Part shown: positions 1 through 50,235 of the stretch, one piece after another
Layout of the letters: every line of letters starts with the position of its first letter
Numbering within the stretch: position 1 is the stretch's first letter
Source of the DNA: Candidatus Jorgensenbacteria bacterium
GTDB taxonomy: Bacteria > Patescibacteriota > Minisyncoccia > UBA6257 > GWB1-50-10
Direction of reading: 5' to 3'
Assembly: GCA_030648515.1 (NCBI GenBank)
Contig: JAUSHK010000001.1
Coordinates: 73,688 to 123,922, forward strand
Length of the DNA stretch: 50,235 bases
The notes under the pieces: generated by a model
What the model was told of the DNA's origin: nothing
Seen by the model: only the letters and a program-made list of their open reading frames with translations
Databases searched by the model: none
Made by a program: the position numbers and the translations under genes

Positions 1-37
1 TTCATCCATCATAAGAAAGTCGCAAGTAAATTTTTAT

Positions 38-337
38 TTAGAAAGTTTTTTTACTTTCCAAGCTTTCCAAATCAGAGATGATACTGTATTCTCCTCTGAG
101 TTGTTGAAAATTCTTATCTTTTTTAAAATTCTCTACCCAATCTCCAAGGTATTTTTGGATAGCTTCTTTGTTTTCTGAGTCAATTTTTTTCTTGTATCGT
201 AAATCTTGCTCGGAAATGAATGCCGATGCATTAGTTTCTTCGGAATCGGGGTCTTCAAAATAAACTCTCCAAATTCTTTTTTGATAATCGTCTTTTCTAC
301 TACCTCCTTGCGGCGACAAAATTTTATGTTTAATCAT
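38..337 (-). CDS. hypothetical protein (99 aa)
   Basis: ORF track; charged small protein, no family recognised. Confidence 0.5.
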   Translation of the reverse strand: MIKHKILSPQGGSRKDDYQKRIWRVYFEDPDSEETNASAFISEQDLRYKKKIDSENKEAIQKYLGDWVENFKKDKNFQQLRGEYSIISDLESLESKKTF

Positions 338-365
338 TTTTTTATTAAGTTATTTACCTGGAAAA

Positions 366-1382
366 TTATTTTACACAGAAACTATCTAATCCCGCGTACC
401 ACTCGAATCTCATTTTAGGGTCCATTCCTCTTATTTCGCTAGGCAATGAATTTTCCTCTATCGCGGTTAATGACCTTCTCATCGGTGTACTGGATGGAGA
501 ACATGTCATCCTTTTTGTCATTTTATTCCAAAAATACTTTTCTGTTTGGGTTTTAAATTCATCGCTTCTTTTGACAAACATGTTGGAAGTTCCTTTTGCT
601 ATCGCCTCAACCTCATAGTAATAGGTTGTGTTACTAACAAGCGAGGTAATATTTACTATATGGTGCGTGGATAATCCTGATTCTGAATTAAAAACCTTAG
701 ATGATATTTCTCCTCCGGAAAGGAAAATCTTTGAATCGCTTGGCAAATTTGTTTGCCATTCAATTTTTACAGAAGTGGCTGTTGATGTAGTATTTATTGA
801 TAGTATTTGAATTGTCGGAATATCCGCGGGATTTTGCGTCTGTGGTTGTTGAATGGTTTGTGTTTGCTGACTAACTTGGCTCTGTAAATTTTGGACACTC
901 TGTTGAGTTTGTTGTTGCACCTGCAGCTGTTGTTGAAGGAGTGCGACTTGTTGAAGCAAGGCGGCTAACTGCGATTGCATTGTGTTGGCTGCATCATCCA
1001 TTGTTTTTGGTTGTATTACTGGCGCAGTTGGAGTGCCAGTTTCAGCAACTGCTTGATTGTCTGACTCTTGTAGTTGGACGGAGAGTTTTATGTTCGCTTT
1101 CGCTCTTGTAAACGGTCCAAAATATCCAGCGGCAGGAGAGATATTTTCTTGTGTTTGATAGTTTTTTACTGCTTTCAGAGTAAGGGAAAAGAAATTGCCG
1201 GTAATCGGACCGGAATAAACCCCTTCACCCGTAAGAAACTCTTGGAGTTTCATTACTTCAGAATCACTTTGTATTCCAAAATACAGGTCTTTTATAAAAA
1301 GCGCTTCAGCGTGTGCAACAGAAAAAAGCCCCAAAACAAGTATAAAAGCGCTAACTAAGACTAAATTACACAAGCATTTCAT
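366..1382 (-). CDS. secreted protein: signal peptide, peptidoglycan-binding domain, Gln-rich coiled coil, FN3-like domain
   Basis: N-term hydrophobic signal; 'DSEVMKLQEFLTGEGVYSGPITGNFFSLTLKAVKNYQ' PG-binding pattern; Q-rich stretch; 'TSVKIEWQTNLPSDSKIFL...TYYYEVEAI' FN3-like. Confidence 0.8.
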   Translation of the reverse strand: MKCLCNLVLVSAFILVLGLFSVAHAEALFIKDLYFGIQSDSEVMKLQEFLTGEGVYSGPITGNFFSLTLKAVKNYQTQENISPAAGYFGPFTRAKANIKLSVQLQESDNQAVAETGTPTAPVIQPKTMDDAANTMQSQLAALLQQVALLQQQLQVQQQTQQSVQNLQSQVSQQTQTIQQPQTQNPADIPTIQILSINTTSTATSVKIEWQTNLPSDSKIFLSGGEISSKVFNSESGLSTHHIVNITSLVSNTTYYYEVEAIAKGTSNMFVKRSDEFKTQTEKYFWNKMTKRMTCSPSSTPMRRSLTAIEENSLPSEIRGMDPKMRFEWYAGLDSFCVK

Positions 1383-1449
1383 ATAAAGTAACTATACACT
1401 CGCATCTTGTAAAAAGCGACCATTTGAAAATCTCCGAAAAGGAATTTCG

Positions 1450-1524
1450 TAGCGCCATCGGGATTCGAACCCGAGTTTCCGCCGTGAGAGGGCAGCGTCC
1501 TGGACCAGGCTAGACTATGGCGCC
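1450..1524 (-). tRNA. tRNA-Glu (anticodon CTC)
   Basis: Minus strand GGCGCCATAGTCTAGCCTGGTCCAGGACGCTGCCCTCTCACGGCGGAAACTCGGGTTCGAATCCCGATGGCGCTA; cloverleaf arms present, loop CTCTCAC gives CTC; no encoded CCA. Confidence 0.92.
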
Positions 1525-1636
1525 AGCACAGCTTATTAGCTTTTAGCTTCATCAGCTTAATTAGAAAACCGACTTACTTTTTAATTTTTTCTAAAAACCC
1601 TAACAAGCTAATCAAGCTAACGAAGCTATTTCAAGC

Positions 1637-2944
1637 TTACTCATAGAGCCCCGGTTTTGCAAGCCAAATTTTATTTTGCCGAACTAAAAGTTTTTCTGCT
1701 TTTTCGGGTTCCATCATCACTTCTTTTACAATTTTTTCCATTCGCGTTCCTTGCGAGCCCTTCACGAGCACAATGTCCCCTTTCGCAAGCTTCGTTTGTA
1801 AAAACTTTCCCGCTTCGGCAACGCTCATAAACGCCGAAACCTTTTTCTTATCAAAACCCGCGCGGATTGCCGACTCGCTGATAAATTTCCCGCGAAGCCC
1901 GACAGTTATCAGTACATCGGCGCATTTCGCCGCAAGCCTCCCGACTTCCTCGTGCGCCTCAAGTGTAAACGTTCCGAGCTCGAGCATATCGCCCAATACC
2001 GCGATTCTGCGCTTCCCCGACGTCGCCCGAAGCGTTTCAAGCCCCTCGCGCATCGCAAGCGGCGAGGCGTTATACGTGTCATCAATAATAATGCTCTGCT
2101 TCAAACCCGCAATAATCCGCGTCCGCCCGGCGAGCGGATTATATCGGTCGAGAAGCGCCTCGGCGACAGAAACAAGGTTTGCGCCGAAGAGCGACCCGAT
2201 GGCCGCGGCAGCCGCGGCCGCATACGCCTGCGCTTTCCCTAATGAACCCTTTATGCGAACCGGCACCATATTGCCGCGATAGCTAAATTTAAACGACGAG
2301 CCAAACAGCACGCCCTCTTCAAGTTGGTTTGTAAAATTTGAAAGGCGCACGTCCGCCTTGTCAGAAAAACCGAACGCGATGACCTGCGCGCGCGTTTCCG
2401 CCTCAGCTGTCAAAGCAAGCTTGTCGTCAGCATTTAAAATCGCAAATCCGGTTGATGGAAGTTGACTGATTAATTTCGCCTTCTCGCGAAACACCGCTTC
2501 GGGCCCCGCAAAAAACTCAACGTGCACCGGCACCTCGCCTACTGCGGTAAGGACGCCGATCTGCGGCCGCGCAATTGAGAGAAGATATTTCATGTCCCCC
2601 GGCTTATCAATCGCGTATTCCAGCACCAGCACCTCCGGGTAATCCGAGTTTTTAAATACAACGCGGACAACCGACAAAATAATAACCCCAATCCAAAAGA
2701 AAACACCGCCGATATCCGACCAGTCTCCTAAAATTGTAAGCGGAAAGCCAAGCTCGTTATTGAAATTTTTTGACGGCGCCCTGACCGTGCGTTCGCGGCT
2801 AATAACCGCGCGGATTGCTTCGCGCGTTGTCGTCTTCCCCACGCTCCCCGTAACTCCGACGATTACCGGCTTGTAGCGGGCTATCGTCAGGCGTGCGAGG
2901 AATTTGAGAATAAACTGTAATACATTAAGCGTGAATTGTTTCAT
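1637..2944 (-). CDS. murF: UDP-N-acetylmuramoyl-tripeptide--D-alanyl-D-alanine ligase
   Basis: 'VGVTGSVGKTTTREAI' P-loop, 'IIDDTYNASPLAMREGL', Mur ligase pattern; dcw context. Confidence 0.93.
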   Translation of the reverse strand: MKQFTLNVLQFILKFLARLTIARYKPVIVGVTGSVGKTTTREAIRAVISRERTVRAPSKNFNNELGFPLTILGDWSDIGGVFFWIGVIILSVVRVVFKNSDYPEVLVLEYAIDKPGDMKYLLSIARPQIGVLTAVGEVPVHVEFFAGPEAVFREKAKLISQLPSTGFAILNADDKLALTAEAETRAQVIAFGFSDKADVRLSNFTNQLEEGVLFGSSFKFSYRGNMVPVRIKGSLGKAQAYAAAAAAAIGSLFGANLVSVAEALLDRYNPLAGRTRIIAGLKQSIIIDDTYNASPLAMREGLETLRATSGKRRIAVLGDMLELGTFTLEAHEEVGRLAAKCADVLITVGLRGKFISESAIRAGFDKKKVSAFMSVAEAGKFLQTKLAKGDIVLVKGSQGTRMEKIVKEVMMEPEKAEKLLVRQNKIWLAKPGLYE

Positions 2945-2964
2945 GGTTCGACATTACTCGTCGC

Positions 2965-4551
2965 CTATGGCTTCTGCGCTATGGGCTTATCTGGAGGGAT
3001 ATTGTAATAGTTAATGATATAAGATGCCAGGTCATGGAATGCCGGCACGACGGTCATCCCGGCAAGTGGCGCGTTCGGCTTATCAAGCTTGATAAGCACG
3101 GTAACCACTGGGTCGCTCGCGGGGAAAAAACCAACATAGCTTTGGATGAGATCTTCCGAATATCCGCCGCGCGCAGGAATAAACGCCGTTCCCGTTTTTC
3201 CAGCAATATTATAGTTGGGAATCGCCGCAATCTTCGCTTTTTCAACCGCCGACTCCATCATACCAGTTACTTGCCGCGCGGTATCTTCGCGTATCACTCG
3301 CCGTATGACAACCGGCTTCGTATCAGCTGTGACGAACGGCTTCATAAGAACGCCGCCGTTCGCAATCGCAGAAAACGCTGAGATGAGCTGAACCGGCGTA
3401 ACAGAAACGCCCTGCCCAAATGATATCGTGGCAAAATCAACCGCGCGCGCCTCTTTCCTGAAAAGATTTTGGATACTGCCGGAAACCTCGTCAGGCAAAT
3501 CAACGCCGGTCAGCTCGCCAAACCCAAATTGTTTCACGTATGCGCTGAACGTATTGTTTCCGGTTTTCTGTTCGGCAAAAATCGCTCCAGTGTTTACTGA
3601 ATCCTCAATCACCTGCGTCATAGTAATTTTCCCGTGGGCCTTTTTGTCCCAATTCAAAATAGTCATGCCGTTTAAAGTCACTTTCCCTTTATCAACATAT
3701 GTCGTGCTGGGCGTAAGCGCGCCACTATCAATGCCGGCGGCCATAGTGAGCGGCTTAAAAACCGATCCGGGCTCATACACCTGCTGGACCGCGGGATTTA
3801 AGAAATTTTTAACCGGCGAATCCGAATAAACGTTCGGATCAAAGTCCGGTTTGCTTGCAAGCGTAAGAATCTTTCCCGTCTTTGATTCCTGAATAATTAC
3901 ACTTCCGCCGACCGCGTTGAATTTCTTAATGAGGTCTGTGAGCATCTGCTCGGACTCCGCCTGAAGATTGCGGTCAATGGTAAGACGCACATCCTCGCCA
4001 TCGGCAAGTGTCGTATTTTGCAATTTTTCAATTCCATAAAGACCAGCCGGGTCTGGGCTCTTTTCATTTACGCCAACAAAACCAAGCGCCTGAGATAAGA
4101 GCCGCTCAAACGGGTAAAAACGATATTGCTTTGAGTTGGTATAAATGCCTGGAATACTCGCAGACGTAACCGCGCTTACAACCTCGGGGCTTGCCTTGTC
4201 CACAATTAAACGGAAAAGGCTTGACGGGTTATCAAGCATTTTTGAGAGCTTTTCTTCCTGTATGCCGACGATTCCTGTGAGTGCGTGCGCCGCCTCCCGA
4301 ACATTCGTAATATTTTTTGGTACCGCGTACACAACCGGATAATCCTTATTGAGTGCGGCGGGGATGTCTCCACCAGACCGGTCGGTCAAGAAAATTTGCC
4401 CGCGCCGCAATTCAAGCTCCTTTATCGCCTCGGTTCGCGCTTCAGCCTGTCCGAAATAAAACGCCCCCTTATTGATTTGTAAATTGTATAAATTAAACGA
4501 GAGTACTAAGAAGAGAGTGGTGAAAAATGACGCTAGTACGATAAACCGCAT
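2965..4551 (-). CDS. ftsI: peptidoglycan D,D-transpeptidase / penicillin-binding protein (FtsI family)
   Basis: 'YEPGSVFKPLTMAAG' SxxK, 'SVNTGAI' SxN, 'AGKTGTA' KTG motifs; dcw context. Confidence 0.92.
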   Translation of the reverse strand: MRFIVLASFFTTLFLVLSFNLYNLQINKGAFYFGQAEARTEAIKELELRRGQIFLTDRSGGDIPAALNKDYPVVYAVPKNITNVREAAHALTGIVGIQEEKLSKMLDNPSSLFRLIVDKASPEVVSAVTSASIPGIYTNSKQYRFYPFERLLSQALGFVGVNEKSPDPAGLYGIEKLQNTTLADGEDVRLTIDRNLQAESEQMLTDLIKKFNAVGGSVIIQESKTGKILTLASKPDFDPNVYSDSPVKNFLNPAVQQVYEPGSVFKPLTMAAGIDSGALTPSTTYVDKGKVTLNGMTILNWDKKAHGKITMTQVIEDSVNTGAIFAEQKTGNNTFSAYVKQFGFGELTGVDLPDEVSGSIQNLFRKEARAVDFATISFGQGVSVTPVQLISAFSAIANGGVLMKPFVTADTKPVVIRRVIREDTARQVTGMMESAVEKAKIAAIPNYNIAGKTGTAFIPARGGYSEDLIQSYVGFFPASDPVVTVLIKLDKPNAPLAGMTVVPAFHDLASYIINYYNIPPDKPIAQKP

Positions 4552-4560
4552 GATAATTGA

Positions 4561-4878
4561 TTATGGCTTTTCTTGCGACGAATTCCCCTGGACCACTACT
4601 GTGATATATTGCGGACGTTTTTCGGACACGAGCCCTTTCTGCGAAGCGAGCAACTGGAGTGCAACCGGGTCAAGCATACTGTATAAATCATTTTTAAGCG
4701 TTGCTACGTCAGTTTGATACGTTGTTATTTGTTTTTTAAGCTGGGCTGTCTCAGCGCGCGCGTCAACAAGCGCGTTGTATTCAAAAATGTATATAAGACC
4801 CCCGACAAGCACAACAGCAAAAAACGCAACGAGGAACCGCGCAATGCTGTAATGTTTGTATGGCCGTAGAATTGTCAT
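4561..4878 (-). CDS. small single-TM septum protein, FtsL-like
   Basis: 105 aa, N-terminal TM plus coiled coil, located between rsmH and ftsI. Confidence 0.6.
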   Translation of the reverse strand: MTILRPYKHYSIARFLVAFFAVVLVGGLIYIFEYNALVDARAETAQLKKQITTYQTDVATLKNDLYSMLDPVALQLLASQKGLVSEKRPQYITVVVQGNSSQEKP

Positions 4879-4891
4879 AAACTTGTTGTAT

Positions 4892-5776
4892 TTAAATTAT
4901 TTTTATTGCGCGAAGTTTTGCCGATCTGCTTCTGGGATTCTCCCTCCGCTCGGCAAGCGATGGGACAATAGGTTTTTTTGTAATAAATTCTGCCTTGCCC
5001 GCTTTCGCGAGATCGCGAAACGCGTTCTTAACAATCCTGTCCTCAAGCGAATGGAATGAGATTATCGCCACTCTGCCGCCGCTTTTTGTGATTTCTGGGA
5101 TTGCTCCGAGCAGGCGCTCAAGATGCTCAAACTCGCTATTCACAAAAATTCGCAGCGCCTGGAATGTCCGCGTCGCTGGATCGGTCCGGCCCCTCACGAA
5201 AACCGCGCGGCGTACAATATCGGCAAGTTCAAGCGTCCGGGTAATTCGCTTGCGTTTCCGTTCTACAACAATTCCATGCGCAATTTGATCCGCAAATCGC
5301 TCCTCGCCAAATACTCTTAAAATCTCAGCAATCCTTCTTTCCGGAAGCGAGTTCACGATTTCCGCCGCTGATATTCCGGTACTTGCGTCGTATCTCATGT
5401 CGAGCGGACCGTCATACTTGAAACTGAATCCGCGCTCGGCATCATCAACGTGCATTGATGAAAATCCTAAATCAAGGAGCAGCCCGTCGATTTTTTGCAG
5501 CCGTTCACGTTTCAAAATTTCCGGAATCTCATCGTAGCTCGCGTGAATCAGTTTTATGTTCGGCGCGACGGCAAACTTTTCCTTAAGTGAGGCGACCGCA
5601 TTCTGATCGACGTCTATTCCAATAAGAGTCCCGCGCGGAGAAACGCGTTTCAAAATTTCCGTCGCGTGTCCCCCGCCTCCGGCTGTTCCGTCAACAAAAA
5701 ATTCTCCGGGTATAGGATTCAGCACCCGCATAACTTCGTGTAAAAGAACTGGTATATGATTCGAATTACGAATCAT
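4892..5776 (-). CDS. rsmH: 16S rRNA (cytosine-1402-N4) methyltransferase
   Basis: 'HIPVLLHEVMRVLNP...FVDGTAGGGGHATEIL', 'DGLLLDLGFSSMHVDDAERGFSF', 'IISFHSLEDRIVKNAF'. Confidence 0.96.
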   Translation of the reverse strand: MIRNSNHIPVLLHEVMRVLNPIPGEFFVDGTAGGGGHATEILKRVSPRGTLIGIDVDQNAVASLKEKFAVAPNIKLIHASYDEIPEILKRERLQKIDGLLLDLGFSSMHVDDAERGFSFKYDGPLDMRYDASTGISAAEIVNSLPERRIAEILRVFGEERFADQIAHGIVVERKRKRITRTLELADIVRRAVFVRGRTDPATRTFQALRIFVNSEFEHLERLLGAIPEITKSGGRVAIISFHSLEDRIVKNAFRDLAKAGKAEFITKKPIVPSLAERRENPRSRSAKLRAIKII

Positions 5777-5821
5777 GAATTATGAACTACGCCGTACCTC
5801 ATAATTCACGACCCACAATTT

Positions 5822-6253
5822 TTAGATTCCCAATTCCCCGAGTTTCTCCGCAATTTCATCCGATGCGGATTCCGTCTTCGACTTATATGCGGCCCATTGT
5901 TCCGCGTCCCAAATTTCAATTCTGTTGTAAACGCCCGCAACAACAACTTGTTTTTTAACCTGCGCATATTCACGCAAATAGTCAGGAACAAGAATCCGTC
6001 CCTGAACATCTAATTTCACGTCGGTTGCGCCGGCGAGCATAAGCCGCGCGAACGCGCGAGAGTTTGCTTGTGCGAGCGGAAGCGCCACTAATTTTTGCGC
6101 GAGCGCTTCCCATTCTTTTAATCCAAAAACAAAAAGACAGTGATCGAGTCCACGCGTGATAATCGCTCCTGAACTTACTTGCGCGCGAAACTTCGCCGGT
6201 ACCGCAATCCTGCCTTTTTCGTCTATTGAGTGTTTGTATTCGCCTAATAGCAT
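5822..6253 (-). CDS. mraZ: transcriptional regulator MraZ
   Basis: 'GEYKHSIDEKGRIAVPAKFR', 'DVKLDVQGRILVPDYLREYA'; first gene of dcw block. Confidence 0.95.
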   Translation of the reverse strand: MLLGEYKHSIDEKGRIAVPAKFRAQVSSGAIITRGLDHCLFVFGLKEWEALAQKLVALPLAQANSRAFARLMLAGATDVKLDVQGRILVPDYLREYAQVKKQVVVAGVYNRIEIWDAEQWAAYKSKTESASDEIAEKLGELGI

Positions 6254-6261
6254 ATTTTGAG

Positions 6262-6310
6262 TTATCCCCAGATTCCGTCCTTATCCACACAGTTATCCAC
6301 TTTCCCCCAC
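6262..6310 (-). promoter_or_regulatory. MraZ-box-like GTGG(G) repeats upstream of mraZ (also resembles DnaA boxes on + strand)
   Basis: Minus strand GTGGGGGAAAGTGGATAACTGTGTGGATAAG...TGGGGATAAC; + strand TTATCCACA/TTATCCACT/TTATCCCCA. Confidence 0.55.
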
Positions 6311-6321
6311 TTACATACACC

Positions 6322-6327
6322 AGTATA
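6322..6327 (-). promoter_or_regulatory. -10 box TATACT for mraZ
   Basis: Minus strand GAGTGGTATACTGGTG upstream of the GTGG repeats; no good -35 seen. Confidence 0.4.
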
Positions 6328-6343
6328 CCACTCGCACCCATTT

Positions 6344-6363
6344 AAAAAAGGCCCTATGAGGGC
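6344..6363 (-). terminator. short hairpin plus T-run between divergent mltG and mraZ
   Basis: Minus strand GCCCTCATAGGGCCTTTTTTAAAT. Confidence 0.4.
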
Positions 6364-6449
6364 AGTGTATAAACACTGTATTCTCCTGCACTTTTGAGAA
6401 GCATTTGAAAGTTATCAACAGTTGAAAAATTTTTCGCAGTGCAGTGGGG

Positions 6450-6455
6450 TATACT
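6450..6455 (+). promoter_or_regulatory. -10 box TATACT placed 6 nt before the mltG ATG (leaderless layout)
   Basis: GGGGTATACTAACCCCATGAGTGAA. Confidence 0.5.
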
Positions 6456-6461
6456 AACCCC

Positions 6462-7412
6462 ATGAGTGAATGCTTCTTGAATAAAAAATGGTGGTTCTTG
6501 GGAGTAGTTGTAGTCGTTATTTTACTCATCGTCCTGTATTTGTTTTCAGGGCCAAAATGGAGTGCGGAAAGCGAACAGTTTGTCGTTCCGCGAAATGCGT
6601 CTGACGCTGAAATAATTCAAAAATTAGAAGACGATGGATTCATTCGAAGCACGCTTGCGTTTAACGTCGCATTTACCATTGATGGTTTGTACGGAAAAAT
6701 AAAACCCGGCGGTTACAAAATTTCAAAAAGCATGAACGCGTGGAAAATCGCACGCATCATAGGGGGCGTTCCGTATTTGAAATGGATCGTGATTCCCGAA
6801 GGCGTTCGGCGGGAAGAGATTATGGAAATTCTCCGCAGTAATGATTTTCTGGATAGTGAGTACGCAATACAATATGAAGTGGGCGAAGGAACGTACTTCC
6901 CGAATACATATTTAATACCCATAAGTGAAACGTGGACGCAAATCGCCGAGCGGATGAAAAATAAATTCAATGAGAAATTTGCGCCGTACCAGACAGCGTT
7001 TACAAAACAAAATATCAAATGGTATACAGCGCTCAAGATAGCATCACTCGTCCAGCGCGAAGCCGCGGGGAAAGAAGATATGCCGCTCATCGCCGGTATT
7101 CTCTGGAATCGGCTTAATAAAAATATGCGGCTTCAGCTTGACGCGACTGTGCAGTATGCGAAAGGAAAAACTAAAGACGGCTGGTGGACGCCGATTAAGT
7201 CCGGGGATACGAGTATTGATTCGCCGTATAATACCTACCGCGTGAACGGTCTTCCGCCGACGCCGATTTCAAACCCCGGACTAGACGCGATTGATGCCGT
7301 TCTTCATCCTGTAGAAACTGACTGTCTCTACTACATCCACGACATCGCGCATAATATTTACTGTTCTCCAACCTTTGAAGGACACAAAGAAAATATCAGG
7401 GAGTATTTATAA
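6462..7412 (+). CDS. mltG: endolytic transglycosylase MltG
   Basis: YceG-like: 'GTYFPNTYLIP', 'ALKIASLVQREA', 'GILWNRLNKNMRLQLDATVQYA', 'SPYNTYRVNGLPPTPISNPG'; ATG at 6462 preferred to the GTG at 6444 that overlaps the -10. Confidence 0.92.
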   Translation: MSECFLNKKWWFLGVVVVVILLIVLYLFSGPKWSAESEQFVVPRNASDAEIIQKLEDDGFIRSTLAFNVAFTIDGLYGKIKPGGYKISKSMNAWKIARIIGGVPYLKWIVIPEGVRREEIMEILRSNDFLDSEYAIQYEVGEGTYFPNTYLIPISETWTQIAERMKNKFNEKFAPYQTAFTKQNIKWYTALKIASLVQREAAGKEDMPLIAGILWNRLNKNMRLQLDATVQYAKGKTKDGWWTPIKSGDTSIDSPYNTYRVNGLPPTPISNPGLDAIDAVLHPVETDCLYYIHDIAHNIYCSPTFEGHKENIREYL

Positions 7413-7420
7413 CAGTGGAC

Positions 7421-7486
7421 GCTGCAGGGATCGGACCGGAGTTTATCCGCATATGGCGGAATCTCGCCAACTTGCCAAACTACAAA
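7421..7486 (-). other. degenerate tRNA-like 3' fragment
   Basis: Minus strand ...CTCCGGTCCGATCCCTGCAGCGTCC resembles the T-arm/acceptor region of the neighbouring copy (GTAGGTCCGATCCCTACAGGGCGC) but arms do not pair properly. Confidence 0.35.
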
Positions 7487-7494
7487 TATTTTTG

Positions 7495-7590
7495 TGCGCC
7501 CTGTAGGGATCGGACCTACGACCTTTCGAATGTGAATCGAACGCCCTGCCTGCGCAGGCAGGTCTACCACTCCGACGAGCCACTGTCGGA
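7495..7590 (-). pseudogene. tRNA-Val(CAC)-like gene interrupted by an 18-bp palindrome and lacking a pairing 5' acceptor strand
   Basis: Anticodon arm TTCGA-TTCACAT-TCGAA and T-arm GTAGG-TCCGATC-CCTAC intact; removing CCTGCCTGCGCAGGCAGG restores D-stem GCTC/GAGC. Confidence 0.7.
7545..7562. repeat. palindromic element CCTGCCTGCGCAGGCAGG
   Basis: 18-bp perfect palindrome inside the tRNA-like D-arm; related sequence in lysS at 19005-19031. Confidence 0.8.
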
Positions 7591-7615
7591 GCCCCGACTT
7601 CCAACGTCGGGGCTG
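7591..7615. repeat. hairpin AGCCCCGACTTCCAACGTCGGGGCT replacing the expected 5' acceptor of the tRNA-like gene
   Basis: 9-bp stem, loop TTCCAAC; next to a second hairpin CTCCGAC...GTCGGAG. Confidence 0.55.
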
Positions 7616-7621
7616 ACATTG

Positions 7622-7695
7622 TGGGCGTTGCTGGATTCGAACCAGCGACCTTTGCAATGTGAATGCAACGCTCTAACCAGCTGAGCTAAACGCCC
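7622..7695 (-). tRNA. tRNA-Val (anticodon CAC)
   Basis: GGGCGTTTAGCTCAGCTGGTTAGAGCGTTGCATTCACATTGCAAAGGTCGCTGGTTCGAATCCAGCAACGCCCA; full cloverleaf, loop TTCACAT. Confidence 0.93.
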
Positions 7696-7714
7696 GTCAA
7701 AAACAAGCTTAAAC

Positions 7715-7748
7715 GAAAAAGAAGCCGTTTTCAAACAGCTTCTTTTTC
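7715..7748 (-). terminator. intrinsic terminator-like hairpin downstream of rplL
   Basis: GAAAAAGAAGC-loop-GCTTCTTTTTC, 11-bp stem ending in T-run. Confidence 0.65.
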
Positions 7749-7779
7749 TTCAGAACTAACCAGCTAATGAAGATAAAAG

Positions 7780-8145
7780 CTATTGCAGTTCCACCGTCGC
7801 TCCGGCAGCTTCCAATTTCTTCTTCAATTCCTCCGCATCCTCTTTCTTCAATCCCTCTTTCACCATTTTTGGCGCTGCATCAACAATGTCCTTTGCTTCC
7901 TTCAAACCAAGCCCAGTTGCTTCGCGGACGGCCTTAATCACATTGATTTTTTGGTCCCCACTCACCTTCAAGAATACGCCCCATGACGTCTTCTCTTCCG
8001 CTGCGGCTCCGGCGCCCGGCGCGGCAACGGCCATAGCTGATGCCGAAACGCCAAACTTCTCTTCAAGAGCTTTTATAAGCTCGGAGAGTTCCAAAACCGA
8101 AAGCTTTTCAATTTTCTCAATAATATCATTAAATTTTTCGTTCAT
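7780..8145 (-). CDS. rplL: 50S ribosomal protein L7/L12
   Basis: '[53 protein letters not shown]'. Confidence 0.97.
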
Positions 8146-8163
8146 ATGAATGGTAATTATTAG

Positions 8164-8664
8164 TTACGACGACTTTTCTGATTTTGCTTTGAGTATGAAC
8201 ATGAATGACTTTATCGGCGCGGCAATCATGCCGACAAGCTGGCCCAAAAGAATTTCGCGCGAGGGCAATTTACCGATTGCAACAACTTCCTTCGCGTCAA
8301 TGAACCGTTTCTCCGCGACATCCAGTCCGCCCAAGATCTTAAAAATCCCCTTCTTCTCATGCTCTTTCACGAAACGGTAAACCGTGCCGGCAACCTCAAC
8401 AATATCTTTCGGAGAAAACACGACACCCGTCTGCCCTTCGTACTGCTTCGTGTCGAACGGCGCTCCGCTCTTTTCAAAGATGATTTTGAGCAAACGCTTT
8501 TTCACCACGCGGAACGGCGTTTCAATCGCCCGAAGCGCGCGCCGGAGCGCGTTCATTTCGTTTGACGAAAGCCCCGTAAAATCAGTGATGATGACGGTTT
8601 TGCTTTTCTTTAAATCCTCTAAGCCGCTCTCAATCGCTTCTGTTTTTTGTTTTTTTGTCTTCAT
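8164..8664 (-). CDS. rplJ: 50S ribosomal protein L10
   Basis: 'VIITDFTGLSSNEMNALRRALR' plus rplL linkage. Confidence 0.94.
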   Translation of the reverse strand: MKTKKQKTEAIESGLEDLKKSKTVIITDFTGLSSNEMNALRRALRAIETPFRVVKKRLLKIIFEKSGAPFDTKQYEGQTGVVFSPKDIVEVAGTVYRFVKEHEKKGIFKILGGLDVAEKRFIDAKEVVAIGKLPSREILLGQLVGMIAAPIKSFMFILKAKSEKSS

Positions 8665-8807
8665 GCTTAAAAATAAAAACTACGACCTTTGCCGTAGATG
8701 GTGAATTAGTAAGTAGTTTATAGGTTGTAGTTTGTAGAACAGATTTCAAAATTCATGATTCTACTCACTACCTACTACTCACTACTAACTAGCATTTCCT
8801 CGGTAGG

Positions 8808-8882
8808 ACCCTCATTCGCTTACGCTACGGACGGGTAAACTTCTGTCCGATGTACATCGGACTGCCTACTTTCTACGGATTT
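8808..8882 (-). promoter_or_regulatory. ribosomal L10 leader-like RNA upstream of rplJ
   Basis: Minus strand CCGTAGAAAGTAGGC - GTCCGATGTACATCGGAC hairpin - GTCCTACCGAGG, matching the CCGUAG...CUACCGAGG pattern of L10 leaders. Confidence 0.65.
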
Positions 8883-8887
8883 ACTAT

Positions 8888-8916
8888 ATACTACACCGCT
8901 AATTATTTAGTGTCAA
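8888..8916 (-). promoter_or_regulatory. sigma70-type promoter of rplJL: TTGACA-17-TAGTAT
   Basis: Minus strand TTGACACTAAATAATTAGCGGTGTAGTAT. Confidence 0.65.
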
Positions 8917-10029
8917 TTAAAGCTCCCCATCCAATTCCTCAAGCAACTTCTTTGCCTTCGCGGAAAGCGACGACGGAGTTTTTACATTGAACGTGACGTA
9001 AAGATCGCCGCGCGAGCCGTGCCCACCGAACATGCCGAGTTTAGGCATCCCGCGCCCTGAAACTTTGAGCCGCTCTCTCACGTTAAATCCTAACGGAACT
9101 TCAAGCATGAACGCCTCGCCTCCGATGTCTTTCATCTTAATCGCTTTTCCTAAAAGCATATCGGTAATGCGGATGTCTTTTGTAGTAAAAAGATCTGCTT
9201 TCTTTCGTTCAAATGTCGGGTGCTTCGTGATGCGCACTGTAACATATAAATCACCCGCAGCGTTCCCATACTCGCCCGCTTCACCCATCCCGCTCACTTT
9301 GATAATCTGGCCATCTTCAACACCAGGAGCAATTTCAACAGTAAACTCGCGCGTGCCGGTAACACGCCCAAGCCCCTTGCACGTTGCGCATGGCTTCTTC
9401 GGCACCTCGCCGCGGCCGTGGCACTCGGGGCATGTTTTTACCTGCGAAAAATTTCCAAAGAATGTTTTACGTTCCTCGCGTATCTCTCCTTTCCCTCTGC
9501 ACATCGCGCATTCCTTAAGCCCATCATTTTTTTCATATCCAAGCCCCTTACACGTCCCGCACGACATATACGTTCTGTAGCGCATCTCGCGTTTCGTGCC
9601 GGAAAATGCGTCTTCAAGAGAAATTTCCTGAACCGTTTCAATATCAGAACCGCGCGTGTATGTGGAGCGCTGGCGACCACCGAATCCGCCGCCGAATATC
9701 GTTTCAAAAATATCACCGAAATCGCCTAAATCTTCAGGGTTAACATTCCATCTGAATCCCTCCTGATTGCCACCAAACCCGAAACCCTCTGCCCCAGACC
9801 AGCCGGCTCCACCCTGCGCGTTGTCAGACACGCGGCCATAACGATCGTACTGCATTCGTTTCTCTTTATTGGAGAGAACCTGATACGCTTCGTTAATTTC
9901 TTTAAATTTTGCTTCGTTTCCGCCAGCTTTATCGGGATGGTACTGATGTGCGAGCTTGCGGTACGCTTTTTTAATATCCTCTTCCGAGGCATCGCGGGAA
10001 ACTCCCAAAATGGTATAGAAATCTTTCAT
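8917..10029 (-). CDS. dnaJ: molecular chaperone DnaJ
   Basis: J-domain with HPD, four CxxCxGxG zinc repeats. Confidence 0.97.
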
Positions 10030-10043
10030 ATAATAATGGCGTA

Positions 10044-11093
10044 TTACGAAAGCACGACAAATTCGCGGTTCCGCATCTCAATCGTGATGCGGGCAAAACC
10101 CGCAATAAGCAGAAGCTTAAAAAGAAGATATCCGATAAATTCAATGATTGGCAAAAGTATAAGCGCAATGCCGCGCAAGGCGAGGAAAAACAGCACCGCG
10201 CCGGTTGCGCCCAAAAGACTTTTTGCTCCGCCGGAAAAATTTCCGAGCGCGTTTTTCACGATGCGGAAAATAGCATCGCCGGCGCGTTCTTGTAAATTAA
10301 GCGTCCCAAAACGGCCTTCGAGCGACTGGATGAGATTTGTAGAAAGGGCGTCAATAATTCTATCCTGAGTTTCTTGCGGAAGTTGCGTGAGATCACCTTG
10401 CAGTCCGAGATTTGGATCATTAATCGGCTGAAAACGGGTTTTATTAATTGTGCTCTTTGCGACCGCCCGAGCAAATTCACTGATAGTCTGATTAAACGAG
10501 ACTCCCGCAAATTGAAGCTTGAGCACCGGGTCTGCAGACACCAAAATTTGATTCATAGTAAACTGCCCCGTTTCCGCATTTAATTTCCCCAAGCCAATGT
10601 ATTCGACATATGCAAGAATGGAAAGGAATATGAGAAACCCAGTGACGAGCTTTGTCATAACCGGCCGGGCAATTTCAAAAAAGTGTATAGCAAGCCCATT
10701 TTCTAAAATCCGCTTCCCCCGCACGGCACCATTAACCGTGAATATAAGAAAAAGCGCGAACGCGGCAAAAAGCAGCGTTGCAAATCCGGAAGCGGCAACG
10801 GAGAAGAAAAAGAGAAGCGGAATAAAGCACTCAATAAACAGCGTTCCGCGGAGCAGCCATTTATCTTTCAAAAAGAAAACATTAAAAACGGTAAAAATCG
10901 CGAAGAGCGCTGCAAACGAAAAACTCGCGAGAAGCGGCGCAAGGCGGCTCGCTGTAAAAAAAATACTCAGGTAATAGCCGGCAAGCGCGCTTGAGCCAAG
11001 CCCAAGAAAAACGAGGACAATTAATTTCCACGCGCTTGTGTCGGCTTCCGTTTCTCCTACCGGATTAACTATTTGTCGGAGGCTTGTTTCCAT
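10044..11093 (-). CDS. multi-TM membrane protein of unknown function in the heat-shock operon
   Basis: 349 aa, several hydrophobic spans; start overlaps dnaK 3' end by 29 nt. Confidence 0.75.
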
Positions 11094-12930
11094 CAGTTGG
11101 GGCGTCTGACCCTTTTTCTTTATACATCATTTCGCCGATTTTTTGTAGCTCGGTTGAAAGTTCCTGCGTCGCCTGTTTCACCGCTTCCGTGTCACTGCCG
11201 TCCTTAACCTCCTTAACACGGTCAATTTTCTTTGTGATATTTTCTTTTACATCAGCCGGCACCTTGTCCCCCGCGTCACGTAAACTTTTCTCGGCGACAT
11301 ATATCAAAGTTTCCGCCTGATTTTTAATTTCAATGGCTTCACGCTTCTTTTGATCGTCGGCAGCGTGCTCAATCGCTTCTTTCTTGAGCTTTTCAATCTC
11401 GTCCTTACTCAAACTTGTTGACGCCTCAATTTTCACCGACTGCGATTTTCCAGTTGCTTTGTCTTTTGCTGAAACGCTTAAAATTCCATTCGCATCAATA
11501 TCAAACGTAACTTCAATCTGCGGTATGCCGCGCGGTGAAGGCGGGATGCCGTCCAAAATAAATCTCGCGAGCGTTTTGTTGTCCGCCATCATCGGCCGTT
11601 CGCCCTGCCCGATATGAATTTCAACCGATGTCTGGCTGTCCGCGGCTGTTGAGAACACCTGCGTCTTTGACGTCGGGACGGTTGTATTTTTTTGAATCAT
11701 CGGCGTCGCAACGCTTCCCAATGTTTCAATGCTCAAAGTAAGCGGGGTTACGTCAAGAAGCAAAATGTCTTTCACGTCGCCTTGTAGAATTCCAGCCTGA
11801 ACCGCGGCACCGGCCGCAACGACTTCGTCCGGATTAATGCCTTTGTGCGGCTCCTTGCCAAACAATTTTTTAACCGCCTCCTGTATCGCCGGCATGCGCG
11901 TTTGCCCGCCAACAAGCACAATCTCGTCAATATCAGAAAGCTTAAACCCGGCGCCTTTTGGCGACGGCGCGGTTACCGCTTCCTTCGTAAGCTCTACTGA
12001 GTGGTCAATCATGTCGCGCACGAGATCCTCAAGCTTTGCGCGCGTAAGTTTCATTATGAAATGTTTCGGGCCTGAAGAATCCGATGTGATATACGGAAGA
12101 TTGATTTCCGACTCAAGCGCGGTTGAAAGCTCGTGTTTCGCCCGCTCCGCGGCCTCTTTGAGACGCTGAATTGCAAGCGAATCTTTTGATATATCAATAC
12201 CGTCCTGTTTTTTATATTCCGCGACGAGATATTCAATGATGCGCTTATCAAAATCGTCGCCGCCTAAGTGCGTGTCACCACCGGTCGCTTTGACTTCAAC
12301 CGTGTCATCACCGACTTCAAGGATTGAAATGTCAAACGTACCGCCACCGAAGTCATATACAACAATCTGCTCGTTCTTTTTGCGGTTCATGCCATATGCG
12401 AGCGCTGCCGCAGTCGGCTCGTTGATAATGCGCCGCACCTTGAATCCCGCTATCTCGCCTGCATTCTTAGTCGCCTGCCGCTGTGAGTCATCAAAATATG
12501 CCGGCACGGTTATAACCGCCTCGTCTATTTTTTCTCCAAGCTTCGCCTCCGCATCAAGCTTGAGCTTTTGGAGAACCATCGCGGAAATTTCTTCCGGCTT
12601 ATACCACCTGTCGCCCATTTTTACCTCAACTCCGCCGGTTGCTGATTTCTGTAAATCAAAAGAAAGCCACTTTCTATCTCGCTGGACTTCCGGGTCGTCA
12701 AACTTCCGGCCAATGAGGCGCTTCACCGAAAAAATGGTGTTCTTTGGATTAACAACCGACTGGCGCTTTGCTAAAAGCCCGGCAAGCCGTTCGTTTGATT
12801 TGTTGATGGCAACGATTGACGGAGTCGTGCGATTGCCCTCTTCATTCTCAAGAATGCGCGGCTCGCCGCCCTCCACAACCGCCATCGCTGAATTTGTCGT
12901 ACCGAGATCAATTCCTAAAATTTTTGGCAT
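11065..12930 (-). CDS. dnaK: chaperone DnaK (Hsp70)
   Basis: '[19 protein letters not shown]', '[17 protein letters not shown]', '[15 protein letters not shown]'. Confidence 0.98.
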
Positions 12931-12963
12931 ATGTTTAATTATATAATTTATTGTTTATGACTT

Positions 12964-13488
12964 TTATTTTTTATTGTTCGTATCTTGTTTTTGGCCTTTT
13001 GAAATTACTACGCGTGTCGGCCGCAATGTTTTCCCGTGAAGCAGATATCCTTTCCTAATCTCTTCGACTATTGCGCCTTCGGGATGCGGCGACACTACTT
13101 CAGAAACGGCTTCATGAAACATCGGGTTGAACTTTTCTCCTGGGGAAGCGGCTATTGGTTCAAGCCCTGAACGTTTTAAAATGTCTTCGAGTTGTGACTT
13201 GATAATCAAGAGCCCGCGATAACCAGCGTCCTGTTCTGGAACGCTCTTAAGCGCCAAATTAAAACTGTCCAAAACTGACGTTAAGTCTTCTATGAACGAA
13301 GCGTGTGATAATTTTGTAAACTCCACAAACCTTTGCGCTTCATCTTTTTTGTAATTCGCGAGATCCGCTTTTGCCCGTTTCCACCCGTCAAGATATTCGT
13401 CGCGTTCACGCTCGCACTTTGCGCACGCCGCGTCCGGCGCTTCTTGCGGCGCCCCGTTTTGTGTTTGACTTTTCTTTTCTTCTTCCAT
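12964..13488 (-). CDS. grpE: nucleotide exchange factor GrpE
   Basis: 'ERDEYLDGWKRAKADLANYKKDEAQR' ... 'VVSPHPEGAIVEEIRKGYLLHGKTLRPTRVVIS'. Confidence 0.93.
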   Translation of the reverse strand: MEEEKKSQTQNGAPQEAPDAACAKCERERDEYLDGWKRAKADLANYKKDEAQRFVEFTKLSHASFIEDLTSVLDSFNLALKSVPEQDAGYRGLLIIKSQLEDILKRSGLEPIAASPGEKFNPMFHEAVSEVVSPHPEGAIVEEIRKGYLLHGKTLRPTRVVISKGQKQDTNNKK

Positions 13489-13506
13489 GTTTTTTATTAA
13501 TACTAA

Positions 13507-14205
13507 CTACTTGATACTGGATACTTTTTTAATCGACTTAAAAAGTGCCATGGATTTCCGGTAATCCATTCGTTTCGGACCGATAATAGCAAGCGTAAAT
13601 TCTCCGCCATCGGTAGAAAAATTTCCGGTAAGAACCGAGATGCAGTCACTTTTTGCGACAGAGCTTTTCCCGACAAAGACCTGCGGCAACGCATCGCCTT
13701 GAAATGCTTCAGCTAGACCGCGCAATCGCTTAGGAAGCATTTCGCAATCCTCAACTATTCCAACTAAGTCATCTTTCCTGTCCGCCTCAACATGCCCGAG
13801 GAGATCGCTTAAATTGCTGGACTGCGCATCGCCCAAAGCACCCCACACCATACTCACAACATTAAACTGGCTTGCGATATCTTCTAAAAATGAAGATTTT
13901 TCCTCTAAGAGAAATTCGCGGGCGAGCGAAATAGCATTCTCTGTGAGATTTTCAGGAAGCTGCTCCCGCGTCCGTTCCACAAAAAAACGGTATGCTTTAT
14001 TCGTTGGAAATCTTCCGCCCGACGGATGGTTTTGATAAAAATACCCGTCATCCGCAAGCGCGTTCAGTTCAAGCCGTATTGTCGCCGGCTTTATCCCGAA
14101 GTCGTACGTTTCGTATAAATATTCAGACGTTATGGGCCGCCCCGACTTGATAAAGTCGCTGATTGCCGTCTCAAGAATGGCTTGCGCCCGTTCGCTTTGT
14201 TTCAC
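13507..14205 (-). CDS. hrcA: heat-inducible transcription repressor HrcA-like; likely GTG start at 14205
   Basis: 'QAILETAISDFIKSGRPITSEYLYETYDFGIKPATIRLELNALADDGYFYQNHPSGGRFPTNKAYRFFV'; the ORF-track ATG at 14241 lies inside CIRCE. Confidence 0.88.
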   Translation of the reverse strand: MKQSERAQAILETAISDFIKSGRPITSEYLYETYDFGIKPATIRLELNALADDGYFYQNHPSGGRFPTNKAYRFFVERTREQLPENLTENAISLAREFLLEEKSSFLEDIASQFNVVSMVWGALGDAQSSNLSDLLGHVEADRKDDLVGIVEDCEMLPKRLRGLAEAFQGDALPQVFVGKSSVAKSDCISVLTGNFSTDGGEFTLAIIGPKRMDYRKSMALFKSIKKVSSIK

Positions 14206-14212
14206 AGTGTCT

Positions 14213-14241
14213 AGTATAGGATTAGCACTCAACCAAGTCAA
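14213..14241 (-). promoter_or_regulatory. hrcA promoter TTGACT-17-TATACT overlapping CIRCE
   Basis: Minus strand TTGACTTGGTTGAGTGCTAATCCTATACT. Confidence 0.8.
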
Positions 14242-14248
14242 GTGCTAG
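14222..14248 (-). promoter_or_regulatory. CIRCE operator (HrcA binding site)
   Basis: TTAGCACTC-N9-AAGTGCTAG, near-perfect CIRCE inverted repeat. Confidence 0.9.
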
Positions 14249-14284
14249 TTTAATACAAACACGGAATTGACTGTCTATTTTAGA

Positions 14285-14327
14285 AAATAAAAAACGGTGA
14301 GGCTAATGCCAATACCCGTTTTTTTAT
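14285..14327. terminator. terminator-like hairpin with A/T runs on both sides
   Basis: AAAAAACGG...GGC-ATTA-GCC...CCGTTTTTT on the minus strand. Confidence 0.5.
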
Positions 14328-14350
14328 TACAGGCAAAGTAATTGTCTCAA

Positions 14351-15142
14351 CTATGGGCACGCTACTGGATCCAGTGTAATCGCGGAAAGGGCGTTATTTA
14401 CGCCAAGACGGGCACAGGTGCTTGAGGTGGACTCCAAAATGAGTCCGATTGAAGAACTTGTAAACGCTATGTCACCCGCTGAACGCATTGTTCCGCCAAA
14501 ATAAGCGTCCTGCCATTTTGCGCTTGAGGCGCCGAGATTGAGAGTGCCGTCGGCGTTCGGTAATAAACTAGAGTCAAACGTCGCGGCGGATACGCGCGCA
14601 ATCGCGCTTCGCCATGTCTGCGATACCTTACTCTGTGTGCTTGAGGTATTGTAATCAAGCGTGAGGTCAACTTGCACAACCGCCGTACCGCCCGGATTTT
14701 CGTACTTCGTCGCTGAAAAATTATTCACAGCCACTTTGTCGTTTGTGAGCGCGACAGCAGTGCTTGTTCCCTCCTGCATGTAGAGCACTGACAAATTGGT
14801 ATAAAAAACTGTCGGACTAAGCGAAGACGACGCCATAAGAAGAGAAATCGAAGAGCTTGCCGTGCCGGCAGTATTTGAAATAGCGCTTGATTCGCGGACA
14901 GACCGCTTTATCATCTCAGAAACAAACGAAAGCTGCTGGTTTACCTCATTCACTGACGCCTGCCGCAACTGGATATTGGTAATCGCCGCGAGGATGTTTA
15001 CCAAAAACACCGCGCTCACGGAAAAAATCGTGGCATAAATAAGTATCTCAACGAGTGTGAACCCACCGCGCGCTTTGAGACGCGCGAGTATCATGTATCC
15101 AGTATTATGTATCACGTATTTTTTCTCCGTGTTTTTCTTCAT
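14351..15142 (-). CDS. type IV pilin-like prepilin protein with tail-fibre-like C-terminal motif
   Basis: 'GGFTLVEILIYATIFSVSAVFLVNILA' class III signal; 'NLGASSAKWQDAYFGGT' near C-term. Confidence 0.75.
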   Translation of the reverse strand: MKKNTEKKYVIHNTGYMILARLKARGGFTLVEILIYATIFSVSAVFLVNILAAITNIQLRQASVNEVNQQLSFVSEMIKRSVRESSAISNTAGTASSSISLLMASSSLSPTVFYTNLSVLYMQEGTSTAVALTNDKVAVNNFSATKYENPGGTAVVQVDLTLDYNTSSTQSKVSQTWRSAIARVSAATFDSSLLPNADGTLNLGASSAKWQDAYFGGTMRSAGDIAFTSSSIGLILESTSSTCARLGVNNALSAITLDPVACP

Positions 15143-15208
15143 ACTTACTACTTTATACTTGCTACTTGATACTCTTATAATAGCACGCTGGCTGATGAGA
15201 TTAAGAAT

Positions 15209-16030
15209 TTACTTATAGTACACGCGGTTAGGAACGCGAAAATCCAGGTACGAAAGCGAACTTAGAGTGAGCTGTTTTGAAAGATTGTTTAAAACCGCGT
15301 TGAGATTGTCCGGCGTGAAATCCAAACTGAAATAGAATGAAAAACCGAGCGTTGAAACAACCTCAAATTCGCGGAGGGAAAAATCGCGCACGATAATTTT
15401 TGAAATTGGAATGCCATTATCCTTAAGAATTTGAAGCGTTCCGAAAAAACTATTGCGCCACGCGGAACGCGGAAAAAGCGAGATGCCGATGAGCGGCTCG
15501 CGCGAGTTTTGATCTTCAACTTCGGTGATTAAAACGCCTTCGCTCGCGGGCGCCGTTCCGAAAGCAATGCCGCTCTCGTCAAACACGTAACAGCTTGCCC
15601 GTCCGTATCCACCAACTGTCGGAGTAGGGCCTCCGTTCTTTGCACACCACGTTCCAAACCCTTCCCGCTCGCGTATAGTAACCGTGACATTTCGTTTTCC
15701 AAGATCAACGTTTTGCACCGCTTCAGCTACAATCGGTAAAATGTTTGCCGAGCTCAAACTATTTGGTAAAAATTTCCAAAAAAGGATATTGTCCGGCCCG
15801 AGCCATGAAAGAAGCTTGCTGTTGCCGACGCCGCGCGTCGAGAGGCTCGCAAGCAATGAATCGCGCGAAACGCTCCGAGTGCCGTTAATTTCAATATCGC
15901 GAACCTTAAGAAAACTTCCGTAGAGCACGACGTATAAAAGCGCGACAAGGATGCTAAGAAAAAGAAGCGCTACGAGCGCAAAAAGAAAATGTTTCGGCCC
16001 TGTCCTTTTGTGTAGTGCTCCGTAAACCAT
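15209..16030 (-). CDS. FtsQ/POTRA-like membrane protein
   Basis: N-terminal TM followed by 'VRDIEINGTRSVSRDSLLASL' POTRA-like segment. Confidence 0.55.
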   Translation of the reverse strand: MVYGALHKRTGPKHFLFALVALLFLSILVALLYVVLYGSFLKVRDIEINGTRSVSRDSLLASLSTRGVGNSKLLSWLGPDNILFWKFLPNSLSSANILPIVAEAVQNVDLGKRNVTVTIREREGFGTWCAKNGGPTPTVGGYGRASCYVFDESGIAFGTAPASEGVLITEVEDQNSREPLIGISLFPRSAWRNSFFGTLQILKDNGIPISKIIVRDFSLREFEVVSTLGFSFYFSLDFTPDNLNAVLNNLSKQLTLSSLSYLDFRVPNRVYYK

Positions 16031-16033
16031 GAT

Positions 16034-16675
16034 TTATTTATACACCCTTAATGGAAATGTGTATGTATTCGTTTTTCCGTTGTCGGTTACAAAAACTCTT
16101 ACCGTGTAGTCCCCTTCCTGGCTCCACGAGTGTTTCAAAACGGTGAGCCCGCTTGTCGCTGTTTTGCCGGACTCGCTCGTCCCGCTTCCCCAATCAACGG
16201 TGTATGACGAGCCGCTATTAATTGATATTGCAAACGATTCGCCTATCCCATACGCAATCGTCGCGGGCGGCGGCGGAACAGTAAAGCCGGGACCTGTGGG
16301 CTGAGAGACAACCGCACCCTGAAGCGGGCTGGTACCGACGGACGATGATGTAGAAATTCCAAAAAAATCTTTCGCTTTATTAATAATTTCCTCACCGACA
16401 GTCGTGAATACCTCTTTTATCTTATCCTTCGCGTATTGCGTCGTACTCTGCTGGACCTCGCCCACAACCGTCTGCGCGTATTCGTTTGCCTTCTGTTTTA
16501 TGGTGTTTTGAAGCTCTCCATTGTTTCCGGTGCGAAGCAGGTTTTGCGCATACTCCCTCACGCGATCCAATGATGGAATCTGCCCATTCCACCAGTCGGT
16601 GTATATTCTATATCCTGCATATATAATCGCCGCCGAAACCACGAGCCAAACGATTTTTCTAAACAGCGTTCCCAT
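16034..16675 (-). CDS. membrane-anchored protein with PKD-like C-terminal domain
   Basis: N-terminal TM; 'YTVDWGSGTSESGKTATSGLTVLKHSWSQEGDYTVRVFVTDNGKTNTYTFPLRV'. Confidence 0.6.
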   Translation of the reverse strand: MGTLFRKIVWLVVSAAIIYAGYRIYTDWWNGQIPSLDRVREYAQNLLRTGNNGELQNTIKQKANEYAQTVVGEVQQSTTQYAKDKIKEVFTTVGEEIINKAKDFFGISTSSSVGTSPLQGAVVSQPTGPGFTVPPPPATIAYGIGESFAISINSGSSYTVDWGSGTSESGKTATSGLTVLKHSWSQEGDYTVRVFVTDNGKTNTYTFPLRVYK

Positions 16676-16707
16676 TGTCTATATTCTACAACATTTTAAG
16701 GGAAATA

Positions 16708-16754
16708 GCGCAAAAAACAAAGCCCCTCAAACACCGAAGTGTTTAAGGGGGTTA
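16708..16754 (-). terminator. intrinsic terminator downstream of the receiver gene
   Basis: Minus strand CCCCTTAAACACTTCGGTGTTTGAGGGGCTTTGTTTTTTG, TTCG loop and T-rich tail. Confidence 0.85.
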
Positions 16755-17147
16755 AAGTATGAAAAAAGGTTCTCTCAAATCGTTAAGTAATGAATTTTTA
16801 TTTAAAATTTTTACTCCTAATTCCTTTGCTAATGCACTGTCTTCCTCACTGACGTGAGATGTGCACAGATAAAAGTTCTCCGTTCCTATTCCTTTTGTTT
16901 TGATATACCTGAACAATTTTTTTCCAAAAAGGAAGTTGATTATTTCTTTCGTCTGCGGATCCCTTTGTATTATGTCAACCAAAAACATGTGTGGAGGGTT
17001 GCCTTTTTGTATTCGTTTATCTACTTCTATATAAGCCTCTTCTAATGTTCCGCACAGAATAGAAGTATAACCTCCGAGAGCTAATATGTTGGCGATAGTA
17101 TCCAACCAAACTTGTTCATCATCCAACACTAATACTTCTTTTCCCAT
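16752..17147 (-). CDS. stand-alone response-regulator receiver-like protein
   Basis: 'VLVLDDEQVWLDTIANILALGGY', 'FLVDII', 'LCTSHVS', 'ILNKNS' receiver pattern; no output domain. Confidence 0.7.
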   Translation of the reverse strand: MGKEVLVLDDEQVWLDTIANILALGGYTSILCGTLEEAYIEVDKRIQKGNPPHMFLVDIIQRDPQTKEIINFLFGKKLFRYIKTKGIGTENFYLCTSHVSEEDSALAKELGVKILNKNSLLNDLREPFFIL

Positions 17148-17185
17148 AACTCTCTCCTATGTGAATTTTAAAAGAACAATTAATT

Positions 17186-17210
17186 CACTGAAAATGCTTT
17201 ATTTTCAGTG
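17186..17210 (-). promoter_or_regulatory. perfect inverted repeat at the predicted TSS of the receiver gene
   Basis: CACTGAAAAT-GCTTT-ATTTTCAGTG. Confidence 0.7.
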
Positions 17211-17215
17211 TTATA

Positions 17216-17244
17216 ATAATACACCGCAAATATAAAACCGTCAA
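17216..17244 (-). promoter_or_regulatory. promoter TTGACG-17-TATTAT for the receiver gene
   Basis: Minus strand TTGACGGTTTTATATTTGCGGTGTATTAT. Confidence 0.65.
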
Positions 17245-17253
17245 TGATGATTT

Positions 17254-17285
17254 ACGAGGTGGTATGACATGTCATACCACCTCGT
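17254..17285. repeat. 32-bp perfect palindrome
   Basis: ACGAGGTGGTATGACATGTCATACCACCTCGT. Confidence 0.95.
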
Positions 17286-17324
17286 TATCCGCCAAATTAT
17301 TTTTCTATCCCATCCCCTAAAAGC

Positions 17325-18587
17325 CTAACTCCTAGCACCTATTTCCTCCTTCCCCATAAATTCCTGAAGCACTTTCGGGATTTTTACAGTCCCCTCTTTT
17401 GTTTGGTTGTTTTCTAAAATCGCAATAATCATTCTGCCAATGGCGATGCCTGTCGCGTTTAAAAGATGCAAATATTCTTTTTTGCCACCGGCAGTTTTGT
17501 ACTTCGCATTGATGCCGCTTGACTGGAAATCGGTCGTGTTGGAACACGAGTGCGTTTCGCGGTACGCGTCCTGGCCCGGAAGCCACGTCTCAACATCAAA
17601 CTGCTTTGCATCCACCCATCCCATATCACCAGTGCAATTTTGGACTACGCGGTACGGAAGCTCTAATTTCTTCACAAGCTCTTCCTGAATTGATAGGAGC
17701 AACTGATGTTCCTCATCGGATTTCTCAGGCAGAGAAAAAATAAACATTTCAACTTTATCAAACTGATGCACGCGCAAAATTCCTTTCATGTCTTTTCCAT
17801 ACGATCCCGCCTCGCGCCTAAAACAGCTTGAAAAACCGACATATCTTTTTGGCAAGCTCTCATTCGACAAAACTTCATCCATATGGAGCGGCCCCAGTGT
17901 GTGCTCCGCGCTACCGATAAGATACTGTTCGTCCTTCGGAAGATAATACCGTTCCTCTTTCTGATCCGAGGCCAGTCTCCCCATACCATGGAGAACCTGG
18001 GGTTTTATAAACATCGGAGGCAAAACTGGAGTGAACCCATGTGCCGCGATTGTTTTTACGGCGAACTGCACGAGCGCAAACTCAAGCATCGCCCCATCGC
18101 CCAATAGATAATTAAACCGCGCGCCGGCAACTTCAGCCGCCCGTTTTACATCTATAATTCCAAGCGCCTCTCCCAATGCAAGGTGGTCTTTCGGCTTGAA
18201 ATCAAAAATCGGTTTCTCTCCGACTTCGCGGAGAACAACGTTCTGAGACGCATCTTTGCCGACTGGAACATCTTCAAACGGAATGTTCGGCAACTTTTCC
18301 AATGCTTCATCGCGCTTCACACTAAGCTTGTTTTCTTCCACAGTGATATCCGAAATGCGTTTCTTCAAAAGCTGGGCTTTGCTTAAAAGATCTTCGCTCT
18401 GTTTTTTCGCCAGCTCTTTACTTAACGTGTTTTGTTCGCCATTCAATTGGCCGAGCGCCTCGGTCTTTGACCGCCAGTCCACGTCGAGACGCAAAAACTT
18501 ATCAACGAGTTTTGGGTCAATGTTTTTCTTCGCGATTCCGGCCTTAATGGCCTCTGGATTTTCTCTAATAAGATTTACGTTTAACAT
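17325..18587 (-). CDS. serS: seryl-tRNA synthetase
   Basis: 'MLNVNLIRENPEAIKAGIAKK', 'CFRREAGSYGKDMKGILRVHQFDKVEMF', 'LNATGIAIGRMIIAILEN'. Confidence 0.97.
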   Translation of the reverse strand: MLNVNLIRENPEAIKAGIAKKNIDPKLVDKFLRLDVDWRSKTEALGQLNGEQNTLSKELAKKQSEDLLSKAQLLKKRISDITVEENKLSVKRDEALEKLPNIPFEDVPVGKDASQNVVLREVGEKPIFDFKPKDHLALGEALGIIDVKRAAEVAGARFNYLLGDGAMLEFALVQFAVKTIAAHGFTPVLPPMFIKPQVLHGMGRLASDQKEERYYLPKDEQYLIGSAEHTLGPLHMDEVLSNESLPKRYVGFSSCFRREAGSYGKDMKGILRVHQFDKVEMFIFSLPEKSDEEHQLLLSIQEELVKKLELPYRVVQNCTGDMGWVDAKQFDVETWLPGQDAYRETHSCSNTTDFQSSGINAKYKTAGGKKEYLHLLNATGIAIGRMIIAILENNQTKEGTVKIPKVLQEFMGKEEIGARS

Positions 18588-18590
18588 ATT

Positions 18591-20066
18591 TTATTTCTCT
18601 TTTTTCATTAATGGGAATAGTACCGTTTCCCGCACCGGTTTATCGAGCAGTACCGCGAACAGCCGTTCTGACATGCCAAATCCCGCCGCCGGCGGCATGC
18701 CGTATTCGAGCGCTTCCAAGAAATCTTCATCAAGTCGCTGGGCTTCTTTATCCCCAGCCGCGCGCAGTTTCATTTGTTCCTCAAATCGCTTGCGCTGGTC
18801 AATTGGGTCATTGAGCTCTGAGAATCCTTTGCCAAGCTCGGTACCGCACGCAACTACCTGAAATCGCTCAACGCGCGCGGGATCGCTCTCCACGCGCTTC
18901 GCGAGCGGCTCAACTTCAACCGGAGGATTTACGAGAAAACAGGGCTCAATGAGATTCGGGCGCACAAGCTTTTTATAAATAGCGTCTATAAGCCGCCCCT
19001 TGCCCGCCTGCGCAGGCAGGCCTGCCTGCGGTTCTATTTTTATATCCAAACTCTTTGCTTTCCGAAACAGCTCGTCGCGGCTTGCGGTCGCAATGTCAAA
19101 CCCTGACGCTTTTTTAAACACTTCATAATAATCAATGGTTTTCCATTTCTTTCCCCAATCTATTGTCTTTCCGCCAAACGTCGTCTTTTTTGCGCCAAGC
19201 GTCGCAGTAATCACTTTTTTATAAAGCTCTTCCACAAATTTCATCATGTCGTTGTAATCGGCGTACGCCCAGTAACACTCCATCTGCGTATAATCCTGTA
19301 AATGCTCGCGGTCAATTCCCTCGTTGCGGAAAATTCTTCCGATTTCAAATACTTTTTCAAATCCCCCGACTAAAAGTTTTTTAAGCGGAAGTTCAAGCGA
19401 AATGCGAAGATAAAAATCCGTATCAAGCGCGTTATGATGCGTAACGAACGGCTCTGCCTCGGCGCCGCCCGGAGTCGGCTCAAGAACAGGCGTTTCAACT
19501 TCAAGAAAATTTTCTTTCGTTAAAAATGCCCGCACCGCGTTCCAAAACGCGTTTTTTTTCACAAAAATTTCGCGCACGCCGTCATTCGAAAGCAAATCAA
19601 GGTAGCGCTTTCTAAGACGCGTCTCCGCGTCCTCTAACCCGTACCGTTCAGACGGTATCGGGCGGATGCTTTTAGCGAGCATATGAACGCCGGTCGCGAG
19701 AATGCTTTTTTCACCGCGTTTCGTGGCGAACGCCGCGCCGCGCGCTTCAATAAAATCGCCGATATCAACGGTTTCCTTTGGCAGCGCGAAATTCTTGCCA
19801 AGTTCCTTCTCGTTTAAAACGAGTTGGATTGAGCCGCTCGCATCACGGAGATCAATAAAAAGAATTTTTCCCTGATCCCGCAGTCCGGAAATCCGCCCCG
19901 CGACCGCGACTGGTTTTCCGCCACGCGCGAGCGAGGTGAAATTTTTAAGAACCTCGCTGATTACAGTACGCTTCCCGGCAAAATGTGTACGGGAAGGAAA
20001 CGGACTTTCTACCGCGGCGTACCGTTCAAGTTTCGAGCGGCGTTCATGGATAAGGTCTTCAAGCAT
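18591..20066 (-). CDS. lysS: lysyl-tRNA synthetase (class II)
   Basis: 'FLEVETPVLEPTPGGAEAEPFVTHHNALDTDFYLRISLELPLKKLLVGGFEKVFEIGRIFRNEGID'. Confidence 0.96.
   Translation of the reverse strand: MLEDLIHERRSKLERYAAVESPFPSRTHFAGKRTVISEVLKNFTSLARGGKPVAVAGRISGLRDQGKILFIDLRDASGSIQLVLNEKELGKNFALPKETVDIGDFIEARGAAFATKRGEKSILATGVHMLAKSIRPIPSERYGLEDAETRLRKRYLDLLSNDGVREIFVKKNAFWNAVRAFLTKENFLEVETPVLEPTPGGAEAEPFVTHHNALDTDFYLRISLELPLKKLLVGGFEKVFEIGRIFRNEGIDREHLQDYTQMECYWAYADYNDMMKFVEELYKKVITATLGAKKTTFGGKTIDWGKKWKTIDYYEVFKKASGFDIATASRDELFRKAKSLDIKIEPQAGLPAQAGKGRLIDAIYKKLVRPNLIEPCFLVNPPVEVEPLAKRVESDPARVERFQVVACGTELGKGFSELNDPIDQRKRFEEQMKLRAAGDKEAQRLDEDFLEALEYGMPPAAGFGMSERLFAVLLDKPVRETVLFPLMKKEK
19005..19031. 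repeat. palindromic repeat inside lysS, in frame (QAGLPAQAG)
   Basis: CGCCTGCGCAGGCAGGCCTGCCTGCGG; contains GCAGGCAGGCCTGCCTGC palindrome. Confidence 0.75.
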
Positions 20067-20094
20067 GGGTAATATTCGATGGCTTCGCTATAAA

Positions 20095-20553
20095 CTACTC
20101 AATACCCTCAATTTCGTAAACAACCTCGCCTTTCGGGGTCTGCACCTGCGCGCGGTCTCCTATCTTTTTTCCAAGAAGTTCGCGGCCAACCGGCGATTCA
20201 TTTGAAATAAGCCCCTGCGCCGGGCTCGATTCGCTTGAGCCGACAATAATATATTCAAGAGGAACGCCGTCCTTTTTTACTTTCACTTTAGATCCGACTC
20301 GCACGGCCCCGGACCCTTCAGTTCGGCGGATGATAGCTGATGAACGAAGTAAATCATCAAGTTCCGCGATTCTTGTTTCAAGGCGCGCCTGTTCTTCGCG
20401 CGCTTCCATGTAATCCGAGTTTTCCGAAAGGTCTCCCAAATCTTTCGACTGCTTCAGGCGCTCGGCAACATTGAGCCGGCCGTGTTTCTTGAGATCATCC
20501 AACTCTTTTTCGATTTCGTCATGCCTCTCCTGCGTGAGATAATTTCGTGCCAT
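20095..20553 (-). CDS. greA: transcription elongation factor GreA
   Basis: 'YLTQERHDEIEKELDDLKKHGR', 'DLSENSDYMEAREEQARLETRI', 'SPVGRELLGKKIGD'. Confidence 0.95.
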   Translation of the reverse strand: MARNYLTQERHDEIEKELDDLKKHGRLNVAERLKQSKDLGDLSENSDYMEAREEQARLETRIAELDDLLRSSAIIRRTEGSGAVRVGSKVKVKKDGVPLEYIIVGSSESSPAQGLISNESPVGRELLGKKIGDRAQVQTPKGEVVYEIEGIE

Positions 20554-20579
20554 AGTTTTAATAAAATACGAAGAAAAAC

Positions 20580-22448
20580 CTAACGACTTTTAAGTCTGTT
20601 TTGATAGTACCACATGAGAACATCCCTGGCTACTGGAATGGTGTTTGCGCTCCCCTCGCGGGAGTTTTCAATAAGAACAAGGATTGCAATTTGCGGATTA
20701 TCCGCCGGCGCGAATCCGACAAAAAACGCATTGGTTTTCGTGTTATTTTCAACCTGCGCTGAACCAGTTTTTGCGGCAATTTCCATCGGGATGCTGTTCA
20801 AGAGATGCGCGGTTCCGTACGGCTCGCGTACAGCGTCCCGCATACCCTTATGAACGTACGAAATAATGTCCTGAATGTCGTTTCGTAAATCACGAAGAAC
20901 TACTGGCTGTGTTTCCTGGGAAACGGTCGATGAGGAATGCGCGGCATCTTCAATACTCTTTACGATGCGTGGCTTGTATATAGTACCGCCGTTCGCAATC
21001 GTGCTGATGTAATCAATGAGTCCTATCGGCGTGATTGAAAAATCGCCCTGCCCTATCGTGACGTTATACGTGTCTCCCAGCCTCCACGGCTGGCCGGTCG
21101 CTTTCTTTTTCCAATCCGGATCAGGCAAAAATCCAGTCGTCTCTCCTGGAAGATCAATATTTGTTTTTCCGCCAAGGTTGAATTTCTCCCACCATTTTTT
21201 AAGCAAGGTAATGCCCAGACCCTTTTGGTCACCGAATCCGCCGCCGACCGTGTAGAAATAGACATTGCTTGATTTCGCAAGTGCCGCAGCAAGATCAACC
21301 CAGCCCTGCGGCCTCCAGTCCAAAAATCTGCTCGGCGCATCGGGATTATACGGATTCGGAACGTCAATATACCCGGCTGAATAAATCTGTTTGTCAGGAG
21401 AAATAATTCCCTCGGAGAGTGCCGCTGATGCAACGAGTGGTTTTATAGTTGAGCCTGGATTATACTTCCCGCCGACAGCACGGTTAAATAGCGCTTGATT
21501 TTTTGAATTTAAAAAATCCGAAACGTTGTTTGCGTCAAATCCGGGAATCCCGACCATCGCAAGCACCTCGCCGTTCTGCGGATTCATCGCAATACCAACA
21601 CCGACATCACGACCCAAACTTTTGAGCGCTTGGTTAAGCCGGTTATAGAAAAATTCCTGGAGGTCGCGGTCTATATATGTGTTAATGGTACGCCCTGGCT
21701 TTGAATCATGCACTATGCGAGTATCCTGCATTTTTCCGAGCGCATTTTTAAACGTCGTATCTTCGCCGTTCGTGCCACGAAGGACATCATCGTAATATGC
21801 TTCAAGTCCGGCGCGCCCGATTTCGTCATCCATCACGAGCGTCGTGTCACGCTTTAAGTCGTCTGCATTCACAAGCCCCGTGTATCCGATGAGGTGCGAG
21901 AAAACGAGCGGCTCTTCCTGTACGCGCTTAAAACCGGCTTCAACAGTAACACCTGGCAAGCGCTCGGATGAAAGCGCGACAAGCTCTTCCTGAGAAAGAT
22001 CGGCTTGGAGCAAAATGCGGTCAGAGATCTGCCAATCGCGGTTTGTAATGTGTGCGGCAAGCTCCGTAATGTCGGCGTGTGTAAGCTCGGCAACACGCGT
22101 AAGGATTATGAGGCGCCCTTCGGACTCGCGCGGAAGCAGACGAGGAAGAAGATAGGCATTGAACGAGTGGTCATTTTGAACGAGCGGTTTGCCATATCGG
22201 TCCTGAATTATGCCGCGCGGGGCTGGAGTAACAACTGTGTCGCTGATATTCTGGAGCGCCCGGTCAGCGTAAAAACCGTGACGCACAGTGCTGAGATAAA
22301 GAAACTGCAAAAAAACAGCTCCAACCACGATAAATGCGACCGAGAGAAGAATAATAAAAACGCGCCGCTTGACCGGCACTTCGCGCACATCTTCTTTAAG
22401 AATGTGGTCAGCGAGAATATTCTCGATGGTAAGACGTGGATGTTGCAT
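20580..22448 (-). CDS. mrdA: penicillin-binding protein 2 (elongation transpeptidase)
   Basis: 'YNPGSTIKPLVASAAL', 'KSSNVYFYTVGGGFGDQKGLG', 'AAKTGSAQ'; start likely MQHPRLTIEN (22448), since the upstream ORF extension is repeat-derived. Confidence 0.92.
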   Translation of the reverse strand: MQHPRLTIENILADHILKEDVREVPVKRRVFIILLSVAFIVVGAVFLQFLYLSTVRHGFYADRALQNISDTVVTPAPRGIIQDRYGKPLVQNDHSFNAYLLPRLLPRESEGRLIILTRVAELTHADITELAAHITNRDWQISDRILLQADLSQEELVALSSERLPGVTVEAGFKRVQEEPLVFSHLIGYTGLVNADDLKRDTTLVMDDEIGRAGLEAYYDDVLRGTNGEDTTFKNALGKMQDTRIVHDSKPGRTINTYIDRDLQEFFYNRLNQALKSLGRDVGVGIAMNPQNGEVLAMVGIPGFDANNVSDFLNSKNQALFNRAVGGKYNPGSTIKPLVASAALSEGIISPDKQIYSAGYIDVPNPYNPDAPSRFLDWRPQGWVDLAAALAKSSNVYFYTVGGGFGDQKGLGITLLKKWWEKFNLGGKTNIDLPGETTGFLPDPDWKKKATGQPWRLGDTYNVTIGQGDFSITPIGLIDYISTIANGGTIYKPRIVKSIEDAAHSSSTVSQETQPVVLRDLRNDIQDIISYVHKGMRDAVREPYGTAHLLNSIPMEIAAKTGSAQVENNTKTNAFFVGFAPADNPQIAILVLIENSREGSANTIPVARDVLMWYYQNRLKSR

Positions 22449-22497
22449 AACTTGTAGTGAGTGGTGTCGAACCAACTTGTAGTGAGCAACGCCGAAC
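22449..22497. repeat. two tandem 24-bp repeat units AACTTGTAGTGAGYRRYGYCGAAC
   Basis: 22449-22472 AACTTGTAGTGAGTGGTGTCGAAC and 22474-22497 AACTTGTAGTGAGCAACGCCGAAC. Confidence 0.8.
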
Positions 22498-22964
22498 TAT
22501 GAAATTTGGCGCGTAATTAATGGTACGGCAACGCACCCTAGAAGTACATTATACAAAGCTTCAAGCGCAATGCGAAACCAAAGTGGTTCGAAGCCGGAAA
22601 GAACCGGAAGCACACTATTCAAGATAAGTGTTGTCCCAAGGATAAGTATAAAAAAATCTAAAATCCGATTCCCGGTTAAAAACTGTCTTGCAAAGCCAGC
22701 AAGCAGTGTGACTGTGATAAGCGCCACCATTTCCCAGAACCAGAACGGAAAAAACAGTACCGCAAAAAGAAGAACAAGTGCAGACGCGGCGGAAAAACGA
22801 AAAAATCCAAACCGGAGAAATGGAAGAACAATAAGAAAAATAAGAAGAAAGTTTGGGTTTACGTCAAGAACAGCGAGTGAGCGCGAGTATTGAAGTAAAG
22901 TAAAAAAAATTGCGAGTACCGCGGCGAGAGCGACAAAAAGGGTTAACGAGCGCGATTCAAACAT
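22497..22964 (-). CDS. mreD: MreD-like rod-shape membrane protein
   Basis: 155 aa multi-TM protein between mreC and mrdA. Confidence 0.65.
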   Translation of the reverse strand: MFESRSLTLFVALAAVLAIFFTLLQYSRSLAVLDVNPNFLLIFLIVLPFLRFGFFRFSAASALVLLFAVLFFPFWFWEMVALITVTLLAGFARQFLTGNRILDFFILILGTTLILNSVLPVLSGFEPLWFRIALEALYNVLLGCVAVPLITRQIS

Positions 22965-22966
22965 GG

Positions 22967-23611
22967 TTATGGAAAATCAGTTACAATAAGCGCACTTTGG
23001 ACGTCATTGAGCGTATAGCCAGGATCAATGTCTGCACTTTGCCAGAGATCGCGGTCCACTGCATGCACAAGTAAAATTGTGCCGGCAGAAGCGCCCAAAG
23101 GGAAATTTGGGGAACTATTTGTAATTATCTCCCCTTTTTGGATTGCGGCTTCTTTGGGGACAAATTCAATTACCGGCGTTTTCCCGCCGCGTAGAACCGC
23201 CTTTGTATTTTTTTCGCCGATATAGACACTACTTCGCCACGCGGGGTCAAAAATTGTTTCAACCTCGCTTTGTGTCCGCCGCACGGCGCTTATCCGCCCG
23301 AACAACACCCCTTCACGCGCTAAAACGGGCATATCAAGGCGTACACCATCATCCGAACCAGCGGCGACAACAATAACCCCTTGGTCGTTAAACGGGTAAC
23401 GCGAGTAGAGACGCGCCTCTATATAATGGCGCGTACGTATTGCGTCAGCTCTTTGTGCCTTGAGGGCCAAGAGTTCTGCGGCAAGCATCGCGGGCGAGAG
23501 AGGCGCGCTAGACACAGAGAGCCAATGTAGAATATTTCCGCGCGCAAAAATAAGTACGGCGATTATAATAAGCGCAACGCCGCTCACGATAAATGTGTAA
23601 ATTCCTTTCAT
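22967..23611 (-). CDS. mreC: rod shape-determining protein MreC
   Basis: 'GVRLDMPVLAREGVLFGRISAVRRTQSEVETIFDPAWRSSVYIG'; position next to mreB. Confidence 0.8.
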   Translation of the reverse strand: MKGIYTFIVSGVALIIIAVLIFARGNILHWLSVSSAPLSPAMLAAELLALKAQRADAIRTRHYIEARLYSRYPFNDQGVIVVAAGSDDGVRLDMPVLAREGVLFGRISAVRRTQSEVETIFDPAWRSSVYIGEKNTKAVLRGGKTPVIEFVPKEAAIQKGEIITNSSPNFPLGASAGTILLVHAVDRDLWQSADIDPGYTLNDVQSALIVTDFP

Positions 23612-23650
23612 AGCTAAATTGATTTGCAGTTTCTAATACTGCGAGCCCCA

Positions 23651-24676
23651 TTATCGTTCCTCGCTCGCGTGGGAAAAGATATTCAGGAGATGCTGATATT
23701 CCTGAAACTTGTCGCACAAAACTCCAGTGCCGCGCGCGACGCACGTTAAAGGATCTTCAATGACCGCCACTGGAACGCCTATTTCCTTCGACGCGAGTTG
23801 GTCAACACCCCGAAGCATGCTCCCACCTCCACAAAGATAAATTCCGTTTCTATACACGTCTCCGACAAGTTCCGGCGGCGCGTTTTCAATAACGTCCTTG
23901 ATTGCTTCAACAATGAGCTTCGCTGGGCGCGCAAGCCAAAAACGAACCTGCGTATCTTTAATAAGCGCCTCCCGCGGCAAACCGTTCTGTACATCGCGGC
24001 CGCGGATTACAAGCTCAAGTTTTTCGTTCATCGGAACGACGGACCCGACTGCGAGCTTAATCTCTTCCGCTGTCGGTTCGCCGATATTTAGTTTAAGCTC
24101 TTCACGGACTCCGCGGACAATTTCATTATTTAAATAATCGCCGGCAATTTTGAGCCGCCGTGAAACAACAATGCCCGAGAGCGAAATCATGGCGATATCG
24201 GTCGTGCCCGCGCCGATGTTTACGATAAAATGCGCAGTCGGCTGGTGAATATCAAGGCGACTACCAAGCGCAGCCGCAAGCGGCTGTTCAATAAGAAAAA
24301 CAGGCGTCGCGCCTACTTCTCGGAATAAATCCTCAACTGACTTCCGCTCAACTTCCGTGAGATTGGTCGGCACGCTCACAACAACCCTCGTCATCCATGA
24401 CCACGGAATGTTTTCGCGTTTCAGAAAGCTTTGAATCATTTCTTTCACCATATCAAAATCCGCGATAACGCCGTTTCCTACCGGCCGAAGCACGGTAATG
24501 TGGGCAGGCGTCCGCGAAAGCATTTTTTTCGCTTCTGCGCCGACTGCAACGATTCTGTTGGTAAGATTGTTATACGCGACAATACTCGGCTCATTCACAA
24601 TAATGCCGGCGCCACCAAGATAGATTTGCGTCGTATCGGTTCCTAAATCAATGCCAATGGTTTTCTTGAGAATCAT
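23651..24676 (-). CDS. mreB: rod shape-determining protein MreB (divergent paralog in mreBCD)
   Basis: 'TIGIDLGTDTTQIYLGGAGIIVNEPSIVAYN', 'IVNIGAGTTDIAMISLSGIV'. Confidence 0.93.
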   Translation of the reverse strand: MILKKTIGIDLGTDTTQIYLGGAGIIVNEPSIVAYNNLTNRIVAVGAEAKKMLSRTPAHITVLRPVGNGVIADFDMVKEMIQSFLKRENIPWSWMTRVVVSVPTNLTEVERKSVEDLFREVGATPVFLIEQPLAAALGSRLDIHQPTAHFIVNIGAGTTDIAMISLSGIVVSRRLKIAGDYLNNEIVRGVREELKLNIGEPTAEEIKLAVGSVVPMNEKLELVIRGRDVQNGLPREALIKDTQVRFWLARPAKLIVEAIKDVIENAPPELVGDVYRNGIYLCGGGSMLRGVDQLASKEIGVPVAVIEDPLTCVARGTGVLCDKFQEYQHLLNIFSHASEER

Positions 24677-24712
24677 AGAATAGTTTTTACATTAATAACC
24701 GGACAATTACAA

Positions 24713-25969
24713 TCAAGCGACAGCACTAACCGCGCGGACAAGATCCTTTTCGTCTATAATCTCTGCCTTCTTTTCCGAGCGACGCTTTATTTCAATTTGT
24801 TTTTTTGAAAGAAGCTTCTCGCTTAAAACGACTCTCCACGGCAAGCCGATAAGGTCGGCGTCTGCAAATTTCTCGCCGGCTGAAACATCCTCACGGTCAT
24901 CATACAAAACCTCAATTCCGGAGCGAACAAGGGTATTATAGACATGCTCGGCGCTCTTTTTCAATTCGGCGTCTGGCGACCCAACAGTCATTAGATGGAC
25001 CTGTGCCGGCGCAACGGACTCCGGCCATATCATTCCGTTCTCATCGTGGTACACCTCAACAATGGTTCCCATGAGCCGGCTAAGCCCGATTCCGTAACAT
25101 CCCATAACAACAGCTTTATCAGGGCCGTTTTTGTCCTTATAGGTGAGCTTAAACGCGGACGAATATTTCGTTCCAAGCTTAAAAATGTTTCCGACCTCAA
25201 TTGCTTTTTCTTTCTCAAGAGATTTTGCGCCGCACTCGGGGCACGAACTTTGCTCCCCGATAAGCTCATCATTCACGGCTGTGTGACACGCCTTGCAAAT
25301 ATGTATCGTGTCCTCCCCCGCCGGACACAGCGTCTGAAACTCGTGGGAATATTTTGAAAACGTGCCGCCGGAGGCCAGCGTATAGTAGGTTAAATCTCCG
25401 ATGCCAGCGCGATTAAAAATGGTGCGGTAAGCTTGTCCCATTTTTTTGTAATAGCTTTCAAGATCGGATTCGTCAGCGTGAAATGAATAGAGATCTTTCA
25501 TAAGAAACTCGCGGCCGCGCAAAAGTCCCGACTTCGCGCGCGATTCATCGCGAAACTTATTCTGAATCTGAAAAAGGTAAATCGGCAAATCCTTATATGA
25601 TAGGTTTGCTTTTCCGATAAGCGGCGTAATGACCTCTTCGTGCGTAGGACCGAGCGCAACTTCAATCCCGGAATTTGTGCTTGTGAATTTAAAAAGCGAA
25701 TCAAAATCTTTCCATCGCCCGGTTTGTTCCCACAGCGCCTTCGGCTGAAGAATCGGCATAAGTAGCTCTTCTCCGCCTGCCGCCGCCATTTCTTCGCGTA
25801 TAATCTTTTCTATCTTTTTCATGACGCGCAGTCCGAGTGGTAAAAACGTATACACGCCCGCCATCACTTTATCCACAAAGCCGGCGCGGGAAAGCAGCTG
25901 CGCGTTAATCGCCGCCTCATCCTTCGGCGGCTCCTTCCTGGTTTTAAATGGTATTTCTGATTGTCTCAT
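24713..25969 (-). CDS. proS: prolyl-tRNA synthetase, short form lacking the INS insertion
   Basis: 'VYTFLPLGLRVMKKIEKIIREEM', 'ALGPTHEEVITPLI', 'QIQNKFRDESRAKSGLLRGREFLMKDLYSFH'. Confidence 0.95.
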   Translation of the reverse strand: MRQSEIPFKTRKEPPKDEAAINAQLLSRAGFVDKVMAGVYTFLPLGLRVMKKIEKIIREEMAAAGGEELLMPILQPKALWEQTGRWKDFDSLFKFTSTNSGIEVALGPTHEEVITPLIGKANLSYKDLPIYLFQIQNKFRDESRAKSGLLRGREFLMKDLYSFHADESDLESYYKKMGQAYRTIFNRAGIGDLTYYTLASGGTFSKYSHEFQTLCPAGEDTIHICKACHTAVNDELIGEQSSCPECGAKSLEKEKAIEVGNIFKLGTKYSSAFKLTYKDKNGPDKAVVMGCYGIGLSRLMGTIVEVYHDENGMIWPESVAPAQVHLMTVGSPDAELKKSAEHVYNTLVRSGIEVLYDDREDVSAGEKFADADLIGLPWRVVLSEKLLSKKQIEIKRRSEKKAEIIDEKDLVRAVSAVA

Positions 25970-25974
25970 ATGGT

Positions 25975-27030
25975 TTAGAGCAAACGCCCAATATCCTGTA
26001 TTGTGACAAGAATCATGAGAAGAATCAAAGCGGCGAAACCAACGGTATTGATAATCCTCTCCACCCGCTCCGGAATCGCCGAACCCTTGACGCCCTCAAT
26101 AAGGAGAAAAAGGAACCTCCCGCCATCAAGCGCGGGAAATGGAATGAAGTTCAAAACCGCGAGATTAATGGAAATAATCGCAATGAGCTGAAAAAGATAC
26201 GCGAGTCCAAGTGACCCGGCGTTCGCGGCAAGGGTAAAAATTCCGACTGGGCCCGCCATGGTTTTTAAAATTTCAGGTTTTACAAAAATGTTCTTGAAAA
26301 AATTAATAAATCCAAGCGTAACCTGTACAAGAATATCTAGGGTAGTTTGAAACCCGTGTACGATAGCGGTAAAAAACTGCTCGCGGTCAAATCCGACGCC
26401 AGTGAGTGAAACGCCAAGTGCTCCCTCACCTTCAGGTGGTTTCTCCCGCCCGCGAAGCGTTATAGCGAGCGGCTTGCCGTTACGCTCAATCTGAATAGTC
26501 AAAACGGTTTTTATATTTTGCTTTACAAATGCGACAAAAGGATCCGGCGTCGCAATATCGGAAAGCACAGCGTTGCCGGCTGAGATGCGGAGCACGACAT
26601 CGCCGTTCATAATACCCGCCTCCGCCGCCGGCGAAAACGGAGCGACTTCCGAGATAACCGCCAGTTTCGGACTCCCCATCATAAAAACGCCGGAGATAAT
26701 AAGTCCCGCGAGAAACACGTTCATAAAAACACCCGCAAGCATAATAACGGAACGATTGAAGATTGGCTGCGAGAGGAAGCTCCGCGCGGCATCTGGAGCG
26801 TCCGGATTATGGTCGCCCTGCGTTTCTCCATAGATTTTTACGAATCCTCCGAGCGGGAAAACACCGATGGAATATTTTGTTTCCCCGTACCGCACCGAAA
26901 AAATGCGCGGCGGAAAACCAAAACTGAATTCATCCACGCGCACATGGAACGCTTTCGCGGCCAAAAAATGTCCGAGCTCGTGGACAACAATAAGCAATGA
27001 AAGACCAATAATGACAGCAAGTACAATCAT
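25975..27030 (-). CDS. rseP: site-2 protease RseP-like (M50) with PDZ
   Basis: 'VVHELGHFLAAKAF' HExxH, 'NFIPFPALDGGRFLFLLIEGV'. Confidence 0.93.
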   Translation of the reverse strand: MIVLAVIIGLSLLIVVHELGHFLAAKAFHVRVDEFSFGFPPRIFSVRYGETKYSIGVFPLGGFVKIYGETQGDHNPDAPDAARSFLSQPIFNRSVIMLAGVFMNVFLAGLIISGVFMMGSPKLAVISEVAPFSPAAEAGIMNGDVVLRISAGNAVLSDIATPDPFVAFVKQNIKTVLTIQIERNGKPLAITLRGREKPPEGEGALGVSLTGVGFDREQFFTAIVHGFQTTLDILVQVTLGFINFFKNIFVKPEILKTMAGPVGIFTLAANAGSLGLAYLFQLIAIISINLAVLNFIPFPALDGGRFLFLLIEGVKGSAIPERVERIINTVGFAALILLMILVTIQDIGRLL

Positions 27031-27032
27031 GG

Positions 27033-27575
27033 TTATTCTTGAATTTCTTTTATTTTCGCTTCAAGCGCGGTTTCGATTTCCTTGTTTACAACGTCGGTTT
27101 TTTTCTGGACCTCCTCTTTTGCCCTGAACCGCTGGTCCTCGTCATCAAAAGCTTTCTGGATTTTTTTATTCGTTTCATCGCGGAAATGCCGCACTTGGAT
27201 TTTAAACTGCTCAGTTGTCTTTTTGACGTGCTTTATCAATTCTTCGCGCCGCTCAGTCGAAAGCTCCGGCAGGCGCACGCGTATGGACATCCCGTCGGCC
27301 TGCGGCGTTAGTCCTAATGATGATGATTCAATGGCCTTCATTATGGATGCAATAGCTTCCTTGTCCCATGCCTGCACCACAATTTCCCGCGGCGGGACGA
27401 TATTAATTGAAGCGACGCGCTTCATCGGAGTCGTTTGCCCATAATACGTCACGGGAATATTTTCAAGAAGCGCCGTTGTCGGGCGGTTTGCGCGGACGCC
27501 CGAAAGCTCCTGCTTTAAATCGCGCAGGATAGTGTCAAGATGTTTTGTAAATTCTTCTAAAGCTGGGTGTTGCAT
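27033..27575 (-). CDS. frr: ribosome recycling factor
   Basis: 'LRDLKQELSGVRANRPTTALLENIPVTYYGQTTPMKRVASINIVPPREIVVQAWDK'. Confidence 0.96.
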   Translation of the reverse strand: MQHPALEEFTKHLDTILRDLKQELSGVRANRPTTALLENIPVTYYGQTTPMKRVASINIVPPREIVVQAWDKEAIASIMKAIESSSLGLTPQADGMSIRVRLPELSTERREELIKHVKKTTEQFKIQVRHFRDETNKKIQKAFDDEDQRFRAKEEVQKKTDVVNKEIETALEAKIKEIQE

Positions 27576-28348
27576 AGTGCTTCAATAGCTTTTTTTTGTA
27601 ATTGCGGGTTTAGATTAAACCGCTTCATTTCTGTTTCTTTATGAATAAGCCTGGCGAGTTTTTGGGAATTTCTTAAAACGCCTTCTTTCCGCAAAGCAAG
27701 GATTTTTGTTTCAAGCTCGGCTTCTACATCAATCTCATTTGCTGTAAGTTTGCTCTGAGTTTGTCGAATTGCCTGTCCTGAGCTGAGACGAAGGGCCCTT
27801 CCAATTCTTCCATAGGAATCCTCAGCGATAACATGCGCCTTTGTTTCAGAAACGCCGAGCCGCTCAGTAAGAATCTTACGTACTTTCTCGCGCGAAAAAC
27901 GCGGGAAATAAATGCTTGTAAAACGTGAGCGCAATGGCCCGAATAAAATCGACGGATCGTGCGTTATGAGAATTATCAACGCGTGCGACGGCGGTTCTTC
28001 TACAATTTTGAGCATAGCACTTTGCGCCTCATTCGTTAACAACTCGGCATTGTTAATAATAGCGAGCCGTCTATGCGAAGAAAATGGCGTCTGCGAGAGA
28101 AACCGGCGGACTTCGCGCACTTCGTCAATTCCGAGCGATTTCTTTCCTTCTGCTGGTATTACTTCAAACGCGTCAGAAAGGGTGCCGGCGGGCTCTTCAA
28201 ATTTTCCATGTTCAAGAAAATTTCCAAGCGAGCGCGCGAAAAGCGACTTCCCTATCTCGGCATCGCCGAAGAAAAGATACGCGTGTCCAAGTTCCCCTTC
28301 ATGCGCAAGTTTTTTAAACGCGGCGGTTATAGTCTCGTGACCAAACAT
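27557..28348 (-). CDS. holB: DNA polymerase III delta' subunit-like ATPase
   Basis: 'GELGHAYLFFGDAEIGKSLFARSLG', 'NEAQSAMLKIVEEPPSHALIILITHDPSILFGPLRSR'. Confidence 0.85.
   Translation of the reverse strand: MFGHETITAAFKKLAHEGELGHAYLFFGDAEIGKSLFARSLGNFLEHGKFEEPAGTLSDAFEVIPAEGKKSLGIDEVREVRRFLSQTPFSSHRRLAIINNAELLTNEAQSAMLKIVEEPPSHALIILITHDPSILFGPLRSRFTSIYFPRFSREKVRKILTERLGVSETKAHVIAEDSYGRIGRALRLSSGQAIRQTQSKLTANEIDVEAELETKILALRKEGVLRNSQKLARLIHKETEMKRFNLNPQLQKKAIEALCNTQL
27751..27795. repeat. two tandem in-frame copies of the TGTCCTGAGC..CGAAGG family in holB
   Basis: TGCTCTGAGTTTGTCGAATT then GCCTGTCCTGAGCTGAGACGAAGGG; encoded LRLSSGQAIRQTQSK. Confidence 0.65.
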
Positions 28349-29370
28349 TAGCGTTTGCTTAAAAGTGTTCGCTTATAGACGTCCAAGTGATTTAAAACTA
28401 TTGCCGTGCCCTTTGCGACGCACAAAATCGGGTCCTCGGCAACATAGGCCGTCACGCCAAGTGATCGTTTAAAAAACTCCGGCAGGTCGGCAAGCTGCGC
28501 GCTTCCACCAGAAAGAATAATTCCTTTTTCCATAATATCAGCGGCAAGTTCCGGTGGCGTCACATTAAACACAGATTGCACTGAGTTCATAATGTCCAAA
28601 AGATGCGAATTGATTGCCTCAGCAACTTCGTTTGAGGTGACGTAAAGATCCTTCGGCAATCCCGATGAAAGATCGCGCCCGCGAACTTTGAGCTCATTCT
28701 TTGAACGGTTTGGAATCGCGGTTCCTAAAGCAATTTTAATATTCTCCGCAGTGTTCTCCCCTATCGCGAGTCCGTACTTCTTGCGGATGTAATCGCTGAT
28801 TGCCTGGTCAAATCTATTTCCAGCAACGCGCAAACTGGACCACGTAACAATTCCGCCGAGTGATATTACAGCAACCTCGGTTGTGCCTCCGCCGATATTT
28901 ACAATCATGTTTCCTTCGGCTGAATGAATTGGAATGCCGGCGCCAAGCGAAGCGAGAAGCGGTTCCTTAACAAGATATACTTCTTTCGCGCCAGCTTCTT
29001 TTGCGGCATTCATAACCGCGCGGTGTTCGGTTGAGGTAATGCCGGCCGGTACCGAAATTACAACTTCTGGTTTAAAAATATTTAAGGCTCCAATGCTCTT
29101 TCCGATAAAATATTTGAGCATCTCCTGTGTGATGTAATACTCAGCGATAACACCGTCTTTAAGCGGGCGGTACGTTACAATATCGTCCGGTGTTCTTCCT
29201 ACCATCTCCTTCGCCTCAACGCCGACCGAAAGCACAGTGTTTCCGGGTTTCCTGAGCGCGACAACAGTCGGCTCGTTAATCACGATTCCCTTCGTCGGGA
29301 GAAATACCAGCGTATTTGTCGTTCCTAAATCAATGCCGATTTTTCTTACAAACATGGTTTTGAGATCCAC
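28348..29370 (-). CDS. mreB: rod shape-determining protein MreB (second, canonical paralog)
   Basis: '[30 protein letters not shown]', 'IVNIGGGTTEVAVISLGGIV'. Confidence 0.95.
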   Translation of the reverse strand: MDLKTMFVRKIGIDLGTTNTLVFLPTKGIVINEPTVVALRKPGNTVLSVGVEAKEMVGRTPDDIVTYRPLKDGVIAEYYITQEMLKYFIGKSIGALNIFKPEVVISVPAGITSTEHRAVMNAAKEAGAKEVYLVKEPLLASLGAGIPIHSAEGNMIVNIGGGTTEVAVISLGGIVTWSSLRVAGNRFDQAISDYIRKKYGLAIGENTAENIKIALGTAIPNRSKNELKVRGRDLSSGLPKDLYVTSNEVAEAINSHLLDIMNSVQSVFNVTPPELAADIMEKGIILSGGSAQLADLPEFFKRSLGVTAYVAEDPILCVAKGTAIVLNHLDVYKRTLLSKR

Positions 29371-29430
29371 GTTACTCTACTATTCATCTATCTAAAATTC
29401 AAGTTTACCCACCGCAGGCGTGGCGTAGCA

Positions 29431-29456
29431 AAACCCCCGCTCCGGCGGGGGTTTTT
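29431..29456 (-). terminator. intrinsic terminator after rpsI
   Basis: AAACCCCCGCTCCGGCGGGGGTTTTT, strong GC stem with T/A tails. Confidence 0.85.
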
Positions 29457-29462
29457 ACAATC

Positions 29463-29924
29463 TTAACGTTTTCTCCACTGTTGCGGCCTTCTAGCTTTGC
29501 GAAGCCCTGGGTGCTTGCGTTCAACTGCGCGCGGGTCGCGCTTCAAAAACCCGAGCGCTTTGAGGCGCGCGCGGCTTTCCGGATTTTCGGAAACCAATGT
29601 GCGCGAGATGCCAAGCCGGACTGCCTCGGCCTGCGCACTCACTCCGCCTCCTATGACTTTAGCGACTACATAGTAGTGCTCCATCGAAAGCGCTTTGAAC
29701 GGCGCCGCGACAATTAACTGCTGTTTCAAAATTGGAAAATAATCACGGTACTGTTTTCCGTTTACGAGTATCTCTTGTTTCTTCACGGCTTCTGAAAAAA
29801 TCCTGACGCGCGCGACGGCTGTTTTTCTGCGCCCAACGGCTTCAATATACCGCCCCGCTACAACCGGAATTTCCGGCTTCGCGTGTTTTACAACTTTTTC
29901 CTTTGTTACTTTTTTTATAACCAT
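29463..29924 (-). CDS. rpsI: 30S ribosomal protein S9
   Basis: 'YIEAVGRRKTAVARVRIF' ... 'KHPGLRKARRPQQWRKR'. Confidence 0.97.
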   Translation of the reverse strand: MVIKKVTKEKVVKHAKPEIPVVAGRYIEAVGRRKTAVARVRIFSEAVKKQEILVNGKQYRDYFPILKQQLIVAAPFKALSMEHYYVVAKVIGGGVSAQAEAVRLGISRTLVSENPESRARLKALGFLKRDPRAVERKHPGLRKARRPQQWRKR

Positions 29925-29928
29925 AATT

Positions 29929-30270
29929 TTATAACTCGATCTTCAGCCGCTTTATCCTTCTTGCCTGCAGGCGATTTTTAGGAAGCATTCTTTCAATGGC
30001 ATGCCTGATAACCCACGCCGGGCTTTTCGCAAACACGTCGCGAAATTTATTCTCCTTCAGGTGGCCTAATTGTCCTGCGTGGCGATAATATATTTTCTGA
30101 GAAGTTTTTTTGCCGGAAAGCGTAATCTTTGAGGCATTTTTAATAATCACCTTGTCAGTTCCTTCAAGCCGCGGATTGTATGCCACGCTATGCTTTCCCT
30201 GAAGAATGGAAGCAACTTCTGAGGCAACGCGCCCTAACCGTTTTCCTTGTGCGTCAATAATATGTTCCAT
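29929..30270 (-). CDS. rplM: 50S ribosomal protein L13
   Basis: 'IDAQGKRLGRVASEVASILQGKHSVAYNPRLEGTDKVIIKNASKI'. Confidence 0.96.
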   Translation of the reverse strand: MEHIIDAQGKRLGRVASEVASILQGKHSVAYNPRLEGTDKVIIKNASKITLSGKKTSQKIYYRHAGQLGHLKENKFRDVFAKSPAWVIRHAIERMLPKNRLQARRIKRLKIEL

Positions 30271-30272
30271 GG

Positions 30273-30623
30273 TTATACAAATTGGATTGTTGCCATCTTT
30301 GACGCGTCGTGAACGCGCGGTTTCGCCTGTTTAATAATTCGCGTGTATCCGCCTTTGCGTTCCGCGTATCGCGGCGCAATCTCGTTATATACCTTGTACG
30401 CGGCTGACTTCGGCAAGTGCTGGAGCAAAAGCCGCAAACCGGCAAGGTTTTTTTGCTTTCCATACGTAACCATGCGCTCGGCAAACTTTCGAATTTCCTT
30501 GGCGCGCGTCTCCGTTGTTGTAATCTTTCCGTGGCTCACGAGGTTGTTTACAAGAATGCGCATAAACGCCCTCCGCGGTCCTCGTTTCAAACCAAATTTT
30601 TTCCCGCGCGCAAGGTGCCGCAT
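30273..30623 (-). CDS. rplQ: 50S ribosomal protein L17
   Basis: 'MRHLARGKKFGLKRGPRRAFMRILVNNLVSHGKITTTETRAKEI'. Confidence 0.97.
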   Translation of the reverse strand: MRHLARGKKFGLKRGPRRAFMRILVNNLVSHGKITTTETRAKEIRKFAERMVTYGKQKNLAGLRLLLQHLPKSAAYKVYNEIAPRYAERKGGYTRIIKQAKPRVHDASKMATIQFV

Positions 30624-30626
30624 ATT

Positions 30627-31385
30627 CTACTTTTTCTTTTTCTTTTCCCTTGTTACCTTTGCTTCCTTTATTTCCGTTGGTTCCAGTTTTGTAACTTCAA
30701 TATTGGAAACCTTGCCAAAGTGGTCTTTCAAAATATTACTCGCCTTATGAAGCGCGTCAGACGGCGAAATCGTGCCATCGGTCTCAATTTCAAGGAAAAG
30801 CCTATTGTAGTCCGTCCGGTCTCCAACGCGCATATTTTCAACAGAAAACGCAACGCGAACAATCGGGGAAAACACTGCATCAAGCACAATCACGCCGACT
30901 GGCAAACGCTCAAGACGGCGGCTTTCTGCCGGCACATATCCGAGCCCTTTCTCAACAGTGAGTTCAATCAAGAGTTCCGCACCTTTTTTCGTAAGCGTTG
31001 CAAGATGTAAATCAGGATTAATTACCTTTGCAAATGTTGTTGATTGAATATCGCCTGCCGTCACTTCCCCGTCGCCTTTTTTATGAAGCTGCAAAACCTG
31101 GGGCTCATCGGCGTAAAAAAGAAAACGGACTTTTTTGAGATTCAGGCAGAATTCAACGACATCTTCGCTCACATTCGGCACGGTTGAAAATTCATGGTCA
31201 ACACCGTCAATTTTAATCTGCGTGATTGCCGCGCCGGGAAATGACGATAATAGTACGCGCCGCAGAGCGTTCCCGAGCGTCATCCCATATCCTGTGTAAA
31301 GACCTTCAACATGAAAAACACCAACATTATTTTTTTCGGAAATCTTCTTAACTTCGACGGTATCGCTTAAAAGTTTATATTCCAT
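30627..31385 (-). CDS. rpoA: RNA polymerase alpha subunit, N-terminal domain only
   Basis: 'GYGMTLGNALRRVLLSSFPGAAITQIKIDGVDHEFSTVPNVSEDVVEFCLNLK'; 252 aa, ends in Lys-rich tail 4 nt before rplQ. Confidence 0.96.
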   Translation of the reverse strand: MEYKLLSDTVEVKKISEKNNVGVFHVEGLYTGYGMTLGNALRRVLLSSFPGAAITQIKIDGVDHEFSTVPNVSEDVVEFCLNLKKVRFLFYADEPQVLQLHKKGDGEVTAGDIQSTTFAKVINPDLHLATLTKKGAELLIELTVEKGLGYVPAESRRLERLPVGVIVLDAVFSPIVRVAFSVENMRVGDRTDYNRLFLEIETDGTISPSDALHKASNILKDHFGKVSNIEVTKLEPTEIKEAKVTREKKKKK

Positions 31386-31406
31386 ACGTTATATATAATT
31401 AGTTTA

Positions 31407-32006
31407 TTACCGAGAATAAAATTCACTGACTAACGCCATATCGAAGGGAAACTCAGTGTCCCCTCCGCTCGACTTTGCAATACACTCGCCCGTAAGCTCT
31501 TCTGGCGAAAGCCTGAGCCATGTGGGCGGCGTGTATTTTTGGAGCCGTTCTCCGATGCCTTCAAAAAGTTTTGAGGCGCGGGATTCAGGACGGATTGAAA
31601 TCTTGTTTCCAATCGTAACATGGCAGGAAGGAATTGTCACTTTCCGGCCGTTCACGAGAATATGGCCATGCGAAACCATCTGCCGCGCAATACGTTGTGA
31701 CTTTGCGAACCCGAGCATAAAAGTCACGGAATCCAGGCGCTGGAAAAGCGTCTCTATAATTTTTTCTTTCGGTTTGTGGAAAAGCGTCCGCGTTTGCCGG
31801 TTATTAAGTCCAAAAGAAATTTGTATTTTCTGTTTTTCTTGAAGCTGGCGCCCATATTCAGTAATGGACTGGCGCTTGTCGCCGTGCTGGCCTGGGCGCT
31901 TCGGACGGCGCACGATTGCGGATTTCGGAGAGTACGAACGCTCGGCTTTTAAAAACAGTTTTGTATTGAGCGCCCGTTCCCTTTTTTCTTTTACAGGATG
32001 TGTCAT
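31407..32006 (-). CDS. rpsD: 30S ribosomal protein S4
   Basis: 'RRPKRPGQHGDKRQSITEYGRQLQEKQKIQISFGLNNRQ', S4 domain 'ARQMVSHGHILVNGRKVTIPS'. Confidence 0.96.
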   Translation of the reverse strand: MTHPVKEKRERALNTKLFLKAERSYSPKSAIVRRPKRPGQHGDKRQSITEYGRQLQEKQKIQISFGLNNRQTRTLFHKPKEKIIETLFQRLDSVTFMLGFAKSQRIARQMVSHGHILVNGRKVTIPSCHVTIGNKISIRPESRASKLFEGIGERLQKYTPPTWLRLSPEELTGECIAKSSGGDTEFPFDMALVSEFYSR

Positions 32007-32026
32007 AGTTTTCTAATTACTAATTT

Positions 32027-32482
32027 CTATACTCTCCTCACTTTCTTCGGCCGAGGACCGTTATGCGGAATGGGCGTGACGTCTTTTATTGACATGAGAT
32101 CAAATCCCTTCGCTACAAGAGTCCGAACAGCGGAATCTCTACCCTTGCCGATGCCACGCACAAAAACGTCAACGTGCACCGGGCCGGACCGCTGAACTTT
32201 TTCAGCAATCGCTTCAACGACTTTAGCGGCGGCGAACGGCGTTGCTTTCTTCGGGCCAGAAAATCCGACCGATCCGGCTGAGAGCCACGCGATTGTATTC
32301 CCTTTGTCGTCGGTTATTGTAACGATGGTATTGTTGAGCGACGCCTGAATATAAACTCGGCCGCGTTCAATGCGCCCTCGGGAAGCACCGCCTCCCTTTC
32401 TGGTTGACGCGCCTGAGGCGCCGCCCTCGGACTCTTTAAGGAGCTCTTCTTTTGTTTGTCGGATGACTTTCTTCTTTCCCAT
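32027..32482 (-). CDS. rpsK: 30S ribosomal protein S11
   Basis: 'GRVYIQASLNNTIVTITDDKGNTIAWLSAGSVGFSGPKKATPFAA'. Confidence 0.97.
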   Translation of the reverse strand: MGKKKVIRQTKEELLKESEGGASGASTRKGGGASRGRIERGRVYIQASLNNTIVTITDDKGNTIAWLSAGSVGFSGPKKATPFAAAKVVEAIAEKVQRSGPVHVDVFVRGIGKGRDSAVRTLVAKGFDLMSIKDVTPIPHNGPRPKKVRRV

Positions 32483-32484
32483 AA

Positions 32485-32868
32485 TTATTTGAGATCAACT
32501 TTGCGCTTTCCGCTTCCAGCGGTCTTTCTGACGTTGCCACGTACCGTCCGCGAGTTCGACTTTGTCCGTTGGCCCCGCGCCGGCAAACGGCGCGCATGGC
32601 GCAATCCCCGATATGCTTTTAAATCTTTAAGCCTGCTAATATTATGCCTCACAACCTGCCGCAATTCGCCCTCCACTTTAAAATGCTTCTCTATATATAA
32701 TTGGATTTTGTTCACTTCTTCGGACGAAAGTTCTTTTGCTCGTTTTGCCGGATCAATATGAGTTTCCTCTAAAATCTTTTTTGCCATCGGCCGGCCAACA
32801 CCAAAAATATAAGGAAGCGAAACATCGATTCGCTTTTCATCCGGAATATTTATTCCAACAATTCTCAT
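32485..32868 (-). CDS. rpsM: 30S ribosomal protein S13
   Basis: 'RIVGINIPDEKRIDVSLPYIFGVGRPMAKKIL' ... 'AYRGLRHARRLPARGQRTKSNSRT'. Confidence 0.97.
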   Translation of the reverse strand: MRIVGINIPDEKRIDVSLPYIFGVGRPMAKKILEETHIDPAKRAKELSSEEVNKIQLYIEKHFKVEGELRQVVRHNISRLKDLKAYRGLRHARRLPARGQRTKSNSRTVRGNVRKTAGSGKRKVDLK

Positions 32869-32909
32869 GGTTGAATAGTAATTAGAAATTAGATATTAGA
32901 AATTTCTTC

Positions 32910-33023
32910 CTACCCCTGGCGCTGTTTATGCGTTTTGTTTTTGCAAATGATGCACACCCGGCCTTTTCTACGGACTACTTTGCATTGCGCGCATATTTTT
33001 TTGACTGATGCTCGTACTTTCAT
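32910..33023 (-). CDS. rpmJ: 50S ribosomal protein L36 (37 aa, absent from ORF track)
   Basis: Manual translation: [37 protein letters not shown]. Confidence 0.95.
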
Positions 33024-33033
33024 AATTAGTTAA

Positions 33034-33072
33034 GAAAAAAACCGCGAGACTCCGTTTTCTGGTGAGTCCGCT
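33034..33072 (-). terminator. terminator/attenuator-like hairpin between infA and rpmJ
   Basis: Minus strand GCGGACTC-ACCAGAAAACG-GAGTCTCGC then GGTTTTTTTC. Confidence 0.5.
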
Positions 33073-33092
33073 CTGACTGACGCGTCAAACCA

Positions 33093-33311
33093 TTAGAGTC
33101 TTTTTATAATCCTACCGCGCCGTTCATCATATGGCGTCATTTCGACAACCACGCGGTCTCCCGGCACTACCCGAATCCGGAAACGCCCCAAACGGCCTGC
33201 AAGGCGCGCTAAAACTTCTTGTCCGCCGACGAGAATAACTCGAAAAAGCATATTCGGCAATGCTTCTTCTACTCTTCCGTCAACTCTTCGAAGCTGCTCG
33301 TCTGATTTCAT
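33093..33311 (-). CDS. infA: translation initiation factor IF-1
   Basis: 'RRVDGRVEEALPNMLFRVILVGGQEVLARLAGRLGRFRIRVVPGDRVVVEMTPYDERRGRIIKRL'. Confidence 0.94.
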   Translation of the reverse strand: MKSDEQLRRVDGRVEEALPNMLFRVILVGGQEVLARLAGRLGRFRIRVVPGDRVVVEMTPYDERRGRIIKRL

Positions 33312-33371
33312 TTGCTAAAAATAAGCGTGTGTATTATATGAAACGCCAAGGCGAAAGTCAACTATCCCGCC

Positions 33372-34946
33372 TTATTGGAACATAACGGTGACTTTTCCAG
33401 TATTTCCAGGCACCTCCGTGACCCAGAACGGCCAGAGCGAAATCGTAGCCTTTTCAAGCCCAGGCAAGGCGAAAATATAATGTTTTAGCGCCTCTTCTTT
33501 CATGCCTAGAATCTCGCGAACAACCTGCTTTTTATCAATGCGTTCCTGAAATATCACGGAGCCAGAAACAGCGAGTGTCTCCGTACCGCCAATAAAATCA
33601 ACGCGCGGTTCACCGTAGGTAATTGTGAAATTATTTACCTCAAGGCTGTCGCCCGATGCAGGCCGTACATATTCTACGAGCTTATCTTGAAGCGTTTCCC
33701 CGAGAAAAACTAGCTTGCGGGTTTCTGCTTCCCCAAAAAGCGAGAATTTTTTGGGATCGTCAGCTGGCCGGCTAATGTCGGTGTTTGTCATGGTAAATTT
33801 TTGCGCGCCCGGAAGTCCGACAAATTTTGGCGCAAGTAGAACTGCGATTTCTCCGGCAGTCGCTTCCTGAAGCGCAGAAGCAACGACCTGTTTTGCCGCC
33901 TCAATATCTTTCTCGGTCGGCGCGGGCCGCTCTCCAGAAATTCCACCGGTCATTTTAGCAAGTGATTCAGCGGTAAACGCCGTGTATTTTGGCGTCCCCA
34001 TAAATCCCGGAATTTTCCAGTCAGTCGCGGGCGCTATGTTGTATTCCTCGCCCGGCTTGTCTGCCGTCACACTGACCTCGGTCGTTGAGGGCTGGATTTT
34101 ACCTCCAATAACTTTTGCGCCCTGAATGACAGCTGGTTTATCAAGGCGAAAAATTTTTCCATCAGGAGAAACGAATCTGGTAGTGGCAACAATTCGCTGA
34201 GCATCTGAACTATACGCGTTTGTCACAACGAGCTTCCCTGTAGCCTTCACGTCAACGCGCTCACTTCCGGACGCCGGGAATGTACGCTCAAGATTTCGGC
34301 TCGCTGTAAGCAACTCGCCGGGGATGATAAGCGAGCCGTCTTTTAATACCGACGGGGCAATAGCCTTACTTGATATTATGACTACCTCATTAAACGGAAC
34401 TACTGTTTTTTTGAGTGTGACAGTAACTACTGCCCGTGGTAGCTCAAAATAGAGAAACGCCAAAACCGCGACAATAGCGACGCACGACATTACTATCGCC
34501 GATGTTGTGCGTCTGCTCATTTTTTTGCGCGTTCCGCGCGGCGCACCGGCTTGTCCGTCAATGGCGTTTTCACGCCCATCGCGAGGCCTGCGCAAAAATT
34601 CCGGAATATTAAACTTGCCCTTCCGCCCAGCGCCCCGAAGCGCGTCGCGCGAAATTACGTCCGAAACTATGCGGCCGCGCGCATCGCTGTCGTTAAACGC
34701 CTGCATTCCCGCGTCGCGCGCAAATTCAAGAATGCGCTTGCTTGAAGATTCTATGGAAATTTCCTTTCCATTTTCTTCCGTGGCCTTCTTTAGCTCCCGA
34801 AAGTCCTGAACAGAACCAATCCTTGACTTCGAAGGAAGCGAAAGCACGATTCTCGAATATTCTTCTTTGCGCAAACGCTCGGAAACTTCCCCGACTGTTT
34901 CGCGGGCATCAATAGCAATTTTTTTCTGGAGTATCACGTCACCCAT
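33372..34946 (-). CDS. single-TM envelope protein of unknown function
   Basis: Cytosolic N-term, TM 'TTSAIVMSCVAIVAVLAFLYFELP', large beta-rich extracytoplasmic region. Confidence 0.6.
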   Translation of the reverse strand: MGDVILQKKIAIDARETVGEVSERLRKEEYSRIVLSLPSKSRIGSVQDFRELKKATEENGKEISIESSSKRILEFARDAGMQAFNDSDARGRIVSDVISRDALRGAGRKGKFNIPEFLRRPRDGRENAIDGQAGAPRGTRKKMSRRTTSAIVMSCVAIVAVLAFLYFELPRAVVTVTLKKTVVPFNEVVIISSKAIAPSVLKDGSLIIPGELLTASRNLERTFPASGSERVDVKATGKLVVTNAYSSDAQRIVATTRFVSPDGKIFRLDKPAVIQGAKVIGGKIQPSTTEVSVTADKPGEEYNIAPATDWKIPGFMGTPKYTAFTAESLAKMTGGISGERPAPTEKDIEAAKQVVASALQEATAGEIAVLLAPKFVGLPGAQKFTMTNTDISRPADDPKKFSLFGEAETRKLVFLGETLQDKLVEYVRPASGDSLEVNNFTITYGEPRVDFIGGTETLAVSGSVIFQERIDKKQVVREILGMKEEALKHYIFALPGLEKATISLWPFWVTEVPGNTGKVTVMFQ

Positions 34947-35005
34947 TACTCCTTATGGTAACACAAAATTGTGCGGATTGCTCAAAAGCCACTTCAGAAC
35001 CAGCG

Positions 35006-37000
35006 TCAGTCACGTTTAAGAAGCTTCACAATCCCCTTATCCGCATCCACCTCAACCATGTCGCCGTCTTTGAGGACTTGAGTAGCGATTTTAGTACCTA
35101 TAATACATGGCTTCTTTAGTTCGCGCGCGACAATGGCGGCATGACTTGTGATACCGCCTTCATCAGTTACAAACGCGGAAGCACGTTGCATGGCTGGAAT
35201 AAAATCCGGCGTAGTCATAGAAGCTACTAAAATATTTCCATTTCTAACCTTTGATATTTGCTTTACAGCAATACAAACCTTGACCCTGCCACTAACTATA
35301 CCGGGAAATCCGATCTGTCCCTTCAATTCTTTATTATTTAAAATAATCCGCTCATCATCAAAACGAATATTTTTTCTTCTTAGGAAATTTTTAATGGAGC
35401 TGCCAACAAAAATTTGATTTTCAAAGTATATGTAACCCTTTTTTCTCTGTCGTAATTTTTTAATGTCAATTTTATTATTTCCAAATATTTCTTCCGGGAG
35501 TAAAAACTTTAACAACGACTCTTGAACGTTTGGAAAACAATTTTTAAGCCCTACTCGAAATATACCATCGGCCTCAGTAAACCCTTGTGTTTCTTTACGA
35601 ACCCTTAAGGCATTATCTCTGCTTTTTTTTGATATGGCTTTTATGTTTGGAATAACAAAAACAATGGCTAAAAATTTCCAGAAATTCTTATATTTTTCAA
35701 AAAACACTTTCAATTCCTCTAAATGTCCAATTTCTTTTTCTTTCTTTAGATACGGCTCCAATTCGTAAAAATATTTCCGATAACTATCAATCCAATATTT
35801 GACCTTATTATTATCCCTTGCTACTTCTGTTATTTTCGTAAAGGCCTTAATAAGTTCTGAATTTTTATAATAGGCTTTAACGTAATCACCATTAGAAAGA
35901 AAAAGAGTATTCCTCACGGACACTCCGATTTCTTGTTTTAAACCCTCTAAATCACTGGATATCCAACAAGCGAGTTTAATCAACGAATAATCTCTGGTGT
36001 GTTGCTTTTCTAAGAATAACTCCGTTTCTATACTTTTATCGCCTAAGGTGGTGATTGGCCTGCTTTGCACAACATAAAATTTCCCTTTTTCTCTCGCCCA
36101 CTCAACATCAACTGGAAAACCATAGTGGCTTTCTATTTTCAGCAGTAGCTCTGAAAACTCCAAAATTTCTTTATCCGACAAAACTTGCTTTTCTCCTTTT
36201 GTACTCGGAATATCCAACCATTCATTCCAGCCTTTACTCGCGCGATACAGTCCTCTCGCTTGTACTTGGACGTTTTTATCAATAATCCGCCGGGGATTTT
36301 TCTCAACGACATAGGAATCTGGTGTGATTTGCCCAGAAACAATCGCTTCGCCGAGACCAAATCCCGCCTCAATAATCAACTGGTTTCTGTCCTGTGTTAC
36401 TGGATGAACCGAGAAAGCAATGCCAGACACTTCACTTTCAATCATTTTTTGCACGACCACGGCAACTGAAATTTTCTGTTTGTGCAGTCCCTTTTCAAAC
36501 CGGTAAAAGATTGCTCTCGGCGTAAAAAGAGAGGCCCAGCATTTTTGCACGTTCGCCAGCAAATTTTTCTCCATAGTGTTGAGATAGCTTTCAAGCTGTC
36601 CCGCCCACGCCGCGCTCGCAGAATCCTCGGCAGTAGCGCTTGAACGGACAGCTACGTATTTAGCATTGAGTTTCTTAAAAGACGCCCGAACCGCCCGCAA
36701 GATATCCTTCGGTATTTTCGCTCCTAAAATTAACGCTTGTATATTTTCAGATGCATCCTCAACCGTATGCATCTTTTTATGATTGACAGTATGCAAAATT
36801 GAATCAATCTCAACATTTAAATCTGTCTCCTCTAAAAATTTTTCAAAAGCGCCCGCGAGAATCACAAACCCCGGCGGCACTGGGTTAGCCTGCGCTTGCC
36901 CGTCGAAGAGGCGGGTCATCTCGCCAAGTGATGCGCCTTTTCCTCCCGCAGTTGCGGCATCGCCCCGCGATATTTCTTTGAAGGTTTTTACAAATGTCAT
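35006..37000 (-). CDS. PEP-synthase/rifampin-phosphotransferase-like protein: ATP-grasp domain, atypical middle domain, C-terminal phosphohistidine domain
   Basis: N-term 'GGKGASLGEMTR...PVPPGFVI', 'YVAVRSSATAEDSASAAWAGQLESYLN'; C-term 'DEGGITSHAAIVARELKKPCIIGT'; no C-terminal TIM barrel. Confidence 0.8.
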   Translation of the reverse strand: MTFVKTFKEISRGDAATAGGKGASLGEMTRLFDGQAQANPVPPGFVILAGAFEKFLEETDLNVEIDSILHTVNHKKMHTVEDASENIQALILGAKIPKDILRAVRASFKKLNAKYVAVRSSATAEDSASAAWAGQLESYLNTMEKNLLANVQKCWASLFTPRAIFYRFEKGLHKQKISVAVVVQKMIESEVSGIAFSVHPVTQDRNQLIIEAGFGLGEAIVSGQITPDSYVVEKNPRRIIDKNVQVQARGLYRASKGWNEWLDIPSTKGEKQVLSDKEILEFSELLLKIESHYGFPVDVEWAREKGKFYVVQSRPITTLGDKSIETELFLEKQHTRDYSLIKLACWISSDLEGLKQEIGVSVRNTLFLSNGDYVKAYYKNSELIKAFTKITEVARDNNKVKYWIDSYRKYFYELEPYLKKEKEIGHLEELKVFFEKYKNFWKFLAIVFVIPNIKAISKKSRDNALRVRKETQGFTEADGIFRVGLKNCFPNVQESLLKFLLPEEIFGNNKIDIKKLRQRKKGYIYFENQIFVGSSIKNFLRRKNIRFDDERIILNNKELKGQIGFPGIVSGRVKVCIAVKQISKVRNGNILVASMTTPDFIPAMQRASAFVTDEGGITSHAAIVARELKKPCIIGTKIATQVLKDGDMVEVDADKGIVKLLKRD

Positions 37001-37017
37001 CTTGTTCTTTTACAAAG

Positions 37018-37518
37018 CTATGCCAAAACCTCAAGTTCTCTAAGAAACGCCTCATAGACATGGATAGCTTCATCCGCATCGCGTTTTGAAATAACGAATC
37101 CCGGAGAGTGGACGAGCGCGTTTCTGATGCGATGTACGCGCCACAACCTCCCGAGTGTTGCAAACTCGTCCGCGTCCAATTGGTTTAATCGGTCCGCCAT
37201 TGTGTCACCCAAAATACCTACCCGTTTTAAAATAGAGTCAACAAATGTATCAGCTTCAATAATCGCCATTGTGTATGACTGCGGAGGATTCATATCAAGC
37301 TTTTTAACAATCCTTGCCCATTGTTCCTGAACAACCGGATCTTTTGCAAGCGCGAGCCGCCTTTCATAATAACTTTGTTTCCCGCGAAAACGCGGCTTAA
37401 TGGAAACAGCGCGGTAAAAAAAGTATATCGCTCCGATTAGTAAAAGCGCGTCCAATATTTCAAAAACATTACAAACAACTGAGTATATTGGCTGTAATTG
37501 GGTAAGAAAAGACTGCAT
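37018..37518 (-). CDS. TM-anchored protein with HEPN-like RX4H motif
   Basis: N-terminal TM; 'LWRVHRIRNALVHSPGFVISKRDADEAIHVYEAFLRELEVL'. Confidence 0.6.
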   Translation of the reverse strand: MQSFLTQLQPIYSVVCNVFEILDALLLIGAIYFFYRAVSIKPRFRGKQSYYERRLALAKDPVVQEQWARIVKKLDMNPPQSYTMAIIEADTFVDSILKRVGILGDTMADRLNQLDADEFATLGRLWRVHRIRNALVHSPGFVISKRDADEAIHVYEAFLRELEVLA

Positions 37519-37522
37519 AGTG

Positions 37523-38920
37523 TTATTTAAACTTTTCTATTTCTTCCTCTTCTCCAAAAATCGACAATCCCGCGGACGGACCCGCTTTCTTGCTTTCGGT
37601 GCGTTTCATATGAGGAGCGGTGAGCACGAACGACGTGGGCGGATGGAAAATAGTCGCTATCCCTTCCACATTCATAATGAAACGCTTAGAAGAAAAATTA
37701 TAATGGAAAAAGTAAGACGTGAGTATTCGCCCCATCGTTGTTTCAGGCAATATTTTGCGTTTCCTTATGTTATAGAGAAATTGATTTTCACGATATTCAG
37801 TGCGTATCTTTGAAAAAATCGTATGGGAAAGCGACATCCTCTTTTTAATTGCCGTTGCGGCCAATGAATTTTGTTTAAACGCGTTTAAATGCAAAGTTCC
37901 ATACTGGTTAAAAACGTTTGCGAGAGCGCCTTTTGCAAACCCGTTTGAATAGATCTCTAAAGGAGCTACGTATAAAACGCGTATCAAAGTATAAAAAGCC
38001 GGCTTTGAAATATTTTTTTCAACCGCCTCGAGTACTTCTGTCTGTCCGGGAGTTCGAAGCACAGGAATGCTTTTCTTCCCCTCGCCCTTCCCGACTTCAG
38101 TTATTGCCGGAGTTTGGAGTTTATCAAGCACCTTTTTTTCCCCGTCTTTCCAGTCCTTGCTTGCTGGCTGGATGATAATTTGGAAGCATACCATCTCCCC
38201 TCTCTTTATCTTTGAAAGCATCTCGAGCGTCGTCGAAATCGGGTCAACTTGTATCGCTTCCTCGGGATTTTCAAAATTGGTATACGTTTTTATTGGATAT
38301 GCCGATTCACGCGCAAGTATTATTTCCGTTCCCCAAATATCAAGCCCGCGCTCGCGCATTTCAACTGTATCGCGCGGAAAATTGCTCATATAGTCATCCG
38401 CTTCGATGATTTCAACATCGGGATAGTAAGAAAAGAATGCCGCTTCAACAGCATTCTTGTGCTTATCTGAAACCCTCACATAAAAATGGATTTCCCCGCC
38501 AAAACTCGCAACCTCGAGCGAAGACCATAAAACCATCTGCCCATCCCAATACGTTTCATAAGCATTGTCTGCCGCATTTCTCAATGAATTGAACGTAAGA
38601 AGAACTTGTTCCATCGCCCTCGGGCTTTTTTCAATTTCGCGCGGAACCCGCAGCTCAAGCGTCACCCAATTTATTTTATTTTCAAACATCGTCTGTCTGA
38701 CATATAACATGAGCTCCCGGAAAAGCAGGAAAAGAGGGAAGAATATCCAAAACCACCAAGTGTGCGCGATGAAACTCCAAAAAAGCGGTGGGAAGCTGTC
38801 GACGGCTATGAGCGGGATGGTAATCGCCCCCGCGACAAAAAGCAGAATTATCCACGCTTCTTCTTTTTTTACGAAATCTATGAAGAGACTGCCTATTTCT
38901 TCAGAAAGTTTTTTTAGCAT
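37523..38920 (-). CDS. large membrane-anchored protein of unknown function
   Basis: Two N-terminal TM spans, long soluble region; 4 nt upstream of the HEPN-like gene. Confidence 0.65.
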   Translation of the reverse strand: MLKKLSEEIGSLFIDFVKKEEAWIILLFVAGAITIPLIAVDSFPPLFWSFIAHTWWFWIFFPLFLLFRELMLYVRQTMFENKINWVTLELRVPREIEKSPRAMEQVLLTFNSLRNAADNAYETYWDGQMVLWSSLEVASFGGEIHFYVRVSDKHKNAVEAAFFSYYPDVEIIEADDYMSNFPRDTVEMRERGLDIWGTEIILARESAYPIKTYTNFENPEEAIQVDPISTTLEMLSKIKRGEMVCFQIIIQPASKDWKDGEKKVLDKLQTPAITEVGKGEGKKSIPVLRTPGQTEVLEAVEKNISKPAFYTLIRVLYVAPLEIYSNGFAKGALANVFNQYGTLHLNAFKQNSLAATAIKKRMSLSHTIFSKIRTEYRENQFLYNIRKRKILPETTMGRILTSYFFHYNFSSKRFIMNVEGIATIFHPPTSFVLTAPHMKRTESKKAGPSAGLSIFGEEEEIEKFK

Positions 38921-38921
38921 A

Positions 38922-39052
38922 CCCAGTAGTGAGAACTCGAGTCATACTCCGACGTTTTGCTATGAATCAATGTCATGGTTAGTGTTAGGGCGGTTATTGA
39001 ATGCCCAGGAAAAACTTATCTACAAACAGACGCTCGAGTTTCTACTACTGGG
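38922..39052. repeat. 131-bp element bounded by 20-bp inverted repeats, flanked by CATA on both sides
   Basis: CCCAGTAGTGAGAACTCGAG ... CTCGAGTTTCTACTACTGGG (17/20); left CATA 38918-38921, right CATA 39053-39056. Confidence 0.7.
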
Positions 39053-39060
39053 CATAACGA

Positions 39061-39091
39061 TAATGGGGTACGTATGTAACGTACCCCATTA
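39061..39091 (-). promoter_or_regulatory. 13-bp-stem palindrome over the predicted TSS of the 38920-35006 operon
   Basis: TAATGGGGTACGT-ATGTA-ACGTACCCCATTA. Confidence 0.6.
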
Positions 39092-39119
39092 GTATAGCGT
39101 GTCACAAGTTCTAGGACAA
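39091..39119 (-). promoter_or_regulatory. candidate promoter TTGTCC-17-TATACT
   Basis: Minus strand TTGTCCTAGAACTTGTGACACGCTATACT. Confidence 0.5.
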
Positions 39120-40139
39120 TTATGCTTCAAGAATATGATACTTTCCATCGTCGAGCCGCTTGAAATCCTTGCGGTTCTGGAGGCTGAGTAAAATGGTATT
39201 CTCTTTGAGTAGGCGCTGTTCATTTACCATCTTCACAACATCCTGCGGTTTAAGCGGACCATGCTTTTTAAGAAGCCGCACAATGACCTCGCGCACAGTG
39301 CCCGGCTCATATCCGTGTTCGCGGAGCGCATAAATACCGCGACCAACAAGTACGAAACGATCATCTTTGATAAGCTCATTGTGTACCGTCTGAATGTGCG
39401 CCGGCTTCACGTCAATCCCATAGGTCGAGATAAACTTCGCAATGTTCTCAAAGTGAAGCGGTTTATTATGTTTCTTTAAAACAAGGTATGCCTTATCACG
39501 AATGGTTTTCGGCTCAATTTCTGGCCACGCTTTGAGCCCGAAGTCGCCGAATACATTCTTGCCAAAGTGCTTTGAAATAGTGAGAAAGTGCTGCGATGCA
39601 AGATCAGGAAATTCTTTGAGGTGCTTTTTCTGAATAAGGATGCCGTCTTTGTCGCTTGTCTTGAAAAACTTCACAACGCGCCGCACAAAGTCAGAAAGCT
39701 TCTGCTTCGACTTGTCGTCGGAATACCAATAAGCATGCATGTCATCGTTTTCTTTTTCATAGCGCGGAGCGCCGCCTATCAAAAAGATGAAAGCGAGTTT
39801 CCGCGGCGCATAACGCGTTGAGCCCTTGCCAAGGAACTTCTGTTCCATGTCGCTCATAAATTCCTCATCTCGGCGCGCACCGCCAGCGCTTTCAAGGTAC
39901 ACAGCCGCGCCATTAATAAGCGAAGCGGCAGCCTCCTTAACCTGCGGCGTAAGCCGCTTGATTGCGCTTTCTTCAATCTGGCGCACCCGTTCGCGGGTAA
40001 TACCGAATTCATCCCCGATTTCCTGAAGCGTTGCTCGCTTTCCATCCTTAAGTCCAAAGCGACCAGTAATAACCCGCTTTTGTTTCGGGCTGAAATCTTC
40101 CAGGAATTTCGCGATGAGTTGCTCAAGGTTAAAAATCAT
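39120..40139 (-). CDS. sigma-70 region 4-like HTH fused to HARE-HTH-like domain
   Basis: 'FSPKQKRVITGRFGLKDGKRATLQEIGDEFGITRERVRQIEESAIKRL'; later 'KAYLVLKKHNKPLHFENIAKFISTYGIDVKPAHIQTVHNELIKDDRFVLVGRGIYAL'. Confidence 0.8.
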   Translation of the reverse strand: MIFNLEQLIAKFLEDFSPKQKRVITGRFGLKDGKRATLQEIGDEFGITRERVRQIEESAIKRLTPQVKEAAASLINGAAVYLESAGGARRDEEFMSDMEQKFLGKGSTRYAPRKLAFIFLIGGAPRYEKENDDMHAYWYSDDKSKQKLSDFVRRVVKFFKTSDKDGILIQKKHLKEFPDLASQHFLTISKHFGKNVFGDFGLKAWPEIEPKTIRDKAYLVLKKHNKPLHFENIAKFISTYGIDVKPAHIQTVHNELIKDDRFVLVGRGIYALREHGYEPGTVREVIVRLLKKHGPLKPQDVVKMVNEQRLLKENTILLSLQNRKDFKRLDDGKYHILEA

Positions 40140-40158
40140 GGTTTTATGTTGTATTTGC

Positions 40159-40188
40159 AGTATAGCACACCCCCATTTAGAAAGTCAA
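40159..40188 (-). promoter_or_regulatory. promoter TTGACT-18-TATACT for the sigma-region-4/HARE gene
   Basis: Minus strand TTGACTTTCTAAATGGGGGTGTGCTATACT. Confidence 0.7.
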
Positions 40189-40191
40189 TAG

Positions 40192-41103
40192 TTATCCACT
40201 GTCCCTCCCCCGGAGGAGAAATAGGATGGGACTTGCGACGAAAATTGATGAATAGGTTCCAAAAACGGTGCCGACAAGAATCGTAAGCACAAAATAGAAA
40301 AGAGACGGCGGTCCGAAAAAGACAAGCGCGAGCAAAACAAGGATAAGCGTAAGTGATGTATTCACTGAACGCGCGAATGTCTCGCGGATACTCTTTACAA
40401 TAACATTGTGAAGCGTGAGTCCCCCGCCGCGCGAGAGAAGGACGTTCTCTCGAATTCGGTCAAAGACAACAATGGTGTCGTGCACTGAAAATCCCATCAC
40501 GACAAGAAGCGCCACGATAAAATTCGTATCAATTTCAATTCCGTGATACCACCCCAAGAACGCAAGAAGTCCTGCTGGGATACTCACATCATGAAACAGC
40601 GACACAAGCGTCGCAAGACCGTATTTCCACGACGAGATTGGCCGCGAAACTTTCCGGAATGCGTATGCGATGTAAAGCGAGATGCCAAAAAGCACGAGGA
40701 TGATTGCCCAAATGGATTTTTGCCGAAGTTCGTGCCCGATTGTAGGACCAATGCTTGAGAAATTCTGCTCGTCAAGTACCCCCAACTTATGAAGCGCCGC
40801 GCGATATGCTTGATGGCCTTCCTCGCTCGTTGCCGGAAGCCGAATAATGAAACTTTCGCCACTGCGTTTTACGAGCACCTCGGTTCCTTCGGGAGCAACC
40901 GAAAGCATCGCGCGCTGAACCAGCGTCTCATCTATCGCAACCGTGCTGGTTGTTGATTTTGAAAATGCGATTTGCCACTGCGTGCCACCGGTGAGATCAA
41001 TCCCCTGCCGCAAGCCAAATGAGAATATAAGAATCCAGCTCGCAAGCACGAGAATAACAGAGAAACCTAGATAAAGATATTTTTTATTGATTACGTCTAG
41101 CAT
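40192..41103 (-). CDS. secF: protein translocase subunit SecF
   Basis: 'GIDLTGGTQWQIAF', 'VVMGFSVHDTIVVFDRIREN'. Confidence 0.95.
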   Translation of the reverse strand: MLDVINKKYLYLGFSVILVLASWILIFSFGLRQGIDLTGGTQWQIAFSKSTTSTVAIDETLVQRAMLSVAPEGTEVLVKRSGESFIIRLPATSEEGHQAYRAALHKLGVLDEQNFSSIGPTIGHELRQKSIWAIILVLFGISLYIAYAFRKVSRPISSWKYGLATLVSLFHDVSIPAGLLAFLGWYHGIEIDTNFIVALLVVMGFSVHDTIVVFDRIRENVLLSRGGGLTLHNVIVKSIRETFARSVNTSLTLILVLLALVFFGPPSLFYFVLTILVGTVFGTYSSIFVASPILFLLRGRDSG

Positions 41104-41105
41104 AT

Positions 41106-42374
41106 TTAGTGTGATTGCGAAACAGAAACACGGAGAATCGTCCTTGTTATAGTAATGGCGCTAAACATACTCACAACAACCCCGAGGAAAAGAGCGAGCG
41201 CGAATCCCTGAACAAATCCAGACGTGAAATAATAGAGTACCGCCGAAGTAATCATCGTGCTGACATTTGAATCGCGAATTGAGGTCCACGCGCGCTTAAA
41301 CCCTTCCTCAACTGCCGCTTGACGCGACAAACCTTTTTTAAGTTCTTCTTTCATGCGCTCAAAAACAAGTATGTTTGCGTCAACCGCCATACCAATAGAG
41401 AGGATGAACCCTGCGATGCCGGAAAGCGTGAGGGTAATAGGTACTATTTTAAAAACGCCGGCTGTAAGCGCAATATAGAAGAGCAACGCAATACTCGCAA
41501 AAATACCAAGTTTGCGGTAATAAATAATCATAAACGCCATCACAATAAGCGTTCCAAGCATGCCGGCCCAAAGCGCTTTCATAAGCGAGTCGGAGCCGAA
41601 ATCCGCATCAATTGTTTGTTGGTTGATAAGACCTATCGGAGCTGGAAGCGCGCCCGCATTAAATCGCTGTACAATTGTTTGTGCGCGTTCAAGTGAAAAT
41701 CTTCCAGTGATTCGCGCATTACCTCCAGAAATCTCCGTCTGCACGTTCGGACAGCTGTCTGCAAAATCGTCTGGAATAATAGGCGCGTTATCTATAAAAA
41801 TACAAATTGGTTTCCCGATGTTCTTTCTCGTTATATCACGGAAGATGGTCCCGCCTTCGCTCGTGAGTGTAAAATCAATTTCCGGAACGCCTGTCGTCTG
41901 GTCGCGTCCTACTTGCGCGCTCTTGATGTAACGGCCAGTCAAAGCTGTCGGGATAAACTCTGCTGTACTTGTGCTCTTACTCTGAATTACTTCGCGGAAA
42001 TCAAGGAATGGGGTTGCTCCAATTTGCTTAATTGCTTCATTCACGTCGCGGATTCCGGCAAGCTCTATAACAAGTCGCCGAGAGTCGCCGGCATTTTCGG
42101 TATACACGCGCGGCTCCCGCACCCCAAAAAGATTGACGCGTTTCTCAAGTACGTCGCGCAAGCCGTTTACCACGGAATCGCGGTCCACTGCCGCCACATT
42201 AGCTAAATCTATCTCATAGGTAAGAACGGTGCCGCCAGCAAGATCAAGTCCCAAGCTCCACGGCCGGAACGAGCTTATTGTCTGCCAAACCGGCTGGTAT
42301 GAAAAAACACCCGCAAGAATCGAGAGCGCGGTGATAAAAACCAAGAAAGCAGTCAACCTCTGTCTGTTCTGCAT
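41106..42374 (-). CDS. secD: protein translocase subunit SecD
   Basis: 'LGLDLAGGTVLTYEID', 'IGMAVDANILVFERMKEELKKG'. Confidence 0.96.
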   Translation of the reverse strand: MQNRQRLTAFLVFITALSILAGVFSYQPVWQTISSFRPWSLGLDLAGGTVLTYEIDLANVAAVDRDSVVNGLRDVLEKRVNLFGVREPRVYTENAGDSRRLVIELAGIRDVNEAIKQIGATPFLDFREVIQSKSTSTAEFIPTALTGRYIKSAQVGRDQTTGVPEIDFTLTSEGGTIFRDITRKNIGKPICIFIDNAPIIPDDFADSCPNVQTEISGGNARITGRFSLERAQTIVQRFNAGALPAPIGLINQQTIDADFGSDSLMKALWAGMLGTLIVMAFMIIYYRKLGIFASIALLFYIALTAGVFKIVPITLTLSGIAGFILSIGMAVDANILVFERMKEELKKGLSRQAAVEEGFKRAWTSIRDSNVSTMITSAVLYYFTSGFVQGFALALFLGVVVSMFSAITITRTILRVSVSQSH

Positions 42375-42418
42375 GTGTATAGCAATATAAAGCGCCTCAA
42401 GAAAAAAATCAAATAAGG

Positions 42419-43501
42419 TTATTTAAAGCTTTCAATAAATCTCAGTGGGTCAACTGACATGCCATTTATTTTAAACGACAGGTGCAAATGTTCGGCCGTT
42501 GAATATCCCGTTTTCCCAACCGTGCCGATAACGTCCCCGCGCGAAATATTATCCCCTTTCTTCGTCTTCATAGTATCCAAATGCATATAAAGCGAAAATA
42601 TTCCCTGCCCGTGATCAAGGAGAATTGAGTTTCCATAAATCGTGTCAGCATACGCGTCGCGGACGACGCCACTGTTCATCGCGTGAACAGGCGTTCCGAG
42701 TGGAGCGGCAAGGTCAATGCCCAAGTGGCGAATCTGATTTTCGCCGGTTTGCCTCAACTCTCCGAATTCACTCGTTATGCGCGGCGCGACATCAAGCGGC
42801 GCGATGAATGTATCACTAAAGAAAGTTTCGGGAGCCGTAACGCCCAAAACTTTCATAAGCTGTGTTTTCTCCGTCTGTAGATTCGCGACAAGCTGACCCG
42901 AGGTCATGCCAAGCTCTTTAGGAATCCCGAGCACAACGAGCGGGAATGATTTCTTTTGAACACGGATTGCGCGCTTCATTGTTTCGCCATTTTGAAACAC
43001 AACATCCAAAAAATACGTGCCAGGCGCCTTATCGGCCGAAATAGGAAGCAGTGAAACAACGTGGTCTTGGTACGAAAAAAAAGAAACAGTTTTTCCATCA
43101 AACATCGCGGACCTCGGAATAAGCGCCTTATCAAAAACACTTACAACAACAGTATCGCCTTGAAATGGCTCCTTGCTTGACAAAGATGAGCGAACTGCCG
43201 GCGATGTACTCGTACTTTCTTGAATAACCGCTGTCTGAGTGCCTGTCCTGAGTGTCGTCGAAGGATTTGTAGCAACTTGAGAAACCAGTGAAGTTGCGGT
43301 TACAGAAACACTGCTTGTTGCAACTGTGAGCGGCCGAGAAGATGTCGCTACAACAATATCAGGCGATGTGCTTGCCACAGTTGAAGTTGTCACCGTGCTT
43401 GAAAGCGACCCGTTGAGAACATCAATTGATTTGGGCCCGCTAAGAAACGGCAAAATAGACAGCGCGACCACGACAAGCGCCGCAAAAAGAAGAATTTTCA
43501 C
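42419..43501 (-). CDS. M23-family peptidase (LysM-less, Ser/Thr-rich linker)
   Basis: 'HLGIDLAAPLGTPVHAMNSGVVRDAYADTIYGNSILLDHGQGIFSLYMHLDTMK...HLHLSFKINGMSVDP'. Confidence 0.9.
   Translation of the reverse strand: MKILLFAALVVVALSILPFLSGPKSIDVLNGSLSSTVTTSTVASTSPDIVVATSSRPLTVATSSVSVTATSLVSQVATNPSTTLRTGTQTAVIQESTSTSPAVRSSLSSKEPFQGDTVVVSVFDKALIPRSAMFDGKTVSFFSYQDHVVSLLPISADKAPGTYFLDVVFQNGETMKRAIRVQKKSFPLVVLGIPKELGMTSGQLVANLQTEKTQLMKVLGVTAPETFFSDTFIAPLDVAPRITSEFGELRQTGENQIRHLGIDLAAPLGTPVHAMNSGVVRDAYADTIYGNSILLDHGQGIFSLYMHLDTMKTKKGDNISRGDVIGTVGKTGYSTAEHLHLSFKINGMSVDPLRFIESFK
43241..43267. repeat. in-frame TGTCCTGAG..CGAAGGA repeat in the M23 peptidase
   Basis: GCCTGTCCTGAGTGTCGTCGAAGGATT; encodes NPSTTLRTGTQ. 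Confidence 0.65.
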
Positions 43502-43517
43502 GTTTCTAGTATAAGGC

Positions 43518-44828
43518 TCATTGTATCTTACTGCAAAACTCTTTTTTAAATTCCCGGAACGTTCCGTTCTTTATTGACTCACGGATTTTCCGCATAAGTT
43601 CGTTAAAAAAGAAAACATTATGCATGGTTGCGAGCCGGCCGGGATCTTCATTGGAAGAAACTGCGTCGCCATTCCATCCGCGGAAAAGCTCATACAATCG
43701 TCCGCGTGTAATATTTAATTTTCCGCACATCGGACATTCGCAATCATTTTGTATTTTTCGCTTATCGTCCTTATATCCATTTTTTCGGACGTCAAATCTT
43801 CCAAAAGTGGTCCAAAGCGACCCGTGCCGCGCCTCGCGCGTCGGAATCACGCAGTCAAACGTATCAACCCCGCGCTCCACTGCCTCAAAAATATCTTGAA
43901 TCTTACCGATGCCTAAAAGATGCCGCGGCTTCTCCTCAGGCAAAATCGGAGCAATCCAATCTAGAACCTCGGTCATCTCCCCGTTTCCCTGCTCGCCAAA
44001 GGACTTGTCCTGAGCATTGCCGAAGGAGCCACCAATGCCAATGCCGTCGAACGGCAAATCCCCGATGTAACGCGCGCTCTCTTCGCGTAAATCTCTGAAT
44101 GCCCCGCCCTGCACAATTCCATATAGCTTCTGGTGTTCTCCGCGTTTCGCACGGAGCGACCGCTCCGCCCACGCGTGGGTCCGCCCGAGAGACTTTTTTA
44201 CATATTCCTTGTCGTGAAGCGGCGAAGTACATTCATCAAACGCGAAAATAATGTCCGCACCAAGCTTTCTTTGGATTTCAATGGAACGTTCCGCGTCAAG
44301 ATAATATTCAGTTCCGTTTTCGGTAAAATGCACTCCGTCGTCCGTGATACGGACAAGATTTTTATTTACCCCGTTAGAAATCACGCCCGCGTCCCGCGCG
44401 CCCGAAGGGCCTATGGGCGGGATATTTCTAACGGGGCGAGTACTGCGATTTTGTGAAACAATTCCAACCTTGCCAGTATTGTGTTCCCGCGCAAATCCAA
44501 GCGAGAAAACCTGAAACCCGCCGCTATCGGTCATCATGGGGCCACTCCATCCGATTTCTGCATGCACGCCATGAAAGGAATTAAGCCCTTCGTCGCCGAG
44601 ATCCTTCCATAAATGATACGTGTTCGCGATTACTATTTGCGTTTTTGTAGCGCCGATGTCAGAGGGCAAAAGGCACCGCACTTTTGCGTGCGTGCCGACA
44701 ACAACATAGCTCGGCGTTTCAATTGTGCCGTGCTTAGTTTCAATCAGCCCGAACCGCGCTCGCGTTTGTTTGTCTTTTGTGAATATTTTGAAAAACATAG
44801 AAAGCATTTCTTCAGCCGCCCGCCCCAA
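43518..44828 (-). CDS. tgt: tRNA-guanine transglycosylase
   Basis: 'IETPSYVVVGTHAKVRCL', 'MMTDSGGFQVFSLGFA', 'CVIPTREARHGSLWT'. Confidence 0.95.
   Translation of the reverse strand: MGRAAEEMLSMFFKIFTKDKQTRARFGLIETKHGTIETPSYVVVGTHAKVRCLLPSDIGATKTQIVIANTYHLWKDLGDEGLNSFHGVHAEIGWSGPMMTDSGGFQVFSLGFAREHNTGKVGIVSQNRSTRPVRNIPPIGPSGARDAGVISNGVNKNLVRITDDGVHFTENGTEYYLDAERSIEIQRKLGADIIFAFDECTSPLHDKEYVKKSLGRTHAWAERSLRAKRGEHQKLYGIVQGGAFRDLREESARYIGDLPFDGIGIGGSFGNAQDKSFGEQGNGEMTEVLDWIAPILPEEKPRHLLGIGKIQDIFEAVERGVDTFDCVIPTREARHGSLWTTFGRFDVRKNGYKDDKRKIQNDCECPMCGKLNITRGRLYELFRGWNGDAVSSNEDPGRLATMHNVFFFNELMRKIRESIKNGTFREFKKEFCSKIQ
44001..44027. repeat. in-frame TGTCCTGAGC..CGAAGGA repeat in tgt
   Basis: GGACTTGTCCTGAGCATTGCCGAAGGA; encodes SFGNAQDKS. 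Confidence 0.7.
44369..44436. repeat. 68-bp inverted-repeat element in frame inside tgt
   Basis: CCCCGTTAGAAAT...ATTTCTAACGGGG, 13-bp perfect arms plus internal GC hairpins; encodes RPVRNIPPIGPSGARDAGVISNGV. Confidence 0.8.
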
Positions 44829-44870
44829 CGGTCCGCTTAGAAATTAGTAATTTAAAATTAGAAATTTTCC

Positions 44871-45911
44871 CTACGCTGTATTCCCGTGCACAAAAACTGG
44901 GTACAAATCAAGAAGCGCGATGAGTAAGCTTAGAACAAGCGGGCCAAGAAGTATCCCCAGCGAGCCGAATAAGCTTAGGCCGCCTAAGACGCTCAGGAAA
45001 ATAAGAAACGGATGAATGTCGGTATATCTGCGCATAAAAACCGAGCGAAGAACGTTGTCTATCGTCCCGACAATAAGCGCGCCCCAAAGAAGCATCCCAA
45101 CCGCCGGGAATGTTCCAGAAAAGACAAACAAATAAATAACAACCGGAATAATTATGATCATGGTTCCAAAAGCAGGAATAAGCGATGTAAGCGCCGTCAC
45201 TGCACCCCAAAAAATCGGCTGCGGAACGCCAAATAAGAAATAACCAATCCCAGCAAATATTCCCTGCACCAAAGCGATGAAAAGCATTCCCATCACAACG
45301 GAATTGATTGCGAGGTTAAGCTTATGAACAATCTGCTCGGTATGCCCGCGAGAAAGCGGACTCATACGGAAAAGAAATGAGATTAATTTATCTCCGTCCT
45401 TTAAAAAGAAGTAAAGAGCAAAAAGGCTTATAATAAGGTTCAAGCTCATTCGCGTAAGGCTTGAAAAAACAGAGCCAAAATTGCGCGTAACGAGAAGGAT
45501 ACCGCTTCTGATATATTGGTTTATATTATCCGCGAGATCAGCCACAAAAGAAGAAACAGGGAAGTATCGGTCAAGCGCTTTAAACTGCGGGATAAGAGTA
45601 TCAGACATATTGGACGAAACCCTGCTATATGCCGAAAGTGTCTCTTGAAATGCTTTTGTCCCTAAAACAATAAATGGAGCAATAATGAGAATTATCACTA
45701 AAAAAATTGTTAGAAGCGCCGCGAGACCGCGCCTCCCGCGGAATACCAGCACAACCCTCTTATAAAATGGCTGGACGATAATAGCGAAGGTGAGAGCGAC
45801 TAAAAGCCCGCCGAGGTATGGTTTTGCCACAAAAAACGAAAGAATCAAAACACAAAGGAAAATCCCGAAAAACGAATATCGTGAAAATTTAAAACTTGCC
45901 ATATTTCTCAA
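44871..45911 (-). CDS. AI-2E family (PerM/YdiK-like) membrane protein
   Basis: 'GVPQPIFWGAVTALTSLIPAFGTMIIIIPVVIYLF', 'FLSVLGGLSLFGSLGILLGPLVLSLLIALLDLY'. Confidence 0.9.
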   Translation of the reverse strand: MRNMASFKFSRYSFFGIFLCVLILSFFVAKPYLGGLLVALTFAIIVQPFYKRVVLVFRGRRGLAALLTIFLVIILIIAPFIVLGTKAFQETLSAYSRVSSNMSDTLIPQFKALDRYFPVSSFVADLADNINQYIRSGILLVTRNFGSVFSSLTRMSLNLIISLFALYFFLKDGDKLISFLFRMSPLSRGHTEQIVHKLNLAINSVVMGMLFIALVQGIFAGIGYFLFGVPQPIFWGAVTALTSLIPAFGTMIIIIPVVIYLFVFSGTFPAVGMLLWGALIVGTIDNVLRSVFMRRYTDIHPFLIFLSVLGGLSLFGSLGILLGPLVLSLLIALLDLYPVFVHGNTA

Positions 45912-45950
45912 TTGTACGCTACATTAATAGGTAAGCGCAATAAAGACCTT

Positions 45951-46805
45951 CTATCCAAAACACGATCGCAGAATATCAATGTTTTTCTTATCGGGCCCCT
46001 CGTCGGCAAACCCCGGAACTTCAAGAAGCCACGCTTTGTCACACAAGCGCTTTTCGCGCGCGAGCGCGCGAAAGCCCGCGATGCCGATATACCCCTCGCC
46101 AATATTCTGGTGTTGGTCATGATGCGACTCATATACAGTTTTCGAATCATTTGTATGAATCGCGACAAGATTTTCAATACCGAACGCCGCGTCCATCTCG
46201 TCGCACAATTTTGAAACCGTTTCTTTTGTATATTCCTTCACCAGCCCCGCTTCAAATGCGTGTGCAGTGTCAAAGCAAACTTTAACGCGCCGAGAATTAG
46301 TTTTCTTAAACAAAAATCCGATGTCTTCAATGCTTCCGATTTTCTCCCCTCCTCCGGCGGTGTTCTCCATTATGAGATGCGCCCTTCCCGGAACGGACTC
46401 AAGAACTTTTTTCATCCCTTCTATTTCTTGCAGAAGTGCTTTATCCCGCGCGATTCCCTTTGACGAACCAACATGGAAAATCAAACCCTCCGCGCCGATT
46501 TTCTCCGAAATCTTCAGGTGGTCAATCAAGCTCTGTACTGACCGGAGATAAATAATGTCGGACGCGCTCGCGAGATTTACAAGATACGCCGCGTGCAAAT
46601 AAACCTGTTTTACATTACTCGCATGAAGGCGCTTTTTATACGCTTCTACATCGACATCTGACGGCATCCGCACCGCCCACGTCTGCGGCGACGAACCGAA
46701 AACTTGGATTGCGTTCGCGCCAATCGCTTCGGCATTATTAATTGCATTCTTAAGCCCGCCCGCCGCCGAAACATGCCCGCCGATTAAAAGCTCTTTTCCG
46801 CTCAT
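45951..46805 (-). CDS. nfo: endonuclease IV
   Basis: 'IGGHVSAAGGLKNAINNAEAIGANAIQVFGSSPQTWAVR', 'LIMENTAGGGEKIGS', 'VCFDTAHAFEAG', 'AIHTNDSK'. Confidence 0.95.
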   Translation of the reverse strand: MSGKELLIGGHVSAAGGLKNAINNAEAIGANAIQVFGSSPQTWAVRMPSDVDVEAYKKRLHASNVKQVYLHAAYLVNLASASDIIYLRSVQSLIDHLKISEKIGAEGLIFHVGSSKGIARDKALLQEIEGMKKVLESVPGRAHLIMENTAGGGEKIGSIEDIGFLFKKTNSRRVKVCFDTAHAFEAGLVKEYTKETVSKLCDEMDAAFGIENLVAIHTNDSKTVYESHHDQHQNIGEGYIGIAGFRALAREKRLCDKAWLLEVPGFADEGPDKKNIDILRSCFG

Positions 46806-46821
46806 TGTTTTATTGTATCAC

Positions 46822-48039
46822 CTACAAAAGCGACGTCTTCCCACGAAGAGTCCTATGGTATGAAATCGCATAACTGTGTGCCGCGTCGCGCACGCGGATA
46901 AGTAATTTCTCATCAACGCTATCAGGTAACAACCCAATGATTTCAACTTTCTTCCGCGTCGGGCCTTTTGCAATGCCTATGACGGGAATTTTGAGCCCCG
47001 CTTCATTAAGTACTTCTTTTGCAATGTTTACCTGTCCCTTTCCGCCATCAACAAAAACCAGATTAGGAATTGGCCACTCTTTATGTGAAAACCGGCGCGA
47101 TAGCATCTCGCGGAGCATTCCCACGTCATCCGATTGTTGTATTGTCTTGATTTTGAATTTCCGATATTCATTTCTATCAGGTTCAAGATTGACTTGCCCT
47201 GAGCCTGCCGAATTGGTAAAAACCACCATTCCCCCAACCGCCGAAGTTCCGGAAATATTTGAAATGTCGTATCCCTCAATCCGAAATCCTTTATCCTCTG
47301 TCTCTCCCATTTTTATTTCACCGCCAATCAATGAAACGTCCTGAATGTGTTGGAGCGCGAAAAGCTGTTTCCTAATTCGTACCGCGAGTTCAAACTCCAA
47401 ATTTTTGCTCGCGGTTTTCATATCGCGAAGCAGCGCATTTACAATTATTTTTTTCTTTCCTTCCAAAAACCTAATGAGATTTTTTATGTTTTTCTTATAC
47501 TCGGTTTTTTCCGCTTTCCCTATGCACGTCCCGGGGCACAGGCCGATTTCATAGTCAAAACAGGGCCTCGAGTACGTGCCGATTTTCTCAGGTAAGTGAG
47601 TGCTCCACGGAAAAATTCTTCGCAAAATATGCATTGCCTCACGGACACTTCCTCCTGACGTAAACGGGCCAAACCTTCTACCATGCAGCGTTGTTTTCCC
47701 GCGCACAAGGAGCACGCGCGGATACTCGTCATCCGTGATTTCAATAAACAAAAAACTCCTGTCGTCCTTCTCGCGGATATTAAATGGCGGCTGATGCTTC
47801 TTGATAAGCGCGGCTTCAAGTATAAGCGCCTCAAGCGCCGTATCGGTTTTCTGCACGTCAATCTTCTTGATGTTTTCTACAAGTTTCTCAATACGAAGAT
47901 CGTGCGGGCGCAAAAAATAACTTGAAACTCTCCGCCTCAAGTTCCCCGCTTTTCCTATGTATAAAATTTCTCCCCGCGCGCCCTTCATTAAATACACCCC
48001 GGGCGTATCAGGTAAACTGCTATATAAACTCTTGGGCAT
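46822..48039 (-). CDS. uvrC: excinuclease ABC subunit C, lacking C-terminal HhH
   Basis: 'LPDTPGVYLMKGARGEILYIGKAGNLRRRVSSYF' GIY-YIG; UVR; 'VFVDGGKGQVNIAKEVL'; stops after 'RDAAHSYAISYHRTLRGKTSLL'. Confidence 0.93.
   Translation of the reverse strand: MPKSLYSSLPDTPGVYLMKGARGEILYIGKAGNLRRRVSSYFLRPHDLRIEKLVENIKKIDVQKTDTALEALILEAALIKKHQPPFNIREKDDRSFLFIEITDDEYPRVLLVRGKTTLHGRRFGPFTSGGSVREAMHILRRIFPWSTHLPEKIGTYSRPCFDYEIGLCPGTCIGKAEKTEYKKNIKNLIRFLEGKKKIIVNALLRDMKTASKNLEFELAVRIRKQLFALQHIQDVSLIGGEIKMGETEDKGFRIEGYDISNISGTSAVGGMVVFTNSAGSGQVNLEPDRNEYRKFKIKTIQQSDDVGMLREMLSRRFSHKEWPIPNLVFVDGGKGQVNIAKEVLNEAGLKIPVIGIAKGPTRKKVEIIGLLPDSVDEKLLIRVRDAAHSYAISYHRTLRGKTSLL
47191..47216. repeat. in-frame TTGCCCTGAGC..CGAATTGG repeat in uvrC
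   Basis: GACTTGCCCTGAGCCTGCCGAATTGG; encodes NSAGSGQV. Confidence 0.6.
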
Positions 48040-48063
48040 TAGTAATTAGAGATTAGAAATCTC

Positions 48064-50235
48064 CTAAAGAACCTTTTTCAAATATTCTCCGGTCGCGCTT
48101 CCGGCTTTCCGAGCAATTTCTTCCGGCGTGCCCTCGGCGACAATTTTTCCGCCCTCGTCTCCCCCGCCAGGACCGAGGTCAATCACCCAATCAGCGGTTT
48201 TAATAACATCTAAGTTATGTTCAATCACGACAATAGTGTTCCCCCGCTCAACAAGGCGGTTTAAAACATTGAGTAATTGTTCAACGTCAGCGAAGTGAAG
48301 CCCCGTCGTCGGCTCGTCAAGTACATAAAGCGTCCGCCTCGTGTCGCGTTTTCCTAATTCGGAAGCAAGCTTGATTCTTTGCGCCTCACCGCCCGAGAGT
48401 GTCGTCGCGGATTGCCCAAGCTCGATATATCCAAGCCCGACTTCGTTCAATATTTTCAAGCGGTCATAAAGCCACGGAATATCGTTAAAAAATCCCGCCG
48501 CTTCCTCAACCGTCATCCGTAAAACTTCGTAGATGTTTTTCTTTTTGTATTCAACCTCAAGCGTTTCGCGGTCAAACCGCTTTCCCTTGCACACATCGCA
48601 CTGCACGTATACGGTCGGCAAAAAGTGCATCTCAATCGCGATAATGCCGTGCCCTTCGCAATGTTCGCACCGCCCGCCGCGCACATTAAAACTGAATCGT
48701 CCGGGCTTGTACCCGCGCACGCGCGCGTCCTCCGTTGCCGCAAAAAGATCGCGGATAAATCCCCACGCGCCGACGTAGGTTGCCGGATTTGAACGCGGAG
48801 TTCTCCCGATTGGATTTTGGTCAACGCTCACAACACGGTTAATGTGCTCAAGCCCGGTAATGTCTTTGTGGGCGCCGGCCTTATATGTCGCCCCGTTAAA
48901 TTTGTTTGCAAGCGATTTATATAGAATGTCATAGACAAGCGTGCTTTTTCCGGAACCCGAAACGCCGGTAACCGCAGTAAACCGCTTAAGCGGAAATTTT
49001 ACGGTAATATCACGGAGATTATTTTCAGTCGCTCCCAAAATTTCAATTGATTCTTGTTTTTTTGAAATCGGTCTGCGTCCTTTCGGCGTTTCAATAAAAC
49101 GTTTTCCGCGGAGATACTCAAGCGTAAGAGACGACTGCTTTTTGTCTTTTATAATTTCAGGAATCGGACCTTCCGCGACGATATGCCCGCCATGGACTCC
49201 GGCCGCCGGACCGATGTCAACAAGATAATCTGACGAACGGATAGTTTCTTCATCGTGCTCAACAACGATTACTGTGTTCCCTAAATCGCGTAAATCGTGG
49301 AGTGTTGCGATAAGCTTCGCGTTATCGCGCTGGTGAAGCCCTATCGTCGGCTCGTCTAAAATATAAAGCGTGCCGGTAAGGCGCGAACCAATCTGCGACG
49401 CAAGCCGAATCCGTTGCGCCTCTCCACCCGAGAGTGTTCCCGCTCTGCGCTCAAGCGCTAAATATTCAAGCCCGACATCAATTAAAAACTTAAGACGGTT
49501 TGTTATCTCCCGAAGCGGAACCTCGGCAATCTCTTTGAAATTCGTATCCTTGCCGGATGATTTTATCTGCAAACCGGTAAAAAATTTATACGCCTCGGTT
49601 ATCGGCGACTCAACAATCGCAGATATGTTTTTTCCTTTAATTAAAACATTAAGCGCCTCTTCTTTGAGCCGCTTCCCGCGGCACACGGGGCAAATTTTTT
49701 CAGACCAAATACTTTCCGTCCCGAGCCCATTACAGGCGGGGCACGCGCCGTACGGACTATTAAATGAGAATAAGCGCGGCTCTATTTCTGAAAATGAAAA
49801 ACCGTCATTCGGACAAGTGAATTTTGAGGACAATGAAGTTTCCTGATTGGTTACAATAGTCACGACATCATGCCCGTACTTAAGCGCCGATTCAACCGCT
49901 TCCGCGAGCCGAAGTCGGTTTTCCTTTTCACGAAAATCAATCGTGCCAGGCATCCTATCCACGACAAGCTCAATCGTGTGCTGTTTGTACCGCGAAAGCT
50001 CAATCCGGTCGCGAAGAGATTGGTATGTTCCATCAACGCGGACTTCTGAAAATCCGGCGTTTAAAAAATCATAAAGCATCTGGTAATACTCACCCTTACG
50101 TCCACGAACAACAGGCGCGAATATCATAAGACGAGAGATTTGGCTTTCTTTAGATTTATCTTCTAAATTATGTTTTCTGATTTTCTCTATGATGAAATCC
50201 ACTATCTCGTCGTTTGAAAGTCTACGTATCTCTGT
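48064..50235 (-). CDS. uvrA: excinuclease ABC subunit A, partial (5' end outside window)
   Basis: 'TLSGGEAQRIRLASQIGSRLTGTLYILDEPTIGLHQRDN', 'TAVTGVSGSGKSTLVYDILYKSLA'; frame open to the window edge; N-terminal Walker A not in window. Confidence 0.96.
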   Translation of the reverse strand, partial: TEIRRLSNDEIVDFIIEKIRKHNLEDKSKESQISRLMIFAPVVRGRKGEYYQMLYDFLNAGFSEVRVDGTYQSLRDRIELSRYKQHTIELVVDRMPGTIDFREKENRLRLAEAVESALKYGHDVVTIVTNQETSLSSKFTCPNDGFSFSEIEPRLFSFNSPYGACPACNGLGTESIWSEKICPVCRGKRLKEEALNVLIKGKNISAIVESPITEAYKFFTGLQIKSSGKDTNFKEIAEVPLREITNRLKFLIDVGLEYLALERRAGTLSGGEAQRIRLASQIGSRLTGTLYILDEPTIGLHQRDNAKLIATLHDLRDLGNTVIVVEHDEETIRSSDYLVDIGPAAGVHGGHIVAEGPIPEIIKDKKQSSLTLEYLRGKRFIETPKGRRPISKKQESIEILGATENNLRDITVKFPLKRFTAVTGVSGSGKSTLVYDILYKSLANKFNGATYKAGAHKDITGLEHINRVVSVDQNPIGRTPRSNPATYVGAWGFIRDLFAATEDARVRGYKPGRFSFNVRGGRCEHCEGHGIIAIEMHFLPTVYVQCDVCKGKRFDRETLEVEYKKKNIYEVLRMTVEEAAGFFNDIPWLYDRLKILNEVGLGYIELGQSATTLSGGEAQRIKLASELGKRDTRRTLYVLDEPTTGLHFADVEQLLNVLNRLVERGNTIVVIEHNLDVIKTADWVIDLGPGGGDEGGKIVAEGTPEEIARKAGSATGEYLKKVL

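Follow-up and report, generated by a model that had tools for sequence, protein, structure and literature searches.

A gene for a 465-aa protein in a Candidatus Jorgensenbacteria genome begins directly at the edge of a long inverted repeat, which raises the question of what this repeat is and how it came to lie against an initiation codon. The repeat occupies positions 38922 to 39052 of the 50,235-nucleotide stretch of DNA that was analysed (the window), and a base-by-base check confirmed the architecture given in the original prediction, namely a 131-bp inverted repeat abutting an ATG, with 20-nt arms complementary at 17 of 20 positions, 91 nt between them and an exact CATA at both flanks. 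The left CATA (38918 to 38921, no strand assigned) contains the start codon of the minus-strand gene (37523 to 38920), whose ATG is the CAT at 38918 to 38920, while the right CATA (also unstranded) lies at 39053 to 39056. On the plus strand, the element runs from an A end with a GTAGTGA-type arm (38922 to 38941, plus strand, CCCAGTAGTGAGAACTCGAG; family consensus CCCAGTAGTGAAAACTCGAT) to a B end with a GTAGTAG-type arm (39033 to 39052, minus strand, CTCGAGTTTCTACTACTGGG; family consensus read inward CCCAGTAGTAGAAACTCGAT). The unstranded interior (38942 to 39032) is without a long ORF and is unlike the interiors of the other copies described below. The start codon of the 465-aa gene is supported by 29 orthologues of roughly 43 to 52% identity, with most alignments beginning at residue 1; the gene is conserved in the family and has no Pfam match. 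Between the element and the upstream gene, a perfect 13-bp hairpin (TAATGGGGTACGT/ACGTACCCCATTA; 39061 to 39091, no strand) lies outside the element and belongs to the ancestral 5' region, and a candidate promoter of the 465-aa gene (39091 to 39119, minus strand; TTGTCC, 17-nt spacer, TATACT) is predicted from consensus matches. At many of the orthologous loci, a box resembling TATAAT or TACAAT precedes the ATG at a short distance. The neighbouring minus-strand gene (39120 to 40139) encodes a sigma-70 region 4 domain joined to a HARE-HTH domain.

The element is the sole 20-nt inverted repeat in the whole window with at least 17 of 20 paired positions and a spacer of 60 to 150 nt, five shuffled windows contained none, and its minus-strand fold reaches −43.4 kcal/mol (z = −3.55 relative to 200 dinucleotide shuffles). 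It is present once in its own genome (690.8 kb in 5 contigs), which is what a chance palindrome unique to this locus would show, but such an origin is practically untenable in view of the exact 4-bp duplication and the near-identical arms in 13 genomes of the order. Specifically, of 244 genomes from the same CPR (Parcubacteria-type) order, 13 contain the 18-mer arm CCAGTAGTRRAAACTCGA, and a reversed-pattern control gave 0. The search for further copies therefore came up empty in the window's own genome and succeeded in its relatives, in which the same arms bound at least 55 non-redundant copies; the genome G037 has 26 paired copies. In a DNA search of 99 relatives, the arms were matched and the interior was not, with the arm pairs lying about 105 to 130 bp apart in many dispersed places and in sister genera. 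The arm is nearly missing from the rest of the class, where a 15-mer was matched in 4 of 384 genomes, and one genome outside the order (G501) has a 132-bp copy with TATG duplications. Paired arms in named records include those of Jorgensenbacteria, one Brennerbacteria MAG and further Patescibacteria MAGs. The arm 18-mer was absent from IMG/VR, and neither the arms nor the short copy were matched in virus, plasmid and phage collections. Partnerless 18-mer matches occur in Streptomyces and other actinobacteria (L085, L091, L097, L124, L128, L130, L131, L135 and others) and are probably unrelated coding sequence. All of the genomes compared are draft MAGs with fragmented contigs. From these results, we conclude that the window element belongs to a family of tiny mobile elements found in this CPR order.

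Every clearly oriented full copy has two non-identical ends, one GTAGTGAAAAC (A) and one GTAGTAGAAAC (B), and as a consequence of this difference the family stem keeps an invariant G-U plus A-C step. The rest of the arms covary, with 98.9% of cells paired and 8 pairs changed on both sides, compared to a mean of 2.4 both-side changes in shuffled controls, in which 0 of 500 shuffles reached 8. Covariation had been suggested as a check, and although the arms do covary, the same is expected of paired transposon ends, so that covariation alone is not proof of an RNA role. Copies are usually 119 to 148 bp long, with a short form of 59 to 71 bp, and their interiors are unrelated between genera. The target duplications are mostly 4 bp and sometimes 3 bp, with TATG, CATG, CATA, TTGA, TCAA and CAGG among the examples. 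Empty sites, which the original prediction had proposed to look for in relatives, were found in G011, a sister of G037 from the same genus: six sites that are occupied in G037 are contiguous in G011 and hold a single target copy. Examples are GGATTGACTTTT at the site of the TTGA copy and, for L233:4694, an alignment that crosses the junction over 136 nt with no gap. The proposal of a MITE-like element with CATA as its target duplication is thus backed by many copies, duplications and empty sites. For the window itself, the corresponding evidence consists of the 29 element-free orthologous loci, at roughly 43 to 52% protein identity, where arm matches are not above chance (85 loose matches vs 95 in shuffled sequence).

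Contact with a start codon is frequent in the family. Counting any ORF of at least 60 codons that starts inside or at the duplication, 25 of the 55 copies coincide exactly with a start codon, which is found at the B end alone in 20, at the A end alone in 4 and at both ends in 1 (p = 0.0015; simple ORF calls, for orientation as well). The original claim that the closing stem ends at the initiation codon holds for the window and is true of nearly half of the family. The window copy is among the 4 whose A end faces the gene, and so has the rarer orientation. Starts within 60 nt show the same tendency (29 at the B end, 7 at the A end, 13 at both and 6 with none; p = 0.0003), and in two more copies, found at contig ends, it is likewise the B end that faces the gene at whose start the element lies, namely gap (MTKIAINGFGRIG...) in one case and another ORF in the other. 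As a rough background based on naive gene calls, start-containing windows make up ~0.9% of tolerated 4-mers and 22% of NATG targets in G037. A −10-like hexamer (at least 5 of 6 matches, 3 to 15 nt upstream) accompanies 12 of 21 start-codon sites and 97 of 365 control starts (27%; p = 0.004, with composition unmatched). Most simply, a compact genome would suffer no harm from a 4-bp duplication over a start codon, since an ATG remains on each half. The orientation bias requires either target asymmetry or selection on the leader. Translational bypass, or read-through of the whole leader, was rejected, as every uORF from the duplicated ATG of a normal-length copy stops within the element.

A 5'-leader position, an orientation bias and a covarying stem that ends at the AUG are also what would be expected of a leader RNA that acts in cis to regulate translation of the downstream gene and was spread by duplication. 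We consider this very improbable, as it sits poorly with the target duplications, the empty sites, the unrelated interiors and the copies found at stop codons and inside genes. The genes behind the copies, named by eye from their N-termini, include Obg, GAPDH, LeuS, ribosomal protein S17, prepilin and others, and have no common function; an Rfam scan of the window locus returned no match. On these points, the earlier suggestion of a riboswitch-like cis-RNA or small RNA is not supported, and neither a conserved interior or aptamer nor a coherent gene set was found. A regulatory effect may still arise as a by-product of insertion.

Insertions within genes can be read in frame. The atpA gene of G037 holds an in-frame 60-bp copy with an AAA duplication and the insert SKPSSENSIGEHADRHRVSTTGK (L207:834-893, same site as L136:834-893), and in comparison with solved AtpA chains, the G037 protein has a 23-residue insert, with the best chain placing 3 residues opposite 28 unaligned query residues. 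The prepilin peptidase site has received three independent insertions (L099:4175, L051:12768 and L076:1500), each with an in-frame ATG inside the element and a B arm that reads RVSTTG or QVSTTG. At the junctions (MNQGHKIKENLISRVSTTG-QALVE..., MLKKYKQLFTQHQVSTTG-FTLVE... and MNKKNQKGSFWIILKGVLQEDRVSTTG-FTLIE...), the arm lies directly before the F/Q and the hydrophobic pilin start; at these three prepilins, the arm supplies a new leader peptide, which amounts to a signal peptide donated by a mobile element. Two further prepilins have a lone A arm that reads RVFTTG-FTLVE (L116 near 6602 and L122 near 5508), possibly as old domesticated ends.

The element is short, is without a transposase ORF and has terminal inverted repeats as well as a target duplication, with empty sites known for its sister copies, all of which are characteristic of MITEs. 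It could be regarded as part of an ordinary MITE family whose conventional transposase is absent from the sampled MAGs and some of whose longer members carry a GIY-YIG ORF as cargo. In favour of this, several DDE families make duplications of this length, MITEs usually derive from IS elements, and fragmented MAGs could conceal a larger autonomous element. However, none of the transposase profiles searched (PF13701, PF01609 and PF00665) gave anything linked to the arms: the IS1380 transposase PF13701 was found in none of 30 genomes, and PF01609 and PF00665 produced unlinked matches only. The DDE matches of G042 are contig-end fragments with AAGCTC ends unlike the family arms, the IS481-like gene of G037 is without family arms, and no DDE transposase ORF, as a DDE insertion sequence would have, was seen between the ends. 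Y1 transposases were also discarded as the mover, as their genes occur both with and without the element in a distribution that does not follow it. Furthermore, among arm-bounded elements of up to 4 kb in the fetched sequence, the wider-than-usual facing arm pairs all span a GIY-YIG ORF or its remnant, except for one 286-bp copy without a recognisable ORF (L021). The putative parents with the same ends encode GIY-YIG and no known transposase, and we consider an ordinary MITE family unlikely.

The remnant in question lies in G037, where rearranged halves of a GIY-YIG gene were found within a 306-bp arm-bounded stretch, which led to a search for GIY-YIG genes. In 4 of the 30 GIY-YIG loci read, the same arms closely bracket a complete ORF of 85 to 90 aa, forming elements of 288 to 323 bp that are putative autonomous parents of the family. 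Two of these have perfect CATA duplications (L332, 1423 to 1745, and L340, 1195 to 1499), and the other two have partial ones (L330, 1434 to 1742, TTTA/CTTA; L336, 1466 to 1753, AAAA/AAAG). In L340, the reading frame of the ORF extends without a stop to the duplicated host ATG (M-PSTTTSMMRFYYVYVLES...). Two more cases from the profile search are known by coordinates only, one with the ORF ending at 22131 and an arm at 22143 (G026:C30) and the other with an arm extending to 5141 and the ORF starting at 5143 (G088:C33). The GIY-YIG proteins of the elements score 57.6 to 67.4 bits against the Pfam GIY-YIG model (cut-off 22.6) with R26 and E62 invariant, and together with the G037 remnant the arm-bracketed nucleases form one clade (96/96) apart from GIY-YIG genes without such arms. 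All five of the arm-bounded genes (L330, L332, L336, L340 and L175) also have an inner inverted repeat that pairs the GIY-YIG start codon with the EHNxG codons, with 13 bp at best and the weakest pairing in L340; it is absent from 18 GIY-YIG genes that lack arms and could hide the start codon. The parent ORF runs from A to B in one element, as well as in the G037 remnant, and from B to A in two. At L175 (2206 to 2573), nested or tandem copies surround a GIY-YIG gene that is split into an inverted arrangement. Separately, a GIY-YIG gene of G011 lies between the arms of another inverted repeat, perfect over 20 bp (L319:1438-1729; CCCCCCACCACTTTTGATGT), a possible sister element type, and the architecture may thus be wider than this family. 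A GIY-YIG profile had no match among virus contigs.

Overall, the window feature is probably a non-autonomous (MITE-type) derivative of a minimal GIY-YIG mobile element, and we infer from sequence that the GIY-YIG protein is the mobilising enzyme. The parent form, of about 290 to 325 bp, would consist of an arm, a single ORF for an 85- to 90-aa GIY-YIG nuclease and a second arm. Nuclease made by a parent copy elsewhere would recognise the arms, whether these form duplex ends or an extruded hairpin, and would move both parents and, in trans, short copies to new sites, cutting the target and the ends with a 4-nt stagger that would leave the 3 to 4 bp target duplication. Sites that lie between promoter and start codon would be preferred, since after the duplication each side still has a complete start codon, such that the ATG of the host gene is retained and the host promoter transcribes the element. 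The window copy would have landed on the TATG at the start of the 465-aa gene with its A end toward the gene and become an mRNA leader. The stems of bacterial 23S intervening sequences are removed by RNase III, and a similar removal might apply to the stem of the 131-nt leader, whose host gene presumably stays expressed. No element-type GIY-YIG gene was found in the window genome (best match 1.2e-18), so that the window copy appears to be a stranded relic that is probably immobile now. The interiors of short copies contained no visible GIY-YIG remnant, so that their origin by direct internal deletion would be hypothetical. Duplications of 4 bp are not known from GIY-YIG homing enzymes, and the protein could therefore be a passenger, with an unsampled transposase as the real mover.

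The best-known MITE families duplicate a TA target, whereas the duplications here are 3 to 4 bp, the placement at start codons is strong and the full-length relatives found encode a GIY-YIG nuclease only. In other respects, bacterial MITEs such as Correia/NEMIS, ERIC, RUP and BOX are alike, being short, with terminal inverted repeats, target duplications and many copies, mostly intergenic and able to add promoters or ORFs to genes (PMC10969869). As described in the same summary of Ogata 2000 and 2002 (PMC10969869), Rickettsia palindromic elements of ~100 to 150 bp insert in frame into protein-coding genes of small genomes, which AtpA and the three prepilins have in common with them; in this likeness, which is one of description only, the present family differs in that leaders hold most copies and that a candidate for the mobilising gene can be seen. 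REP/RAYT systems are similarly built on short palindromes tagged with GTAG (PMC3733652), a motif that the family arms contain, whereas here the two arms terminate a single element and are not separate hairpins, and the family has target duplications in place of the duplication-free, Y1-mediated mobilisation of REPs. A 2024 survey of CPR rRNA genes found that every GIY-YIG protein there is encoded in an insertion of a kind other than group I or group II introns, that short ORF-less rRNA insertions also occur, and that the GIY-YIG insertions are said to lie outside spread by homing (PMC11270868). Those insertions likewise place a small GIY-YIG ORF on something other than a group I or II intron. 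In contrast to them and to GIY-YIG homing genes, which home to allelic sites without duplication, the family has duplications, many unrelated chromosomal sites and non-autonomous derivatives, as well as matched inverted ends, which the rRNA insertions might share. Our literature search, for which most subscription journals and preprints were outside the scope, found no paper on inverted-repeat elements with a lone GIY-YIG gene and none on Patescibacteria MITEs, and priority is uncertain.

The ~300-letter members may represent a type of minimal transposon that has not been described before. More tentatively, they could define a new prokaryotic transposon class of ~300 bp, in which the sole protein, a single-domain GIY-YIG nuclease, acts as the transposase, 3 to 4 bp duplications are made, insertion at promoter-proximal start codons places expression under host promoters (once starting in frame at the duplicated ATG) and many non-autonomous copies arise, including that of the window. 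If the GIY-YIG protein is indeed the mover, these elements would rank with the smallest autonomous transposons and bring a further enzyme type to the transposases, and they could help to explain both the many small GIY-YIG genes of CPR genomes and the non-intron GIY-YIG insertions in their rRNA genes. Placement at start codons with a target duplication would offer such elements a way into a compact genome without breaking its genes.
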